Made by a program: the position numbers and the translations under genes
Assembly (NCBI RefSeq): GCF_031457275.1
Contig: NZ_JAVDWH010000001.1
Span: 1,736,001-1,800,000, forward strand
DNA from: Aeromicrobium panaciterrae
GTDB taxonomy: Bacteria > Actinomycetota > Actinomycetes > Propionibacteriales > Nocardioidaceae
DNA length: 64,000 nt
Direction: 5' to 3'
In this document: one piece after another, positions 1 to 64,000 of the stretch
How positions within the stretch are numbered: position 1 is the stretch's first letter
How the letters are laid out: each line of letters starts with the position of its first letter
Notes under the pieces: generated by a model
What the model was told of the DNA's origin: nothing
Databases searched by the model: none
What the model saw: the letters and a program-made list of their open reading frames with translations, nothing else

Positions 1-388
1 GCAGCTGCTGCACCAGCGGTCCAGCGAGCACCTGGCGCGCGTTGGGGAGAGCGTCCTTCAGGGCGAATACGCGACTCGCCCACATATGGTCGTCGAGTCC
101 GATCGTCGCGGCATTGCCCACGAGGTCAGTGACCAGAGCGAACGGATCCTCGGTCTCGGTCCACGAGGCAAGGGCGACGTCAATCCCGGAAGCCCTTGCG
201 GCAGCTACCTCGAGGGCGGGGACGATCAGCGTCGGATCGCCGTGCGCCGGCAGAACCAGGCAGGTCAGGCGCTCCAACGGAAGCGCCGTGTAGCCCGTCA
301 AATAGCGCAAATCAGCGCCAGGAGTGACGAGGAGGGCGTCAATGCCCTCGGAAGCTGCGAGTGCCTGAGCCTTGCGCCATCTGTTCAC
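1..388 (-). CDS. M24-family (Xaa-Pro dipeptidase/creatinase-like) peptidase, N-terminal part, cut by window edge
   Basis: Reading the minus strand from GTG 388 gives an open frame to the window edge, about 129 codons. The protein begins NRWRKAQALAASEGIDALL and continues with LVTPGADLRYLTGYTALPLE, the hallmark of the creatinase/prolidase N-terminal domain that precedes the metal-binding pita-bread domain. The catalytic half lies outside the window, so substrate class (Xaa-Pro dipeptidase or aminopeptidase P) cannot be set. The start is supported by TATCGT six bases upstream, suggesting a leaderless message. The frame stays open further upstream but without an ATG, and family members start near here. 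It is divergent from the M28 peptidase gene. Confidence 0.75.
   Translation of the reverse strand, partial: MNRWRKAQALAASEGIDALLVTPGADLRYLTGYTALPLERLTCLVLPAHGDPTLIVPALEVAAARASGIDVALASWTETEDPFALVTDLVGNAATIGLDDHMWASRVFALKDALPNARQVLAGPLVQQL
55..60. other. no separate feature: interior of the truncated M24 gene
   Basis: These bases lie inside the M24 peptidase frame; I see nothing else encoded here. Confidence 0.1.
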
Positions 389-394
389 GGTATG

Positions 395-400
395 ACGATA
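395..400 (-). promoter_or_regulatory. predicted -10 of the M24 peptidase gene (leaderless)
   Basis: TATCGT on the minus strand ends six bases before GTG 388. This spacing puts the transcription start at or next to the start codon. Confidence 0.4.
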
Positions 401-457
401 CCGACGGCCTAGAAGTGGCCGCGAGCGCGATGCGGTTGCGCCTGACCCGCATGCGCT

Positions 458-463
458 TAGTGT
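458..463 (+). promoter_or_regulatory. candidate -10 of the M28 peptidase gene
   Basis: TAGTGT lies about 44 bases before ATG 507, predicting a leader of roughly 37 nt that carries the GGGGGA ribosome binding site. I see no convincing -35. Confidence 0.3.
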
Positions 464-506
464 GAGGACTACATCTGAACATCTCAAAAGGATCGGGGGA
501 TCTTGC

Positions 507-2060
507 ATGCGCAGAACGCTCGCAATAGTTGCTGCCGTCGTCGTGACGAGCGGCTTGGCCATCACTGCACCAGCAGTGGCTGATCAGAACAGCTCCAAGA
601 AGTCCAACAGCACCAGCCTTACCAAGGCCGTGACTGTCAACGGAATCTTGCAGCACCTACGTCAACTCCAGACGATTGCCGATCGCAACGAGGGCACTCG
701 TGCCTCAGGCCTTCCGGGCCACACGGCATCGGCAGACTACGTCGCCAAGAAGTTGCGCAAAGCCGGCTACAAGGTGACGCGACAGAAGTTCACGTTCGCG
801 TTCTCGCGTGAGCTCGAGCCAGCCACGCTGACCGAGATTTCACCGACCGCGCAAGAGATTGAGACTGCGACTCTCGACTACTCCGGATCCGGTGATGTGA
901 CCGGCACGGTCGTACCAACCAACGATCTCGTCCTTCCGCCATCGCCCGAGCCGAGCAGCAATTCCGGTTGTGAAGCTGAGGACTTCGAGCCCGCACCCGA
1001 CGAGCCGGCAATCGCGCTGATCCAGCGAGGCACCTGCACCTTCGAGACGAAGGCCGTGAACGCAGCCGCCGCCGGCTACGAGGCCGCAATTGTGTTCAAC
1101 GAGGGCCAGCCCGGACGCGATGAACTGCTGACAGGCACGCTTGGCAACCCGGTTCCGATCCCGGTTGTCGGAGTGTCCTTCGCTGACGGAGCGGCACTGG
1201 CTGACGAAGCCGGCGACGGTCCAGTCACTGCGCAGGTCGTCACCTCGACTGAAGTCGACATGAACCGCGAGACAGAGAACGTCATCGCTGACCTGCCGAC
1301 CAAGGGCAAGAAGGTCAAGAACTCTGACCAGGTCGTCGTAGTCGGTGCCCACCTCGACAGCGTCGCCGCTGGACCCGGAATCAACGACAACGGCTCCGGT
1401 TCCGCAGCGATTCTCGAAATCGCCGAGGAGATGTCAGACCTCAAGCTGACCAAGAAGCTTCAGCGCCCCGTGCGTTTCGCCTTCTGGGGAGCTGAAGAGG
1501 CCGGTCTGCTCGGATCCGAGCACTACGTCACCACGCTGTCTGATGCGAGGCGGGCAAAGATCTACGCCAACCTCAACTTCGACATGCTCGGATCGCCCAA
1601 CTACGTGCGATTCGTCTACGACGGTGACGGCTCCAACGGAGGAGACAGTGGTCCCCCCGGTTCAGCGGCGATCGAAAGCGTCTTCAACGACTACTTCGAT
1701 TCCAAGGGGTTGGCGACCGAGCCGACTGACTTCGACGGACGCTCGGACTACGGGCCGTTCATCGCGGCAGGAATCCCTGCAGGCGGTCTCTTCAGTGGCG
1801 CCGAAGGCGTCAAGACCGATGAGGAAGCGGTTGCGTACGGCGGCACAGCAGGTGCTCCGTACGACAGCTGCTACCACCAGGCATGCGACACCATCAACAA
1901 CCTGAGTGCGACTGCACTTCAGGAGTTGGGCGATGGTGCGGCACATGCGGTGTACGCCCTCACGATGTCCAAGGCCGGATTGTTCGGCGACGCCAACCGC
2001 AAGGCAGCGAAGGTTTCTGCCAAGCAGCTCAAGCAGTACAGCTCTGAAGCAACTCGCTGA
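507..2060 (+). CDS. secreted M28-family zinc aminopeptidase with PA domain
   Basis: The 517-residue product is an exported aminopeptidase. A classical signal peptide (MRRTLAIVAAVV...APAVA, cleavage near residue 25) precedes a protease-associated (PA) domain at about 130-250, then the M28 catalytic domain at about 265-500. The co-catalytic zinc ligands are visible: H282 (in AHLDS), D294 (NDNGSG), E330/E331 (AEEAG), D359 (FDMLG) and H457 (YHQACDT). It resembles the Streptomyces-type leucine aminopeptidases. I chose ATG 507, which has GGGGGA six bases upstream and starts directly at the signal peptide, rather than the upstream in-frame start at 462. A strong terminator hairpin follows the gene, so it is monocistronic. 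Confidence 0.9.
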   Translation: MRRTLAIVAAVVVTSGLAITAPAVADQNSSKKSNSTSLTKAVTVNGILQHLRQLQTIADRNEGTRASGLPGHTASADYVAKKLRKAGYKVTRQKFTFAFSRELEPATLTEISPTAQEIETATLDYSGSGDVTGTVVPTNDLVLPPSPEPSSNSGCEAEDFEPAPDEPAIALIQRGTCTFETKAVNAAAAGYEAAIVFNEGQPGRDELLTGTLGNPVPIPVVGVSFADGAALADEAGDGPVTAQVVTSTEVDMNRETENVIADLPTKGKKVKNSDQVVVVGAHLDSVAAGPGINDNGSGSAAILEIAEEMSDLKLTKKLQRPVRFAFWGAEEAGLLGSEHYVTTLSDARRAKIYANLNFDMLGSPNYVRFVYDGDGSNGGDSGPPGSAAIESVFNDYFDSKGLATEPTDFDGRSDYGPFIAAGIPAGGLFSGAEGVKTDEEAVAYGGTAGAPYDSCYHQACDTINNLSATALQELGDGAAHAVYALTMSKAGLFGDANRKAAKVSAKQLKQYSSEATR

Positions 2061-2073
2061 CGACTGTCCAAAG

Positions 2074-2111
2074 AATCGGCGCCATCACCCATCAGGGTGG
2101 TGGCGCCGATT
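2074..2111 (+). terminator. strong hairpin terminator after the M28 peptidase
   Basis: Arms 2074-2090 and 2095-2111 are 17 bp each, complementary throughout except for one T-G pair, around the loop ATCA. The hairpin starts 13 bases after the stop codon. The run TTTGTCTG that follows is only weakly T-rich, as is common for actinobacterial terminators. Confidence 0.75.
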
Positions 2112-2129
2112 TGTCTGCGCGGTGACCCA

Positions 2130-2157
2130 ACGAAGTGCCATGCTTTGGCAACTTCGT
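2130..2157 (+). repeat. inverted repeat before the small membrane-protein gene
   Basis: ACGAAGTGCC (2130-2139) pairs with GGC-A-ACTTCGT (2147-2157), ten base pairs with one bulged A around a 7-nt loop. It lies between the M28 terminator and the ribosome binding site of the next gene, so it could be an operator or a leader hairpin. Confidence 0.4.
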
Positions 2158-2176
2158 GACCGACAGGAGACGCGCT

Positions 2177-2560
2177 GTGCTGTACCTGGATGGATTCGTG
2201 GGGTTCGTCATCCTCGGCCTGTGGATCTTTTGTCTGATCGACGCGATCACCACCGATGAAGGATCCGTTCGCAATCTCGGCAAGGTGATGTGGATCGTCC
2301 TGATCGTCTTTCTGCCACTGGTCGGATCGATCGCTTGGATCGTCGCAGGCAGGCCAGAGGCCGCACGTTCCATGCCCTACAAGGGCAACTACGGCCCGGT
2401 CGTCTCCGATCGGGAGCGCCCCATACGGCACCCTTCTTCGAATCCGGTTGATGACGAAGACTTCCAGCGCAAGTTCCGTGAGCGCGCCGAGGAACAGCGT
2501 CGCAAGTACCGCGAAAGCCAACAGCGCCAGATCGAAGAAGGCGACCAGCCTCCCACCTGA
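2177..2560 (+). CDS. small membrane protein with PLDc_N (phospholipase D-nuclease N-terminal) domain
   Basis: The 127-residue product has two transmembrane helices (about residues 5-20 and 37-56) with the loop IDAITTDEGSVRNL between them, a layout typical of the PLDc_N family. A cytoplasmic, highly charged, probably coiled-coil tail (about 90-127, rich in E, R, Q) follows. GTG 2177 was chosen because AGGAG stands seven bases upstream and the first helix begins at once. An upstream in-frame ATG would add an unlikely 14 residues. The biochemical role of this family is not established. The exonuclease gene starts 13 bases after its stop from its own predicted promoter. Confidence 0.75.
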   Translation: MLYLDGFVGFVILGLWIFCLIDAITTDEGSVRNLGKVMWIVLIVFLPLVGSIAWIVAGRPEAARSMPYKGNYGPVVSDRERPIRHPSSNPVDDEDFQRKFRERAEEQRRKYRESQQRQIEEGDQPPT

Positions 2561-2561
2561 G

Positions 2562-2567
2562 TAGGGT
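2562..2567 (+). promoter_or_regulatory. predicted -10 of the exonuclease gene (leaderless)
   Basis: TAGGGT ends six bases before ATG 2574. The spacer CGGAAC has no ribosome binding site. Confidence 0.5.
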
Positions 2568-2573
2568 CGGAAC

Positions 2574-3497
2574 ATGCCCAACGGACGACTACTTCTCCTG
2601 GACAGCGCGAGCCTCTACTTTCGGGCGTTCTTCGGTGTGCCCGATTCGTTGAAGGCTCCTGACGGCACAGTCGTCAATGCCCTGCGGGGCATGTTGGACT
2701 TCATCGCGACACTCAGCACCGAATTCAAGCCGACCGCGATTGTGGCGTGCTGGGACGACGACTGGCGCCCACAATGGCGCGTCGATCTCATGGATACCTA
2801 CAAGACACACCGCGTCGGCGAAGACGGCGGCGAAGGTGACACGACCGACGGGCTCCTCGGCCCTCAGGTGCCGCTGATTGCGGAAGCGCTTGCCCTATTG
2901 GGTATCCCACGGATTGGCGCCGCAGGTGCTGAGGCCGACGACATCATCGGCACCCTCAGCGGGCAGTGGGACGGGCCCGTAGACGTCGTCACTGGCGACC
3001 GCGACCTGTTCCAGCTCGTCGACGACTCTCGCTCCGTGCGGGTGATCTACACGTCACGCGGTGGCGTGGGCAATCCCGATCTCGTCGACAACGCTTGGAT
3101 GCGCGAGCGTTACAGCATCGATTCCTCCCAGTACGTCGACTTCGCAGTGATGCGCGGCGACCCATCGGATGGCATTCCGGGTGTGCCGGGCATCGGCGAC
3201 AAGACAGGTGCCGTTCTACTGAACGAATTCGGAGATCTTGACGGGATCATTGCCGCTGCGGAGGACCCCTCGAGCTCGATCAAGCCTCGCGTACGTCAAT
3301 CGCTGAAGGACTCGGCCGACTACATTGCCGCCGCTCGTACGGTTGTTGCTGTCAAGCGTGACGCCTGTGAGGCATCCGCGTGGACGCTTGAGACGCTGAC
3401 TGCGGATCAGCAAGCGACCTTCAGGGCATTCGCCGAGCGCTGGGGAATCGGCGGAGCCGCAGAACGAGTGCTCGAAGGACTCGCAGTCAGCTCGTGA
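2574..3497 (+). CDS. stand-alone 5'-3' exonuclease (FEN / PolI N-domain family)
   Basis: The 307-residue protein corresponds to the 5' nuclease domain of DNA polymerase I without a polymerase. Acidic metal-binding motifs appear in order: LLLDSASLYFRAF at the N-terminus, ACWDDDW, AEADDIIGTL, VVTGDRDLFQL, and the helix-hairpin-helix region GIPGVPGIGDKTG around residues 205-217. It should cleave 5' flaps or RNA primers during replication and repair, using two divalent metals. Such free-standing copies are common in Actinobacteria next to helY. The 3' end overlaps the convergent helY gene by 11 bp. Confidence 0.9.
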   Translation: MPNGRLLLLDSASLYFRAFFGVPDSLKAPDGTVVNALRGMLDFIATLSTEFKPTAIVACWDDDWRPQWRVDLMDTYKTHRVGEDGGEGDTTDGLLGPQVPLIAEALALLGIPRIGAAGAEADDIIGTLSGQWDGPVDVVTGDRDLFQLVDDSRSVRVIYTSRGGVGNPDLVDNAWMRERYSIDSSQYVDFAVMRGDPSDGIPGVPGIGDKTGAVLLNEFGDLDGIIAAAEDPSSSIKPRVRQSLKDSADYIAAARTVVAVKRDACEASAWTLETLTADQQATFRAFAERWGIGGAAERVLEGLAVSS

Positions 3498-6204
3498 TCG
3501 ACGTGTAGGACACGACACCATGGCGCAGCCCGTCGAGCGCCTCGCGTGCAGTTTTGCGCAAGGGACCCGGGCCCGACGCATCGGCGACTTGGGCGACGAC
3601 GTCGATCAGTTGCTTCATGGCGCGGACAAAGTCACCTGCGGCAAGCTCCATGTCGGTGAGCACATCGTCGAGTGATGCCCCCATGGACCATTGCCAGACG
3701 GCCTGAGCGAAGCCGAAGTCCGGTTGATGCAGGAACTTCACGCGGTGCTCGCGCTCCAGGCGTTCAAGTTCGGCACCTAGAGAGCTCATCGCATCCGCAA
3801 CATCTCGTACGTTCTTCGTTGGGTAGCGCGGTGCAGGCGCATCATCGGAGTTTCGCGATTCGTATGTCAGCCCACTGATCGCTGCAGCCAGCTCAGGAGC
3901 GTCGAGGTTGTCCCATACGCCTTCGCGAATGCACTCGCTGACGAGGAGGTCGAGCTCGCTGTAGACACGCTGCAGCTTCTTGCCGTCCTCGGTGACTTCG
4001 TCGCCGTCCAGGTAGCCGAGCACGTCGAGCACTTCGCATACGCGGTCGAACTGGCGGGCGACCGTATTGGTGCGCTGCTCGATGCGCGAGCGCTGGTTCT
4101 TGGTGTCGCGCTCGAGCTTTTGGTAGCGCTCAGCCCAGCGCGCGTGTGACTCGCGATCGGGGCAGTCGTGACACGGGTGCTGACGCATCTTTTCGCGTAG
4201 CGCCTCGATACGTGGGTCCTTGCGGGGACCGTGCTCGCGATAGGCCACCTTGGGCTTCCATGCGACGCCCTCGGCGTGGTTGCGCAGGCTGGACGCCAGG
4301 TCGCGGCGGGCCTGGGGGTTGCGAGCGTTGAACGACTTCGGAATGCGGATAGTCGTGATCACGCTGACGGGAGTCGGGAAGTCGACCATGGCGAGCCGTC
4401 GGGCGTGACGATTGGCCGTGAGGACCATCGGGCGCGGTCCTTCGCGGTCGGCTTGCGTGCCGGGATCAAGCACCACAGCAATGCCGGCCCAGCGGCCTGC
4501 TGGGACGTTGATGATGTCACCGGGCTTGAGACCCACCAGCGACTCGATGACGACTTCGCGGTCTGCTGAGCGACGCTCACGGGCGCCCGAGGACTCGATG
4601 TCGCTGATTTCACGGCGTAGCGCGGCGTACTCCATGAAGTCACCGAGGTGGCACTGCGCGGACTCCCGGTAACCGTCGAGAGCGTCATCGGCCTTGCGGA
4701 TTTGTCGCGCCATGCCAACGACCGCACGATCGGCCTGGAACTGGGCGAAGGACTGCTCGAGCAGTTCGCGCGCGGTGAGACGTCCGACTTGGCCGACCAG
4801 GTTGACCGCCATGTTGTACGACGGGTGAAACGACGAGTTGAGCGGATACGTACGCGTTGACGCCAGGCCCGCGACCTGCTTGGGATCGAGACCGGGCTGC
4901 CACAGGACGACGCCGTGCCCCTCGACGTCGATGCCACGTCGCCCAGCGCGGCCGGTGAGCTGGGTGTACTCCCCCGGCGTGATGTTGGCGTGGGTCTCGC
5001 CATTCCACTTGGAGAGTCGCTCGATGACGACGGAACGGGCAGGCATGTTGATGCCGAGTGCGAGCGTCTCCGTCGCGAAGATCATCTTGACCAGGCCCTG
5101 ACTGAACAGCACCTCGACGACTTCCTTGAACGTCGGCAGCATGCCCGCGTGGTGCGCTGCAATCCCCCGCACGAGCGCCTCACGGAACTCGTAGTAGCCA
5201 AGCACCTCGAGATCGTCCTCGGGTAAGTGAGAGCAGGCCTCGTCGACGAGAGCCGTGATCTCCGCCTGCTCCTCGGGCGACGTCAGATTGAGGCGGGCGT
5301 CGAGACATTGCTGGACGGCGGCCGCGCATCCTGCCCGGCTGAACACAAAGGTGATCGCGGGCAACAGTCCTTCGGCGTCAAGGCGCTCGACGAGCTCGAT
5401 GCGTCCAGGCGTACGGTGACGGCTCCTCGGTCGCTGACCGCCCTTCTTGGGGCGGCCCTTCGACATACGGGAGTACTGCCAATCCTCGCGTGCAATGCGC
5501 TCCAGCGCTCGGTTGACCTCGGTGCCACCCGACTCGAACAGCGGGAAAAGCTTCCGGCCCACCAGTACGTGCTGGTGGAGCGGGACGGGTCGGCGCTCCT
5601 CGACGATCGTCACGGTGTCGTCGCCGCGTACCTCGGTGAGCCAGGCGCCAAACTCTTCAGCGTTCGACACCGTCGCCGACAGCGAGATCACGGAGACAGA
5701 TTCCGGGAGGTGGATGATGACCTCTTCCCAGACGGCGCCACGGTTGCGGTCCGCAAGGTAGTGAACCTCGTCCATGACCACGAATCCGAGACCTGTGAGG
5801 GTGCTCGAGCCCGCGTAGAGCATGTTGCGCAGCACTTCGGTCGTCATGACGACGATCGGCGCTTCGCCGTTGATGGTGTTGTCGCCAGTCAGCAGGCCAA
5901 CGTTGTCGGCGCCGTAGCGTTCAACGAAGTCCGAGAACTTCTGGTTCGAGAGCGCCTTGATGGGCGTTGTGTAGAAGCATTTGCGGCCCGTCGTGAGCGC
6001 CATGTGTACGGCGAACTCGCCGACCAGAGTCTTGCCGGAGCCCGTCGGCGCGGCGACCAGAACACCGTGGCCGTCCTCGACGACCTTGCAGGCCTCGATC
6101 TGGAAGTCATCGAGCCCGAACTCATACAGGTCGCGGAACGAGGCCAGGAGTGGATGGTGCTGATCCGCCCGGGATTTCGCGTACTTTTCAGCGGGCGTTG
6201 TCAT
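3487..6204 (-). CDS. helY: Ski2-like DEAD/DEAH-box RNA helicase HelY
   Basis: The 905-residue superfamily 2 helicase carries Walker A PTGSGKT near residue 55, the Walker B box DEVH near residue 145, motif III SATVSN, and the arginine-finger motif VI QLTGRAGRRGID near residue 420, followed by the long C-terminal DSHCT region. It is the bacterial relative of Ski2/Mtr4, expected to unwind structured RNA. In mycobacteria helY follows tatC; here a lipid kinase and a divergent dipeptidase gene intervene. Its predicted -10 (TAGGCT) uses the TAG stop codon of the lipid kinase gene as its first half. Confidence 0.93.
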   Translation of the reverse strand: MTTPAEKYAKSRADQHHPLLASFRDLYEFGLDDFQIEACKVVEDGHGVLVAAPTGSGKTLVGEFAVHMALTTGRKCFYTTPIKALSNQKFSDFVERYGADNVGLLTGDNTINGEAPIVVMTTEVLRNMLYAGSSTLTGLGFVVMDEVHYLADRNRGAVWEEVIIHLPESVSVISLSATVSNAEEFGAWLTEVRGDDTVTIVEERRPVPLHQHVLVGRKLFPLFESGGTEVNRALERIAREDWQYSRMSKGRPKKGGQRPRSRHRTPGRIELVERLDAEGLLPAITFVFSRAGCAAAVQQCLDARLNLTSPEEQAEITALVDEACSHLPEDDLEVLGYYEFREALVRGIAAHHAGMLPTFKEVVEVLFSQGLVKMIFATETLALGINMPARSVVIERLSKWNGETHANITPGEYTQLTGRAGRRGIDVEGHGVVLWQPGLDPKQVAGLASTRTYPLNSSFHPSYNMAVNLVGQVGRLTARELLEQSFAQFQADRAVVGMARQIRKADDALDGYRESAQCHLGDFMEYAALRREISDIESSGARERRSADREVVIESLVGLKPGDIINVPAGRWAGIAVVLDPGTQADREGPRPMVLTANRHARRLAMVDFPTPVSVITTIRIPKSFNARNPQARRDLASSLRNHAEGVAWKPKVAYREHGPRKDPRIEALREKMRQHPCHDCPDRESHARWAERYQKLERDTKNQRSRIEQRTNTVARQFDRVCEVLDVLGYLDGDEVTEDGKKLQRVYSELDLLVSECIREGVWDNLDAPELAAAISGLTYESRNSDDAPAPRYPTKNVRDVADAMSSLGAELERLEREHRVKFLHQPDFGFAQAVWQWSMGASLDDVLTDMELAAGDFVRAMKQLIDVVAQVADASGPGPLRKTAREALDGLRHGVVSYTSITS

Positions 6205-6210
6205 GCCTCC

Positions 6211-6216
6211 AGCCTA
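6211..6216 (-). promoter_or_regulatory. predicted -10 of helY (leaderless), overlapping the upstream stop codon
   Basis: TAGGCT ends six bases before ATG 6204. The TAG is also the stop codon of the lipid kinase gene (6214-6216). The spacer GGAGGC additionally resembles a ribosome binding site, so the gene may be read both from this promoter and by read-through. Confidence 0.5.
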
Positions 6217-7095
6217 CGTGGCAACAGGTGCTGCGAAGACTCGCAGCGCGCCGGGCTGGATGCGTGTTGTCATCGGCAGCGGGCCGAGACGCTCACCGTC
6301 GCCGTACGCCACGATGCCGGGCGATGACAGCGTCACTTCTTTGACGAGGTGACGCTCGAACTCCGGCAGCGTGATGTGGGTGCCCTTGTAGAGCTTGGGG
6401 AACACGCGAAGCAGTTTGGGTTTGCTCACTGGGTTGATCACCACGACATCAAGCAGACCGTCATCCATCTTTGCGCCTTCGCAAATGCGAAGTCCGCCGC
6501 CGAACGATGGGCCATTGCCAACTGCGACGAGCATCGCTTCGCGCTCGATCGTCTTGCCGTCGAGTACGAGGGTGAATGGCAGCGGCTCGAACTCCCGTAG
6601 CTCGGCAATCATTGCGATGTTGTAGCGCATGTTGCCGCGCGGCCAGGTCATCTCGTTGGCACGCTCGTTGACCTTCGAGTCGAAACCGGATGCCACAACA
6701 GTTGCGACGTACGCCTCGTCGGCTCGGGCGAGATCGATCGTACGTACGTTGCCGGCGATGATCAGATCGACGGCGGCATCGACGTCCTTGACTGGGATCC
6801 CGAGCGAGCGCGCCGTGTCGTTGCCCGTGCCGGCTGGGATGAGCCCAAAGACGAGATCAGAGTCGGCGACATGGTCGAGCACGCCGTGGAGCGCTCCGTC
6901 ACCGCCGACGACCAGGACACCGTCGAGGCCCGCATCGATCGCAAGCTTCAGCTGATCCCGTGCGGAAGCTGCATCCGAACCCTGAACGATGATCGTCGAA
7001 TGGCCCGCATTGCCAAGGCGTTCAGCCGCCTGTGCGGAGATCGTCTCGCCATGGCGTTTGCCTGACGTGGGGTTGACGACGATCGCGAAACGCAT
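6214..7095 (-). CDS. diacylglycerol/lipid kinase (DagK, NAD kinase-like fold)
   Basis: The 293-residue product has the lipid-kinase signature: VVNPTSGK at the N-terminus, VVGGDGALHGVLD near residue 63 (nucleotide-binding GGDGT-type loop), and IPAGTGNDTARSLGI near residue 87. It should phosphorylate diacylglycerol or a related lipid at the membrane, recycling it to phosphatidic acid. The start is supported by TACGCT six bases before ATG. It lies upstream of helY with a 9-base gap and diverges from the dipeptidase gene. Confidence 0.88.
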   Translation of the reverse strand: MRFAIVVNPTSGKRHGETISAQAAERLGNAGHSTIIVQGSDAASARDQLKLAIDAGLDGVLVVGGDGALHGVLDHVADSDLVFGLIPAGTGNDTARSLGIPVKDVDAAVDLIIAGNVRTIDLARADEAYVATVVASGFDSKVNERANEMTWPRGNMRYNIAMIAELREFEPLPFTLVLDGKTIEREAMLVAVGNGPSFGGGLRICEGAKMDDGLLDVVVINPVSKPKLLRVFPKLYKGTHITLPEFERHLVKEVTLSSPGIVAYGDGERLGPLPMTTRIQPGALRVFAAPVAT

Positions 7096-7101
7096 GCGCC
7101 C

Positions 7102-7107
7102 AGCGTA
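7102..7107 (-). promoter_or_regulatory. predicted -10 of the lipid kinase gene (leaderless)
   Basis: TACGCT on the minus strand ends six bases before ATG 7095. Confidence 0.5.
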
Positions 7108-7165
7108 GTGGCAGAGGGGCCCTCATCTCCGGCTTCCTGCCACCTCTGAATGGAAGAATGGCGGG

Positions 7166-8353
7166 ATGCCCTCACCCACTCGTACCTGGCCCAAGCGCGT
7201 CCTGCTTGGTTCGCTCGTGTTCGTCTTGTTTGCCGTCGTCGCGTTCTTCACGCTGGCCCCGGGCATCGTTGAGCGGAGCATGAACAAGGTCGTGGACGGA
7301 GACTTGCCGACGGTCAGCGCTGACACTCGAAAGCTGCACAACAGCATCCAGATCGCGGATATGCACTCCGACACGTTGATGTGGAACCGCGACGTCCTAG
7401 CGAGCGCCAATCGTGGACACATGGACCTTCCACGCCTGCAGAAGGGCAATGTCGCGCTGCAGGTGTTCTCATCGGTCACGAAGTCGCCCAAGGGTCAAAA
7501 CTACGAGTCAAACACCGACGAGACCGACGCGATCACGCTGCTCACGTTCGTCCAACTACAGCCGCCCAAGACCTGGAACTCGCTGCTCGAACGGTCGCTC
7601 TATCACGCACACCGGCTTGAACATGCTGCCGAAGAATCCGAAGGTCAGCTCCGACTCGTCCGTACCAAGGACGACCTCGCCAGCCTGCTGAAGGACCGTG
7701 AGGCAGGCAAGGACGTCACCGGCGCCATGTTCTCGGTCGAAGGTCTGCACAACCTCGAGGGCAAGTTCGAGAGTTTCGAGAAGCTCTACGACGCCGGTAT
7801 GCGAATGGCGGGCTTCACCCACTTCTTCGACAACGAAGTCGCCGGATCGATGCACGGCGTCAAGAAGGGCGGCTTGACGGACCTCGGGCGCCAGGTATTC
7901 GCCGAGATGGAGAAGCGTGGCGTCATCGTCGACATCGCTCACGCCAGCCACACGGCGGTCGCCGAGATGCTGGCGATGGCCACCAAGCCGGTGGTCGCCA
8001 GCCACGGCGGCGTACAGGCCACCTGCGACGTCAACCGCAACCTCACGGACGAGGAGATCCGCGGAGTCGCAGCCACGGGCGGAGTCATTGGCATCGGCTA
8101 CTGGGACGCAGCCGTATGTGACCTGACTCCAGCAGCCGTGGTTGATGCGATTGAGCACGTGATCGAGGTAGGTGGACTCGAGACGGCAGCGCTCGGCAGC
8201 GACTATGACGGCGCGACGACAGTTGCCTGGGACACCAGCGACATCGCGGTCATCACCCAGGAGTTGCGCGACCGCGGGCACAGCGATGAGGACATCGCGG
8301 CGATCATGGGCGGCAATACATTCCGCGTCATGTCAGAAGTACTTCCGAACTAG
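7166..8353 (+). CDS. membrane-anchored M19 (renal dipeptidase-type) dipeptidase
   Basis: The 395-residue product has an N-terminal anchor helix (VLLGSLVFVLFAVVAFFTL) and an M19 catalytic domain. The zinc motif HSD is in DMHSDTLMW near residue 70, the bridging Glu is in FSVEGLHNLEG, and histidines occur in DIAHASH and VASHGG. M19 enzymes hydrolyse dipeptides, including D-amino-acid-containing ones, so a role in peptidoglycan peptide turnover outside the membrane is plausible. Upstream AAGAAT sits six bases before ATG. The stop codon overlaps that of convergent tatC by four bases (CTAG). Confidence 0.88.
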   Translation: MPSPTRTWPKRVLLGSLVFVLFAVVAFFTLAPGIVERSMNKVVDGDLPTVSADTRKLHNSIQIADMHSDTLMWNRDVLASANRGHMDLPRLQKGNVALQVFSSVTKSPKGQNYESNTDETDAITLLTFVQLQPPKTWNSLLERSLYHAHRLEHAAEESEGQLRLVRTKDDLASLLKDREAGKDVTGAMFSVEGLHNLEGKFESFEKLYDAGMRMAGFTHFFDNEVAGSMHGVKKGGLTDLGRQVFAEMEKRGVIVDIAHASHTAVAEMLAMATKPVVASHGGVQATCDVNRNLTDEEIRGVAATGGVIGIGYWDAAVCDLTPAAVVDAIEHVIEVGGLETAALGSDYDGATTVAWDTSDIAVITQELRDRGHSDEDIAAIMGGNTFRVMSEVLPN

Positions 8354-9168
8354 TCGAGCGGTGACGCTTCGTCGTCCGACAATTCCTCTGGTGCAGTCTG
8401 TGCCTTGCGGCGGTCCGTGACTCGCGCAATCACCTCGGACACGAGATACAGCAGGACCATGGGGACGGCGAGGAAGAGCATGGTCAGCGGGTCCGTACTG
8501 GGCGTGGCGACGGCCGCAAACACGAAAATTCCAATCACGGTCCAGGGCCGAGCTGACGCTAGTTGTCGTCCGCTGACAACTCCTAGTCGGTTGAGAAGGA
8601 TGACGACCAGGGGGATCTGTGCCGCGATTCCAAAGACCAGAACTGTTCGTACGACAAAGTTGAGGTAGTCCCCCAGCGTCAGCAGCAAATCGATTGATTC
8701 GGGTGCGAAGCCGATGAGCACCTCGATGCCCTTTGGAAGAACCAAGTACCCGACGACCACGCCGCCTGCAAACAGTGGAGCCCCGATGGCCGTGAGCAAG
8801 TAGGCCCATCGTCGCTCGTTGTGGTGCAGGGCAGGAAGCACGAATGCCCAAATCTGGCCGATCCACACAGGTGCAGAGATCACCAGGCCGATGACGAGCG
8901 CAAACTTCAGACGGAAACTGAAGGCACTACCAACGCCGCCGCTGAGCACGAGCTTTGCGTCGAATCCCTTGCGCTCGAGGAGCGGCGCGATGCCGTCGAC
9001 ATACGGCTGTTTCAGGAAGTCGAATGCCGACGGATAGAGAATCCAGCCGACGATCGTTCCGATGAGGATCGCCAGGACGGCGATGATGAGGCGGCGTCGG
9101 AGCTCACGAAGATGCTCGACGAGCGGCATCGCGCCCCCGGGCGGAGGCGTGCCGCGGCGAGGCGCCAA
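8350..9168 (-). CDS. tatC: twin-arginine translocase subunit TatC
   Basis: The 272-residue protein has six predicted membrane segments and the conserved TatC N-terminus MPLVEHLRELRRRL, which forms part of the twin-arginine signal receptor. It exports folded proteins together with TatA. I placed the start at TTG 9168, two bases after the tatA stop, because TatC proteins usually have a short polar stretch before the conserved block; ATG 9129 would begin exactly at MPLVEHL and is a real alternative. It is the last gene of the pafA-to-tatC run. Confidence 0.92.
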   Translation of the reverse strand: MAPRRGTPPPGGAMPLVEHLRELRRRLIIAVLAILIGTIVGWILYPSAFDFLKQPYVDGIAPLLERKGFDAKLVLSGGVGSAFSFRLKFALVIGLVISAPVWIGQIWAFVLPALHHNERRWAYLLTAIGAPLFAGGVVVGYLVLPKGIEVLIGFAPESIDLLLTLGDYLNFVVRTVLVFGIAAQIPLVVILLNRLGVVSGRQLASARPWTVIGIFVFAAVATPSTDPLTMLFLAVPMVLLYLVSEVIARVTDRRKAQTAPEELSDDEASPLD

Positions 9169-9170
9169 CT

Positions 9171-9392
9171 TCAGCTCTGTTCGGGCTTCTTGTCCGCCTC
9201 GGCTGATCCCAGTGCCTCAGGCTTCGCCGACTCGTCCTTCGTGTCGTCTCCGAGGTCCTTGACCTCGGACTTGAAGATCCGCAGAGCACGACCGGATCCA
9301 CGCGCCAACTCGGGAAGCTTCTTGCCGCCGAAGAGGAGCAGCACAACGCCAAGAACCAAGAGGATCTCTGGTGGGCCAATTCCGCTGAACAT
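9171..9392 (-). CDS. tatA: twin-arginine translocase subunit TatA
   Basis: The 73-residue protein has one short N-terminal membrane helix ([14 protein letters not shown]), the hinge [12 protein letters not shown], then an amphipathic helix and a charged tail, the standard TatA plan. It oligomerises to form the Tat pore with TatC. An AAGGAG ribosome binding site lies six bases before ATG 9392. It follows pafC by 18 bases and precedes tatC by two, consistent with co-translation. Confidence 0.93.
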
Positions 9393-9410
9393 GGTTACTC
9401 CTTCGGTGGA

Positions 9411-10370
9411 TTACTCAACTTCATCGTACGCGCGAAGCGCAAGAGCGGCCTGACGGGCCACGTCTGCGGCGAGTTCCGCGGGCTCGATGACCGCGACCGA
9501 TCCGGCATTGCGGAGCACCAGCCTTCGCAGCCAGCTCCAGTCTGCGCCGTAGAGCCGTGCACGCCACGTACCGTCGTCGGCCTGCTCGAGGAGATCAACC
9601 TGGTAATACTCGGTCAGCCAGTGGGCCCGCGGGTGAAGGTCGACCAGCGCGTACGGGGTCTCCTCCCCCACGGTGAAGAACCCATCGGAGAGGTCGCGAG
9701 GCGTGACGTCGTGCTCTTCGGCATCAAATGCCGTCACCTCAGCTGCAACGATGCGATCGAGCCGGAAGAACCGCAGGTCCTCCGCCTTGAGGCACCAAGC
9801 CTCGAGGTAGAGCTTGCCCTGCTCGGTGAACAACCGGCGCGGGTCGACGTGCCGGTCAGTCTGCTCGTCGCGCGAGGCCGTGGCATACGTCAACTCAAGT
9901 CGCTTGCCGGAGGCGAGCGCCTGAACGATCGTCGCGTGAGTTGCTGGATCCACCTCGTCGAGCACCACGTCGACGGGTGCGGTCACGGTGTCGCCAACCG
10001 CGGCCTCGAGCTTCGACAGCGCGCTGTCGATCACCGTGAGCTCCTCACCACTGGCCGATGCGCGGAGCGTACGAAGCGCGACGATAAGCGCAACTCCCTC
10101 GCTCGTGCTGATGCGCAATGGGCGACTCATGAACTCCGCGTCGCGGATCGAGACGACACCGTCGTCCTCGAGCGCTGTCAGGTCAAAGTCGATGAGCTCG
10201 CCGGGGTATTCGCCAACGCCTGTGTACATGAGCAGGCGCAGGTCGTCGCGGATCTGCTTGGGCTTCACGCCGAACTCAGCGGCGACGTCGTTGACTGGGA
10301 TGCCGCCATGTGACTGCAGGTAGGGCACCAGGGCGAGCATGCGTACAACCTGCGACCGAGACCTAGTCAT
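9411..10370 (-). CDS. pafC: WYL-domain transcriptional regulator PafC
   Basis: The 319-residue protein has an N-terminal winged-helix region (GGIPVNDVAAEFGVKPKQIRDD) followed by a WYL domain. In mycobacteria PafB and PafC form a heterodimer that activates LexA/RecA-independent DNA-damage genes; the WYL domains are thought to sense single-stranded nucleic acid. The gene starts in a four-base ATGA overlap with the pafB stop, so equimolar co-translation is likely. Despite the name, it is not part of the Pup-ligation enzymology. Confidence 0.92.
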   Translation of the reverse strand: MTRSRSQVVRMLALVPYLQSHGGIPVNDVAAEFGVKPKQIRDDLRLLMYTGVGEYPGELIDFDLTALEDDGVVSIRDAEFMSRPLRISTSEGVALIVALRTLRASASGEELTVIDSALSKLEAAVGDTVTAPVDVVLDEVDPATHATIVQALASGKRLELTYATASRDEQTDRHVDPRRLFTEQGKLYLEAWCLKAEDLRFFRLDRIVAAEVTAFDAEEHDVTPRDLSDGFFTVGEETPYALVDLHPRAHWLTEYYQVDLLEQADDGTWRARLYGADWSWLRRLVLRNAGSVAVIEPAELAADVARQAALALRAYDEVE

Positions 10371-11335
10371 GCTGACACCGTCCCGCTGGCGGCGGCCTGC
10401 AGACGTTTGACGACGGCATCGCGTACGGACGCGGGCGAGATCACGACGACGTCGGGGCCATACGACGCGACTTCGGAGGCAAGCTCCCAGTCGGAGGAGT
10501 AGCGGATGGCGACCTCGTCGAGATCCTCGTTGATCGACGTCACCTGTTCAGCAAGGCGACGGAGCGAAAGCCCACGTCCCTTGCGGATCCGCAGGACCGC
10601 AGCCTCATCAGGAGGGGTTGGGAAGAGCCCGCGCGCGAGATCCTTCATGTCCGTGCCCTCGGGTACTTCGTACGATCCGGGCGATCCTGTTGTCTTGACG
10701 TCGCCGATCACGCGAGAGAGCCGGAAGATTCGCGGCCCTTCGCGATCGAGGTCGTAACCGCCTACGTACCAGCGGTCGCGCCAGGAGATGATCCCCCACG
10801 GCTGCAGGTGGCGCTCCATGGCTTCACGGGCCGGGCGCGCGTACACAAACGACACGGGGATCCGGCGCGTGACGGCGTCCCACATGGCGTCGAACGACGG
10901 TTCGTTGGTCGAGAGCTTGGGCTCGGCCATGCGGAGTACCGATGTGTCGACGTCGACACCAATCGCCTTGAGCTTCATCAGCGCGGTGGTCGAATCGTTG
11001 GCGAGACCGGCGTGCTCCCAGACCTGTGTCGCGAGTCCGATGACTGCGGCTTCCTCGCGGGTCAGCTCGAGATCAGGCAGTTCCGCTTCGTCTCGGCGAA
11101 TGCGGTAGCCAACCTCGTCCTCGAAGTAGACATCGTTGCCGCCAGTCTCGACGGGAATGCCGAGTTCCCGGAGTTCTTCCTTGTCCCGCTCGAACATCCG
11201 GTCAAATGCATCGCTGCTCGGGGCATCGCGATAGTCAGCAATGGCATCCCTGATCTGCACCTTGGTGAGGAACTGCTTGCTCACCAGTAGAGCGAAGATG
11301 AGGTTCATCAACCTCTCGGTCTTGCGCTCGGCCAT
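10367..11335 (-). CDS. pafB: WYL-domain transcriptional regulator PafB
   Basis: The 322-residue protein pairs an N-terminal helix-turn-helix (LLVSKQFLTKVQIRDAIADY) with a WYL domain (VSFVYARPAREAMERHLQPW) and the WCX tail, and is homologous to the following PafC. Together they form the DNA-damage response activator. The separate pafB and pafC genes, rather than a fusion, match the mycobacterial and streptomycete arrangement. It starts 12 bases after the FKBP lipoprotein stop, without an obvious ribosome binding site. Confidence 0.92.
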   Translation of the reverse strand: MAERKTERLMNLIFALLVSKQFLTKVQIRDAIADYRDAPSSDAFDRMFERDKEELRELGIPVETGGNDVYFEDEVGYRIRRDEAELPDLELTREEAAVIGLATQVWEHAGLANDSTTALMKLKAIGVDVDTSVLRMAEPKLSTNEPSFDAMWDAVTRRIPVSFVYARPAREAMERHLQPWGIISWRDRWYVGGYDLDREGPRIFRLSRVIGDVKTTGSPGSYEVPEGTDMKDLARGLFPTPPDEAAVLRIRKGRGLSLRRLAEQVTSINEDLDEVAIRYSSDWELASEVASYGPDVVVISPASVRDAVVKRLQAAASGTVSA

Positions 11336-11347
11336 GAGAGGAGGATG

Positions 11348-12262
11348 TCAGGAAGCGTCGAGCAAGTCGATCGAGAAGATCAGCGTGTCGCCACCCTTGA
11401 TGTCCTCGCCGCTTCCTTCCTTGCCATACGCGACGTTGGCCGGGCACACGAGAATCACTCGACTGCCGACCTTCTGGCCCACCAGGAGGTCAGTCCAGCA
11501 CTTGATGAGCTGGCCTTCAGCGAGGGTGAACGAGGACGGAGCCTTGCGGGCCCACGATGAATCGAAGGTCTTGCCGGCCGGGTAGATCTGACCGAGGTAG
11601 TGGACGCTGAGCGTCTGACCGAGCTTGATCGCTGGGCCGGTGCCCTGGATCGCAACGTGCGCGCTCGGCCGGTCAGCCTTCGGCGTAGTCGCAGCGGTCT
11701 TCTTGAACTTGGAGGGCTGCTTGTTCGAGTCGAGGATCAACTTGGGCAGGTCCTTGGGCAGTGCCTTGGCCTTGCCGCTCGCGATCTCGGGGACTTTCGC
11801 GATGATGTCGAAGAGGAACACCATGGTGTCGTCCTTCTTCATTCCGAGCTCAGCCTGCGCCTGACCGAAGCCGTCCTTGGGCGGGATCGCGACGAGTACG
11901 CGGCTACCGACCTTCTTGCCCTTCAGGCCCTTGACGAAGCCAGGCAGGATTGATGTCTCGGAAAGCGTGAGAGTCAGCGGCTTGTCGCTGGTGAAGGAGT
12001 TGTCGAACTCCTTGCCCGTACGTCCATTGATCGCGACGTAGTTGACCTTGACGGCGTCGCCCTCTTCGACCGCGGGGCCGCTGCCTGCCGTGAGCACCTT
12101 CGAGGTGGTCTTGGTGGCCTTGAAGTCCTTAGCGACGGTGACCTTGGGCTTGGAGTCCGTGCTGACCTTGATGTCGCCAAGTCCGCCGGCAGAGCCGTCG
12201 GAGCCGCATCCGGCAAGAACCAAGCTGGTGGCGGCAACAGTTGCCACGAGGAGACGGCGCAC
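11348..12262 (-). CDS. FKBP-type peptidyl-prolyl isomerase lipoprotein with two FKBP domains
   Basis: The 304-residue product starts with a lipoprotein signal and lipobox LVLAGC (lipidated Cys19), then two FKBP domains in tandem: the first around YVAINGRTGKEFDNSF, the second around HYLGQIYPAGKTFDSSW. It would act as an extracytoplasmic prolyl isomerase or chaperone. I chose GTG 12262, which has AAAGG eight bases upstream and gives a normal-length signal peptide. A GTG at 12334 that overlaps the pafA stop (GTGA) would add 24 residues before the signal and is less likely. Its position between pafA and pafB resembles Streptomyces. Confidence 0.88.
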   Translation of the reverse strand: MRRLLVATVAATSLVLAGCGSDGSAGGLGDIKVSTDSKPKVTVAKDFKATKTTSKVLTAGSGPAVEEGDAVKVNYVAINGRTGKEFDNSFTSDKPLTLTLSETSILPGFVKGLKGKKVGSRVLVAIPPKDGFGQAQAELGMKKDDTMVFLFDIIAKVPEIASGKAKALPKDLPKLILDSNKQPSKFKKTAATTPKADRPSAHVAIQGTGPAIKLGQTLSVHYLGQIYPAGKTFDSSWARKAPSSFTLAEGQLIKCWTDLLVGQKVGSRVILVCPANVAYGKEGSGEDIKGGDTLIFSIDLLDAS

Positions 12263-12330
12263 GAAAGAAACCTTTGGATCGGTGGACAGGCCGTGGCCCA
12301 TCGTATCGACAGCGCCCAAGGCACTGAGCG

Positions 12331-13692
12331 TCACATACCGTCGATGAGCCTCTGCACGCGCTCGTCGTGAGATCGGAATGGGTCCTTGCAGAGCACAGTG
12401 CGCTGTGCCTGGTCGTTGAGCTTGAGGTGCACCCAGTCAACCGTGAAGTCTCGGCGGCGTTCCTGAGCACGCTTGATGAAGTCACCACGCAGGCGGGCGC
12501 GCGTTGTCTGCGGCGGGATCGACTTGGCGGCGAAGACGTCCAGATCGTTCGTGACTCGTGCAACGGCTCCCTTCTTCTCGAGGAGATAGAAGATGCCCCG
12601 GTCGCGTCGGATGTCGTGATAGGCGAGGTCGAGTTGGGCAATGCGCGGATCGCCCCAGCTGAGCCCGTGCACCGAGCGGTAGCGGTCCAGCAACTTGTAC
12701 TTGATCACCCAGTCGATCTCGCGCTCAACGAGCGAGAGATCTTCGGACTCGACGGCCTTGAGTGTGCGCTCCCACAGGTCGAGGGTGCGGGTGATGGTCG
12801 GCGTATGCAGACCGTGGCGGTCGACAAACTCGGCAGCCTTGCCGAAGTACTCGGCCTGGATCTCCAGGGCCGACAGTTCGCGACCGTTCGCGAGCTGAAC
12901 CTTCTTGCGGCCGGTCATGTCGTGCGAGATCTCGCGGATGGCGCGAATGGGGTTGTCGAGCGTCATGTCGCGCATCGACACTCCGCCTTCGATCATCCGC
13001 AGGACGAGATCGGTGGTGGCGACCTTGAGCAGGGTCGTCGTCTCGCTCATGTTGGAGTCGCCCACGATGACGTGTAGCCGGCGGAAGCGCTCGGCATCGG
13101 CGTGTGGCTCGTCGCGGGTGTTGATGATGGGCCGCGAACGCGTCGTGGCGCTGGAGACGCCTTCCCAGATGTGCTCGGCGCGCTGACTGACCGAGAAGAT
13201 CGTGCCGCGCGGAGTCTGCTGGATCTTGCCGGCACCGCAGATGATCTGGCGTGAGACGAGGAACGGTATGAGCACGTCGGCAAGGCGGCTGAACTCCCCC
13301 GCCCTGCTCACGAGGTAGTTCTCGTGGCATCCGTACGAGTTGCCGGCCGAGTCGGTGTTGTTCTTGAACAGGTAGATGTCACCCTCAACGCCGTCATCGG
13401 CGAGCCGCTGCTGGGCGTCGATCATCAGGCCCTCGAGGATCCGCTCCCCCGCACGGTCATGCGTGACGAGGTCAACCAGGTCATCACATTCAGGCGTGGC
13501 GTACTCGGGATGGCTGCCGACGTCGAGGTAGAGGCGTGCTCCATTTCGAAGAAACACATTGCTGCTGCGTCCCCACGAGACAACCCGGCGGAACAGGTAG
13601 CGAGCTACTTCGTCGGGCGACAGACGGCGCTGGCCCTTGAACGAGCACGTGACGCCGTACTCGTTCTCGATGCCAAAGATCCGTCGATCCAT
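12331..13692 (-). CDS. pafA: Pup-protein ligase PafA
   Basis: The 453-residue enzyme belongs to the carboxylate-amine ligase fold shared with Dop. The N-terminal FGIENEYGV carries the magnesium/ATP-binding acidic residues, and [20 protein letters not shown] is the conserved central block. It phosphorylates the C-terminal Glu of deamidated Pup and joins it to substrate lysines. It is transcribed from its own predicted leaderless promoter (TAGGCT) in the 75-bp gap after prcA. Downstream are the FKBP lipoprotein, pafB, pafC, tatA and tatC. Confidence 0.95.
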
Positions 13693-13698
13693 AGGCTC

Positions 13699-13704
13699 AG
13701 CCTA
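13699..13704 (-). promoter_or_regulatory. predicted -10 of pafA (leaderless)
   Basis: TAGGCT ends six bases before ATG 13692. It separates pafA transcription from that of pup-prcB-prcA. Confidence 0.5.
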
Positions 13705-13767
13705 GTCACGCCCGCCTGACACCGCGGGACAACACGGCGCCGATACGGACAAGACCTCAGTGGTTTG

Positions 13768-14463
13768 TCAGGAGCCCAACGCGGCGACAACGTCCGCTTC
13801 GCTGACGCGACGGAACTTCCGAGGCTGCGAGCGGGCACGCGTGAGTACTGCGATTTCGAGTGCCGAGGCCTCGACCGTACGAGCCGGCTCGACGTCGTGA
13901 CCCAACGCCGTGACCGCGATCTTGATCGCCTTCGGGAGGGTCAAGCCAGGCTTGTAGTGAGCGCCGAGTTGCTCCTCGACCTGCTCGCTCTGCCCGCCCA
14001 TCACGCCGAATCCCTGTACGTCGGCAACTGAGCCGTCGTAGGTCAGTCGATAGATCTGGTCTTCTTCGGCACTGTCACCAACCTCGGCCACGAAGATCTC
14101 GACCTCGTATGGCTTCTCGCCGCCGGAGGAGAAGATTGTGCCGAGTGTCTGCGCGTAGGCGTTGGCGAGTCCGCGACCGGTCACGTCGCGACGGTCGTAG
14201 GAGTAGCCGCGCAGGTCAGCGAGGCGTACGCCCGCGATGCGAAGGTTCTCGAACTCGTTGTAGCGGCCCACTGCGGCGAAGCCGATGCGGTCGTAGATCT
14301 CGCTGATCTTGTGGAGCGCCTTGGAAGCGTTCTCCGACACGAACAGGATGCCGTCGGCGTACTGGACGATCGCGACGCTGCGACCACGGGAGATTCCCTT
14401 GCGGGCGAAGTCCGCCCGATCCTTCATGAGCTGTTCGGGCGAGACGTAGAACGGCTGTGTCAT
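13768..14463 (-). CDS. prcA: 20S proteasome alpha subunit PrcA
   Basis: The 231-residue protein has the alpha-subunit N-terminus [20 protein letters not shown] that forms the gate, followed by the Ntn-hydrolase fold ([20 protein letters not shown]) without a catalytic N-terminal threonine. Seven copies cap each PrcB ring and dock Arc through its C-terminal QYL. A GAGAGGAGAG ribosome binding site precedes ATG 14463, and prcB ends 13 bases upstream, so the two subunits are co-expressed. Confidence 0.95.
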
Positions 14464-14476
14464 CGAATCTCTCCTC

Positions 14477-15301
14477 TCAGCTCAGCGGTGCGGTCGGGCC
14501 GTCGGGGCGCACAAGGCGACCACCGATGACATCGTCGGCGATCGCGCCGACTTCCTCGTCAGCAAGACGGCGGTATCCATCTGCAGTGACCACGGCGACG
14601 ACCGGGAAGATGCGTCGCGTCAGGTCGGGACCGCCAGTGGCGGAGTCGTCGTCGGCTGCGTCGTAGAGCGCCTGGATTGCGGCGGTCACGCAGTCACCCT
14701 CGGTCATCCCGGGGCTGTAGAGCTTCTTGAGCGCTCCCCTGGCGAAAACCGAGCCTGAGCCCACCGAGTGGAACGCGTGTTCTTCGTAACGGCCGCCAGT
14801 GACGTCGTACGAGAAGATGCGACCCGCGGAGGTCTCAAGGTCGAAGCTCGCAAACAGCGGGACGACGGCGAGTCCTTGCATGGCCAGACCGAGGTTGCCG
14901 CGGATCAGCGCGGCAAGGCGGTTGGCCTTGCCGTCGGCCGAGAGCACGATGCCCTCGATCTTTTCGTAGTGCTCGAGCTCGACCTGGAAGAGCTTGACGA
15001 GCTCGATTGCCAGACCGGCGCTGCCGGCGATCCCGATGCAGGAGAACTCATCCGCAGGAAAGACTTTTTGGATGTCGCGCTGGGCGATCATGCTGCCCAT
15101 CGTGGCGCGGCGGTCTCCGGCCATCACAACGCCGCCGTCAAAGGTCGTAGCGACGATGGTGGTGCCGTGAGGTGCGAGGTCACCGTGGCTGCCACCGGCG
15201 CCGCGCGCAGCGGCTCCAGGCATTAGGTCAGGTGCAGTGGAGGCGAGGTAGTCAGCGAAGGATGACGATCCGGACAGGCGATTGCCGTCTGGGAGCATCA
15301 C
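14477..15301 (-). CDS. prcB: 20S proteasome beta subunit PrcB with propeptide
   Basis: The 274-residue precursor carries a propeptide of about 46 residues, then the mature N-terminus [13 protein letters not shown], so the catalytic nucleophile is Thr47. The catalytic-pair residues are recognisable: Asp in [10 protein letters not shown] and Lys in RDIQKVFP. Autocleavage would expose the threonine. The start overlaps the pup stop: GTG 15301 gives a GTGA overlap and has AAGG seven bases upstream, while ATG 15298 also overlaps by one base, so the start is uncertain by one codon. Confidence 0.95.
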
Positions 15302-15492
15302 TGCCCGCCCTTCTGGACGAAGCTGCGAACGAACTCCTCGGCGTTCTCCTCGAGCACGTCGTCGATCTCGTCAAGGATCGAGTCGACGTCATCATCGAGC
15401 TTGACCTTCTGCTCGACGTCGACCTCAGTCGTCTCGGCCGTGACTTCAGGCTCGGTCGACTTGCGCGTGTTCTTGTGCTGCTGCTCAGACAT
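15298..15492 (-). CDS. pup: prokaryotic ubiquitin-like protein Pup
   Basis: The 64-residue, acidic, probably disordered protein ends in GGQ, the tag for proteasomal degradation. The Gln terminus means it must be deamidated to Glu by Dop before PafA can ligate it. The C-terminal half ([18 protein letters not shown]) is the helix that binds the Arc coiled coils. The predicted leaderless promoter TAGGGT lies six bases before ATG. The stop codon overlaps the prcB start, coupling tag and protease. Confidence 0.95.
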
Positions 15493-15498
15493 GCCTTA

Positions 15499-15504
15499 AC
15501 CCTA
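15499..15504 (-). promoter_or_regulatory. predicted -10 of pup-prcB-prcA (leaderless)
   Basis: TAGGGT ends six bases before ATG 15492, in the 46-bp gap after dop. The gap leaves room for a separate promoter for the tag and core particle. Confidence 0.5.
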
Positions 15505-15538
15505 TATCGCCACGGAAGCGCTGAGGGGTGATCTCGCG

Positions 15539-17041
15539 CTAGCGGCGGGTGATTGCCGCAAACAACTCCGATGCGGTCTTGCTCGTCTCGAACAGCTCCC
15601 CGACGTGTTCCGCGGTACCGCGCAGAGGTTCCATCGTCGGTATGCGCTGCAGTGAGTCGTGACCCGGAAGGTCAAAGATCACCGAGTCCCACGAGGCGGC
15701 GGCAATGTCCTTGGAGAACTTTGCGAGACACATACCGCGGAAGTACGCGCGCGTGTCGTGTGGTGGGTCGGTGACCGCAGCGGCAATCTGGTCCTCGGTG
15801 ATGAGTCGCTCCATCCGGCCAGTGCGCACGAGCTGGTGATAGAGGCCCTTGTGCAGGCGAATGTCGTGATACTGCACGTCGACCAGGTGCAGCTTGGCGT
15901 GGTCCCAGTCGAGTCCGTCGCGCTCGCGGTAGCGCTCGAGCAGCGCGAGCTTGGCTACCCAGTCGAGCTCGCGGACGCATTCCATGGGATCGCGAGCCAG
16001 ACGTACAAGAACGCTCTCCCACCGTTCGAGGATGTCGTCGGTCTGTTCGTCAGAGCCTTCGCGAGCCACGAACGCTTTGGCCAGCTCGAGGTAAGCGCCC
16101 TGAATCTCGAGTGCAGTCATCTGCCGACCGTCGGCCAGCTCGACCTTCTGCGTCAGGGTGGGGTCATACGAGATGTCGTGCAGCGCCGTGATTGGGGCGG
16201 CGAGCGAGAGGTTGCCCGTGACGAATCCGGCCTCGATCATCGCGAGCACCAGTGAGGTGGTGCCGTGCTTGAGATAGATCGCCGTTTCGGAGCAGTTGGC
16301 ATCGCCAATGATCACGTGGAGGCGGCGGTACTTCTTGGGATCGGCGTGCGGTTCATCGCGGGTGTTGATGATCGGGCGCTTGAGCGTCGTCTCGAGACCG
16401 ACACCGACCTCGAAGTAGTCGGCGCGCTGACTGACCTGGAACGCGTGGACGCTCCCGTCCTGCTTCTGGCCGACCCGACCCGCACCCGTGAAGACCTGGC
16501 GTGACACGAAGAACGGTGTGAGGTGCTCAACGATCTGCTCGAACGGAACATCGCGTCGCATCAGGTAGTTCTCGTGTGAGCCGTACGAAGCGCCCTTGTT
16601 GTCGATGTTGTTCTTGTAGAGCACGATCGGCGCAGTGTTGGGGATCTGTGCTGCGAGCTCGGCGCCGAGACGCATGACGTTCTCGCCGGCCTTCTCCCAG
16701 ATGACGACGTCCATCGGATTTGTGACTTCGGGGCTGGAGTACTCCGGGTGCGCGTGATCGACGTACAGACGAGCGCCGTTGGTGAGGATGATGTTGGCGA
16801 GGCCCATGTCCTCGTCGGTCAGTTGTGACGGGTCGGCAATCTCGCGGCTCAGGTCGAATCCACGCGCATCGCGCAGCGGGTTCTCCTCCTCGAAGTCCCA
16901 ACGGGCGCGACGTGTGAGCCCGTGGGCGGCGGCGTACGAGTTCACGACGTGCGTCGACGCCACCATCGGATTGGCGTGCGGCTGTCCCTGTACAGCGATG
17001 CCGTACTCGACTTCACTCCCCTGCACGCGCCTCACGGTCAT
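15539..17041 (-). CDS. dop: Pup deamidase/depupylase Dop
   Basis: The 500-residue paralogue of PafA begins [17 protein letters not shown] and contains [19 protein letters not shown]. The Dop-type insertion after the first strand is consistent with its greater length than PafA (500 against 453). It converts the C-terminal Gln of Pup to Glu and later cleaves Pup from substrates. ATG 17041 has GAGGTGA upstream with suitable spacing. The leader carries a leaderless six-codon mini-ORF (17103-17123), an unusual arrangement in this window. Confidence 0.95.
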
Positions 17042-17102
17042 TCCGTCACCTCAATTTGAAAGAGCACGGTATTTCGGCGACGGAACGACATCCCTTGATT
17101 GT

Positions 17103-17123
17103 TCACTCGCTTCGCTCACTCAT
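17103..17123 (-). CDS. leaderless six-residue mini-ORF in the dop leader
   Basis: ATG AGT GAG CGA AGC GAG TGA (MSERSE) begins exactly six bases after TAGGGT, the same promoter-to-start geometry as the leaderless genes here. It ends 61 bases before the dop start. The peptide is too short to have a recognised function; a role in tuning dop translation or message stability is inference. Confidence 0.4.
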   Translation of the reverse strand: MSERSE

Positions 17124-17129
17124 GCCTCC

Positions 17130-17135
17130 ACCCTA
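17130..17135 (-). promoter_or_regulatory. predicted -10 of the dop transcript
   Basis: TAGGGT lies six bases before the mini-ORF ATG 17123 and about 90 bases before the dop start. The spacer GGAGGC also resembles a ribosome binding site. Confidence 0.4.
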
Positions 17136-17200
17136 CGGTCGGCCACGGTGGCACCGACTGCGCGTGGCTCGAATGTCGGAGTGTCGGTGGACAGCGAAAC

Positions 17201-17214
17201 TGAAACATGTTCTA
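17201..17214. promoter_or_regulatory. candidate TetR-type (KstR-like) operator in front of the SDR gene
   Basis: TGAAACATGTTCTA fits the 14-bp pattern TNNAACNNGTTNNA described for KstR of mycobacteria, with a perfect AACATGTT core. It ends eight bases before ATG 17223, where a bound repressor would block transcription of the SDR gene. Confidence 0.45.
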
Positions 17215-17222
17215 GTTTTCCC

Positions 17223-18062
17223 ATGACTGACACGTTTGGAAGCAGGATCCTCGAAGGCAAGGTGGCGTTCGTCGCCGGCGGTACCCGAGGCATGAACCTG
17301 CAGATCGCCCGTCGTTACGCCGAGCATGGCGCCAAGGTTGCCGTATTGAGCCGCAACCAGGAGCGCGTTGACGCTGCCGTGGATGAGCTCAAGCAGATCG
17401 GTGGCGAAGTACGCGGCTATGCCGGCGACGTCCGCGACTACGACCAGATCGACGCTGCGATGAAGGCCACCGCCGCCGAGCTCGGCAACATCGACCTCGT
17501 CGTTGCAGGCCAGGCAGGCAACTTCTATGCCCCGGCTGCCGAGATGTCCGCAAACGGATTCAAGGCTGTCGTCGACATTGACCTGGTCGGCACGTTCAAC
17601 GTGTTCCGTGCCAGCTATGACGTGCTCAACAAGCGCGGCGCCTCGATGATCGCGATCACTGCACCCGAGGCCGTACGTCCGCTCAACTTCCAGGCGCACG
17701 TGTGCGCGGCCAAGGCCGGCGTCAACATGCTGATCAAGGTGTTGGCGCTCGAATGGGGTCCCGAGGGCGTCCGCGTCAACGGCATCTCCCCCGGTCCGAT
17801 CGAGGGCTCGTGGGGCATGGAGAACGTTGTCTCGCCGACGCAGGAGATGAAGGACCACATCGGTCAGTCGATGCCGCTGCGTCGCTGGGGAACCGTAGAC
17901 GACGTGGCCGACAGCGCACTGTTCCTGTCGTCTGACGCTGCGTCCTACATCACCGCGACGATCCTCGACACCGACGGTGGCGCTGTGATCTCGGTTCCGA
18001 ACACGGACAAGGCCGACAAGAACGACGTCCGGGTCAAGGGCCGCGGCCACAAGGTCGAATAG
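17223..18062 (+). CDS. SDR oxidoreductase of the 2,4-dienoyl-CoA reductase type
   Basis: The 279-residue protein has an N-terminal Rossmann motif (VAFVAGGTRGMNLQIA). The C-terminal block ALEWGPEGVRVNGISPGPI is close to 2,4-dienoyl-CoA reductases (DECR family). The usual YxxxK catalytic tyrosine is replaced: the lysine of HVCAAKAG is kept, but valine stands at the Tyr position, as in DECR-type enzymes that do not use a catalytic Tyr. It probably reduces unsaturated acyl-CoAs in fatty acid or steroid side-chain breakdown. A KstR-like operator precedes it. It sits on the opposite strand inside the proteasome locus and its stop abuts that of the GNAT gene. Confidence 0.82.
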   Translation: MTDTFGSRILEGKVAFVAGGTRGMNLQIARRYAEHGAKVAVLSRNQERVDAAVDELKQIGGEVRGYAGDVRDYDQIDAAMKATAAELGNIDLVVAGQAGNFYAPAAEMSANGFKAVVDIDLVGTFNVFRASYDVLNKRGASMIAITAPEAVRPLNFQAHVCAAKAGVNMLIKVLALEWGPEGVRVNGISPGPIEGSWGMENVVSPTQEMKDHIGQSMPLRRWGTVDDVADSALFLSSDAASYITATILDTDGGAVISVPNTDKADKNDVRVKGRGHKVE

Positions 18063-18524
18063 CTACAGCTGCTTGCCGAGGTGGACGCTGAGCTCCTCTT
18101 CGGCGTAGAAGCCGAACGCCGGAATGTCGGCGTAGCCGGCTGACCGGTAGAGCTCGATCGCCTCGGGCTGCTCGAGACCCGTCTCGAGGATCAGCCGGGC
18201 GAAGCCTGCCTCGCGTGCCGTGCTCTCAATGTTGTCGAGCACGGCACGTGCCAGTCCGCGACGCTGGAACTGCGGCCGTACGTACATACGCCTGATCTCT
18301 GCATCGTCGCCGTGACGTCGCCATCCGCCCATGGCGGCCGGCACGTCGTCGACGTAGGCCACGAAGAACTGTCCGACCGGTGGCACGAAGTCGGCCGCAT
18401 CGATGGGGTTGATGTCACCACCCTCAGAGCCATAGCGGCGGACATACTCCAGCTGAACCTCATCGGTCAGCACCTGCGCGTCGGCGCTGTCGTACGCCGC
18501 CGGGCGCAGGTCGTACGGGAGCAC
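18063..18524 (-). CDS. GNAT-family N-acetyltransferase
   Basis: The 153-residue protein has the acetyl-CoA-binding motif MYVRPQFQRRGLARAVL (R/QxxGxG/A variant) and the late GNAT block AIELYRSAGYADIPAFG. The substrate cannot be read from sequence. The start (GTG 18524) lies three bases after the arc stop codon, so translation is probably coupled to arc, and its stop touches that of the convergent SDR gene with no intergenic base. Whether acetylation is linked to proteasome function is unknown. Confidence 0.82.
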   Translation of the reverse strand: MLPYDLRPAAYDSADAQVLTDEVQLEYVRRYGSEGGDINPIDAADFVPPVGQFFVAYVDDVPAAMGGWRRHGDDAEIRRMYVRPQFQRRGLARAVLDNIESTAREAGFARLILETGLEQPEAIELYRSAGYADIPAFGFYAEEELSVHLGKQL

Positions 18525-18527
18525 TGT

Positions 18528-20264
18528 TTAGAGGTACTGGCCGGTGTTGGCAACCGTGTCGATCGAACGACCCGGCTCGTTGCCACTCTTGCCCGAGATG
18601 AGGGTGCGGATGAACACGATGCGCTCACCCTTCTTGCCCGAGATCCGCGCCCAGTCGTCGGGGTTGGTCGTGTTGGGCAGGTCCTCGTTCTCCTTGAACT
18701 CGTCGAGGCACGCCTGCAGCATGTGCTGCACGCGGAGACCCTTCTGACCGCTCTCAAGGAGATCCTTGATCGCCATCTTCTTGGCGCGGTCGACGATGTT
18801 CTGGATCATGGCGCCGGAGTTGAAGTCCTTGAAGTAGAGGACTTCCTTGTCTCCGTTGGCGTAGGTGACCTCAAGGAACTGGTTGTCCTCGGACTCGGTG
18901 TACATCCGCTCGACGGTCCGCTGGATCATCCCGTTGACGCAGGCAGCGCGATCGCCACTCCATTCCGCCAGGTCTTCAGAGTGAAGCGGCAGGTTGGGTG
19001 TGAGGTACTTGCTGAAGATGTCACGCGCGGACTCGGCATCGGGCCGCTCGATCTTGATCTTCACGTCGAGACGACCGGGACGCAGGATCGCGGGGTCGAT
19101 CATGTCTTCGCGGTTGGAAGCACCGATCACGAGGACGTTCTCGAGTCCTTCGACGCCGTCGATCTCGCTCAGCAACTGCGGAACGATCGTGTTCTCGACA
19201 TCGGAGGAGACACCAGATCCGCGAGTGCGGAACAGTGAGTCCATCTCGTCGAAGAACACGATGACCGGGGTGCCCTCGCTCGCCTTTTCGCGGGCACGTT
19301 GGAACACCAGACGGATGTGCCGCTCGGTCTCTCCGACGTACTTGTTGAGCAGCTCGGGACCCTTGATGTTGAGGAAGTACGAACGACCTTCTTCGCCAGT
19401 GCGCTCGGAGACCTTCTTGGCGAGCGACGCCGCGACCGCCTTGGCGATCAGCGTCTTGCCGCAGCCGGGAGGGCCGTAGAGCAGCACGCCCTTGGGCGGC
19501 TTGAGCTCGTGCTCAATGAACAGCTCGGGATGCAGGTAAGGCATCTCGACCGCATCACGGATCGACTCAATCTGCTGCTTGAGTCCACCGATGCTGTCGT
19601 AGTCGATGTCCGGAACCTCTTCGAGGACGAGTTCTTCGACCTCGCTCTTCGGCACCCGCTCGTAGACATAGCCGGAGCGGCTGTCGAGCAGCAGGGAGTC
19701 GCCGGGACGGATCTTGAGACCGAGCAACGGCTCAGCTAGACGTACGACCCGCTCTTCGTCGGCATTGCCCATCACCAGGGCACGCTCGCCGTCGGCGAGG
19801 ATCTCCTTGAGTGACACGACTTCGCCGGTCTGCTCGAAATCGAGAGCCATGACGACGTTCATCGCTTCGTTGAGGATGACTTCCTGGCCCTTGCGCAGGT
19901 TGTCCTTGTCGACCGTCGGGCTGACGTTGACCCGCAGCTTGCGACCGCCAGTGAAGACGTCGACCGAGTCGTCATCGTTGCGCTTGAGGAACGTTCCGAA
20001 GCCGGTCGGCGGCTGTGCGAGCCGGTCAACTTCTTCCTTGAGCGTGACGATCTGGTCGCGTGCTTCGCGCAGCGTTGACGTCAGTCGCTCGTTCTGAGCA
20101 TTGGTGGCCGAGAGCTTGGCCTCGATCTCGCTGAGACGCGAGTCCGTGGATCCCTCTGAGCCAAGCCGACGGCGGAGGTGCTCGACTTCCGCGCGCAAGT
20201 AGCCAAGCTCCTGGTCCGTCTCGCTGGTCTGACCACGCTTCTGGACGGGCTCGTTCTCGGTCAT
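18528..20264 (-). CDS. arc: proteasome-activating AAA ATPase Arc/Mpa
   Basis: The 578-residue ATPase contains an N-terminal coiled coil (about 15-75) that binds Pup, an OB-fold region, and an AAA module with Walker [10 protein letters not shown], Walker [11 protein letters not shown] and the arginine-finger region [10 protein letters not shown]. It ends in GQYL, the motif that docks into PrcA pockets and opens the 20S gate. I chose ATG 20264, which has AGGAGG five bases upstream, over the GTG two codons earlier that overlaps this ribosome binding site. The GNAT gene follows after three bases. Confidence 0.95.
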
Positions 20265-20288
20265 AGCCACCTCCTGCTCGTACGGCCG

Positions 20289-20294
20289 ACACTA
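20289..20294 (-). promoter_or_regulatory. candidate -10 of arc
   Basis: TAGTGT on the minus strand predicts an 18-nt leader carrying the AGGAGG ribosome binding site of arc. I see no clear -35. Confidence 0.3.
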
Positions 20295-20351
20295 CCTGTC
20301 TGCCCCACGTCAGTGGGTGTCATCTCAGACACACGGAAGGTGTCGTTTCGA

Positions 20352-21251
20352 TCACGACTCTTCTTGCACCTCGGAGCCGAAGGGTCGTGGGCCCTTGTAG
20401 TCGGGGCCGTACGCGCCGGGTGCCGGACGTCGTGACTTCTCCAACGACTGCTGTCCGGGTGCCATTCGGCGAGCCGTCACGAGGAAAGCAGTGTGGCCGT
20501 TCATCTTGTGGTCAGGACGCACTGAGAGGCCTTCGAGGTGCCAGTTGCGCTCGAGCGTCTCCCAGGCGTGAGGCTCGGTGAATCCACCGTCCTCGCGGAT
20601 GCTTTCGACGAACAGGGACAGCTGCGTCGTCGTCGCGACGTATGCGCAGATGATCCCGCCAGGAACGAGTCGCTCGACTGCGAGAGGGATGCAGCTCCAG
20701 GGATCGACCATGTCGAGGATGAGCCGATCGATCTCGGTCTCGGTGATTGCTTCCTTGACGTCGCCGACCGTCAGGGTCCACCCGGGGACATCCGTTCCGG
20801 CGACCTGCTCGACGTTGCGGCGTACGTTCTCGGCGAACTCTTCGCGGATCTCGTACGAGCCCAGCGTTCCTTCCGGACCGATGGCACGCAGTAGGTAGGA
20901 GGTGAGGCTGCCTGAGCCGGCGCCGGCCTCCACGACTCGTGCACCCGGATAGATGTCAGCCATCGTGACGATCTGCGCGGCGTCTTTGGGATAGATGATC
21001 GCCGCACCGCGCGGCATCGAGACGACGTACTCGAAGAGCAGCGGGCGGAAGACCTGATAGGCGGCACCCATCGACGACTCGATGACGATGCCTTCGGGGT
21101 GCCCAATCATGTCGTCGTGATTGAGCTGGCCCTTCTTGGTCGAGAACTGTGCGCCAGCTTCGAGCTTGAGGTTGTGCTTGCGGCCCTTGGGGTCCGTGAG
21201 CCGAACCCACTCCCCCTCGACCAGCGCGCCACTGCGCATCCCGGCGCTCAT
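20352..21251 (-). CDS. trmI: tRNA (adenine-58-N1)-methyltransferase TrmI
   Basis: The 299-residue SAM-dependent enzyme has an N-terminal substrate domain and the Rossmann motif VVEAGAGSGSLTSYLL near residue 110, with the acidic ribose-binding residue in YEIREEFAENVRRN and the post-motif DMVDPW. It forms m1A58 in the T loop of tRNAs. Linkage of trmI with proteasome genes is common in Actinobacteria. Its ATG overlaps the stop codon of the upstream M50 protease gene (ATGA), indicating translational coupling. Confidence 0.93.
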   Translation of the reverse strand: MSAGMRSGALVEGEWVRLTDPKGRKHNLKLEAGAQFSTKKGQLNHDDMIGHPEGIVIESSMGAAYQVFRPLLFEYVVSMPRGAAIIYPKDAAQIVTMADIYPGARVVEAGAGSGSLTSYLLRAIGPEGTLGSYEIREEFAENVRRNVEQVAGTDVPGWTLTVGDVKEAITETEIDRLILDMVDPWSCIPLAVERLVPGGIICAYVATTTQLSLFVESIREDGGFTEPHAWETLERNWHLEGLSVRPDHKMNGHTAFLVTARRMAPGQQSLEKSRRPAPGAYGPDYKGPRPFGSEVQEES

Positions 21252-22183
21252 CGGCTCGCCCGATAGGCGTCATCGACAGCCCGTGCCGTGAGTGACCCGA
21301 TGACCGTGCCGTCAACATCAGTCAGGGCGTAGACATCGGCAGGTTGTGCAGCCATGGCGCGCAGCAGTGCAGAGCCATGCAGATCGGCAGACAGAGTGGG
21401 AGCTCCTTCGGGGGGCGGTTGCTGCGTGTCCACGATCGAGCGGGCGACGAGCATGTTGATGCGGGAGGAGCGACTGGCGTTTCGCAGCGCGTCGCTAGCT
21501 CCCTGCCACAGGAACCAGGCCACGATCAGCGCTATTGCGATGTTGACGCCGAGCTGGCTGTCGCCACGGTTCAACAGGGCGAAGACGACGATGCCGATCG
21601 CGGCGGCACGACCGATCCATGCTGAGATCCGTACGCCGGTCTCCTCGCGGCCGGTGACCTGCCAGACAAGCGCACGGAAAACCCGACCGCCGTCGAGAGG
21701 CAGGCCTGGCAGCATGTTGAAGATGGCGACGAGGATGTTGACGTAGCCGACGGACCACAGGATGTCTGAGGTCACGCCCTCGAATGATCCCGACAGCGAT
21801 CGCGCGCTGAGGCCGATACCAAGTGACGTGAGCGGGCCGGAGATTGAGATCCACAGCTCCTGCCACGGCGTGCGACTCTCGCCCTCGATCAGCGTCTCGC
21901 CGCCCAGCAGATGCAGGGTGACTGACTGGACGCGCATACCGAACTGGCGAGCTGCGAATACGTGCGCCAACTCGTGGACGAACACGGAGACGTACAACGC
22001 GAGGACGAACGCGGCTGCCAACGCATATGGGTTGCTGTCAGAGCGATCGTCGAATCTCGGTGCGAACAGAATGACGAGGACGACACCCATCAGGACGATC
22101 GATGGCTTCACCAGCAGGTCGACTCCGCCGACTCGACCGAGACGCCACGTGCCAGCCGGTTTGGGAAGGGGTCGCTCACTCAC
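21248..22183 (-). CDS. M50-family (site-2) membrane metalloprotease with C-terminal CBS region
   Basis: The 311-residue protein has about six membrane segments, the zinc motif HELAH in FVHELAHVFAARQFG near residue 70, and the third-ligand motif LDGG in LPGLPLDGGRVFRAL. After residue 230 there is a soluble CBS-like domain ending DVYALTDVDGTVIGSLTA. It resembles the mycobacterial Rip3-type intramembrane proteases; substrates are unknown. GTG 22183 stands six bases after TAGGTT, suggesting a leaderless transcript that also carries trmI. Confidence 0.88.
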   Translation of the reverse strand: MSERPLPKPAGTWRLGRVGGVDLLVKPSIVLMGVVLVILFAPRFDDRSDSNPYALAAAFVLALYVSVFVHELAHVFAARQFGMRVQSVTLHLLGGETLIEGESRTPWQELWISISGPLTSLGIGLSARSLSGSFEGVTSDILWSVGYVNILVAIFNMLPGLPLDGGRVFRALVWQVTGREETGVRISAWIGRAAAIGIVVFALLNRGDSQLGVNIAIALIVAWFLWQGASDALRNASRSSRINMLVARSIVDTQQPPPEGAPTLSADLHGSALLRAMAAQPADVYALTDVDGTVIGSLTARAVDDAYRASR

Positions 22184-22189
22184 GGGGTC

Positions 22190-22195
22190 AACCTA
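22190..22195 (-). promoter_or_regulatory. predicted -10 of the M50 protease-trmI operon (leaderless)
   Basis: TAGGTT ends six bases before GTG 22183. Confidence 0.5.
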
Positions 22196-22238
22196 TCGCC
22201 TCACCGCGTGGTTCATGATTTCAGTCAGTGCCCGGGTC

Positions 22239-22244
22239 TAGCCT
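22239..22244 (+). promoter_or_regulatory. predicted -10 of the RecB-like nuclease gene (leaderless)
   Basis: TAGCCT ends six bases before ATG 22251. Confidence 0.5.
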
Positions 22245-22250
22245 GCAGGA

Positions 22251-23114
22251 ATGGACGGACCTCAGCTTGAGCTTCACGACGTGACACCCGGTGTCACGGT
22301 TCGCAGTTCGCTGTCCCCAAGTCGTGCGGGCGACTTCCTCACCTGTCCGCTGCGCTATCGACTTCGCGTGATCGATCGCCTGCCTGAGCCAGCCGACGCG
22401 GTCATGGTGCGAGGCACGCTGGTGCACGCAGTGCTCGAGGATTTGCTGGCTGAGCCCGCAGAGAGCCGCACCCTCGACGAAGCGGTGAAGCTGCTGCCGA
22501 CCGAATGGGACAAGCTGCGCGCCGAAGAGCCGCGGCTTGCTGAGCTGTTCACGTCGGAGCAGGCAGCCGACGAGACGGAGTGGCTTGCTTCGGCGATCAC
22601 GTTGCTCGAGACCTATTTCCGCATGGAAGACCCGCGATATCTCGGACCTCACACCCGTGAAGAGAAGATCAGCTTCGAGCACGAATCCGGACTGACGTTT
22701 GCCGGAATCGTCGACCGCATCGACATCGCGCCAGATGGCCGCATCCGCGTTGTTGACTACAAGACCGGCAAAGCTCCCAACCCGCTTTACGAGGACAAGG
22801 CGCTGTTCCAGATGAAGTTCTACGCTCTGGTCATCTGGCGCACCCGAGGCATCCTGCCGACGTTGCTGCAGCTCATGTACATCGGCGATGGGTCGTTCAT
22901 CACCTATGAGCCCAAGGAAGACGAGCTCATCGCCACGGAGCGCAAGGTGTTGGCTTTGTGGGATGCCATCGCGTCGGCTGTTGAGCGCCGTGACTTTCGC
23001 CCGAAGAAGAGCGGGCTCTGCAAGTGGTGCTCTCACCAGGCGATCTGCCCCGAATGGGGCGGCACTCCCCCGCCATTTCCCGAGATCCTCCCGGAAGTGC
23101 CGATCGTTCCCTAA
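22251..23114 (+). CDS. RecB-family PD-(D/E)XK exonuclease with probable Fe-S cluster
   Basis: The 287-residue protein is a Cas4/RecB-like nuclease domain without helicase motifs. The catalytic core is visible as GIVDRIDI followed by RVVDYKTGKAPNP near residue 170. Cysteines in CPLRYRLR near residue 32 and in the C-terminal CKWCSHQAICPEW near residue 265 form the four-cysteine pattern expected for a 4Fe-4S cluster. A general DNA repair role is likely. There is no CRISPR array or cas gene nearby, so an adaptation role is not supported. Confidence 0.88.
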   Translation: MDGPQLELHDVTPGVTVRSSLSPSRAGDFLTCPLRYRLRVIDRLPEPADAVMVRGTLVHAVLEDLLAEPAESRTLDEAVKLLPTEWDKLRAEEPRLAELFTSEQAADETEWLASAITLLETYFRMEDPRYLGPHTREEKISFEHESGLTFAGIVDRIDIAPDGRIRVVDYKTGKAPNPLYEDKALFQMKFYALVIWRTRGILPTLLQLMYIGDGSFITYEPKEDELIATERKVLALWDAIASAVERRDFRPKKSGLCKWCSHQAICPEWGGTPPPFPEILPEVPIVP

Positions 23115-23126
23115 TTGAACAGGGCC

Positions 23127-23768
23127 CTAGTCGAACAATGCGCGAAGGGCGTCGGGCCCGACGTGCTCAAGCGTCGGCAACTGCGTGCGTCGCGGTGCGT
23201 CAGGGACGTTGACGAAGTGCGGGACAACCAGCACGCGGCAACCCGCGGCATTCGCCGAGGTTGCTCCCGTGCCTGAGTCTTCGATGGCCAGACAGTCGGC
23301 CGCGTCGACACCGAGCATCTCGGCGGCCTTGAGGTATGGCTCTGGGTGGGGCTTGCCTCGAGCCACCTTGTCTCCGGTGACAACCGCAGCAAACGGCGTC
23401 GCGGCCACGATCGGCTCAGCAATCGACTCGTAGGACATGGTGACCAGTGCTTGGGGTGTGCCTTCGGCGTGCAAGGCATCGATCAATTCGCGCGCGCCGG
23501 GGCGCCAAGGGATCTCCTCACGCAGCGCAGCCGCAAGACGTATGACCAGGAAGTCGACGATCTCCTCCGGTGACATGTCGGCGTCGAGGCGCTTCTTGAT
23601 GTACTCACCGGACCCGATCAAGGAGTTGCCGACCAGGGCGAGTCCGTCCTCCTGCGTCCAGGTTTTGCCATAGCGCTCAGCTAGTTCGTGCTCTCCAGCC
23701 ATCCAGAGTGGTTCGCTGTCGATGATGGTTCCGTCGAGGTCCCAGAGGACGGCGGCGTAGGTGGTCAC
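23127..23768 (-). CDS. HAD-superfamily phosphatase (beta-phosphoglucomutase-like)
   Basis: The 213-residue protein begins with motif I LWDLDGTIIDSEPLW, has motif II in LVTMSYESI, the lysine in KVARGKPHPEPYL, and motif III/IV in AIEDSGTGATSANAAG. This is subclass I HAD with a helical cap; the substrate is not predictable. The open frame extends far upstream, but GTG 23768 is chosen because TACCGT lies exactly six bases before it and the fold starts there. The extension would add about 80 residues of arginine-rich sequence without homology features. Confidence 0.87.
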   Translation of the reverse strand: MTTYAAVLWDLDGTIIDSEPLWMAGEHELAERYGKTWTQEDGLALVGNSLIGSGEYIKKRLDADMSPEEIVDFLVIRLAAALREEIPWRPGARELIDALHAEGTPQALVTMSYESIAEPIVAATPFAAVVTGDKVARGKPHPEPYLKAAEMLGVDAADCLAIEDSGTGATSANAAGCRVLVVPHFVNVPDAPRRTQLPTLEHVGPDALRALFD

Positions 23769-23774
23769 TCGTTC

Positions 23775-23780
23775 ACGGTA
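23775..23780 (-). promoter_or_regulatory. predicted -10 of the HAD phosphatase gene (leaderless)
   Basis: TACCGT ends six bases before GTG 23768 and supports that start over the longer frame. Confidence 0.5.
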
Positions 23781-23861
23781 GACGTACGCGACGACGCCGC
23801 GTTTCACGGATTGGCTCCTGCTCCGATCAATTGACGCGAAGTGGCACAATAGAGGCTCAGT

Positions 23862-23875
23862 TCGGGATCCCCCGA
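23862..23875 (+). repeat. short inverted repeat in the metH leader
   Basis: TCGGG (23862-23866) and CCCGA (23871-23875) flank ATCC about 70 bases before metH. The 175-bp gap holds the HAD and metH promoters. I found no B12-box or SAM-riboswitch motif in it. Confidence 0.3.
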
Positions 23876-23943
23876 GGCCTAGGCGAGCCCGCCGCCGGCT
23901 GGAGATCCCCAGCATTCCTGCCGATCTTCCACAAGGAGTGCTC

Positions 23944-27732
<3,789 letters not shown>

Positions 27733-27742
27733 CCCCTGCGCG

Positions 27743-27748
27743 TAGGGT
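27743..27748 (+). promoter_or_regulatory. predicted -10 of the PAC2 gene (leaderless)
   Basis: TAGGGT ends six bases before GTG 27755. Confidence 0.5.
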
Positions 27749-27754
27749 TGCGGT

Positions 27755-28606
27755 GTGAGTGAGCCGATCGACATCCCGCCGCTGAGGAATCCGTGGATGG
27801 TCGCGGCATTCGAGGGTTGGAACGACGCTGCTGACGCGGCTTCGGGCGCGGTCGATCACCTCATTGAGGAGTGGGACGCCGAGCTGCTGATCGAGCTCGA
27901 CCCGGAGGACTACTACGACTTCCAGGTGCACCGTCCGCACGTGACTACTGACGAGGACGACGAACGCGTCATCGTCTGGCCAGCACCGTCGATCTTCCAC
28001 GCCCGTCCGCGACGCAGCGATCGGGATGTTCTGCTGCTGCGCGCTCCTGAACCGAACTTCCGCTGGGGAGCGTTTTGCTCGACCGTCATCGGCGTGGCGA
28101 AGCTTGCCGGCGTCACCGAGCTCATCACGCTGGGCGCTCTCCTCGCGGACTCTCCGCACACGCGTCCCGTACCTGTCAGCGGATCGACATCCGACAAGGC
28201 GCTGATGGAACGTATGTCGCTGCAGCCGTCGCGCTACACCGGTCCGATCGGCATCACGACGGTTCTCAACGACACTGCAGCCCGTGAGGGGATCGCGACA
28301 GCCTCGCTTTGGGCCGCCGTCCCCCACTATTTGGCTGAGCCGCCGTGCCCCAAGGCGACACTTGCCCTGCTGGGCTCGCTTGAGGATGCCGTCGGCATAC
28401 CGCTCCCACAGGGCGTTCTCGTTGAGATGACGGACGCCTGGCAGCGAGGAGCTGAAGACCTCGCCTCACGAGACGCCGAGATTGCCGAGTACGTCGAGGC
28501 ACTCGAGCAGGAACGCGACACCAGCGACCTTCCTGAAGCCAGCGGCGATGCGATCGCGCGAGAGTTTGAGCGCTACCTCCGTCGCCGCACCGACGACCCG
28601 GAGTAG
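27755..28606 (+). CDS. PAC2-family protein (proteasome assembly chaperone 2-like)
   Basis: The 283-residue protein shows the actinobacterial PAC2 pattern: PPLRNPWMVAAFEGWNDAADAASGA at the start, a central strand-turn region LAGVTELITLGALLADSPHT, and a charged C-terminal helix. PAC2 relatives help assemble eukaryotic proteasomes; a link to the bacterial proteasome encoded 10 kb away is tempting but not shown by the sequence. The MFS gene follows after seven bases, so the two probably form an operon. Confidence 0.85.
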   Translation: MSEPIDIPPLRNPWMVAAFEGWNDAADAASGAVDHLIEEWDAELLIELDPEDYYDFQVHRPHVTTDEDDERVIVWPAPSIFHARPRRSDRDVLLLRAPEPNFRWGAFCSTVIGVAKLAGVTELITLGALLADSPHTRPVPVSGSTSDKALMERMSLQPSRYTGPIGITTVLNDTAAREGIATASLWAAVPHYLAEPPCPKATLALLGSLEDAVGIPLPQGVLVEMTDAWQRGAEDLASRDAEIAEYVEALEQERDTSDLPEASGDAIAREFERYLRRRTDDPE

Positions 28607-28613
28607 CGGCTAC

Positions 28614-30074
28614 GTGACCAAGTTCCGGGATCGCATGTCCGTGCCTGCGCTGATGTTTGTGGGCGCAGTCAACGCGATCATCAGCAGTCTCGGTGCGCCA
28701 CTACTCCCGCAGATCGCCAAAGATCTCGACGCGAGTATCTCCAGCACGCAATGGGCGTTGACATCGACGATCGTGGTTGCCGCAATAGCCTCGCCGCTGG
28801 TGGGACGTATGGGCGACGGAAGGCATCGACGTTTGGTTGTGGCCGCATGTCTCGGCTCAGTCGTGATCGGCTGTGTGATGGCGGCACTTGCCACATCGCT
28901 CGGGCCGCTCATCTTCGGTCGCGCTCTGCAAGGACTCGGCATGGCGATCATGCCGTTGACCATGGCCGCGGCCCGGGACCACATGCCCCCGGCTCAGGCG
29001 CGCAACGTCATCGCCGGGTTGTCTGTGGTGGGCGCGGCCGGCGTGGGCCTGGGCTACCCCATCACGGGGCTCGTTGCTGATCACGGCGGCGTCGCTGCCG
29101 CCTACTGGCTGGGTGCCGGAGTCGGCGCTGTGTCGCTGCTTCTGGGGCTCTGGGTCATCTCACCGCCGAATGATGATCGACGGACGATGAATCTCGACGT
29201 CATCGGGGCATTCATCGTGGCCGTCGGGCTCGTCCTCGTTCTGATTCCGCTCGACAAAGCAGTCGACTGGGGCTGGACCTCCGCACCTGTGCTGGCGATG
29301 TTCGCCTCCGGTATCGGTTTGCTCGCTGTCTGGACCTTTCACGAGTTGCGTACACGGGATCCGCTCGTCGACCTACGTCTCTTGAGGCACCGAGCCGTGC
29401 TCACGGCCAACCTCGCAGGCCTTCTAATGGGCCTGACGATGTACATCTTGATGGTCGTGATTGTGCAGTTCGTCCAGCTCGACTCTTTTGGACTCGGGGA
29501 GACGATCTTCATCGCGGGACTGACCCTGGTGCCGATGTCGGTCCTCAGTGGGGTCATGAGCTTCGCGCTCCCCCGCCTTCAATCGCGCTTCAGTATCCGT
29601 GCTGTCATGTCGAGTGGCGCCATCTCGGTCGCGCTGGGCGCTCTGATGTTTGGGCTCACCGCCACAGCGCTCTGGCAGGTACTCGTATGTATGGCGCTTG
29701 TTGGCATCGGTATTGGCACGACCTTCGCAGCGCTCCCGGGACTCATCGTCCTCGCTGTGCCAGCCGAGGAGACCGGCAGCGCAATGGGCTTCTATCAGGT
29801 CTCGCGCTTCTTCGGCTTTGCGCTGGGCAGCGGTCTCGCAGTGACCTTGCTTCGGGCACTCGGCGACGGTGGCGAACCCACGCTCGAGTCGTACAAGTCG
29901 ACCGCACTACTCATCGTCGGACTAGGTGTCGCGACGGCGTTGGTCACGTGGTTCCTGCCCGGCCGTCCATCGGCGGCTCAGCGAGACGTCGACGCCAGAT
30001 TCCAGGTTGAGGACGGCATGCTCGCGTCGGCGGGCCTTGAAGATGGCGACAGACCGGCTACTACTTCTTCCTGA
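28614..30074 (+). CDS. MFS drug/solute transporter, DHA2-like
   Basis: The 486-residue protein is predicted to have 12-14 membrane segments. The loop 2-3 motif appears as GRMGDGRHRR and motif C as the glycine-rich GLSVVGAAGVGLGYPITG. This suggests a proton antiporter exporting small molecules, substrate unknown. GTG 28614 is seven bases after the PAC2 stop; the longer open frame begins inside PAC2 and is not supported. The last 14 bases overlap the tiny convergent gene at 30061. Confidence 0.85.
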   Translation: MTKFRDRMSVPALMFVGAVNAIISSLGAPLLPQIAKDLDASISSTQWALTSTIVVAAIASPLVGRMGDGRHRRLVVAACLGSVVIGCVMAALATSLGPLIFGRALQGLGMAIMPLTMAAARDHMPPAQARNVIAGLSVVGAAGVGLGYPITGLVADHGGVAAAYWLGAGVGAVSLLLGLWVISPPNDDRRTMNLDVIGAFIVAVGLVLVLIPLDKAVDWGWTSAPVLAMFASGIGLLAVWTFHELRTRDPLVDLRLLRHRAVLTANLAGLLMGLTMYILMVVIVQFVQLDSFGLGETIFIAGLTLVPMSVLSGVMSFALPRLQSRFSIRAVMSSGAISVALGALMFGLTATALWQVLVCMALVGIGIGTTFAALPGLIVLAVPAEETGSAMGFYQVSRFFGFALGSGLAVTLLRALGDGGEPTLESYKSTALLIVGLGVATALVTWFLPGRPSAAQRDVDARFQVEDGMLASAGLEDGDRPATTSS

Positions 30075-30171
30075 ACTTCGCGGTGAGCCGCGCTCCGAGC
30101 AATCCACCAACGACTGCACCGATCACGACGCCGACAATCACAGTTCCGGATCCGTCAAAGAGCCAGTTCAT
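30061..30171 (-). CDS. 36-residue single-pass membrane protein downstream of mshC
   Basis: ATG 30171 opens a frame MNWLFDGSGTVIVGVVIGAV, then VGGLLGARLTAKFRKK: a glycine-zipper-like helix (GxxxG spacing) with a basic C-terminal tail, which favours a cytoplasmic C-terminus. The ribosome binding site AGGGGG stands six to seven bases upstream. The mshC stop codon is 11 bases before ATG, so it should be co-transcribed. Its 3' end overlaps the MFS gene by 14 bp. The function is unknown; it is too short for most gene finders. Confidence 0.65.
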   Translation of the reverse strand: MNWLFDGSGTVIVGVVIGAVVGGLLGARLTAKFRKK

Positions 30172-30182
30172 CGGATTCCCCC

Positions 30183-31406
30183 TTAGAGCAGCACGCCGAG
30201 CAATGCGTCGATTGCCGCTCGAGCGGTGTTGCCAGCGATCGGGTCATCTCCCGATCCTGAAGCCCAGGTGTCGATAGCCGCAAGTGCTGCAGGGGCGTCG
30301 AGGTCGTTGGTCATCGCTGACCTGATCTCGGCAACAAGGGCTTCACCGGACGGTGCAGTGGCGCGCTCGACGGCGGTTCGCCAAGCAGTGAGTCGCTCTT
30401 CGGCTTCGCCGATCTCGCCTCCGAACCATTCCCAATCACTCCGGTAGTGGTGTGCGAGCAGTGCGAGGCGGATGGCCATGGGATCACGGCCCTCTGCGCG
30501 GAGCTTGGAGACGAGGACCAGGTTGCCCTTGGACTTCGACATCTTCTCGCCCTCAAAGCCGACCATTCCGGCGTGGACGTACGCCCGAGCGAACGGCTCA
30601 TGGGTGGCAACTGATGCCTCAGAGGCTGACATCTCGTGGTGCGGGAAGACGAGGTCAGAGCCACCGCCCTGTACGTCGAACGCCGTACCGAGGTTCTCCA
30701 GAGCAATTGCCGCGCACTCGATGTGCCAGCCGGGACGACCTTTGCCGAGGCGGGTGTCCCACGACGGTTCGCCCGGACGTTCGGCGAGCCACAGGAGACA
30801 GTCCAGGGGATGCTTCTTGCCAGCGCGCTCAGGGTCTCCCCCGCGTTCAGGGAAGATCCGCAGCATCGTTTCTTCGTCGAAGCCCGAGACCGTGCCGAAG
30901 TCGGCATCCGCGTGAACGTCGAAGTAGAGGTCGTCATCGACTCGATACACGGCACCAGCCTCATCGAGCTTGTCGATCAGGTCGACTACGAGGTCGATCG
31001 ACTCGACGGCGCCGACGTATGCAGCGGGTGCCAAGATGCGAAGCGCCGTCATGTCGTCACGGAACAGCTGGGTCTCGCGTTCTGCGAGCTCCACCCAGTC
31101 AACGCCGGTGGCCGTCGCCCTCTCAAGCAGTGGGTCATCGACGTCCGTGACGTTCTGCGTGTAAGTCACGTCGAGCCCACGATCGAGCCATGCGCGTTGC
31201 AGCAGATCAAAAGCCAGGTACGTCGAAGCGTGGCCCAGGTGCGTGGCGTCGTACGGCGTGATGCCGCAGACATACAGCCGGGCACTGCCCTCCGGGTCAC
31301 TCGATGCGAGGCCGTTGCTCGCTGTGTCGTGGACCTGGACGGCCGGACCGTGCCCGAACCCGAGATCGCCGAGTGACGGGACCGCGGGTGACGTCCAGCT
31401 ACGCAT
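30183..31406 (-). CDS. mshC: mycothiol biosynthesis cysteine ligase MshC
   Basis: The 407-residue enzyme is a cysteinyl-tRNA synthetase paralogue lacking the anticodon domain. The class I signature appears as THLGHA (HIGH motif) within [15 protein letters not shown] and as EKMSKSKGN (KMSKS). The N-terminus [10 protein letters not shown] is characteristic of MshC and sets the start at ATG 31406, supported by TACGCT six bases upstream. It joins cysteine to GlcN-inositol using ATP in mycothiol synthesis, the main actinobacterial thiol. Other msh genes are not in the window. Confidence 0.95.
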
Positions 31407-31412
31407 AGGTCG

Positions 31413-31418
31413 AGCGTA
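31413..31418 (-). promoter_or_regulatory. predicted -10 of mshC (leaderless)
   Basis: TACGCT ends six bases before ATG 31406. Confidence 0.5.
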
Positions 31419-31467
31419 TCGGGAGGACACATACGGCATGTCGACGGCTGGACTGAGGTAGGCGGTG

Positions 31468-31473
31468 CAGAAT
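31468..31473 (+). promoter_or_regulatory. predicted -10 of corA (leaderless)
   Basis: CAGAAT ends six bases before GTG 31480. It is a weaker match (NANNNT) but decides the start. Confidence 0.35.
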
Positions 31474-31479
31474 GACGAC

Positions 31480-32439
31480 GTGATCATTGACTGCGCCGTC
31501 TACCGAGACGGTGTCCGCGAATCGACCGAGCACGACACTGGCGCGCTGGAAGCCGCCATCGCCGGCCTTGGTGACGACGACTTCCTGTGGATTGGTGTCG
31601 GCAACCCCAGGACTGACGAGCTGGAACGCGTGGCGGGAACGCTCGGGCTGCACCCGCTTGCGGTAGAGGATGCGCTTGAAGCGCACCAGCGGCCCAAGGT
31701 CGAGCGCTATCCCGATCACATCTTCATGACGCTGCGCACCGTCTCCTACAGCGACGACGACATCACGACACATGAGGTCAACATCTTCATGGGCGCCAAC
31801 TTCTTGCTGACCGTGCGACACGGTGGACCGGATCTCAAGGACGCTCGCAAGGCTGCGGAGACGATGATCGAACCGCTCTCCCACGGCCCAACGGCAGCTC
31901 TGCACGCCGTTGTGGACTCAATCGTGGACCGATACGAAGATGTCGCTGCCGAGCTCGAGAAGGACGTTGAGGAAGTCGAGACGTCGGTCTTCTCGAACGA
32001 GTTCTCCAACGACTCAAGCCGCATCTACCGGCTCAAGCGCGAGACCCTCGAGTTCCGGCGGGCCGTGATGCCGCTTCGAGATCCGGTGGAGCGCTTCGCC
32101 ACAACATCCATGCCTGAGGATGCGCGACCGTACTTCCGCGATATTGCTGACCATCTTGCACGAGCTGCTGAAGCAATCGAGTCGATCGACAAGCTGCTCG
32201 ACAATGCGCTCAACGCCCACCTGGCGCAGCTGAGCGTCCAGCAGAACGAGGACATGCGCAAGCTGACCGCGGGCGCCACGATCTTCGCCGTACCGACCGC
32301 AATTGCAGGGATCTATGGCATGAACTTCGTTCACATGCCAGAGCTCGAATGGTCCTTCGGCTACCCGATGGTCATCGTTGCCATCGCCGGAATCTGCAGC
32401 TACATCTACTGGCGCTTCAAGCGCTCCGGCTGGCTCTAG
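31480..32439 (+). CDS. corA: CorA-family magnesium/cobalt transporter
   Basis: The 319-residue protein has a large acidic cytoplasmic domain and two C-terminal membrane helices separated by the YGMNF selectivity motif near residue 288, with the basic tail WRFKRSGWL. It takes up Mg2+ or Co2+ as a pentamer. I start at GTG 31480 ([11 protein letters not shown]), matching the usual family N-terminus and the 6-base promoter spacing; GTG 31465 would add five residues. The stop codon overlaps that of uppP (CTAG). Confidence 0.9.
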
Positions 32440-33269
32440 CTGACGGTGGTGCTGGCGCCGATCACGCCAGCCGCCACGAGTGTGAGTACCAGCGCGCCTA
32501 GCGCGATGCGATAGGCGACGAACGGCGCGTACGAACGTGTGCTCACGTACTTCAGCAGCCAGTGGATGACCGCGAGGCCGACCACGAACGAGACAACGGT
32601 GCCGACGATGGTCGGGCCGACGCCGTAGTCGTTCTCGCCACCGATGTCCTTGAGCTTGAAGATGCCCGCTCCGACCACTGCTGGGATGGCCAGGAGGAAT
32701 GCGTAGCGAGTCGCGGCGGCGCGTTCGTAGCCGAGGAACAACCCCATGCTGATGGTGGCTCCCGAGCGAGACACACCCGGCACGAGCGCGCCAGCCTGGG
32801 CGAAGCCGAGCAGGATCGCGTGGCGCATCGTGAGGTTTTCGATCGGGCGGCTCTTGCGCCCGACGCGCTCAGCGATGCCGAGAACAATTCCGAGCACGAC
32901 CAACGTGCTGCCGATGACCCACAGGTTGCGGAACTCGCGATCAATCAGGTCCTGGAGCGCGATGCCAAGGGCGACGATCGGCATGGAGCCGATGATGATG
33001 AACCAGCCCATCCGCCATTCCGGCGCTTCGCGGGCGACGTGCGAGAACACGCCGCGAACCCACCCTGACCCGATGGTCCAGATGTCCTTCCAGAAGTAGA
33101 GGACGACGGCCAGCTCGGTGCCGATCTGGATCACCGCCGTGTATGCCGCGCCCGGATCGTCCCAGCCAAAGAACTTCGGGAAGATCGCGAGGTGTGCGCT
33201 GCTGGAGATGGGAAGGAATTCGGTCAGGCCCTGAATGACACCCAGAACCACGGCACGGAGAAAGTCCAC
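32436..33269 (-). CDS. uppP: undecaprenyl-diphosphatase UppP (BacA)
   Basis: The 277-residue, polytopic membrane protein has both signature motifs: GLTEFLPISSSAHL near residue 15, and PGVSRSGATI near residue 165. It dephosphorylates undecaprenyl pyrophosphate so that the lipid carrier can be reused in wall synthesis, and it confers bacitracin tolerance. GTG 33269 stands six bases after TAGGCT. It is divergent from the aldo/keto reductase gene. Confidence 0.94.
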   Translation of the reverse strand: MDFLRAVVLGVIQGLTEFLPISSSAHLAIFPKFFGWDDPGAAYTAVIQIGTELAVVLYFWKDIWTIGSGWVRGVFSHVAREAPEWRMGWFIIIGSMPIVALGIALQDLIDREFRNLWVIGSTLVVLGIVLGIAERVGRKSRPIENLTMRHAILLGFAQAGALVPGVSRSGATISMGLFLGYERAAATRYAFLLAIPAVVGAGIFKLKDIGGENDYGVGPTIVGTVVSFVVGLAVIHWLLKYVSTRSYAPFVAYRIALGALVLTLVAAGVIGASTTVS

Positions 33270-33275
33270 CGTGCG

Positions 33276-33281
33276 AGCCTA
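33276..33281 (-). promoter_or_regulatory. predicted -10 of uppP (leaderless)
   Basis: TAGGCT ends six bases before GTG 33269. Confidence 0.5.
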
Positions 33282-33305
33282 CCGGCGACTCAAGCGCTCC
33301 CGGAC

Positions 33306-33311
33306 TAGCGT
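33306..33311 (+). promoter_or_regulatory. predicted -10 of the aldo/keto reductase gene (leaderless)
   Basis: TAGCGT ends seven bases before ATG 33319. Confidence 0.45.
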
Positions 33312-33318
33312 TGCGTGC

Positions 33319-34272
33319 ATGCAGTATCGCCGCGTTGGTCGCTCGGGCCTCGAGGTCTCGCGGCTCGCCCTTGGCACGATGTCGTGGGGTGCAGCGGTCG
33401 ACGCCTACGAGGCCGAGGACCAGCTCAAGACGTTCCTCGACGCCGGCGGCACTCTCGTTGATACCGCACCGATTTATGGCGACGGCAACTGCGAAGAACT
33501 CCTCGGCACCTTGCTGACCAAGACAGGCGTACGCGATCGCATCGTGCTGGCTGGCAAGGCAGCACTGGTCCATCGCAATGGCGAGGTCGAGCGTGACGCA
33601 TCTCGCAAGACGTTGCTCGAACAGCTTGACCTGTCACTTCGTCAGCTCGGCACTGACCATCTCGACCTCTGGCAGATCCATCGCTGGGACGAACGCACGC
33701 CGATCGAAGAGACGCTCTCGACGCTGGAGCAGGTCGTTCGTAGCGGCAAGGTCACGTACGTCGGTATCTCTAACTTCACCGGCTGGCAGACGTCACTGGC
33801 TCATACGTGGCTCGCGAGCCGGCCAGATGGCTTGCCGATCGTCAGCACCCAGATGGAGTACTCGCTGCTACACCGCGAACCCGAGGCCGAGGTGTTCGCT
33901 GCGGCTGAGCATCACGGCATGGGCGTCCTCGCGTGGTCTCCACTTGGACGAGGCGTACTCACGGGCAAGTACCGCGCTGGCATTCCTGCCGACTCTCGTG
34001 CTGCTGATCCAGGGTGGGGCGACTTCGTCTCGCGCTACCTGACTCCCGCCAAGTCAGCAGTAGTCGAGGCGGCGGCGCGTGCCTCGGAGGGTCTCGGCGT
34101 CACGGTCGCGCACGTCTCACTGTCATGGCTGCTGGCCCGTCCAGGCGTTGCCTCGGCCATTGTCGGCGCGCGTACGACCGCGCAGTTGCAGGAAAGTCTC
34201 GCCTCTGAGGAGCTCGACCTTCCACCCGAAATCGTTCAGGCACTCGACGACGTGTCGGGAGTCTCTCGCTAG
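33319..34272 (+). CDS. aldo/keto reductase
   Basis: The 317-residue TIM-barrel NADPH-dependent reductase has the catalytic tetrad in sight: Asp and Tyr in DTAPIYGDGNCE near residue 52, Lys in LAGKAALV near residue 79, and His in WQIHRWDE near residue 118. The phosphate-binding end is SAIVGARTTAQL. The substrate is unknown; related enzymes reduce aldehydes such as methylglyoxal. ATG 33319 gives the normal N-terminus MQYRRVGRSGLEV. The DUF5703 gene follows after 23 bases. Confidence 0.9.
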   Translation: MQYRRVGRSGLEVSRLALGTMSWGAAVDAYEAEDQLKTFLDAGGTLVDTAPIYGDGNCEELLGTLLTKTGVRDRIVLAGKAALVHRNGEVERDASRKTLLEQLDLSLRQLGTDHLDLWQIHRWDERTPIEETLSTLEQVVRSGKVTYVGISNFTGWQTSLAHTWLASRPDGLPIVSTQMEYSLLHREPEAEVFAAAEHHGMGVLAWSPLGRGVLTGKYRAGIPADSRAADPGWGDFVSRYLTPAKSAVVEAAARASEGLGVTVAHVSLSWLLARPGVASAIVGARTTAQLQESLASEELDLPPEIVQALDDVSGVSR

Positions 34273-34295
34273 TCAGATTGATGGGAAGGGCACAG

Positions 34296-34481
34296 ATGAT
34301 CGAGTACGAGTTCTGGAACCTGGTAATCCCGCGCACGCAGTCACGCCAAGCGGTGTGTCGCCTGCTGACAGACGCGGCGGAGTATCACGGCTGGGAACTC
34401 GAACGGTTGCGCAAAGACGGCTCTGGCGAACGCACGATCGTGCTGCGCCGCAAGATCATGCGTATGCGCAGCACGCTCTAG
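34296..34481 (+). CDS. DUF5703-family protein
   Basis: The 61-residue protein MIEYEFWNLVIPRTQ...RRKIMRM matches the short actinobacterial DUF5703 family, known only as a conserved hypothetical. It looks like a small mixed alpha/beta fold with a basic end. ATG 34296 has GGGAAGGG five bases upstream. Its stop overlaps the stop of the convergent M20 peptidase gene by four bases (CTAG). Confidence 0.75.
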   Translation: MIEYEFWNLVIPRTQSRQAVCRLLTDAAEYHGWELERLRKDGSGERTIVLRRKIMRMRSTL

Positions 34482-35770
34482 ATCAAGTTCAAGAACTCGT
34501 CGAACACCTTCGAGCCGAACTCCAGCGCGTCCACTGGCACCCGCTCGTCGACTCCATGAAACAGCGCCGTGAAGTCGAGGTCACCAGGCAGGCGGAGCGG
34601 CGTGAACCCGTACGACGTGATGCCGAGCTTGTGCCAGGCCTTGGCGTCGGTTCCTCCTGACATCAGGAACGGGGCAATGTGCGCCTCGGGATCCTGGCTG
34701 TGAAGTGCGACCGTCATGGCATCGACCAGATCGCCCTCGAAGGCGTACTCGAGTGCGGCTTCGTTGATGTAGGACTCGACCGTGATCGAGTCACCCACAA
34801 TCCCCTGGACGGTCGGGATGAACGTGTCTGCGTGTCCGGGCAAGTAGCGGCCGTCAACGTACGCGACAGCTTCGCCAGGAATCACGTTGTGCTTGTAGCC
34901 CGCCTGCAGCATCGTCGCGTTGGTTGTGTTGCGGATCCCGGCGCCGATCATCCGGACGGCAGGGCCGAAGTGCTCAATCAGCTCGTCAGGCGTGCCGTCG
35001 GAGCCGGTCAGCTCGCGAACCTTGGTCAGAAGGAGCTGCATCGACGGTCCGGGCTCTGCCGGCCACTCGTGAGCGCCGAGGGCGAGGAGGCCGCTGGCGA
35101 GGTGTGTGATGGCGTTGTCGGTGTTGCGCATCGAGCCATGGCCGGCAGTGCCTTGCGAGCGCAAACGCATCCAGCCGAGGCCCTTTTCGCCGGACTCGAT
35201 CAGGTAAAGGCGCTGGCCGCCGATCTCGGTGGAGAATCCGCCCACCTCGCCGATTGCCTCGGTGCAGCCTTCGAACAGTCCAGGGTGCTCTTCGACGAGC
35301 CAGTGCGCACCGAGGAGTCCCCCAGCCTCTTCGTCGGCTGTGAACACCAGGGTGATGGGGCGGTCGGGGATTGCGCCAGCGCGTTGGCGCGCACGAACGA
35401 CCGACAGCAGCATCGCGTCGAAGTCCTTCATGTCGACCGCACCGCGGCCGAACAAGTAGCCGTCTACGACCTCGGCAGCGAACGGGTCGACCGACCAGTC
35501 GTCAGCCTGTGCCGGTACGACATCGAGGTGACCGTGAATCAGCAGACCCGGCTTGGGCGAATCCTGATTGCCCCAGCGCGCGACAAGGCTGGCGCGGCCG
35601 GATTCGGACTCGAAGATCTCCGACTCAATCCCCACTTCAGCGAGGGAGGCGGCGACGTATTCGGCAGCCTTTCGCTCCCCCGGACCGGAGTCATCGCCGA
35701 AGTTCGAGGTGTCGATCCTGATCAGGTCTCGACAGATCTCGAGTACTTCAGTTTCCGGTGTGTACCCCAT
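34478..35770 (-). CDS. M20-family zinc peptidase / amidohydrolase
   Basis: The 430-residue protein has the M20 di-zinc motifs: IHGHLDVVPA near residue 78, GRGAVDMKDFDAM near residue 110 (bridging Asp), the catalytic FTADEEAGGL near residue 145, and a late His in FHGVDERVP. A lid domain is inserted in the middle. It fits the dipeptidase/ArgE/DapE group; a metabolic assignment is not possible because no arg or dap genes are adjacent. TACGAT stands six bases before ATG 35770. Confidence 0.88.
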   Translation of the reverse strand: MGYTPETEVLEICRDLIRIDTSNFGDDSGPGERKAAEYVAASLAEVGIESEIFESESGRASLVARWGNQDSPKPGLLIHGHLDVVPAQADDWSVDPFAAEVVDGYLFGRGAVDMKDFDAMLLSVVRARQRAGAIPDRPITLVFTADEEAGGLLGAHWLVEEHPGLFEGCTEAIGEVGGFSTEIGGQRLYLIESGEKGLGWMRLRSQGTAGHGSMRNTDNAITHLASGLLALGAHEWPAEPGPSMQLLLTKVRELTGSDGTPDELIEHFGPAVRMIGAGIRNTTNATMLQAGYKHNVIPGEAVAYVDGRYLPGHADTFIPTVQGIVGDSITVESYINEAALEYAFEGDLVDAMTVALHSQDPEAHIAPFLMSGGTDAKAWHKLGITSYGFTPLRLPGDLDFTALFHGVDERVPVDALEFGSKVFDEFLNLI

Positions 35771-35776
35771 GAGCCG

Positions 35777-35782
35777 ATCGTA
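35777..35782 (-). promoter_or_regulatory. predicted -10 of the M20 peptidase gene (leaderless)
   Basis: TACGAT ends six bases before ATG 35770. Confidence 0.5.
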
Positions 35783-35800
35783 CGTCGCTATGACCGTCCG

Positions 35801-36196
35801 TCATGAGAGCAGTCCGTCCATCACCCGGCTGAACAACCTTGCGCTCGATCTCCGGACCAGCCAGTCGAATATGCGCGGGACTCCGGTGACCCTGATCTCC
35901 TCACGCCACGTGACTCGGCTTCCTTCGCCGTTCGGGACGACCGAGAGCTCGGCCCATCCTTTGACGATCCGACCACGCTTCTCCAATCGACAGAACGACG
36001 GCTCGTTCCATGTCACGACATCCATCGGATCGTCGAATCCGATCGGTCCAACGCCGGTACGGGCGACGAATCCGTCTGCAGTCCTTGTCACCTTGGTCAG
36101 CGGCACGAATCGTCCGTGAGCAGGCCAGTCAGTGACCCTGCGCCACGCTTCTTCGGCGCTGAGGCGTACCTCGCGAACAATCTCTATCTCGGCCAC
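35801..36196 (-). CDS. SRPBCC (START-like) family protein
   Basis: The 131-residue protein has the helix-grip pattern of polyketide cyclase/CoxG-like proteins (VREVRLSAEEAWRRVTDWPAH at the N-terminus, VTWREEIRVTG late, and a final amphipathic helix FDWLVRRSSARLFSRVM). It would bind a hydrophobic ligand or lipid. GTG 36196 is chosen because TACCAT ends six bases upstream; the frame is open much further but runs antisense to the MoxR gene. It diverges from MoxR-VWA, a pairing that recalls the coxG-coxD-coxE accessory genes of CO dehydrogenase. Confidence 0.8.
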   Translation of the reverse strand: MAEIEIVREVRLSAEEAWRRVTDWPAHGRFVPLTKVTRTADGFVARTGVGPIGFDDPMDVVTWNEPSFCRLEKRGRIVKGWAELSVVPNGEGSRVTWREEIRVTGVPRIFDWLVRRSSARLFSRVMDGLLS

Positions 36197-36202
36197 GGCA
36201 CG

Positions 36203-36208
36203 ATGGTA
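36203..36208 (-). promoter_or_regulatory. predicted -10 of the SRPBCC gene (leaderless)
   Basis: TACCAT ends six bases before GTG 36196. It lies within the short region shared with the divergent MoxR gene. Confidence 0.45.
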
Positions 36209-36220
36209 GGCATGCGCACC

Positions 36221-37093
36221 ATGCCGTTCACCTCGATCGACGACGTCAAGGCCAAGTTGGCCGCTGCTGACTACCTGGCGTCGGATGCTGTTGCGACGAC
36301 AGTTTTCCTCGCGAGCGAGCTCGGCAAGCCGCTGCTTGTCGAGGGCCCGGCCGGCGTCGGCAAGACCGAGCTTTCCCGCGCTGTTGCTGATGCCTGCGGC
36401 GCCGATCTCGTACGTCTGCAGTGCTACGAAGGCGTCGACGAGGCGCGTGCACTGTACGAGTGGAACCACGCCAAACAGCTTCTGCGCATCACCGCCGGTC
36501 GTGAAGAGACCTGGGATGAGGCGCGCAGCGACATCTTCAGCGAAGAGTTCCTGCTCCCCCGCCCGCTGCTGACGGCAATCCGCAACGACGGCCCGACCGT
36601 TTTGCTGATCGACGAGACCGACAAGGCCGACGTCGAGATCGAAGGACTGTTGCTCGAGGTCCTCGGCGAATTCCAGGTGACCATTCCGGAGCTCGGAACC
36701 ATCAAGGCTGAGCATCGCCCATTCGTCGTACTCACCTCCAACGCCACTCGCGAGCTGTCGGAGGCTCTGCGTCGCCGCTGCCTGTTCCTGCACATCGATT
36801 TCCCTGATCCGGAGCTCGAGCAGCAGATCATCCGGCTCAAGGTGCCTGAGCTCGACAGCACCCTCGGTGACTCCCTGATCCGCGTCATCAACGCCCTGCG
36901 CGCCATGCCGTTGCGCAAGGCCCCATCGGTCTCCGAGTCGATTGACTGGGCTCGGACACTGGTCGCCCTCGGTGCCGACATCCTCGATGACGATGTCGTA
37001 CGCGAGAGCCTCGGCGTGATCCTCAAGCACCAGGACGACCTCGACAAGGCGACTGAACGGCTGAACCTCGACGAGGTGCTCGGAGCGTTATGA
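36221..37093 (+). CDS. MoxR-family AAA+ ATPase (CoxD-like)
   Basis: The 290-residue ATPase has Walker A VEGPAGVGKTEL near residue 45, Walker B TVLLIDETDKAD near residue 125, the sensor region VLTSNATREL, and an arginine-rich RRRCLFLH block. MoxR proteins act with VWA partners as metal-dependent chaperones in cofactor insertion. The start is uncertain among ATG 36203, 36212 and 36221; I prefer 36221 (MPFTSIDDV), which matches the family N-terminus. The stop overlaps the VWA gene start by four bases (ATGA). Confidence 0.88.
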   Translation: MPFTSIDDVKAKLAAADYLASDAVATTVFLASELGKPLLVEGPAGVGKTELSRAVADACGADLVRLQCYEGVDEARALYEWNHAKQLLRITAGREETWDEARSDIFSEEFLLPRPLLTAIRNDGPTVLLIDETDKADVEIEGLLLEVLGEFQVTIPELGTIKAEHRPFVVLTSNATRELSEALRRRCLFLHIDFPDPELEQQIIRLKVPELDSTLGDSLIRVINALRAMPLRKAPSVSESIDWARTLVALGADILDDDVVRESLGVILKHQDDLDKATERLNLDEVLGAL

Positions 37094-38490
37094 CCGAGAC
37101 GCCGGTCGCCCAGGACCTCGCCGGGAGGCTCGTCGAGTTCGTTGGCGCGCTTCGGAGCAAGGGCATCCCGGCTGGCACCAGCGAGACGGTCGACGCCGCC
37201 GCAGTCATCGACGTTCTCGGTATGAGCGATCGATCGCTCCTGCGCGAGGGTCTCGCATCTGCACTCGTGCGTCGCGGGGGTCAGCGCGACGTGTTCGACA
37301 TGACCTTCGACCTCTACTTCCCGGCCGGCGTGGGAGCATCCCAGGCTGCGCGCGAGATGGATGAGGATTTCGACATCGATGACCTCCGGGATCTGCTCGC
37401 CATGGCGCTCGCAGAGAACGATCTGCGGACCCTCGAACAAGTCGCCGAGATCGCTGTGGACCTGCTTGGTCGCGTTGGTGAGAACGGACCGACCGGCGGC
37501 TGGTCCGCGTACCAAACACTCGAACGGCTCCGCCCTCAGACGTTGCTCGTACAGGCCATCGGCCAACGCGGCATGGGTGGTGGCAGCGGTCCCGGTCAAG
37601 GCCTGGGACAGGGCGGCGACTTCACCGAGCGACTCGAGCGCGATGAGGTGCGGCAGAACATCGATCGGTTCCGCGCAATGGTTGCCAGCGAAGCCCGTCG
37701 TCGCACCGCCGAGCTTCGTGGTCGCGATGTGGTGACTCGGCACGCCGTACGCGTCGGTTCCGACCGGATCGACTTCCTCAGCGCCAACCGACAGCAGCTA
37801 GAAGAGCTGGGTCGAACCGTACGTCCGCTCGCCCGCAAGCTGGCAACTCGATTGGCGGCACGGCGACGCAAGGCGCACCGCGGGCGTATCGACATCCGTC
37901 GGACCCTGCGCCGCTCGATGGGCACCGGTGGCGTACCAATGCACCCGGTCGTCGCCAAACCGCATCCTGCTCGTCCCGAGCTCGTGCTTCTGTGCGACGT
38001 TTCGGGCTCGGTATCTGGGTTCTCGCAGTTCACGATGCACCTGGTCCAGGCGATGAGCGGCCAGTTCAGCAAGATCCGAGTGTTCGCGTTCATCAACGCC
38101 ATGGCTGAAGTCACCGACATGGTGAAGGAAGACTCAGACGATCTCGCGGCACGTATCGGTCGCGAAGCACGGATCACGAAGTGGCACACCAGCAGCGACT
38201 ACGGCGAGGCGTTTGCCGACTTCCACGCCGAACACATGACGGCGATCGGTCCACGCACCGCAGTGCTGATCCTCGGCGACGCGCGCAACAACAACCAGGA
38301 CCCCAATCTCGAGGCACTCCACGAGATCAGCCAGCGCGCTCGCCGTACGTTCTGGCTCAACCCCGAGCACTCCATGCGCTGGGGACTCGGTGACTCAATC
38401 GCACCGACCTACGCCGACATCGTCGAGATGCACGAGGTGTGCAACGTCGACCAGCTGACGAAGTTCGTCACCCGTCTCCTGCCCGTTTAG
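37090..38490 (+). CDS. VWA-domain protein of the CoxE type
   Basis: The 466-residue protein has an N-terminal helical region, a glycine-rich linker near residue 165 (GMGGGSGPGQGLGQGG), and a C-terminal von Willebrand A domain with the MIDAS motif DVSGSVSGF near residue 305 and the later Asp in LILGDARNNN. CoxE-like VWA proteins work with MoxR ATPases. It is translationally coupled to the MoxR gene. No molybdenum hydroxylase or other obvious client is encoded in this window. The stop codon is shared with the convergent efflux pump gene (TTAG). Confidence 0.87.
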   Translation: MTETPVAQDLAGRLVEFVGALRSKGIPAGTSETVDAAAVIDVLGMSDRSLLREGLASALVRRGGQRDVFDMTFDLYFPAGVGASQAAREMDEDFDIDDLRDLLAMALAENDLRTLEQVAEIAVDLLGRVGENGPTGGWSAYQTLERLRPQTLLVQAIGQRGMGGGSGPGQGLGQGGDFTERLERDEVRQNIDRFRAMVASEARRRTAELRGRDVVTRHAVRVGSDRIDFLSANRQQLEELGRTVRPLARKLATRLAARRRKAHRGRIDIRRTLRRSMGTGGVPMHPVVAKPHPARPELVLLCDVSGSVSGFSQFTMHLVQAMSGQFSKIRVFAFINAMAEVTDMVKEDSDDLAARIGREARITKWHTSSDYGEAFADFHAEHMTAIGPRTAVLILGDARNNNQDPNLEALHEISQRARRTFWLNPEHSMRWGLGDSIAPTYADIVEMHEVCNVDQLTKFVTRLLPV

Positions 38491-39998
38491 GCCGGTGCCG
38501 GAACTCCGGACTCGTTGGGGATGTCGTCCTTCTTGGCGTTGATGAATCCCACTGCAAACACCAGCGCAACCACCAACATCATCGAGCCCCAGAAGAACGC
38601 CACGTGATAGCCGTGGATCAGCGCGTCGCCGGTGACCTTTGCCGGATCAGCGTTCGGGGCGAGATTGTCGGCGAGGAATCCGGTCACCGCTCCTGCGTAG
38701 AGCGTGTTGAGCAGCGCTACGCCTAGCGATCCACCCACCTGCTGTGAGGTGTTGAGCAAGGCGCTCGCGACACCCGCGTCGTGCTCTCCGACTCCGATCA
38801 GCGCAGTGCTCGACGCTGGGATGAACACGCAGGCCATGCCAATGCTCATGAACAACAGCGACGGCAGGACGTAGGTCCAGTAGTTGGTGTCGAGGTCGAT
38901 CTGGGTCAGCATCAGCATGCCGATCACGGCCGAGATCAGACCGGCCACCATGATCGGCTTGGGACCGATCTTCGGCAGCAAATTGGCGACCACACCGGCG
39001 GTACCGATGATGCCGATGCTGAACGGCAGGAACGCGAATCCACCCTTGATGGGGCTGTAGCCCAGCGTGATCTGGAAGTAGAACGTCAGGAACAGGAACA
39101 TCGCGAACAGGCCGGCACCGATGAACAGGAACACCAGGTAGGAACCGCCGCGATTGCGATCGAGGGCCACCTTCATGGGCAGCAATGGAGTCGAGGTGCG
39201 GAGCTCCCACAGCACAAAGGCGATCAACAGCACGACACCAACACCTAGGAAGGTGAGCGTTGACGAGTCGGTCCATCCGAGCACCTCAGTGCTTCGGGTA
39301 TCGGGGAACTTGAGCTTGGCCGCCTCGGTGAAGCCATAGACGAGCGACACCAGTCCGAGGGTCACCAGGATCGCGCCTGGAATGTCGTACTTGGTGTTGC
39401 CGTGAGCCTTGCTCTCCTTGACGTAGAGCACCGCTGCAGCCGCCGTGGCGAGGGCAATGGGAACGTTGACGCCCAAGCACCAGCGCCATGAGGCGTATTC
39501 GGTCAGCGAGCCGCCCAGGATCAGGCCAATTGCGGCTCCACCACCGGACACGGCTCCGTACGCGCCGAACGCCTTGGCCCGCTCCGTGGTCTCCGTGAAC
39601 GTGACGGATATCAGCGAGAGCGCAGCAGGGGCCATGAGCGCAGCGAAGGTTCCTTGCAGGCCGCGCGCGGCGTAGAGCAGCCCTGCGGTCGATGCGATGC
39701 CACCCAGAGCCGATGCGGCGGCAAAGCCGAGGAGGCCGACGATGAACGTTCGTTTGCGCCCCATGTAGTCGGCGATGCGTCCGCCAAGCAGCAGGAAGCC
39801 GCCGAACGTCAGCGTGTAGGCCGTCACAACCCATTGCCGGTCGGCGTCACTGATGCCGAGGTCTTCCTGAGCCGAAGGAAGGGCGATGTTGACGATCGAC
39901 GCATCGAGCACAATCATCAGCTGGGCGATGATGATCACGAACAGCGCAAGCCAGCGCTTCGGATCAGGTGTGGTGCCGGGTTGTTCGACTGAAGACAT
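38487..39998 (-). CDS. MFS efflux transporter, DHA2 family (EmrB/QacA type, 14 TM)
   Basis: The 503-residue protein has about 14 membrane segments, motif A GGRIADYMGRKRTFIVG, motif D1 LDASIVNIALPSAQEDLG at the N-terminus, and the antiporter motif C GAVSGGGAAIGLILGG. It exports drugs or other lipophilic compounds by proton antiport. AGGAG lies six bases before ATG 39998. The promoter region carries a nested palindrome (40015-40036) overlapping TAGCGT, so control by a TetR/MarR-type repressor is likely, but no such regulator gene is adjacent. Confidence 0.9.
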   Translation of the reverse strand: MSSVEQPGTTPDPKRWLALFVIIIAQLMIVLDASIVNIALPSAQEDLGISDADRQWVVTAYTLTFGGFLLLGGRIADYMGRKRTFIVGLLGFAAASALGGIASTAGLLYAARGLQGTFAALMAPAALSLISVTFTETTERAKAFGAYGAVSGGGAAIGLILGGSLTEYASWRWCLGVNVPIALATAAAAVLYVKESKAHGNTKYDIPGAILVTLGLVSLVYGFTEAAKLKFPDTRSTEVLGWTDSSTLTFLGVGVVLLIAFVLWELRTSTPLLPMKVALDRNRGGSYLVFLFIGAGLFAMFLFLTFYFQITLGYSPIKGGFAFLPFSIGIIGTAGVVANLLPKIGPKPIMVAGLISAVIGMLMLTQIDLDTNYWTYVLPSLLFMSIGMACVFIPASSTALIGVGEHDAGVASALLNTSQQVGGSLGVALLNTLYAGAVTGFLADNLAPNADPAKVTGDALIHGYHVAFFWGSMMLVVALVFAVGFINAKKDDIPNESGVPAPA

Positions 39999-40014
39999 GA
40001 GGAGCTCCTAGGCG

Positions 40015-40036
40015 GTCCAACAAGAACATCTTGGAC
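40015..40036. promoter_or_regulatory. nested palindromic operator candidate at the DHA2 pump promoter
   Basis: GTCCAA (40015-40020) and TTGGAC (40031-40036) form the outer arms; CAAG (40021-40024) and CTTG (40030-40033) form a second, offset palindrome. The right arm overlaps TAGCGT (minus strand, 40035-40040), the best -10 of the pump gene. Confidence 0.5.
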
Positions 40037-40084
40037 GCTATAACCGGGCTCCGACAGTTCCTGTTCCCAAACCGCGAGCGAATT

Positions 40085-40918
40085 TCAGGCGGCCGGAACC
40101 AGCGCAGGTACGCGTTTGGCCGCACGTCGACGACGTATCGCTGTGTCGAGCCGAAGGCCACCCCAGAGCAGAACGATCGCGACAACGCCGTCCAGCCACC
40201 AGTGGTGACCCGTCGCCGCGACGACGAACATCGTGAGCGGCAGGTGCAGGACGAACAGCCACCGCCACTTGCTTTTCGTCGACATGAAGATGCCGCAGGC
40301 TACGACGGCTGCCCATCCAACATGGATCGACGGCATGGCTGCGAACTGGTCAGAGATCCCGTGACCCACAGGCCCGTAGACGCCGAGCCCGTAGCGGTCC
40401 GACAGATTGACGAAGCCGAGCTCCTCGATGAACCGGGGTGGCGCGACGCGTACGAATCGGATGATCAGGCAGCCCAAGGTGACCAGTGCCAGTCCGTTGC
40501 GCCAGTGCGGGAACTTGTCGCGGTGTCGTACGAACAGCCACACCAGGAACAGGAGAAGGCCCGGAACGTGAAGGGTCGCGTAGTAGCCATTGGTGAGTCG
40601 AGCCAGCCAGTCGTGGTCGATCACGAAGTGCTGCATCGAGATCTCAGTGGGCAGGTGCAGGAACTGCTGCAGGTCATCGATCTGGCGAGCGCGATCGAGT
40701 GCGCCGGCCTCGTGCGTGAACGGCAGCTGCCGTGCGAGGCGCCAGATTGTGTAGAGGCCCGAGATCAAGCCGAACTCGAAAAACGCCGGCAGGAGCTCGG
40801 TTCCAACGCGGGTTGGCTTCGCCCGGCGAAGCAGCAGCCAGATGACCGCACTCACGAGGCAGGCAATCCCCGCTTGCTGCCATGAGGGCCACGGCAGTCC
40901 GTCGCCCGTCACGTCCAT
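40085..40918 (-). CDS. PAP2-family membrane phosphatase/phosphotransferase (Aur1/inositolphosphotransferase-like)
   Basis: The 277-residue protein has about six membrane helices with the PAP2 active-site motifs MPSIHVGWAAV near residue 195 and GHHWWLDGVVAI near residue 240; the upstream KxxxxxxRP-type motif is degenerate. This matches the PAP2_3 group, acting on lipid phosphates at the membrane. ATG 40918 is chosen over GTG 40936 because TACGAT stands seven bases before it. The 86-bp gap to the pump gene carries the pump operator. Confidence 0.82.
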   Translation of the reverse strand: MDVTGDGLPWPSWQQAGIACLVSAVIWLLLRRAKPTRVGTELLPAFFEFGLISGLYTIWRLARQLPFTHEAGALDRARQIDDLQQFLHLPTEISMQHFVIDHDWLARLTNGYYATLHVPGLLLFLVWLFVRHRDKFPHWRNGLALVTLGCLIIRFVRVAPPRFIEELGFVNLSDRYGLGVYGPVGHGISDQFAAMPSIHVGWAAVVACGIFMSTKSKWRWLFVLHLPLTMFVVAATGHHWWLDGVVAIVLLWGGLRLDTAIRRRRAAKRVPALVPAA

Positions 40919-40925
40919 GGAAGGG

Positions 40926-40931
40926 ATCGTA
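40926..40931 (-). promoter_or_regulatory. predicted -10 of the PAP2 gene (leaderless)
   Basis: TACGAT ends seven bases before ATG 40918, inside the longer alternative frame. Confidence 0.45.
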
Positions 40932-40974
40932 GCCACGCGTCCGAAGCGAGGCGTACGAAACTGTCACTCACGCG

Positions 40975-41463
40975 CTAGGCGGTGGTCCCGCCGAGCGGAA
41001 TGGGGTCAAGGCCGAGCTTGCGGTGATCCCACGAACGCGTGCGCTCGACATCGAAGCGAATCGCGACCCGCTTGTTGAGCATCATCTCGACGAACGGCTT
41101 CATTTCGTCGGTGTAGGGCCCGGTGTATCGCTCCCAGACGTTCACCCCGACCGCCCAGAGTGCTCCAGGATCTTCGATGACCTCGCATCGGCCCTCGAGC
41201 GAGACGCCGCGGAGAGTGTCGTACGTCAGTCCATCGTCTATCAGGACAGTTGCTCGCGGATCGCGAAGAAGGTTGACCGTCTTCTGGGCCTTGGCCTTTG
41301 TCTCGAACCAGATGACGCCGTCAATGAACGCGAACCACATGGCAACGGCGTGCGGGTGCCCTGTGCCGCCGAGGGTGACGAGGCTCGCGGTCCGCTGCGT
41401 GGGGAGGAAGGCGAGGATTTCCTCGTCGGTCATGGCGACCTGCGATCGCTGGTTGGTGCCCAT
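40975..41463 (-). CDS. pyridoxamine 5'-phosphate oxidase-family (PPOX class) flavin/F420-binding protein
   Basis: The 162-residue split-barrel protein carries typical PPOX features: RTASLVTLGGTGHPHAVAMWF near residue 25, KTVNLLRDPRATVLIDDG near residue 62, and EGRCEVIEDP. Actinobacterial members of this group often bind F420 and reduce small electrophiles, but FMN binding cannot be excluded. ATG 41463 has GAGAG upstream; ATG 41430 (MTDEEILAFL) is an alternative. It diverges from nothing; the tRNA-Leu terminators lie just upstream. Confidence 0.8.
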   Translation of the reverse strand: MGTNQRSQVAMTDEEILAFLPTQRTASLVTLGGTGHPHAVAMWFAFIDGVIWFETKAKAQKTVNLLRDPRATVLIDDGLTYDTLRGVSLEGRCEVIEDPGALWAVGVNVWERYTGPYTDEMKPFVEMMLNKRVAIRFDVERTRSWDHRKLGLDPIPLGGTTA

Positions 41464-41532
41464 GAACTCTCACTCTCAAAGGTCGCCACCCAGTGCGGCG
41501 CACGCGATGTTCATCGTGGCGGACTTGGTGAG

Positions 41533-41574
41533 AAGTACAAAACCCCCACTCCGACACAGCGTGTGAGGGTCATG
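41533..41574 (-). terminator. distal terminator downstream of tRNA-Leu
   Basis: On the minus strand CCCTCAC (from 41569) pairs with GTGGGGG (to 41543), followed by TTTT and GTACTT. It is a near copy of the proximal terminator. Confidence 0.75.
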
Positions 41575-41597
41575 AACACCAGCGTCCAGACCACGGG

Positions 41598-41638
41598 AAG
41601 TACAAAACCCCCACACCGGCGAGAGTGTGAGGGTCATG
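41598..41638 (-). terminator. proximal terminator downstream of tRNA-Leu
   Basis: On the minus strand CCCTCACAC (41633-41625) pairs over 9 bp, with one T-G pair, with GTGTGGGGG (41616-41608), followed by TTTT. It begins a few bases after the tRNA 3' end. Confidence 0.85.
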
Positions 41639-41640
41639 CG

Positions 41641-41725
41641 TGTCCGAGGGGGGACTTGAACCCCCACGCCCCTTACAGGGCACTAGCACCTCAAGCTAGC
41701 GCGTCTACCATTCCGCCACCCGGAC
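41641..41725 (-). tRNA. tRNA-Leu, anticodon GAG
   Basis: The 85-nt minus-strand gene starts GTCCGGG and ends CTCGGAC plus discriminator A; the acceptor stem is 7 bp with one G-T pair. The D arm contains GGCGGAATGGTAGACGC, the anticodon arm is GCTAG-CTTGAGG-TGCTAG with GAG at its centre, there is a long variable arm, and the T arm has GTTCAAGTC. The 3' CCA is not encoded. Two tandem terminators follow directly. Confidence 0.95.
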
Positions 41726-41792
41726 ATTCGCTCCCAGGAGCGCGGTGCAGCACTGAACTTTAGCAAACCTCCAGCGGACAACCGAATCCGGT

Positions 41793-42047
41793 CTAGGTCG
41801 ACCGCTGACCGTAGATGGCGAGGTCCAGAAGCCTGTCGAGGTAGGCGTCGACTTCGTCCATGTCGTAGCCGCGCCGAATCCGTACGGGTGTGAATCGTGA
41901 TCGGGTGATCCGCTGAGCAAGGTCACGGTCGGGTGCGCGTTCGAGGACCAGGGGCTCGATCTTCATGATGAACGCATTGACCTCGTCGATGTCGTAGCCC
42001 TCAATCCAACGAACGGTGGAGAAGGCGAGGCCCGGTGGGTGCGTCAT
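41793..42047 (-). CDS. small protein with two DivIVA-type motifs
   Basis: The 84-residue protein contains the DivIVA N-terminal signature twice: FSTVRWIEGYDIDEVNAFI at about residues 8-26 and FTPVRIRRGYDMDEVDAYL at about 53-71. This short module normally occurs once at the start of DivIVA/Wag31 polar proteins; here it is duplicated without the long coiled coil. A role in cell pole or septum organisation is inference. ATG 42047 lies 15 bases after TATTCT; a GTG at 42077 would precede this promoter-like element. Confidence 0.72.
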   Translation of the reverse strand: MTHPPGLAFSTVRWIEGYDIDEVNAFIMKIEPLVLERAPDRDLAQRITRSRFTPVRIRRGYDMDEVDAYLDRLLDLAIYGQRST

Positions 42048-42062
42048 AAGTGGAAGTTTGGC

Positions 42063-42068
42063 AGAATA
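42063..42068 (-). promoter_or_regulatory. candidate -10 of the double-DivIVA-motif gene
   Basis: TATTCT on the minus strand predicts a leader of about nine bases before ATG 42047. Confidence 0.4.
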
Positions 42069-42086
42069 GCGCTGCACAAATTAGTT

Positions 42087-42119
42087 GAGGCCCCGGGAAG
42101 TATGAGTTCCCGGGGCCTC
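42087..42119 (-). terminator. perfect 13-bp inverted repeat (terminator or operator)
   Basis: GAGGCCCCGGGAA (42087-42099) and TTCCCGGGGCCTC (42107-42119) match without error around a 7-nt loop. On the minus strand the hairpin is followed by AACTAATTT, a weak T-tract, so it may end transcription from DUF445. It also abuts the promoter of the DivIVA-motif gene. Confidence 0.55.
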
Positions 42120-42425
42120 GCCTTGTACGAGTGTGATGCTCTCGAACTATCCGGAATCTCGATCATCACCCGCCTGCCACATCACTGGCTTGCTGCCTTT
42201 GACTTGCGTCGCTGGCCATGGGTTCAAACTTTGATTCTTTCCTGCTCTCCCGAAGGAGTGCGTAGGTCATTTGTATGCCCTGGCCCAAGGGTGCGCAATA
42301 CCTTTTCTAGAAGTTTTTTGGGTATTTTTCCCGATACACAGGGTTGCCCACAGACCTCGGTATGTCACCCACAGGATGGCGCCAGTTGTGCACATCTTTT
42401 CCACACTTTGAGCTCCAAAAGTAGG
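42120..42425. other. gene-free AT-rich gap with DnaA-box-like words
   Basis: These 306 bases hold no supported gene. The stretch 42225-42420 is visibly richer in A/T than its surroundings, with T-runs near 42313-42330. Four nonamers ending in CACA, all in the same orientation, resemble DnaA boxes: TTGCCCACA (42344-42352), TCACCCACA (42365-42373), TTGTGCACA (42386-42394) and TTTTCCACA (42397-42405). Confidence 0.5.
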
Positions 42426-43703
42426 TCAGAGAATTGTAGAAATTGCGTGAATCACGACGCCGGCGAGTCCACCGACCACGGTTCCGTTGATCCGAATGAA
42501 CTGAAGATCGCGTCCAACATGGAGCTCGATGCGCTCAGCAGTCTCCTTGCCGTCCCATCGATTGACGGTCGCGGAGATGATCGTCGCGACTTCGTGCCCG
42601 TAGTTGTTGACTGCGTATGCCGCGATGTCGGAGATGGTCGCGTCGAGACGGCGACTCAGGTCGGGATCGTCGATCAGTTTCTGCCCAAAGGCGTCGACCT
42701 CCTCGCGAGCTCGACGGCGGAGCAGCCCGTTCTCGTCTCCCAATGAACCGATCAACGCTCGGCGCAGGGCGTCCCACAGCTGGATCGATGTGGCGATCAC
42801 CCTGGGCTGCGACAGCATGCGTTCCTTGAGGTTCTCGGCGCGCTCCATGGTCGCTTCATCGTGCTGCAGGTCGTGCGCGAGCTGGACGAGCCAGCGGTCG
42901 AGCGTTACGCGTGCCGGATGACCGGGCGTACGGCTGATCTCGGCGACCCATTCGACGACCTGCTCATGCACCCAGCCGGCAACGCGCTTGTCGAGCCATT
43001 GGGGCGTCCACGCGGGCGCTCGGTTCTCGATCAAGGCTGAGACTTCGTCGTCGTTGTGCAGGAGCCAACGGCCGAGCTCGTCGAGCACCAGATCCACGAG
43101 CCCGCGATGCGCGTCGTCTCGCAGCACCTCCTCGAGCAACTGCCCTATTACCGGGCTGAGGTGCTCTTCCTTCATACGGGGAATGAGCGCCTCTTCGATG
43201 ATGGCCGCAACATCGGTCTCCTTGATGTGCGACAGCGCATCAGAAAGGATCCGCGATGCTTCAGTGACGACACGTTGGCTGTGCTCCCCCGTCACCAGCC
43301 AGTCACCGATGCGACGACTGACTTCGGCCGACTGGATGCGCTCGCGGATGACTTCTTCGCGTAGGAAGTTGTCAGCCACGAACTCCTGGAGGCTCTCCCC
43401 CAGCGACTCCTTCCGCTTCGGAATGATCGCGGTGTGTGGAATCGGTAGACCCAACGGGTGACGGAACAACGCCGTCACGGCGAACCAGTCGGCGATCGCA
43501 CCGACCATCGCGGCTTCGGCGCCGGCGTTCACATATCCGACGAATCCGTCCTCGTTGCGAGTGAAGACGTAGATGACGGCGGCAAGGACTAAAAGGGACA
43601 GAGCCAGGGCACGCATCTTGCGCAAACCCTTGAGACGTACCGCGTCGCCCTCCGACAAACCCTCCGGCATCTGGAAGCTCGCGGTGCTTTCTGGCGACGT
43701 CAC
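42426..43703 (-). CDS. DUF445-family membrane protein
   Basis: The 425-residue protein has a membrane helix near residue 30 (LALSLLVLAAVIYVF), then the DUF445 hallmark AMVGAIADWFAVTALFRHPL and IPHTAIIPKRKESLG, a long helical domain (about 90-400), and a final membrane helix VVGGLAGVVIHAISTIL. Function is unknown; related proteins span the membrane with both ends anchored. GTG 43703 is supported by TAGTCT seven bases upstream. It diverges from the zinc metallopeptidase gene. Confidence 0.82.
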   Translation of the reverse strand: MTSPESTASFQMPEGLSEGDAVRLKGLRKMRALALSLLVLAAVIYVFTRNEDGFVGYVNAGAEAAMVGAIADWFAVTALFRHPLGLPIPHTAIIPKRKESLGESLQEFVADNFLREEVIRERIQSAEVSRRIGDWLVTGEHSQRVVTEASRILSDALSHIKETDVAAIIEEALIPRMKEEHLSPVIGQLLEEVLRDDAHRGLVDLVLDELGRWLLHNDDEVSALIENRAPAWTPQWLDKRVAGWVHEQVVEWVAEISRTPGHPARVTLDRWLVQLAHDLQHDEATMERAENLKERMLSQPRVIATSIQLWDALRRALIGSLGDENGLLRRRAREEVDAFGQKLIDDPDLSRRLDATISDIAAYAVNNYGHEVATIISATVNRWDGKETAERIELHVGRDLQFIRINGTVVGGLAGVVIHAISTIL

Positions 43704-43710
43704 ACGCCGA

Positions 43711-43716
43711 AGACTA
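43711..43716 (-). promoter_or_regulatory. predicted -10 of the DUF445 gene (leaderless)
   Basis: TAGTCT ends seven bases before GTG 43703. Confidence 0.45.
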
Positions 43717-43743
43717 TCGGCGACGATCGAGGGTTGCGCTGCG

Positions 43744-43749
43744 TACACT
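43744..43749 (+). promoter_or_regulatory. predicted -10 of the zinc metallopeptidase gene (leaderless)
   Basis: TACACT ends seven bases before ATG 43757. Confidence 0.45.
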
Positions 43750-43756
43750 TTCAGCC

Positions 43757-44653
43757 ATGAGTTTCAACGAAGGCGCCTCGCTGGACACAAGTCAGGTCAC
43801 CGGCGGTGGCGGAGGGCGCAGTGGAGCTGCGATTGGCGGCGGTGCTGGCGGCATCATCCTCTTGATCCTCGGCCTTATCTTCGGACAGAACCTCACTGGT
43901 TCGTCCAACCCGTTCGACACCGGCCAGGTGACTGGCGGAGGCACAGAGTCGACCGCGACATTCGATCAGTGCAAGACCGGCGCGGATGCCAACCGCGACG
44001 ATGTCTGCCGTATCATCGGCACCGTGAACAGCGTCCAGGCTTACTGGACCGACGCGCTGCCGGCCGACGTTCAGCGGCAGTACCAAGAGGCCAAGACCGT
44101 GATCTTCTCCGGTCAGACTCAGTCCGCATGTGGCACCGCCTCCGGCGCGACTGGGCCGTTCTACTGCCCGGCCGACCAGAGGGTCTACATCGACGCGTCC
44201 TTCTTTGATGAGCTCACCTCCAAATTCGGAGCCGACGATGGCGCGCTCGCGCAGGAGTACGTCGTGGCACACGAGTACGGACACCACGTCGAGAACATCC
44301 TCGGCATCCTCGCCAAGGGTCAGGACGGCAAGTCCGGCCCGCTGAGCGGCGGCGTACGTATTGAGCTGATGGCTGACTGCATGGCTGGCGTGTGGGCCAA
44401 CCACGCTGCCAACACCAAGGACGACAACGGCGTGACGCTGCTGAAGCCGCTGACAGAGGACGACATCAAATCGGCCCTGTCTGCTGCTGCGGCGGTCGGC
44501 GATGACCACATCCAGGGCACTCTCGGCGGCGGCAACATCAACCAAGAGTCCTGGACACATGGCTCAAGCGAGTCGCGTCAGAAGTGGTTCCTCACGGGCT
44601 ACAAGAGCGGCAACGTCAATACGTGCGACACGTTCGCCACGAACGACCTCTGA
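43757..44653 (+). CDS. YpfJ-type neutral zinc metallopeptidase
   Basis: The 298-residue protein has a short cytoplasmic start with a glycine-rich run, one membrane helix (GIILLILGLIFG near residue 37), and an extracytoplasmic domain with HEYGHH in VAHEYGHHVENI near residue 172 and the downstream Glu in RIELMADCMAGVW. This is the putative zinc-peptidase family PF04228; substrates are unknown. Paired cysteines (CKTG, DVCR, ACGTA, FYCPAD) suggest disulfides outside the cell. A CPBP-family gene begins three bases after the stop. Confidence 0.88.
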   Translation: MSFNEGASLDTSQVTGGGGGRSGAAIGGGAGGIILLILGLIFGQNLTGSSNPFDTGQVTGGGTESTATFDQCKTGADANRDDVCRIIGTVNSVQAYWTDALPADVQRQYQEAKTVIFSGQTQSACGTASGATGPFYCPADQRVYIDASFFDELTSKFGADDGALAQEYVVAHEYGHHVENILGILAKGQDGKSGPLSGGVRIELMADCMAGVWANHAANTKDDNGVTLLKPLTEDDIKSALSAAAAVGDDHIQGTLGGGNINQESWTHGSSESRQKWFLTGYKSGNVNTCDTFATNDL

Positions 44654-44656
44654 TCG

Positions 44657-45418
44657 GTGGATGGGACTCGGCCCACCACGTCACGGTTCCGCGCTGAACT
44701 CTGGATCGTCCTAGGGCTCTCGCTCGGCCAGTCGGCCGTCTATGCCCTGCTGAGCCTCATCATCCAGCTGACTGGAAAAGGCGTACGCAATTCAACGGCG
44801 ACTCTCAACGGGTCGCGCAGTGACCGTGAGTGGCTCGACTTCACTCTGCAGGTGCTGGGGATCGGCTTTGCGCTCGTCCCTGTCGTACTCGCGCTCTACC
44901 TGCTGAGCCTCGATCCCGACAAGCCATCGCCACTGCGTCGCCTCGGCATCACCGGTACGCGTCGGGGGCGCGACGTGCTGTGGGGCATGGGTCTTGCCGC
45001 CGCCATCGGACTCCCCGGTATCGGCCTGTACGCCGCCGGGCGCGAACTCGGCGTTACGGCGGAGGTCATCCCAGCGCCGGTTGACCAGTACTGGTGGACG
45101 ATCCCGATCCTGATCCTGGCGGCCCTGCAGAACGCGATCCTCGAAGAGGTTGTCGTGGTCGGATTCGTCATGACTCGGCTGCGTCAGATCGGCTGGAGCA
45201 TGTGGGCGACGATCGTCACGAGTGCCTTGATCCGCGGTAGCTATCACCTCTACCAGGGCTTCGGGCAGGCGCTGGGCAACGTCGTCATGGGCCTGGTCTT
45301 TGGCTACTGGTTCACCCGCACGAAGCGAGTGCTGCCGCTGATCGTTGCCCACACGATCCTCGACGTCGTCGTGTTCGTTGGATACGCAGTCCTCAAGGAA
45401 CACGTGGACTGGCTGTGA
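44657..45418 (+). CDS. CPBP-family intramembrane metalloprotease
   Basis: The 253-residue protein has about seven membrane helices and the Abi/CPBP motifs EEVVVVGFVMTRL (motif 1), IRGSYHLYQG (motif 2 His) and IVAHTILDVVVF (motif 3). The usual arginine of EExxxR is absent, a variant I believe to be common among actinobacterial members. Family enzymes process prenylated or membrane-embedded proteins; the substrate is unknown here. GTG 44657 follows the metallopeptidase stop by three bases, and its own stop overlaps the hrpA start (GTGA), so the three genes are likely one operon. Confidence 0.82.
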   Translation: MDGTRPTTSRFRAELWIVLGLSLGQSAVYALLSLIIQLTGKGVRNSTATLNGSRSDREWLDFTLQVLGIGFALVPVVLALYLLSLDPDKPSPLRRLGITGTRRGRDVLWGMGLAAAIGLPGIGLYAAGRELGVTAEVIPAPVDQYWWTIPILILAALQNAILEEVVVVGFVMTRLRQIGWSMWATIVTSALIRGSYHLYQGFGQALGNVVMGLVFGYWFTRTKRVLPLIVAHTILDVVVFVGYAVLKEHVDWL

Positions 45419-48400
45419 AGATTCGGTACGACGAAGCGCTGCCGATCACCGCTCGTCACGACGACATCGCGGCTGCCATGCGCGACCACCAGGTCATCGT
45501 GGTTGCCGGCGAGACCGGCTCCGGCAAGACGACCCAGCTGCCGAAGATCGCGTACGAGCTGGGACAACGCAGCATTGCCCACACTCAGCCGCGCCGGATT
45601 GCGGCTCGAGCCGTTGCCAAGCGCATCGCCGAAGAATGCGACGTCGAGCTCGGTGCGGAGGTTGGTTATGCCGTGCGGTTCGACGACAAGACATCCGCCG
45701 GCACAGCGATCCGGCTCGTCACTGACGGTCTGCTCCTAGCTGAGGTGCATTCCGATCGCAGCCTCAAGCGTTACGACACGATCATCATCGATGAGGCGCA
45801 CGAGAGGTCGCTGTCGATCGACTTCCTGCTCGGCTATCTCAAGCAGCTACTCCCCCGGCGTCCGGATCTGAAGGTCGTCATCACCTCGGCGACCATCGAT
45901 GTCGACCGGTTCGCGGCGATGTTCAATGCACCAGTGATCGAGGTCAGTGGTCGTACGTACCCCGTCGAAGTTCGCTACAGGCCACTCGCCGAGACCGGCG
46001 CCGACGATCAGCTTGATGCCATCGCTGCCGCCATCTCCGAGCTGCCCCGAGACGGCGACATCCTCGTGTTTATGTCCGGTGAGCGCGAGATCCGCGATGC
46101 CGCCGACTACCTGCTGGGCAAGAAATACCCGCGTACCGAGATCCTGCCGCTGTTCGGTCGACTCGCCGCTGCCGACCAGCAGAAGATCTTCAGCTCACAC
46201 CCCGGCCGCCGTATCGTCCTGGCGACCAACGTCGCGGAGACATCGCTGACCGTGCCGGGCATCCGACATGTCATCGATCCCGGCTTTGCTCGCATCTCCC
46301 GATTCAGTCAGCGCCTCAAGGTCCAGCGGCTGCCGATCGAGCCCATCTCTCAGGCCAGTGCCGCACAACGATCCGGTCGCTGCGGTCGTGTCGCGGACGG
46401 CATCTGCATCAGGCTCTACTCGGAAGAGGACTTCGACGGCCGACCCGAATTCACCGATCCAGAGATTCAGCGGACCAACCTTGCTTCGGTGCTCTTGCAG
46501 ATGGCGTCGCTCGACCTCGGTGCCATCAAAGACTTCCCGTTCCTCGATCCGCCGGACTCGCGCGCCGTCACGGACGGCCTGAACCTTCTGTACGAACTCG
46601 GTGCGATGCATGCCGAACGTCTCACCAAGGTCGGCCGGAAGATGTCGACTCTGCCAACCGATCCGCGACTGGGTCGCATGCTGCTCGCAGCCGACAAGCT
46701 CGGCTGCCTGGCTGACGTGCTCGTGATCGTGTCGGCCATGTCGATCCAAGACCCACGTGAACGCCCGCTCGAGCACCAACAGGCTGCCGACGAGAAGCAC
46801 AAGCGCTTCGTGGAGCCAGATTCGGACTTCCTGTCGTGGCTCACGCTGTGGAAGTACATCCGAGAGCAGCGTGACAACCTCTCAAGCTCGGCGTTCCGTC
46901 GTATGTGCCGTGACGAGTACCTGCACTACTTGCGCATCCGCGAGTGGCAGGACGTTCACTCCCAGCTGCGACGCACCGCCAAGGACCTGGGCATGAAGGC
47001 GGGAAGTCCGAATGCCGATCCCGATCTCGTTCACCAGGCACTGCTTAGCGGTCTGCTGTCGCACGTGGGACTCCGCGAGCCGGACGGTCGTGAGTTCCTC
47101 GGTGCGCGGCAGGCGAAGTTCATGATCTTCCCGGGCTCCGGTCTGGCGAAGAAGCCGCCACGTATGGCGATGGTCGGCGAGCTGGTTGAGACCAGCCGGC
47201 TGTGGGGTCGTACCGCCGCCAAGATCCAGCCCGAGTGGGTCGAAGAAGCCGGCGAGCACCTGGTCAACCGGTCATACAGCGAGCCGCACTGGTCGACCAA
47301 GCGTGGATCGGTCATGGCTCGCGAGAAGGTGTTGCTCTACGGCATCCCAATCATCGTCGACCGGCTCGTCCAATACGGACGCGTCGACCCCGTGGTGTCC
47401 CGCGACCTGTTCATCCGCCATGCCTTGGTGCAGGGCGAGTGGCGTACGCATCACCGCTTCTTTGCGAAGAACCAGGCAATGGTGGGCCAGGTCGAGGAGC
47501 TAGAAGACCGGCTGCGTCGACGTGACCTCCGGGTGGATGACGAGACGCTCTACACGTTCTACGACCAACGGGTGCCCACCGACGTCGTTTCGACCCGGCA
47601 CTTCGACACCTGGTGGAAGAAGACGCGCGTCGAGCATCCGGATCTTCTGACCTTCGATCCGGCGATGCTCAGCCACGGCGCTGACGGCGCCGACGATGAG
47701 TACCCGCGCGAATGGCACTCCGACGGCGAGGCATTCCCGCTCTCCTACGCGTTTGAGCCCGGCATGGAGGCCGACGGTGTCACCGTCGACCTCCCGATCG
47801 AGCGACTGCTGACGGTTGATGACCGCGCCTTCGACTGGCATGTGCCTGGTCACCGGGTTGAGCTCGTCACCGAACTGATCCGCTCACTGCCCAAGCGACT
47901 GCGACGCGAATTCGTACCGGCCGGACAGTTTGCTCCGCGGCTGGTCGAGGCCATGGATGCCAGCGCCAGCGATCTCAGCAGCGAGCTCGCGCGTCAGATG
48001 CGGCTACTCAACGGGACTGTCGTTCAGCCTGAGGACTTTGACTTCGCTGCTCTGCCCGGACACCTGCGGGTGACGTTCCGGGTACTCGAGAACGGCAAGG
48101 AGCTCTCTCGCAGCAAGGATCTCGGCGATCTGCGAACCGAGCTCTCGAGCTACGTACGTGCGGATCTTACGAAAGCGGCTCGACAGGAGGAGCGGGCCGG
48201 CCTGCTCGACTGGACGGTGGGCGACATCGATCGCTCGATCACGGCCGGCCAGGTCACGGGCTACCCCGCTCTCGTCGACGAGGGCAAGTCTGTCGGCCTT
48301 CGAGTGCTCGACTCCGAAGCTGAGCAGGCTGCAGCAATGGTCCGAGGACAGGCCACGCTGCTCTCGTTCCATCTGGCAGCCCCAGTCCCCCAGATTGGTC

Positions 48401-48999
48401 GATCGCTTGATTTGCACTCCAAACTGCTGCTCTCGACAGGCCCGTACGCAGACGCGGCGGCCGTGATCGAGGAGTGCTGGCTGGCTGCGATCGAGTCGCT
48501 CATCCCCCGCCATGGAGGGCCCGTCTGGGACGAGGAGTCATTCAACGCACTGCGCGAAGTCATACGGGCGGATGTCTACGACGAGACCGAACGAGCCGTC
48601 CACAGCGTGATCGCCGCCCTCAAGGCTCTCGGCGAGGTTGAGATAGACGAGTCGGAAGCCGGCGAAGACGTACGAGTGCAGCTCTCGTGGCTCATATACA
48701 AGGGCTTCATTCGCGACACCGGAGTTGTCCAGCTTCGACGGTTGCCGCTCTATCTGGAGGCAGCACGTCGTCGGCTGACGTCCGGCAAGACGTCAGCCGA
48801 CTTGGCTGCCACACAGGAGCTTGAAGCGCTGTTCCACGAACGTACGGACGATCTGTCCGTGTGGGCCAGGCTCGCGCCAGATGTCCAGCACGTCCGTTGG
48901 GCACTCGAGGAACTGCGCGTCAGCCTGTTCGCTCAGGACCTACGAACCGCGTTCCCGGTGTCGGTGAAACGCGTGACTGTGCTGGTCGACGCGCTTTAG
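45415..48999 (+). CDS. hrpA: ATP-dependent RNA helicase HrpA
   Basis: The 1194-residue DEAH/RHA helicase shows Walker A VAGETGSGKTTQLPK near residue 32, the DEAH box IIIDEAHERSLSIDF near residue 123, SATI motif III, and motif VI QRSGRCGRVADG near residue 320. Helicase-associated, OB-fold and DUF3418 C-terminal regions follow. It remodels RNA, for example on stalled ribosomes in E. coli. GTG 45415 overlaps the CPBP stop. The stop is shared with the convergent FKBP gene (TTAG). Confidence 0.93.
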   Translation: MKIRYDEALPITARHDDIAAAMRDHQVIVVAGETGSGKTTQLPKIAYELGQRSIAHTQPRRIAARAVAKRIAEECDVELGAEVGYAVRFDDKTSAGTAIRLVTDGLLLAEVHSDRSLKRYDTIIIDEAHERSLSIDFLLGYLKQLLPRRPDLKVVITSATIDVDRFAAMFNAPVIEVSGRTYPVEVRYRPLAETGADDQLDAIAAAISELPRDGDILVFMSGEREIRDAADYLLGKKYPRTEILPLFGRLAAADQQKIFSSHPGRRIVLATNVAETSLTVPGIRHVIDPGFARISRFSQRLKVQRLPIEPISQASAAQRSGRCGRVADGICIRLYSEEDFDGRPEFTDPEIQRTNLASVLLQMASLDLGAIKDFPFLDPPDSRAVTDGLNLLYELGAMHAERLTKVGRKMSTLPTDPRLGRMLLAADKLGCLADVLVIVSAMSIQDPRERPLEHQQAADEKHKRFVEPDSDFLSWLTLWKYIREQRDNLSSSAFRRMCRDEYLHYLRIREWQDVHSQLRRTAKDLGMKAGSPNADPDLVHQALLSGLLSHVGLREPDGREFLGARQAKFMIFPGSGLAKKPPRMAMVGELVETSRLWGRTAAKIQPEWVEEAGEHLVNRSYSEPHWSTKRGSVMAREKVLLYGIPIIVDRLVQYGRVDPVVSRDLFIRHALVQGEWRTHHRFFAKNQAMVGQVEELEDRLRRRDLRVDDETLYTFYDQRVPTDVVSTRHFDTWWKKTRVEHPDLLTFDPAMLSHGADGADDEYPREWHSDGEAFPLSYAFEPGMEADGVTVDLPIERLLTVDDRAFDWHVPGHRVELVTELIRSLPKRLRREFVPAGQFAPRLVEAMDASASDLSSELARQMRLLNGTVVQPEDFDFAALPGHLRVTFRVLENGKELSRSKDLGDLRTELSSYVRADLTKAARQEERAGLLDWTVGDIDRSITAGQVTGYPALVDEGKSVGLRVLDSEAEQAAAMVRGQATLLSFHLAAPVPQIGRSLDLHSKLLLSTGPYADAAAVIEECWLAAIESLIPRHGGPVWDEESFNALREVIRADVYDETERAVHSVIAALKALGEVEIDESEAGEDVRVQLSWLIYKGFIRDTGVVQLRRLPLYLEAARRRLTSGKTSADLAATQELEALFHERTDDLSVWARLAPDVQHVRWALEELRVSLFAQDLRTAFPVSVKRVTVLVDAL

Positions 49000-49355
49000 A
49001 CGCCGAGCAGATCGATCACGAAGACGAGCGTCTTGCCCGAGAGGCGGTGTCCGCCACCTGCGGGGCCGTATGCGAGCTCCGGCGGGCACACGAGCTGGCG
49101 GCGACCGCCAACCTTCATGCCCGGGATGCCGATCTGCCAAGCCTGGATCAGCTGCGGCAGCGGGAAGTTCGCGGACTGGCCACGATCCCAGGAAGCGTCG
49201 AACTGCTCACCGGAGTCGAACTCGACGCCGACGTAGTGGACGTCAACCATGCCACCGGGAACGGCCTCAGCACCGTCACCTTCGATGAGATCCGTGATCT
49301 GCAGTTCGGTGGGCGCGGGTCCCTCGATGAAGTCAATTTCAGGCTTGTCAGTCAT
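48996..49355 (-). CDS. cytoplasmic FKBP-type peptidyl-prolyl isomerase
   Basis: The 119-residue, single-domain FKBP has the family core: VDVHYVGVEFDSGEQFDASW near residue 40, LPQLIQAWQIGIPGMKVGGR, and the final strand TLVFVIDLLGV. There is no signal peptide, so it acts in the cytoplasm, unlike the FKBP lipoprotein at 11.3 kb. AAAGGA precedes ATG 49355. It diverges from the zinc dehydrogenase gene over 41 bp. Confidence 0.93.
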   Translation of the reverse strand: MTDKPEIDFIEGPAPTELQITDLIEGDGAEAVPGGMVDVHYVGVEFDSGEQFDASWDRGQSANFPLPQLIQAWQIGIPGMKVGGRRQLVCPPELAYGPAGGGHRLSGKTLVFVIDLLGV

Positions 49356-49384
49356 GCGTCGATCCTTTCATATGGGTGCGCTGT

Positions 49385-49390
49385 AACAAT
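49385..49390 (+). promoter_or_regulatory. predicted -10 of the zinc dehydrogenase gene (leaderless)
   Basis: AACAAT (within TAACAAT) ends six bases before ATG 49397. Confidence 0.4.
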
Positions 49391-49396
49391 GGCCAG

Positions 49397-50443
49397 ATGC
49401 GCGCAACGATCCTCCATGCAGCCCGCGACATCCGCCTCGACGATGTCTCCGATCCTCAACTTCACGACGACGGTGACGCCATTGTCCGCGTGGTTGCTTC
49501 CTGTGTCTGCGGCTCTGATCTGTGGCCCTATCGCGGCATCAACGAAGTCAACGAACCGCAGCGCATCGGCCACGAGTTCGTCGGCATCGTTGAGCAGGTC
49601 GGCGCCAGTGTGCAGACCGTGAAGGTTGGTGACTTCGTCATCGCCCCGTTCATGTTCTCCGACAACACCTGCGCGCTATGCGTACGTGGAGTCCATACGT
49701 CGTGCGTCCAGGGCGGGTTCTGGGGATATGCCGACCACAAGGGTCATCCCGTCGATGGCGGGCAGGGCGAGGTCGTACGCGTACCTGTCGCTGACGGCAC
49801 GCTCGTGGCAACCCCGTCCCAGCCGAGCCAGGAGCTCATTCCGCATCTGCTGACGCTCTCGGACGTGTTCCCGACTGGTCACCACGCGGCAGTCTCTGCG
49901 GGAGTCACTGCGGGCAGCACGGTTGCGGTAGTCGGCGACGGCGCGGTCGGCCTCAGCGCGATCCTCGCGGCCAAGCGCCTCGGCGCTGGCAAGGTCATTG
50001 CGATGTCACGTCATAAGGACCGCCAGCGCCTGGCCACCGAGTTCGGGGCCGACGAAGTTGTCGCCGAACGCGGCAAGGAGGGCGCAGCGGCTGTGCGCGA
50101 GATCTTCGATGGCATCGGTGCTGACTACGTACTCGAGTGCGTGGGCACTTCCGACAGCATGAAGCAGGCGATCCAGTCAGTACGTCCTGGCGGCCGCGTT
50201 GGCTATGTCGGCGTCCCGCACGATGTCCAGCTCAACATCCCCGCGATGTTCAGTCGCAACGTTGGTATTGCCGGCGGAGTCGCTCCCGTTCGCGCCTATA
50301 TCGACGACATCCTCCCGGACGTCCTCAACGGCACCGTCCTGCCGGGCAAGGTCTTCGACCTGACCGTCCCGCTCGACCAGGTCGCGCAGGCCTATCAGGC
50401 GATGGACGAGCGCACGGCGATCAAGTCGATGCTGACGGTCTGA
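49397..50443 (+). CDS. zinc-dependent medium-chain alcohol dehydrogenase
   Basis: The 348-residue MDR enzyme has catalytic zinc ligands Cys in CVCGSDLWPYRG near residue 38 and His-Glu in RIGHEFVGIV, the structural zinc lobe with cysteines in DNTCALCVRGVHTSC near residue 97, and the NAD(P)-binding motif VVGDGAVGLSAI near residue 176. It oxidises an alcohol or reduces an aldehyde; the physiological substrate is unknown. The 3' end overlaps the convergent DUF952 gene by 23 bp, the largest overlap in the window. Confidence 0.9.
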   Translation: MRATILHAARDIRLDDVSDPQLHDDGDAIVRVVASCVCGSDLWPYRGINEVNEPQRIGHEFVGIVEQVGASVQTVKVGDFVIAPFMFSDNTCALCVRGVHTSCVQGGFWGYADHKGHPVDGGQGEVVRVPVADGTLVATPSQPSQELIPHLLTLSDVFPTGHHAAVSAGVTAGSTVAVVGDGAVGLSAILAAKRLGAGKVIAMSRHKDRQRLATEFGADEVVAERGKEGAAAVREIFDGIGADYVLECVGTSDSMKQAIQSVRPGGRVGYVGVPHDVQLNIPAMFSRNVGIAGGVAPVRAYIDDILPDVLNGTVLPGKVFDLTVPLDQVAQAYQAMDERTAIKSMLTV

Positions 50444-50753
50444 ACGGCTCTACCTTCACCACGGCATCGAGGTCGAGCGGACCGTAGATGTGCGGGAAGC
50501 TCAACGGCTGCCCCGGTACGTCGTCGTACTGCCACGGAGACACCAGCAGGTCGGTGTCGATCGTGAGCAGTAGTACGGGTTCGGCGAAGTCGGCGTAGTA
50601 GCGGTCGTACACGTCATCGACCTGCTCGGGACGCGAGCAGTGGATGAACCCGACGTCAGAAAGGTCGAGGCCCAACGTCGACACCGTGTAGGTGCCGGCA
50701 CGTCGGGCCTCGGTCCACGCGCCTTCAAGCGCGAGGTGATGAATCAGTGGCAT
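50421..50753 (-). CDS. DUF952-family protein
   Basis: The 110-residue protein matches the DUF952 family: IHHLALEGAWTEARRAGTY at the N-terminus, FIHCSRPEQV in the middle, and SFPHIYGPLDLDAVVKV near the end. The fold resembles ADP-ribosyl-transferring proteins, but its function is unproven. TAGCCT lies six bases before ATG 50753, giving it its own promoter independent of the acyl-CoA dehydrogenases, which end only 9 bases upstream. Confidence 0.82.
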   Translation of the reverse strand: MPLIHHLALEGAWTEARRAGTYTVSTLGLDLSDVGFIHCSRPEQVDDVYDRYYADFAEPVLLLTIDTDLLVSPWQYDDVPGQPLSFPHIYGPLDLDAVVKVEPFRPSAST

Positions 50754-50759
50754 GCCCGC

Positions 50760-50765
50760 AGGCTA
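50760..50765 (-). promoter_or_regulatory. predicted -10 of the DUF952 gene (leaderless)
   Basis: TAGCCT on the minus strand ends six bases before ATG 50753. It overlaps the TAG stop codon of the acyl-CoA dehydrogenase gene (50763-50765). Confidence 0.5.
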
Positions 50766-51977
50766 GCGGAGCTCCGACGATGTCAGGCCGAGCAGACGGC
50801 GAGCCACGATGAGCTGCTGGATCTGCTGGGTGCCTTCGAAGATGTCGAGGATCTTGGAGTCGCGTGCCCACTTCTCGACGAGTTCGTTCTCGCTGTAGCC
50901 GAGCGTGCTGGCCAGCTCGACGCAACGCAGCGTGATCTGGTTACCAGCACGGCCCGCCTTGGCCTTCGCCATGGACGCTTCCATCGAGTTGGGCTTGCGG
51001 TTGTCCGCCAGCCACGCCGCTTCGAGTGTCAGGAGCAGCGCTGCCTCGTAGTCAGCCTCCATCGAGATGAACGTTGCGGCGGCGTACGACTGCGACTGCA
51101 CTGGGCGGTCGTAGTCGATGACAACGCCAGCGCCTTCGAGCAGCTTGCGAGTGTCCTCGAGGGCCGCACGCGCACAGCCAACAGCCATACCGGCCACCAG
51201 CGGACGCGTGTTGTCGAACGTCGCCATGGCGCCTGCAAAGCCGCCCTTGGTGTCGATCTCCGGGTTGCCCAGAAGGTTCTCCGCCGGTACGCGGCAGTTG
51301 TCGAGCACGATGACTGCCGTGTCAGACGAGCGAATGCCGAGCTTGTGCTCGAGACGCTCGACCCGGATACCCGGCAGGCTCTTCGGCACGAGGAACGACT
51401 TGATCGCGGCACGTCCGAGGCTCTTGTCGAGAGTTGCCCAGACGACGACAGAGTCGGCCCGCTCCCCCGACGTGACGAAGATCTTCTCGCCGTTGAGGAT
51501 GTAGGCGTCGCCGTCCTTGACCGCTGTCGTCGTAATGGCGGCAGAGTCCGAACCAAAGCTCGGCTCGGTGATGGCCATGGCGGCCCAAGTGCCCTTGAAG
51601 CGCTCCAGCTGCTCGTCGTCGGCCACCGACGCGATCGCGGAGTTGCCGAGGCCTTGACGGGGCATCGAGAGCAGGAGGCCGACGTCGCCCCAGCACATCT
51701 CGATGACGGAGAGGACCGACGACATGTTGGCGCCGTTCTTGATCTTGCCCTTGTCGCTGTCGGTGTCGTCGCGGCGTACGCCTGCGGCACCAGCACCCTG
51801 GCCTTCGCCCGAGTCGCCCATGCCGTCGATCAGCGAGGCAAGGAGGTCGAGCTCCTTGGGGTACGCGTGTTCGGCAAGGTCGTACTTGCGGGAGTTGGAG
51901 CGCAGGAAGTTGTCAGCGACCTGATTGGCCTGCTGGACGAATGCGCGGAATTTGCGAGGAGTTTCGAGATTGATCAT
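50763..51977 (-). CDS. acyl-CoA dehydrogenase
   Basis: The 404-residue flavoenzyme has the FAD/substrate region MAITEPSFGSDSAAITTTAV near residue 140, ILNGEKIFVTSGERAD, and the C-terminal IFEGTQQIQQLIVAR with the likely catalytic Glu of FEG. It introduces the alpha,beta double bond in acyl-CoA breakdown. It follows the other acyl-CoA dehydrogenase gene by 14 bases, so the two are co-transcribed and may form a hetero-oligomer, as some actinobacterial FadE pairs do; that is inference. Confidence 0.92.
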   Translation of the reverse strand: MINLETPRKFRAFVQQANQVADNFLRSNSRKYDLAEHAYPKELDLLASLIDGMGDSGEGQGAGAAGVRRDDTDSDKGKIKNGANMSSVLSVIEMCWGDVGLLLSMPRQGLGNSAIASVADDEQLERFKGTWAAMAITEPSFGSDSAAITTTAVKDGDAYILNGEKIFVTSGERADSVVVWATLDKSLGRAAIKSFLVPKSLPGIRVERLEHKLGIRSSDTAVIVLDNCRVPAENLLGNPEIDTKGGFAGAMATFDNTRPLVAGMAVGCARAALEDTRKLLEGAGVVIDYDRPVQSQSYAAATFISMEADYEAALLLTLEAAWLADNRKPNSMEASMAKAKAGRAGNQITLRCVELASTLGYSENELVEKWARDSKILDIFEGTQQIQQLIVARRLLGLTSSELR

Positions 51978-51991
51978 GGTGTGGTCCGCCC

Positions 51992-53305
51992 TCAGACGAG
52001 GACTGCTCCTTCCATCAGGCCGACAGCACGCAGATCGCGATACCAGCGTTCGACTGGGTGCTCCTTGACGAAGCCATGTCCACCGAGCAGCTGTACGCCA
52101 TCGGTGCCGATCTTCATGCCGTACTCAGCCGTGAGTCGCCGCGCCAGCGCAACCTCACGGGAGAAGTCCATGCCCTGCTCGGCGCGCGATGCGGCCTTCA
52201 GGGTGGTGAGACGCATGCCTTCGAGTTCAATGGCGATGTCAGCGACCATGAACGCGACCGCCTGGCGGTGAGAAATGGGCTCGCCAAACGCTTCGCGAGT
52301 CTTGACATAGTCGGACACGTAGTCGAGGACTGCGCGTGAGGTGCCCAGCGCGAGGCCCGACCAGGCGAGACGCGAGAGGCGAATGCACTCGCGGTAGTCG
52401 TCAGCGGATCCGTCACCCAGGACGGCTCCTGCTTCGACGTCGACGTCCTCGAGAACCAGGCGGCTGAGTCCCGCTGCGCGGAGGCCCATGCTCGGGTCGG
52501 CCTCGATCGAGACGCCCTTGGTGCTGGACTCGATCAGCACGAGAGTCGGGGATCCATCGAGGTCGACCGCGACCACGAACAGCTCGGCTTCAGCGCCGCG
52601 TACGACTGCTGACTTCACGCCGTTGATGCGCAGGCCGTTGGCGGTCCGTTCTGCCTTGGTCTGAAGCTCGAAGGGATCGAACAGAACCCGAGGCTCCGAC
52701 ACGGCAAGTGCCGACGTCGGGATGTCGTCTCCGGCGAATGCCGGGAGGTAGGTCTGCTGCTGCTCATCTGATCCCCAGAGCGAGATCGCTGTGGCAACGG
52801 CGGCCGGAGCGAGACAAGCCACTGCCTGTCCCATATCGCCTTCTGCAAGGGCTTCAGCGACAAGTACGCCTGTGACGGCTGAACGGTCCTCTGAGAGGCC
52901 ACCAAGGGCTTCAGGGATGTTGAGCAGCGTGAGGCCGAACTCGCTGGTCTGCGCGAGAACTTCCTTGGGAGTGTCATTGGAGGTCTCGGCGACGAGTGCG
53001 CCTGGGCGGAGCACCTCGGCTGCGAACTCCTTGATGACGCCAACGATCATTTGCTGGTCTTCGGTGGGAGTCAGGTCGAATACGCCGCTGTCGCCGGTCT
53101 TGGAAAGACGGGTCGGCTTGCCTGAGCCCTTGACGCGCTTGAAGGTGCGGCCGGCTGCGCCGGCAACCCGAAAACCGCCCTTTGCGCCGCGATAGACGGC
53201 CTTTTCGGTCGACGCACGAAGCTTGAGCTTGTCGACGATCGGCGAGCTGGCGATCCGGTTGAGCACGGCGAGGCCGATGCCCATGGGATCTCTGCGATTA
53301 GCCAC
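51992..53305 (-). CDS. acyl-CoA dehydrogenase-family protein with basic N-terminal extension
   Basis: The 437-residue protein has an N-terminal extension of about 65 residues, rich in Lys/Arg, before the typical LTPTEDQQMIVGVIKEFAAE. The FAD-site motif MAITEPSFG of its neighbour is replaced by LAVSEPRVLFDP, and the C-terminal end is GLMEGAVLV. It may be a partner subunit with altered activity. GTG 53305 is chosen because AAGGAG stands five bases upstream; the longer frame starts without support. First gene of the two-gene operon. Confidence 0.85.
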   Translation of the reverse strand: MANRRDPMGIGLAVLNRIASSPIVDKLKLRASTEKAVYRGAKGGFRVAGAAGRTFKRVKGSGKPTRLSKTGDSGVFDLTPTEDQQMIVGVIKEFAAEVLRPGALVAETSNDTPKEVLAQTSEFGLTLLNIPEALGGLSEDRSAVTGVLVAEALAEGDMGQAVACLAPAAVATAISLWGSDEQQQTYLPAFAGDDIPTSALAVSEPRVLFDPFELQTKAERTANGLRINGVKSAVVRGAEAELFVVAVDLDGSPTLVLIESSTKGVSIEADPSMGLRAAGLSRLVLEDVDVEAGAVLGDGSADDYRECIRLSRLAWSGLALGTSRAVLDYVSDYVKTREAFGEPISHRQAVAFMVADIAIELEGMRLTTLKAASRAEQGMDFSREVALARRLTAEYGMKIGTDGVQLLGGHGFVKEHPVERWYRDLRAVGLMEGAVLV

Positions 53306-53358
53306 GGGTACTCCTTGAGCGAGATGGTTGGACACGGTCTGTTGTCCACCTGAGTCAA

Positions 53359-53364
53359 ACTGTA
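53359..53364 (-). promoter_or_regulatory. candidate -10 of the acyl-CoA dehydrogenase operon
   Basis: TACAGT on the minus strand predicts a leader of about 47 nt. AACT-GCG-AGTT (53364-53374) adjoins it as a possible operator, and TGGACA/TGTCCA (53329-53334, 53343-53348) lie in the leader. Confidence 0.35.
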
Positions 53365-53444
53365 ACTGCGAGTTGCACCTTCGCATACCCATGGTATCCG
53401 AACTCACATTGCCGGACCAGCAAGCAGCCACCGAACCCTGTCGA

Positions 53445-53450
53445 TAACCT
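53445..53450 (+). promoter_or_regulatory. predicted -10 of def (leaderless)
   Basis: TAACCT ends seven bases before ATG 53458. Confidence 0.45.
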
Positions 53451-53457
53451 TGTGCGC

Positions 53458-54057
53458 ATGTCTCAATCTCGACCTCTGCCCGACGGCGGCAGCGTGCGGC
53501 CCATCACCCGATGGGGCACACCTGTCATGCACCGCGAGCTTGCCGAGGTGACCGTATTCGACGAGGAGCTCGCCGTACTGGTCAAGGACATGGTGGCGAC
53601 GATGCGCGCGGCCAGGGGCGTTGGTCTTGCTGCCAACCAGGTCGGCGTCGACCTCAAGGTGTTCGTGTTCGACTGCCCGGACGATGAACACGCGTCGGTC
53701 ACCGGCGTGGTCTGCAATCCGGTCTTGATGCTCCCGGAGGGCAAAGACCGCAATCTTGAAGACGAGGACGAGGGCTGTCTATCGCTGCCTGGCGCGTTCA
53801 CGTCCTGCGCTCGCCCCGACCAGGCACGAGTCACCGGCGTCGACGAGCACGGAGCACCAGTCGAGTTCATCGGTACGGGTCTGTTGGCTCGCTGCCTGCA
53901 GCACGAGACCGACCACCTGTTCGGCACGGTGTTTGGTGACCGAGTGCCGGATCGTGCACGGAAGAAGCTGCACAAGCAGCACAACGAGCTGGCTGAGAAC
54001 TACCCCGACGACTGGCCGGTCACGATCCTGGTCGATGAAGCAGTGATTGAGCGCTAG
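53458..54057 (+). CDS. def: peptide deformylase
   Basis: The 199-residue enzyme has all three metal motifs: GVGLAANQVG near residue 58, EGCLSLPG near residue 106 (metal Cys), and QHETDHLFG near residue 148 (HExxH). It removes the formyl group from nascent N-terminal methionine. ATG 53458 is preferred to GTG 53452 on the basis of the TAACCT spacing. The stop codon shares CTAG with the convergent methyltransferase gene. Confidence 0.95.
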   Translation: MSQSRPLPDGGSVRPITRWGTPVMHRELAEVTVFDEELAVLVKDMVATMRAARGVGLAANQVGVDLKVFVFDCPDDEHASVTGVVCNPVLMLPEGKDRNLEDEDEGCLSLPGAFTSCARPDQARVTGVDEHGAPVEFIGTGLLARCLQHETDHLFGTVFGDRVPDRARKKLHKQHNELAENYPDDWPVTILVDEAVIER

Positions 54058-54857
54058 CGCTCACGCAGCTCCCAGCAGGCAACTGCCACGGATGACGCCA
54101 CGTTGAGTGAGTCGATGTCAGCCGACATCGGGATCGTCACCCGATGATCAGCGGCTTGCTCCCATCGGGTGCTGAGACCGTGACCCTCGGATCCGACGAT
54201 CAACGCGAGCCGTTCGACGTCGTGTGGCACCGAATCCAGCGGCACGGAGTCATCCGCGAGTGTCATGGCGTACGTCGTGAAGCCAGCTTCGCGCAGGAGG
54301 TCGGGGGCGCCGTACCAGTCGTCGACGCGTGCGTACGGCAGCCAGAACACTGAGCCCATTGAGACCTTGATGGCTCGTCGGTAGAGCGGATCGGCACATC
54401 GAGGCGACAGCAGGACGGCGTCGAAGCCGAGTGCAGCCACGCTGCGGAAGATCGCACCGACGTTGGTGTGGTCGGCCAGGTCCTCGACCACGACAACCCG
54501 ACGGGCCTTGGCCAGTACGTCTTGGGGTGCAGGGAGCTCGGGGCGCTCCAATGCAGCGAGGGCACCGCGATGGACGTGGAAGCCAGTCAACTTCTCGATC
54601 GACACGTCATCGAGGACAAAGCACGGCGCTTTCGTCTGGTCGAGGACGTCTTCGAGTGCATCGATCCACTTCGGAGACATGAGGAACGACCGGGCGTGAT
54701 GACCAGATTCGATCGCTCGCCGGACGACCTTCTCGCCCTCAGCGAGGAACAGGCCGCGCTCGGACTCCAACTGCAGTCGAAGCTGGACATCGCGAAGGTC
54801 GACGTAGTCGCGGAGACGTGGATCGTCCAGATCGTCCAGTCGTACGATCTCGGCCAC
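54054..54857 (-). CDS. SpoU/TrmH-family RNA 2'-O-methyltransferase
   Basis: The 267-residue SPOUT enzyme has an N-terminal L30e-like substrate domain and the knot motifs: motif 1 VEDLADHTNVGAIFRSVAAL near residue 125, motif 2 LIVGSEGHGLS near residue 222, and motif 3 IPMSADIDSLNVASSVAVA at the end. It methylates the ribose of a 23S rRNA or tRNA nucleotide; the target site cannot be inferred. GTG 54857 is six bases after TAGGCT, which overlaps the -10 of the divergent PEBP gene. Confidence 0.93.
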   Translation of the reverse strand: MAEIVRLDDLDDPRLRDYVDLRDVQLRLQLESERGLFLAEGEKVVRRAIESGHHARSFLMSPKWIDALEDVLDQTKAPCFVLDDVSIEKLTGFHVHRGALAALERPELPAPQDVLAKARRVVVVEDLADHTNVGAIFRSVAALGFDAVLLSPRCADPLYRRAIKVSMGSVFWLPYARVDDWYGAPDLLREAGFTTYAMTLADDSVPLDSVPHDVERLALIVGSEGHGLSTRWEQAADHRVTIPMSADIDSLNVASSVAVACWELRER

Positions 54858-54862
54858 CGGGC

Positions 54863-54869
54863 TAGCCTA
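54863..54869. promoter_or_regulatory. shared divergent leaderless -10 (methyltransferase and PEBP genes)
   Basis: The palindromic TAGCCTA supplies TAGCCT for the plus strand (seven bases before ATG 54876) and TAGGCT for the minus strand (six bases before GTG 54857). The two polymerases cannot occupy it at once. Confidence 0.55.
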
Positions 54870-54875
54870 ACGAGC

Positions 54876-55403
54876 ATGAGCCTTGATCGACCCATCACTC
54901 CCGATCCCTACCCACTACTCCCGGCCGCTGCGGCATTCAGCGTGTCCAGCTCAGACATCACCGACGGTCAACCGCTCAAGGACGACCAGGTGAACAAGTT
55001 CGGTGACACGTCGCCTCAGCTCTCATGGAGCGGCGCTCCCGAGGGCACTAAGTCGTATGTCGTCACCTGCTTTGATCCTGACGCACCGATCGTGTCGGGA
55101 TTCTGGCACTGGGTCGCCGTCGACATCCCGGCCGACGTCACCGAGCTTGCAGCCGGCGCCGGCGCATCGGATGACTCGCTTCCGGGCGCAGCGTTCCACG
55201 TACGGAATGACGGTGGCGGCAAGAACTTCATGGGCGCTGCTCCCCCGGAGGGTGATCAAGTCCACCGCTACTACTTCGTCGTTCACGCTGTTGGCGAGGA
55301 AACCCTCGGCGTCAACGGCAATGTCTCCCCCGCCGTCGTCGGGTTCAACCTGGCGTTCAAGACTCTCGGACGCGCCATCATCCACGGCACGTTCCAGCAC
55401 TGA
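54876..55403 (+). CDS. YbhB/YbcL family PEBP (Raf kinase inhibitor-like) protein
   Basis: The 175-residue protein has the PEBP ligand-pocket motifs: FDPDAPIVSGFWHWVAVDI near residue 70 and HRYYFVVHAV near residue 130, with the SPQLSW-type TSPQLSWSGAPEG before them. Family members bind phosphorylated or anionic ligands; no function is established here. ATG 54876 gives the normal start MSLDRPITPDPY; the longer frame is antisense to the methyltransferase gene. One base separates its stop from the convergent transglycosylase. Confidence 0.92.
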   Translation: MSLDRPITPDPYPLLPAAAAFSVSSSDITDGQPLKDDQVNKFGDTSPQLSWSGAPEGTKSYVVTCFDPDAPIVSGFWHWVAVDIPADVTELAAGAGASDDSLPGAAFHVRNDGGGKNFMGAAPPEGDQVHRYYFVVHAVGEETLGVNGNVSPAVVGFNLAFKTLGRAIIHGTFQH

Positions 55404-55404
55404 C

Positions 55405-56148
55405 TCAGCCAGCGGCGCGAGTGGCGTACGCGTTGGCCGTAGTCAGAATGCTGCGCACGTAGTCGTCGGAGTGGTTGTAGGAGAAGACCGCGCGCGACCA
55501 ACCACCGGGAGTTCGCAGGTCTGCACCCGATGCGCACAGGTAGCGCGCCGTCGTCAGTGCAGCATCGTCGATGTCGTTGGGATCAGCGATGCCATCCCCG
55601 TCGCCATCGGCGCCCCAGGTGTGCCACGACGACGGGATGAACTGCATGGGGCCGACGGCGTGATCCCACTTCGGATCTCCATGCCACTCCGTCGTCTCGG
55701 CGGTGGCGGGAACCTTGTCGGTTCCGTTGGTGCCGTTGAGCGCCGGGCCAAGAATCCGCTGCGATGTACGCCCATCGGCCAGCAGTTGTGCACCGTCGTG
55801 CGTGCCGTGAGCCGTCTCGATGTAGCCAATGGCGGCGATGGTGGTCCAGCCGAGATTGCAGTTGGGCTGCTCTTGCTCGATCTGAAGGGTGGCGTCGCCG
55901 TACGCCTGCAGCGCGATTGCCGGGATGCCGGCACGGACTGACACCGTGAGAACCCACTCGGAGTCAGCGCGACCGGGCTCCGACGTGACAAGCGGAGCTG
56001 GATCCTCGGGTCCTGCCGTCGGCAGGAAGTCCTCAAAGACCTCAGGATCAGCCGTGGCGAACGACACGGCGACGCCAATGATCAAGCCCACCACACACAG
56101 CATTGCCGCGATGGGACCCCAAAAGCGCAGTCGTTCCAGCGAAGTCAC
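55405..56148 (-). CDS. membrane-anchored lytic murein transglycosylase (MltB-like)
   Basis: The 247-residue protein has an N-terminal signal anchor (GPIAAMLCVVGLIIGVAVSF), then the SLT-fold catalytic domain: the likely catalytic Glu in AIGYIETAHGTHDG, GPMQFIPSSWHTWGAD, and the acidic loop DGDGIADPNDIDDAA that can bind calcium. It cleaves peptidoglycan glycan strands with anhydro-sugar formation. GTG 56148 lies six bases after GACAAT. No LysM or wall-binding domain is present. Confidence 0.88.
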   Translation of the reverse strand: MTSLERLRFWGPIAAMLCVVGLIIGVAVSFATADPEVFEDFLPTAGPEDPAPLVTSEPGRADSEWVLTVSVRAGIPAIALQAYGDATLQIEQEQPNCNLGWTTIAAIGYIETAHGTHDGAQLLADGRTSQRILGPALNGTNGTDKVPATAETTEWHGDPKWDHAVGPMQFIPSSWHTWGADGDGDGIADPNDIDDAALTTARYLCASGADLRTPGGWSRAVFSYNHSDDYVRSILTTANAYATRAAG

Positions 56149-56154
56149 CGTCGT

Positions 56155-56160
56155 ATTGTC
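56155..56160 (-). promoter_or_regulatory. predicted -10 of the transglycosylase gene (leaderless)
   Basis: GACAAT on the minus strand ends six bases before GTG 56148. Confidence 0.35.
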
Positions 56161-56166
56161 GCCGGG

Positions 56167-57270
56167 CTACTTCTTCGGCGCCGCTGGTGGGGCCTCAGGC
56201 GGGGTTTCAGCAACCGGTGTGGCCGGTGCAACCGGAGCTGCACTCTCGGCCGCCTTGGCCGCGTCGAGTGCCTGCTGGACTGCCTCAGCCGTCGCACCCT
56301 CAACGGGAGCGTCGTCGACGATCGGCGCGTCAAAGTCGATGCGCGTCTTGTTGCCGCCGCCATCGACCGGAATCTTGCCGAACGTGCCGCCGAGCGTGCC
56401 CAGCGCCTTCGTCAGCTCTGCCGGGATGATCCAAGTCGTCGCGTTGTCGCCTTCGGCGATCTTCGGCAGCATCTGGAGGTACTGGTACGACAGCAGTTTC
56501 TGGTCTGGGTTGCCGTCGTGAATTGCCTGGAAGACGGTCTGGATGGCCTGTGCCTCACCCTGAGCGCGCAGGATCTGCGCCTGACGGTCTGCCTGAGCCG
56601 TCAGGATCGCTGCCTGCCGGTTGCCCTCAGCCGTCAGGATCGCGGACTGCTTCTGACCCTCGGCCATCAGAATCGCGGACTGGCGGTCACCCTCGGCGGT
56701 GAGAATCATGGCGCGCTTGTCACGCTCGGCGCGCATCTGCTTCTCCATGGCGTCGATGATCGTGGGCGGTGGGTCGATGCCCTTGAGCTCAACGCGGTTG
56801 ACGCGAATGCCCCATTTGCCGGTCGCGCTGTCGAGCTCGCCGCGCAGGCCTGCGTTGATCTGGTCACGGCTGGTCAGCGCGTGCTCGAGCGTCATGCCAC
56901 CCGTGATGTTGCGGAGCGTGGTCATCGTGAGCTGCTCAATGGCCTGGATGTAGTTGGCGATCTCGTACGTTGCGGCGACCGGGTCGGTGACCTGGAAGTA
57001 GATGACCGTGTCGATCGAGACCACGAGGTTGTCCTCGGTGATGACCGGCTGCGGTGGGAACGACACAACCTGCTCGCGCAGGTCGATCATGTAGCGCACC
57101 TTGTCGACGAACGGCATCACGATGTTGAGGCCCGCGGGAAGGGTCGTGCGGTACTTGCCGAACCGCTCGACGATGCCGGCGCGCGCCTGAGGAACGATCT
57201 TGACCGTCATGGAGACGACCGCGATCGCCAGGACGGCGAGGGCGACGAGGACAGCTAGTGCTGCAGACAT
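56167..57270 (-). CDS. band 7 / SPFH stomatin-like protein (QmcA/paraslipin type)
   Basis: The 367-residue protein has an N-terminal membrane helix (residues 3-22), an SPFH domain (about 23-185; PQARAGIVERFGKY, DLREQVVSFPPQ), then five exact 11-residue repeats (188-242, unit like AILTAEGNRQA) forming a coiled coil, and a Pro/Ala-rich tail. It forms large membrane-associated rings that organise membrane microdomains or proteases. Its ATG shares one base with the NfeD stop, so the pair is co-translated, the classical NfeD-stomatin partnership. Confidence 0.92.
   Translation of the reverse strand: MSAALAVLVALAVLAIAVVSMTVKIVPQARAGIVERFGKYRTTLPAGLNIVMPFVDKVRYMIDLREQVVSFPPQPVITEDNLVVSIDTVIYFQVTDPVAATYEIANYIQAIEQLTMTTLRNITGGMTLEHALTSRDQINAGLRGELDSATGKWGIRVNRVELKGIDPPPTIIDAMEKQMRAERDKRAMILTAEGDRQSAILMAEGQKQSAILTAEGNRQAAILTAQADRQAQILRAQGEAQAIQTVFQAIHDGNPDQKLLSYQYLQMLPKIAEGDNATTWIIPAELTKALGTLGGTFGKIPVDGGGNKTRIDFDAPIVDDAPVEGATAEAVQQALDAAKAAESAAPVAPATPVAETPPEAPPAAPKK
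56545..56709 (-). repeat. five tandem 33-bp units encoding an 11-residue repeat
   Basis: Residues 188-242 of the band 7 protein are five 11-mers of the form (A/M/Q)IL(T/M/R)A(E/Q)(G/A)x(R/K/A)Q(S/A). The periodicity suits a right-handed hendecad coiled coil. Confidence 0.8.
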
Positions 57271-57722
57271 CAGGACTCCTTGGTTGTCACGACGGCAGTT
57301 GCGCCGTCGATCCGGGTGACTTGGACTTCGGTACCGGTCTCGTACGAGTCGCTCTCAGAATCAGCGCGTGCTGACCAGATCTCTCCGGACAGCTTCACCC
57401 GTCCGCCGTGCTTGTCGACAGGCTCCGCTACGACGGCCGTCTTGCCGACGAGTGACTCGTGTCCCGTGGTCAGCGTGGGACCAGCGTGAAGCCGGGCCAC
57501 CATTGGCGGGCGTACGAAGAAGAGCAGGCCGAGGGATACGAGGGCAAACACCAAAATGGCTGCCCAGAGTGGAGCTCCTAGCCCCGCCGCGACAGCGGCA
57601 GCGAGCGCACCCAGTGCGAACATCAACAACACGAGATCAAGGCTCATCATCTCGACGAGCGCCAGGACAACGGCCACTCCGATCCACGATGCTGCGGCAT
57701 GGTCCCTGATCCAGTCGATCAT
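57270..57722 (-). CDS. NfeD-family membrane protein
   Basis: The 150-residue protein has three to four membrane helices (MMSLDLVLLMFALGALAAAVAAG onward) followed by a soluble OB-fold domain (about 85-150; TLTTGHESLVGKTAVVAEPV). This is the short NfeD form lacking the ClpP-like protease domain. It works with the stomatin-like protein encoded next. Its start overlaps the ABC ATPase stop by four bases (ATGA), making a three-gene operon. Confidence 0.9.
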   Translation of the reverse strand: MIDWIRDHAAASWIGVAVVLALVEMMSLDLVLLMFALGALAAAVAAGLGAPLWAAILVFALVSLGLLFFVRPPMVARLHAGPTLTTGHESLVGKTAVVAEPVDKHGGRVKLSGEIWSARADSESDSYETGTEVQVTRIDGATAVVTTKES

Positions 57723-58540
57723 GATGTGTCTCCTCCGCGGTCCGCTCGATGTCCGTATGCTGCCCGACGCGCTGTGTAGCGTCCAGCATCATTTTGAAGC
57801 TCGAGTCGTAGTCCGAACGTACTCCCCAGTGCCTCAGCCGTGAGGGTCGAAGCAATTGGCCCCTGAGCCACGACCAATCCGTCACGCAGCATCAGAACGT
57901 GGGTGAAGCCGACAGGGATCTCCTCGACGTGGTGGGACACCATCACGAGGACAGGAGCATCCTCCGCCACGGACAGCACTTCGAGGCTGGCGATCAGGTC
58001 TTCACGTGCACCGAGATCGAGACCAGCGGCAGGCTCATCGAGCAACAGCAACTCGGGGTCAGTCATCAGCGCGCGGGCGATCAGTACGCGCTTCTTCTCG
58101 CCCTCTGACAGCGTGCCGAACGTTCTGGTGGCGAGAGCCGAGATACCCAACTCCCCCATGATCTGTATGGCTCGCCGGATGTCGATCTCGTCGTACTTCT
58201 CGTTCCAGCGGCCTGTGACGGCGTGCGCGGCCGAGAGCACGACGTTGCGGACCGATTCGACGGGCGGAATCTGGTCAGCGACTGTCGTGCTGGTGTGACC
58301 GATGCGCGTACGCAGCTCAAACACGTCGACCCGGCCGAGCTTCTGGCCGAGGACTCGCACCTTGCCCGAGGTTGGGTGAAGCGTCGTGCCGACGACCTGC
58401 ATGAGCGTCGTCTTGCCTGCGCCGTTCGGGCCGAGAATGACCCAGCGCTCACCTTCGTTGACGGTCCAGCTGACCTTGTCGAGGAGAGTCTTGCCCGGGC
58501 GCGTCACAGTCACCTTCGACAGCTCGAACGCAGCCGGCAT
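57719..58540 (-). CDS. ABC transporter-type ATP-binding protein
   Basis: The 273-residue ATPase has Walker A LGPNGAGKTTLMQ near residue 37, the signature FGTLSEGEKKRVLIAR near residue 142, Walker B PELLLLDEPAAGLDL, and the switch His in MVSHHVEEI. It resembles YbjD/ModF-like stand-alone ATPases, and no permease gene is adjacent, so its partner is unknown. ATG 58540 has AGGAG five bases upstream. It heads the operon with NfeD and the stomatin-like protein. Confidence 0.9.
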   Translation of the reverse strand: MPAAFELSKVTVTRPGKTLLDKVSWTVNEGERWVILGPNGAGKTTLMQVVGTTLHPTSGKVRVLGQKLGRVDVFELRTRIGHTSTTVADQIPPVESVRNVVLSAAHAVTGRWNEKYDEIDIRRAIQIMGELGISALATRTFGTLSEGEKKRVLIARALMTDPELLLLDEPAAGLDLGAREDLIASLEVLSVAEDAPVLVMVSHHVEEIPVGFTHVLMLRDGLVVAQGPIASTLTAEALGSTFGLRLELQNDAGRYTARRAAYGHRADRGGDTS

Positions 58541-58575
58541 GCACACTCCTGGTCGCCATGGATCGCCGTGCAGTC

Positions 58576-58581
58576 AACCTA
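58576..58581 (-). promoter_or_regulatory. candidate -10 of the ABC ATPase-NfeD-band 7 operon
   Basis: TAGGTT on the minus strand predicts a leader of about 30 nt carrying the AGGAG ribosome binding site. Confidence 0.35.
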
Positions 58582-58606
58582 TCGCGAGCACCGGGGCTAC
58601 GAGCGA

Positions 58607-58612
58607 TAGCCT
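58607..58612 (+). promoter_or_regulatory. predicted -10 of serB (leaderless)
   Basis: TAGCCT ends eight bases before ATG 58621. Confidence 0.4.
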
Positions 58613-58620
58613 CGGTCTCG

Positions 58621-59826
58621 ATGACCGAGCATGTTCCAGCACTCCACCTGACAGATCCGACCGTTCTGGTCACCCTCATCGGTGCAGACCAGAGCGGTGT
58701 GACGACGCGCCTGTTTGAAGACCTCTCCGCGTTCGCTGTCGAGGTCATCGACATCGAGCAGCTCGTCGTACGAGGTCGCCTGATTCTCAGTGCCCTCCTG
58801 ACGATTCCGGACGACCGCGAAGGTCTCGAAACCACGGTTCACGCCGTCGGTGACGCCTTCGGACTCGACGTGTCGGTCGAGTACGGCACCGGTGACAACC
58901 GCCCTCGTCGCGTGGGTCGTGCGCAGGTCGTCATTCTTGGCGCACCGCTCAAGCCCGCAGCGATGGCCGCGCTTGCGGCGCAGATCAAGGACGACGGCGG
59001 CAACATCGACCGCATCGTCCGTATGGCGCGCTACCCCGTGACGGCAATTCGTATGGAGGTCTCGGGAGCGGACCCCGACGAACTGCAGGCCCACCTCGCC
59101 GCCGTCGCATTCGAGCAGGGCGTCGACATCGCTGTGCAGGAAAACGGCATCCAGCGCCACGCACAGCGTCTGGTCGTGATGGACGTCGACTCGACCCTGA
59201 TCCAGGGCGAAGTGATCGAGATGATCGCCGCTCACGCTGGGTTCGAGGCTGAGGTCGCCGCGATCACCGAATCGGCGATGAATGGCGAGATCGACTTCCG
59301 CGAATCGCTCACGGCACGGGTCAAGCTGCTCGAAGGCGTCGATGAGGCTGCGCTCGGCGAGGTCTATGACGCCCTCGTCTACGCACCGGGTGCACGCACC
59401 ATGATCCGTACGCTCAAGCGACTCGGCTACCGATTCGCCCTCGTCAGCGGTGGTTTCACGCAGATCATCGAGCGGATCGCCGAGGAACTTGGCGTCGACT
59501 ATTTCGCAGCGAACGAGCTCGAGGTCGTCGACGGGAAGCTCACGGGCCGCATCCTCGGCGACGTCGTCGATCGCGCAGGCAAGGCCGAGGCATTGCGCCG
59601 GTTTGCTGACGAGGCCCGCATCCCGGTCCGCAACACAGTCGCGATTGGTGACGGTGCGAACGATCTGGACATGCTTGCGGCGTCAGGACTTGGCATTGCG
59701 TTCAACGCCAAGCCGGTCGTACGTGACCAGGCACGTACGTCGGTCAACGTGCCGTACCTCGATGCGATCGTCTACCTCCTCGGCATCACGCGCGAGGAAG
59801 TGGAAGCCGCGGACGCAGCCGACTAG
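58621..59826 (+). CDS. serB: phosphoserine phosphatase SerB
   Basis: The 401-residue enzyme has two N-terminal ACT domains (about 12-90 and 100-175) that usually sense serine, then a HAD domain: motif I VVMDVDSTLIQGE near residue 187, motif II ALVSGGFTQI, and motif III/IV AIGDGANDLDMLAASGLGIAF. It makes L-serine in the last step of the phosphorylated pathway. ATG 58621 is chosen from the domain start and promoter. The stop abuts the dodecin stop with no spacer. Confidence 0.94.
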   Translation: MTEHVPALHLTDPTVLVTLIGADQSGVTTRLFEDLSAFAVEVIDIEQLVVRGRLILSALLTIPDDREGLETTVHAVGDAFGLDVSVEYGTGDNRPRRVGRAQVVILGAPLKPAAMAALAAQIKDDGGNIDRIVRMARYPVTAIRMEVSGADPDELQAHLAAVAFEQGVDIAVQENGIQRHAQRLVVMDVDSTLIQGEVIEMIAAHAGFEAEVAAITESAMNGEIDFRESLTARVKLLEGVDEAALGEVYDALVYAPGARTMIRTLKRLGYRFALVSGGFTQIIERIAEELGVDYFAANELEVVDGKLTGRILGDVVDRAGKAEALRRFADEARIPVRNTVAIGDGANDLDMLAASGLGIAFNAKPVVRDQARTSVNVPYLDAIVYLLGITREEVEAADAAD

Positions 59827-60042
59827 TTACTCGTCGTCTTCGAGGCGGAAGCCGATCTTCATCGTCACTTGGTAGTGCGAGACCTCGGTGTCGGTGATCT
59901 GTCCACGGATGTTGGTGACCTCGAACCAGTCGAGATGGCGCAGCGTGGTGCCTGCCCGCTTGATCCCGTTGTCGACAGCCTCGCTGACGCCTTCGGTGGA
60001 CGTGCCGACGATTTCACTGATGCGATAGGTGCGGTTGCTCAT
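59827..60042 (-). CDS. dodecin (flavin-binding protein)
   Basis: The 71-residue protein is the standard dodecin length and contains YRISEIVGTSTEGVSEAVDNG and the flavin-stacking Trp in LRHLDWFEVTNIRGQI. It forms hollow dodecamers storing flavin or FMN. ATG 60042 is the family start; CATGAT lies six bases upstream as a weak -10. The longer open frame upstream is antisense to DUF3099 and is not supported. Confidence 0.92.
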   Translation of the reverse strand: MSNRTYRISEIVGTSTEGVSEAVDNGIKRAGTTLRHLDWFEVTNIRGQITDTEVSHYQVTMKIGFRLEDDE

Positions 60043-60072
60043 ACGGACATCATGCACGTTCGCGCCGCGACG

Positions 60073-60078
60073 TACTCT
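60073..60078 (+). promoter_or_regulatory. predicted -10 of the DUF3099 gene (leaderless)
   Basis: TACTCT ends six bases before GTG 60085. The spacer GGAGGT is too close to GTG to serve as a ribosome binding site. Confidence 0.45.
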
Positions 60079-60084
60079 GGAGGT

Positions 60085-60399
60085 GTGACACGTGAACCAG
60101 TCGAGCCTCGCAAGCAGCAGGTCTACTCGATCACGTCCGCAGCCACTTCGCACAGCGACGACATCGGCGCACGCGAGAAGCGCTACGCGATCTCCATGGG
60201 CATCCGTACGGCCTGCTTCATCGGTGCGATCATCGCTGACGGCTGGCTCCGTTGGGTTTTGCTCGCCGGTGCGCTGCTGTTGCCCTACACATCCGTGATC
60301 CTGGCCAACGCTGGTGTACGCAAGCGCGGTGCCGGACCATCCGTGTTCGGCCCTGAGAATGCAATCGAAGCCCCAAGGCCCACTCAGCTCGATGACTGA
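60085..60399 (+). CDS. DUF3099-family membrane protein
   Basis: The 104-residue protein has the family motif QVYSITSAATSHSDDIGAR, followed by two membrane helices (about 35-75; MGIRTACFIGAII and WVLLAGALLLPYTSVILA). It is widespread in Actinobacteria without a known function. The stop overlaps the start of the next gene by eight bases (ATGACTGA), suggesting coupled translation. Confidence 0.82.
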   Translation: MTREPVEPRKQQVYSITSAATSHSDDIGAREKRYAISMGIRTACFIGAIIADGWLRWVLLAGALLLPYTSVILANAGVRKRGAGPSVFGPENAIEAPRPTQLDD

Positions 60400-60586
60400 A
60401 GATCTGGTCTGCTCGGCCAAAGGTTGCGGTGCCGATGCGACATACCAAGTGCTGTGGAACAACCCCAAGCTCCATACGCCTGACCGCCGCAAGATATGGC
60501 TTGCCTGTGACGAGCATTCCCAGACACTGCGCAAATTCCTCGACGCTCGTGGGTTCTGGAAAGAGAACGTCGCGATTCAGCCGTGA
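60392..60586 (+). CDS. small cysteine/histidine-motif protein, conserved actinobacterial
   Basis: The 64-residue protein has a probable zinc site: Cys-x4-Cys in VCSAKGCGADA and Cys-x2-His in LACDEHSQTL. Homologues of this length in relatives have, I recall, often been labelled acetone carboxylase, which cannot be right for a 64-residue protein. A small zinc-ribbon or treble-clef fold is more plausible. It is translationally coupled to DUF3099; the role is unknown. Confidence 0.7.
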   Translation: MTEDLVCSAKGCGADATYQVLWNNPKLHTPDRRKIWLACDEHSQTLRKFLDARGFWKENVAIQP

Positions 60587-60616
60587 CCCAGCGGCGGTGA
60601 GTTGGGGCGGCTCAAC

Positions 60617-60622
60617 TACCGT
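60617..60622 (+). promoter_or_regulatory. predicted -10 of the SURF1 gene (leaderless)
   Basis: TACCGT ends six bases before GTG 60629. Confidence 0.45.
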
Positions 60623-60628
60623 CGTGGT

Positions 60629-61378
60629 GTGTTCCGCTTCCTGCTGAGCAGTCGCTGGATCGGCTTCGCACTATTCGTCGTCCTACTCTCGGCGATCTGC
60701 GTACGTCTCGGTTTGTGGCAGTTCGATCGTCTTGATCACCGCCTCGCCCAGAACAAGGTCATCTCCGCGCACTTCAAAGCTGCGCCGATTGAGCTTCCTC
60801 CGGGCTTCAAGGTCGATGACTCGACGGAGTGGACGCGGGTCACAGCCACCGGAACATACGACCTTGACCATCAAGTCACTGTGAAGTTCACGACCCGCGA
60901 TGGGGCACCCGGAGTCGACGTTGTCACTCCTCTGGTGCTTGCCGACGACAGCGCAGTTCTGGTCGATCGCGGCTGGATAGAGACCGACAACACCGTCGCA
61001 AACCCCGACGTACCCGCGCCACCGACTGGGACGGTCACGGTGATGGGCTGGATGCGCCAGAACAACGGCGCCGGCGGCCAAGCAACAGAACCGGTCGATG
61101 GTCAGGTACGAGCCATCTCCAGCATCGGTATGGCGAAGTCAGTGCCGTACGAGCTCAGCAACGGCTACCTCAACCTGCGCACGCAGGATCCCAAGGCGAC
61201 ACAAGCGCTGGAACTTGAGCCCAAACCGGAACTCGGACAGGGCCCGCATTTCTTCTACGCGCTGCAGTGGTGGTTCTTCGCACTGCTCGCGACGGTCGGC
61301 TACTTCTGGTTTGCCTGGGCCGAGGCCAAGGAACGTCGCAACCCGACACGCATCGACGGGTTCGCTACGCCAAGCTGA
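60629..61378 (+). CDS. SURF1-family cytochrome oxidase assembly protein
   Basis: The 249-residue protein is anchored by an N-terminal helix (WIGFALFVVLLSAICVRLG) and a C-terminal helix (WWFFALLATVGYFWFAWA), with the extracytoplasmic domain between them and the conserved LGLWQFDRLDHR after the first helix. SURF1 assists haem a insertion or maturation of aa3-type oxidase. GTG 60629 fits the promoter spacing and the first helix; TTG 60602 is the only longer option. It overlaps the convergent ABC-F gene by 14 bp. Confidence 0.9.
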   Translation: MFRFLLSSRWIGFALFVVLLSAICVRLGLWQFDRLDHRLAQNKVISAHFKAAPIELPPGFKVDDSTEWTRVTATGTYDLDHQVTVKFTTRDGAPGVDVVTPLVLADDSAVLVDRGWIETDNTVANPDVPAPPTGTVTVMGWMRQNNGAGGQATEPVDGQVRAISSIGMAKSVPYELSNGYLNLRTQDPKATQALELEPKPELGQGPHFFYALQWWFFALLATVGYFWFAWAEAKERRNPTRIDGFATPS

Positions 61379-62963
61379 CGAGATCGGCGTAGTCGTCGGA
61401 CCACAGGTCCTCGTCGCCGTCAGGCAGCAGCAGCACGCGGTCGGGCTCGAGAGCCATCACAGCGCCCTCGTCGTGCGAGACAAGCACAATGGCGCCCTCG
61501 TACGTACGAATGGCGCGCAGCACCTCTTCACGTGACGCCGGATCCAGGTTGTTGGTCGGCTCATCGAGCAACAGGACGTTGGCGCTTGAGACGATCAGGC
61601 TTGCCAGCGCGAGACGCGTCTTCTCGCCACCGGACAGCACGGCTGCCGGCTTCGAGGTGTCGTCACCACTGAAGAGGAATGAACCCAGGACGCTGCGTGC
61701 CTCGGTGTCAGTCAGCTGGGGTGCGGCTGACTGCATGTTCTCGAGGACGGTGCGAGAGGTGTCGAGAGTCTCGTGCTCCTGGGCGAAGTAGCCGATCTTG
61801 AGGCCATGACCCGGCATGATCTCGCCGGTGTCGGCCTCGAGCGTGCCCGCCAGCATGCGCAACAACGTCGTCTTGCCTGCACCGTTGAGTCCAAGGATGA
61901 CGACACGGCTGCCCTTGTCGATCGCCAGATCAACATCGGTGAAGATCTCGAGCGAGCCGTACGACTTCGAGAGACCCTCCGCCATGAGTGGTGTCTTGCC
62001 GCACGGTGCTGGCTTCGGGAACTTGATGTTCGCGACCTTGTCGTGGGCGCGCTCGGTCTCGAGTCCAGCGACCATCTGCTCAGCGCGACGGAGCATCTGC
62101 TGTGCCGTCGCAGCCTTTGACGCCTTGGCGCGGAACTTGTTGGCCTGACTGGTCAGCTCGCCAGCCTTCTTGACCGCGATGGCCCGCTCACGTTTGCGGC
62201 GGTGCTCGTCTGCCTCGCGCTGCTTGACGTACGACTTCCAACCCATGTTGTAGATGTCGATCGTGGCGCGGTTGGCGTCGAGGTAGAGGACCTTGTTGAC
62301 GGTCTCCTCGATCAGGTCGACGTCGTGGCTAATGACCACGATGCCGCCGCTGAAGGTCTTGAGGAATCCGCGCAACCAGACGACGGAGTCGGCGTCCAGG
62401 TGGTTGGTGGGCTCATCGAGGAGCAGGGTGTCTGCATCGGAGAACAAGATGCGCGCCAGCTCGATACGTCGACGCTGTCCACCCGAGAGGGTCGACAGCG
62501 GCTGCTCGAGAACACGATCAGGCAACCCGAGGTTGTGGGCGATCGTCGCGGCTTCCGACTCGGCTGCGTAGCCGCCGCCAGCCCCGAACGCCGTGTCAGC
62601 GCGCGTGTAGGCCTTCATGGCCTTCTCGGCGATCTCGGGGTCGGGCGAGCCCATGTCGAGCTCGGCCTTGCGCATGGCGATCAGCGCGGTGTCCAGACCG
62701 CGAGCGCCGAGGATGCGATCACGTGCGGTTGTCTCGAGGTCGCCTGACTTGGGATCCTGCGGCAGGTAGCCGACCTTGCCGGTCGACGTGATCGAGCCTT
62801 CGGCGGGCTGGCCATCGCCGGACAGCATGCGGGTGAGGGTGGTCTTGCCGGCGCCGTTACGTCCGACGAGGCCGATCTTGTCGCCCTTGTCGACGCGGAA
62901 CGAGACGTCCGACATCAGGACACGCGCGCCGAAGCGCAGCTCCACATTGGAGACGGTGAGCAT
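61365..62963 (-). CDS. ABC-F family ATPase (ribosome-associated)
   Basis: The 532-residue protein has two ABC domains without membrane parts: Walker A sites GRNGAGKTTL near residue 36 and GLNGAGKTTL near residue 345, signatures LSGGQRRR and LSGGEKTR, and Walker B LLLDEPTNHLD and LLLDEPTNNLD. The linker (about 240-310) is strongly charged. ABC-F proteins act on the ribosome, in translation control or antibiotic protection. Its message has a leader of about 75 nt with a leaderless mini-ORF, an arrangement compatible with attenuation. Confidence 0.92.
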   Translation of the reverse strand: MLTVSNVELRFGARVLMSDVSFRVDKGDKIGLVGRNGAGKTTLTRMLSGDGQPAEGSITSTGKVGYLPQDPKSGDLETTARDRILGARGLDTALIAMRKAELDMGSPDPEIAEKAMKAYTRADTAFGAGGGYAAESEAATIAHNLGLPDRVLEQPLSTLSGGQRRRIELARILFSDADTLLLDEPTNHLDADSVVWLRGFLKTFSGGIVVISHDVDLIEETVNKVLYLDANRATIDIYNMGWKSYVKQREADEHRRKRERAIAVKKAGELTSQANKFRAKASKAATAQQMLRRAEQMVAGLETERAHDKVANIKFPKPAPCGKTPLMAEGLSKSYGSLEIFTDVDLAIDKGSRVVILGLNGAGKTTLLRMLAGTLEADTGEIMPGHGLKIGYFAQEHETLDTSRTVLENMQSAAPQLTDTEARSVLGSFLFSGDDTSKPAAVLSGGEKTRLALASLIVSSANVLLLDEPTNNLDPASREEVLRAIRTYEGAIVLVSHDEGAVMALEPDRVLLLPDGDEDLWSDDYADLVSLA

Positions 62964-62996
62964 GGTGAGACTTTCGGATCAGGGTGTGCGAATGGG

Positions 62997-63011
62997 CGGC
63001 GTCATGCGCCG
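62997..63011 (-). repeat. hairpin in the ABC-F leader
   Basis: CGGCG (62997-63001) and CGCCG (63007-63011) flank TCATG. The stem lies between the mini-ORF and the ABC-F start. Confidence 0.4.
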
Positions 63012-63014
63012 TCG

Positions 63015-63038
63015 TCATTCCCGCTGAACTGAATTCAC
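63015..63038 (-). CDS. leaderless seven-residue upstream ORF of the ABC-F gene
   Basis: GTG AAT TCA GTT CAG CGG GAA TGA (VNSVQRE) starts exactly six bases after TAGAAT. Its TGA overlaps an ATG (ATGA at 63018) that opens a second, 54-codon frame MTTAHDAAHSH running past the ABC-F start in another frame. Ribosomes on these frames could modulate ABC-F translation; this is inference from layout. Confidence 0.4.
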   Translation of the reverse strand: MNSVQRE

Positions 63039-63044
63039 GTATCC

Positions 63045-63050
63045 ATTCTA
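63045..63050 (-). promoter_or_regulatory. predicted -10 of the ABC-F transcript
   Basis: TAGAAT on the minus strand is close to the actinobacterial -10 consensus and lies six bases before the mini-ORF GTG 63038. Confidence 0.55.
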
Positions 63051-63110
63051 CGGGCGTTGCTGTGACTCCTTGACCATTCGAGGGTGTGCCCCTCGACACG
63101 CACCAACTTG

Positions 63111-63153
63111 GTGGTTGAGTAGGTCCGAGGGACGAGGACCGTATCGAAACCAC
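63111..63153 (+). repeat. palindromic intergenic repeat, unit 1
   Basis: The unit runs GTGGTTGAGT ... GTATCGAAACCAC with an inner stem GGTCC/GGACC. The ends GTGGTT and AACCAC are inverted repeats of each other. Confidence 0.65.
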
Positions 63154-63189
63154 GTACGCCGAGATGCTCACGCTGAGAGCTCCACCCAC

Positions 63190-63233
63190 GTGGTTTCGAT
63201 AGTCCTGGCGGCTGCGCCGCGTTCCACTCAACC
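63190..63233 (-). repeat. palindromic intergenic repeat, unit 2 (inverted)
   Basis: In minus orientation it reads GGTTGAGTGG ... CTATCGAAACCAC, an inverted diverged copy of unit 1. Confidence 0.6.
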
Positions 63234-63273
63234 TGGTTTCGCGCTCAGGCGCGGAGCGCCTTCGGCTCAACCA
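63234..63273 (-). repeat. palindromic intergenic repeat, unit 3, overlapping the sufT stop
   Basis: In minus orientation it reads TGGTTGAGCC ... GCGAAACCA directly next to unit 2. Its TGA (63269-63267) is the sufT stop codon. Confidence 0.6.
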
Positions 63274-63632
63274 ATGTTGAAGCCGAGGGCGCGGAGCATT
63301 TCGCGGCCGTCGTCGGTGATCTTGTCCGGGCCCCACGGCGGCATCCAGACCCATTCGATCCGGAAATCGTTCACGAGACCGTCAAGCGCAGCACGTGTCT
63401 GGTCCTCGATCACGTCAGTCAGCGGGCAGGCCGCCGAAGTCAGCGTCATCGACAGCACTGTGTTGGAGTGCTCGTCGACATCGGCACCGTAGACGAGGCC
63501 GAGATCGACGACGTTGATGCCGAGCTCCGGGTCGACGACATCCTTCATCGCCTCAAGTACGTCCTCGACGGTCGTCGTTCCGCCAGTGGGCTGGGTGTCG
63601 ACGACGGGCAGGTCGCTGTGGTCGGTAGTCAT
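63267..63632 (-). CDS. SufT/MIP18-family Fe-S cluster assembly factor
   Basis: The 121-residue protein has the DUF59 core VLEAMKDVVDPELGINVVDLGLVYG and the conserved cysteine in MTLTSAACPLTDVIED. It aids maturation of Fe-S proteins with the SUF machinery. ATG 63632 overlaps the sufU stop by four bases (ATGA). The C-terminal end GFNIG and the stop codon fall in a palindromic repeat unit. The long frame through this region in another phase is a shadow of sufU. Confidence 0.92.
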   Translation of the reverse strand: MTTDHSDLPVVDTQPTGGTTTVEDVLEAMKDVVDPELGINVVDLGLVYGADVDEHSNTVLSMTLTSAACPLTDVIEDQTRAALDGLVNDFRIEWVWMPPWGPDKITDDGREMLRALGFNIG

Positions 63633-64000
63633 GCGGGATCTCCCGGGGTTGAGGTTGTGACAAGAGCTTGGGCGACGGCGTCTTTCCAGGCCATCCATGA
63701 CAGCAGCGCGCACTTCACGCGTGCCGGGAACTGCGCGACTCCGGCAAAGGCGATGCCGTCTTCGAGAACGTCTTCGTCCGGCTCGACCTTGCCTTTGCCC
63801 TGCATGAGCTCGGTGAAGGTGTCGAGTACGGCCATGCCTTCGGTGACGGTCTTGCCGATGATCAGTTCGTTGAGCACCGAGGCCGACGCCTGGCTGATCG
63901 AGCAGCCGACCGAGTCGTACGAGACGTCGGCGACGGTCTCGCCCTCGAGGTGCACACGCAGAGTGATCTCGTCGCCGCACGTGGGGTTGACGTGGTGCAC
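63629..64000 (-). CDS. sufU: Fe-S cluster assembly scaffold/sulfur-transfer protein SufU, 5' end outside the window
   Basis: The visible 123 codons contain the three zinc/sulfur cysteines of SufU: HHVNPTCGDE, VGCSISQAS and RVKCALLSW. The family usually has about 30 more residues before HHVNPTCG, so the true start lies beyond base 64000 and the GTG at the edge is internal. SufU accepts sulfur from SufS in Gram-positive bacteria. It is coupled to the sufT gene; sufB, D, C and S probably lie further right. Confidence 0.92.
   Translation of the reverse strand: MHHVNPTCGDEITLRVHLEGETVADVSYDSVGCSISQASASVLNELIIGKTVTEGMAVLDTFTELMQGKGKVEPDEDVLEDGIAFAGVAQFPARVKCALLSWMAWKDAVAQALVTTSTPGDPA

Follow-up and report, generated by a model that had tools for sequence, protein, structure and literature searches.

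Genomic context of the small gene

The window, i.e. the whole stretch of 64,000 nt of Aeromicrobium panaciterrae DNA that was analysed, carries mshC on the minus strand, a small gene directly behind it and two convergent genes further on. The features concerned are the following:

27755 to 28606, plus strand: PAC2-type gene, which converges on mshC in many loci of the genus (distance to the mshC stop up to 400 nt in 23 of 45)
28614 to 30074, plus strand: convergent MFS transporter gene (family search; no orthologue found in the genus)
30061 to 30171, minus strand: predicted gene of a 36-aa small membrane protein (MNWLFDGSGTVIVGVVIGAVVGGLLGARLTAKFRKK), stop codon included (ORF list and homology)
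30064 to 30090, minus strand: basic C-terminal tail R28-K36, without the Q-containing tail of the relatives (alignment)
30091 to 30141, minus strand: predicted transmembrane helix, approximately residues 11-27, with glycines at 14, 18, 22 and 26 (hydrophobicity and alignment)
30142 to 30165, minus strand: N-terminal motif W3-x-F5-D6-G7-x-G9-T10, common to the LPO_1073-linked proteins (alignment)
30176 to 30184, minus strand: Shine-Dalgarno stretch AAGGGGGAA, overlapping the mshC stop (duplex energy -10.2)
30183 to 31409, minus strand: mshC (TIGR03447)

The small ORF is read from an ATG at 30171 to a stop ending at 30061 (36 codons, minus strand), and 11 nt (30172-30182) lie between this ATG and the mshC stop (30183-30185). 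The initial annotation had described this frame by its ATG, strong Shine-Dalgarno sequence, single glycine-rich helix, basic tail and distance of 11 nt from the mshC stop, all of which were found as described, and its naming of the neighbour as mshC agrees with a match to NCBIfam TIGR03447 at 606 bits (cut-off 485). With the anti-Shine-Dalgarno sequence, the stretch CTAAGGGGGAATCCG-ATG gives a duplex energy of -10.2, the best among the 6 gene starts tested, and a value of -10.2 or better was reached by 2% of 2000 random 20-mers of the window. No terminator-like site was found between mshC and the small gene in a scan of 29900-31700, which says little since shuffles of this region average 0.8 such sites; a single transcript for mshC and the small gene is plausible. 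No Rfam match was obtained at gathering scores over 29800-30400. At its other end, the last 14 nt of the small gene overlap the end of the convergent MFS gene, and the stop of the small gene falls inside this overlap.

The gene at 27755-28606, which we take to be of the PAC2 type, lies less than 400 nt from mshC in 23 of the 45 Aeromicrobium loci compared and farther away within the examined flank in 11. In the other 11, the A. panaciterrae locus among them, a search of the examined flank behind mshC did not find it. The space that separates mshC from the PAC2-type gene is a variable spot, and some other loci carry various intervening frames.

The MFS protein resembles most closely exporters of the EmrB type, with a score under the cut-off of that model. 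Matches at 1e-60 or better were obtained in 9 of 49 genomes of the genus; one of these is the window itself and the others are 31-35% identical, so that no orthologue was found in the 48 other genomes (best match 35% identical). All matches in plasmids (62 records) are below 60% identity, and the 15 listed of these 62 are 35-37% identical and belong to Streptomyces (12), Nonomuraea (1) and Rhodococcus (2).

Properties of the predicted protein

The hydrophobicity of the 36-aa protein is 2.25 over 19 residues. In 50% of 200,000 Markov sequences of matching composition, a frame with its start in the first 30 nt ran for at least 30 codons; with a hydrophobicity of at least 2.0 the share fell to 3.5e-4 of 200,000 sequences, and with an ATG in addition to 1.05e-4, figures which take no account of how many places could have been inspected for the initial annotation. 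The length of the frame is thus uninformative, since half of the Markov sequences hold such a frame, whereas its hydrophobicity and position are informative. In codon usage, the frame of the small gene is the best of 6, weakly (0.123 versus 0.047).

Searches of Pfam and NCBIfam with the small proteins of the window and of two related loci (L131 and L132, see below) gave nothing above cut-off, and the anti-phage models of PADLOC gave no match at E 1 for five proteins (that of the window and, from L131 and L132 each, the small protein and the LPO_1073 protein). Weak PHROGs matches of the small proteins were nearly all to families of unknown function. In brief, the 36-aa protein shares a glycine-spaced helix with two Pfam families, (i) Gly-zipper_Omp (PF13488; E 5.4e-4), although its score of 20.3 is under the curated cut-off of 25, and (ii) Rick_17kDa_Anti (PF05433; E 0.021), although its score of 15.2 is under the curated cut-off of 24.2.

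Comparison of the mshC loci in the genus Aeromicrobium

A match to mshC was found in 45 of 49 Aeromicrobium genomes, including that of A. panaciterrae, and the stretch behind mshC was examined in all 45, with only 289 nt behind mshC in the sequence examined for one of them (L016). The 36-aa protein was found behind mshC in none of the 44 other loci, and a search of the whole genomes of the genus returned only the protein itself and two matches that were rejected (L004 and L005). A conserved position downstream of mshC, which the initial annotation had proposed to check by tblastn in relatives, is thus contradicted. Its implied tie to the mycothiol unit is not supported: besides the absence from these 44 loci, the five relatives described below precede LPO_1073 genes, and the small gene adjoins an MFS gene for which no orthologue was found in the genus. 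The tempting association of a new small protein with mycothiol synthesis is thereby removed.

Four other loci (L013, L014, L021 and L024) carry a different protein of 60-61 aa with two helices behind mshC, whose GTG start overlaps the end of mshC. Like the protein of the window it is a small membrane protein behind mshC, but it differs in its sequence, in its GTG inside the mshC end and in being kept in four genomes. Pairwise comparison of these two-helix genes from L013, L014 and L024 shows 12-14 silent and 13-20 replacement codon differences, with changes mostly at third positions. The two-helix protein is a more promising candidate than the 36-aa one for an mshC-linked small membrane protein. 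The sequence behind mshC is identical in L014 and in the A. ginsengisoli locus L036. Furthermore, a 68-aa hydrophobic frame with a GTG start lies behind mshC in L011. Altogether, hydrophobic small frames were found behind mshC in 8 of 125 loci, that of the window included, in a set that contains named duplicates of some genomes of the genus.

Relatives encoded in front of LPO_1073 genes

Five relatives of approximately 59-73 aa share with the window protein a start of the form W-[LFMI]-[FL]-[DE]-G-x-G-T followed by a helix; four are encoded in genomes of the same order (L131, L132, L174 and L175) and one on a viral contig (L143).

A tblastn search of the 36 residues against 341 genomes of the family gave 7 genomes with a match at E 0.01, namely the protein itself, two relatives and four that were rejected. 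After the self match, the order was L131 (E 2.8e-6), L004 (5.4e-5), L132 (2.4e-4), then L005, L133 and L134. L131 and L132 encode proteins of 60 aa that share the start and the helix and have a Q-rich tail; directly behind each lies an LPO_1073/Vpar_1526 gene (61.5 and 64.3 bits for NF045477 against a cut-off of 45). The other four were set aside: L004 and L005 (28 residues at 71% identity) are part of 188-aa frames that have no W-x-F-D-G start and run opposite a gene resembling by eye a carrier-protein gene; L133 is inside a long frame that appears transporter-like by eye; and L134 is within a 261-aa frame that appears by eye to encode a membrane protein.

In the viral contigs, a strict DNA pattern built on the relatives' start motif matched one stretch, L143, which is followed by an LPO_1073 gene (93.1 bits). 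The window ORF fails this strict pattern because of a serine at residue 8. A relaxed pattern, which the window ORF matches, found 4 stretches, i.e. L143 and L158-L160; the last three are a single 29-residue chance read in three contigs, have no helix and were rejected, as was a 234-aa viral-contig frame with a similar helix (L144).

With a four-row profile, the 367 genomes of the order yielded two more strong members, L174 and L175 (matches L165 and L166), and the genes that follow them match NF045477 at 92.5 and 63.4 bits. In all, 29 of these 367 genomes had a match, five of them strong (the protein itself, the places of L131 and L132, L165 and L166) and the other 24 at E 7.8e-4 or worse; L167 and L168, the two of these 24 that were inspected, are parts of longer frames and were rejected. 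In the phylum, the 7 matches besides the protein itself are weak (E 0.0029-0.01) and lie in frames of 137-602 aa.

An LPO_1073 gene is thus linked to all five relatives and not to the small gene of the window, downstream of which lies the convergent MFS gene; indeed, NF045477 gave no match at E 0.1 in the genome of A. panaciterrae. Genes of this kind are rare, being present in 3 of 341 genomes of the family and in 1 of 396 genomes of the phylum sample. The 36 residues gave no tblastn match in plasmids or phages, and neither the small proteins nor the LPO_1073 proteins of L132 and L143 had a match in plasmids. In phages, the LPO_1073 protein of L143 had one partial match, in an unannotated record.

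Strength of the homology

The rows of L143, L174 and L175, without the window row, were made into a profile that was scored over 14,922 ORF starts (window and 125 loci), with letters as read from the DNA. The window ORF reached E 1.7e-7 and 31.3 bits, the best unrelated frame scoring 8.2. With L174 and L175 alone, it reached 5.2e-7 and 29.8 bits (best unrelated frame, 10.3), and when the non-ATG starts were entered as M it reached 5.5e-8 with the three rows and 9.1e-8 with L174 and L175; all these E-values are somewhat flattering, since the window sequence had contributed in part to the patterns and profiles that led to L143, L174 and L175. Linkage to LPO_1073, which the relatives have in common, played no part in their selection.

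In the alignment, W3, G7, G9, T10, G18 and G26 are invariant in the 6 rows, as is M1, where M is written at three non-ATG codons; residue 27 is an alanine in the window protein and Y or W in the relatives. This homology is that of 29-36 aligned residues of a helix with biased composition, and the 36-aa gene was found in one genome. The small proteins of L131, L132, L143, L174 and L175 resemble the window protein in the same invariant residues, in a helix at the same place and in basic residues after the helix, but they have a Q-containing tail and a partner gene, whereas the window protein has neither. The window protein does have the W-x-[FL]-[DE]-G-x-G-T start and the small-residue helix. 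Because two defining features, the Q-containing tail and the LPO_1073 gene directly downstream, were looked for and not found, the window ORF is classed as a putative tail-less solo variant of the membrane subunit of LPO_1073 units, a family without a name, and not as a full member of a unit.

The small ORF is therefore likely to be a genuine gene for a one-helix membrane protein. Of the initial proposal of a small membrane protein gene in the mshC transcript, the gene itself is supported (profile E 1.7e-7) and is placed so that it could be read from the mshC message, and the single transcript is plausible.

LPO_1073 units and their tails

Four LPO_1073 loci were found by the family model. Two of them, L131 and L132, have the kind of small protein described here; in L145 a different small protein, with by eye two helices and a similar tail, lies in front of LPO_1073; and in L142 no such small protein was seen before LPO_1073 among the listed frames of more than 45 aa. 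A viral relative of LPO_1073 (L162, 51% identical to that of L143) has beside it a further small protein, which is hydrophobic and has a tail of this type. Seven LPO_1073-type units thus have a small membrane protein in front (L131, L132, L143, L145, L162, L174 and L175), as judged by eye for L145 and L162.

Among the five relatives, only L175 has no Q-x-Q in its tail. The tails also resemble, to varying degrees, the N-termini of the partners. Out of 1000 shuffles, the score of the tail against the partner N-terminus was reached by 0 for L131, L174 and L145 and by 2 for L162; the resemblance is weak in L143 (22), L132 (73) and L175 (171). A motif common to both partners in several units offers a testable guess at how they assemble. 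In the three frames of its strand, the 200 nt that follow the coding part of the small gene in the window encode no Q-x-Q. As the window protein ends in a basic stretch at about the place where a tail would begin, and no Q-x-Q lies beyond, docking would be lost.

Vpar_1526 figures as an uncharacterised protein in a proteome fraction table (PMC5491611), and the accessible literature under the names LPO_1073 and Vpar_1526 offered nothing beyond that table. The findings point to a kind of small protein that has no match above cut-off in Pfam or NCBIfam and none in PADLOC (for the window, L131 and L132) and is linked to LPO_1073/Vpar_1526.

Origin and possible function

We consider it rather probable that the small gene is a genuine, acquired, orphan membrane module of the two-gene LPO_1073/Vpar_1526 unit, without the partner or the tail, and that it is not a component of mycothiol synthesis. 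The variable gap between mshC and the PAC2-type gene would have received it in its own lineage, probably along with the MFS gene, and it would be translated from the mshC message. Glycine zippers favour the packing of helices, also against other helices. In complete units, the helix may self-associate via its small residues four apart (14/18/22/26), and the Q-containing tail could bind the N-terminus of the LPO_1073 protein, which it resembles, and keep that protein at the membrane. The basic end of the helix argues for a cytosolic C-terminus, which is a predicted topology. As the tail is missing, the window protein could insert and oligomerise and could not recruit an LPO_1073 partner; some activity may nevertheless be left in it.

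The strongest alternative, which we regard as unlikely while still deserving weight, is that of a decaying remnant of an LPO_1073 unit that has lost its second gene and the tail, perhaps on arrival of the MFS gene, and that is readable and functionless. Such decay would agree with the absent tail and the partner that was not found, both being present in all five relatives, and with a stop located inside the overlap with the MFS gene; however, the frame is intact, as are the start motif and the zipper, the ribosome site is strong, and no vestige of a Q-x-Q follows in any of the three frames.

That the small protein acts alone and modulates a nearby membrane protein, in the simplest case the convergent MFS exporter, is improbable. 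AcrZ modulates AcrB in a comparable manner, the small gene and the MFS gene adjoin and were both found, within the genus, only in A. panaciterrae, and a helix with a glycine zipper is able to pack against others, but the two genes are on opposite strands, hence without a common transcript, and no second genome has both; the closest MFS matches in the genus are 31-35% identical. A chance open frame without a product is very improbable: a frame of such length arises in half of random sequences, it was found in one genome of the genus and its codon signal is weak, but helix and position together have a chance of 3.5e-4 (1e-4 with the ATG), the profile built without the window row gives E 1.7e-7, and the relatives have a genomic linkage in common.

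Beyond the orphan-module reading that we prefer, the LPO_1073/Vpar_1526 genes could, as a distinctly speculative proposal, form an undescribed two-part membrane device, in which a very small glycine-zipper anchor docks by its Q-rich tail on a matching motif of a soluble partner, the window then encoding a 36-residue anchor set loose, which would still assemble in the membrane but lack the tail for docking. If this were true, the loose anchor might be, for example, a membrane-active peptide, or a dominant-negative or immunity form against such devices. The possibility that the Q-tails are bacterial amyloid signalling motifs is mentioned as an idea only; similar motif pairs occur on neighbouring Bell and NLR proteins, according to PMC8086366. 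In L175, a 598-aa frame downstream of LPO_1073 is by eye of a helicase or restriction type, as in a defence island.
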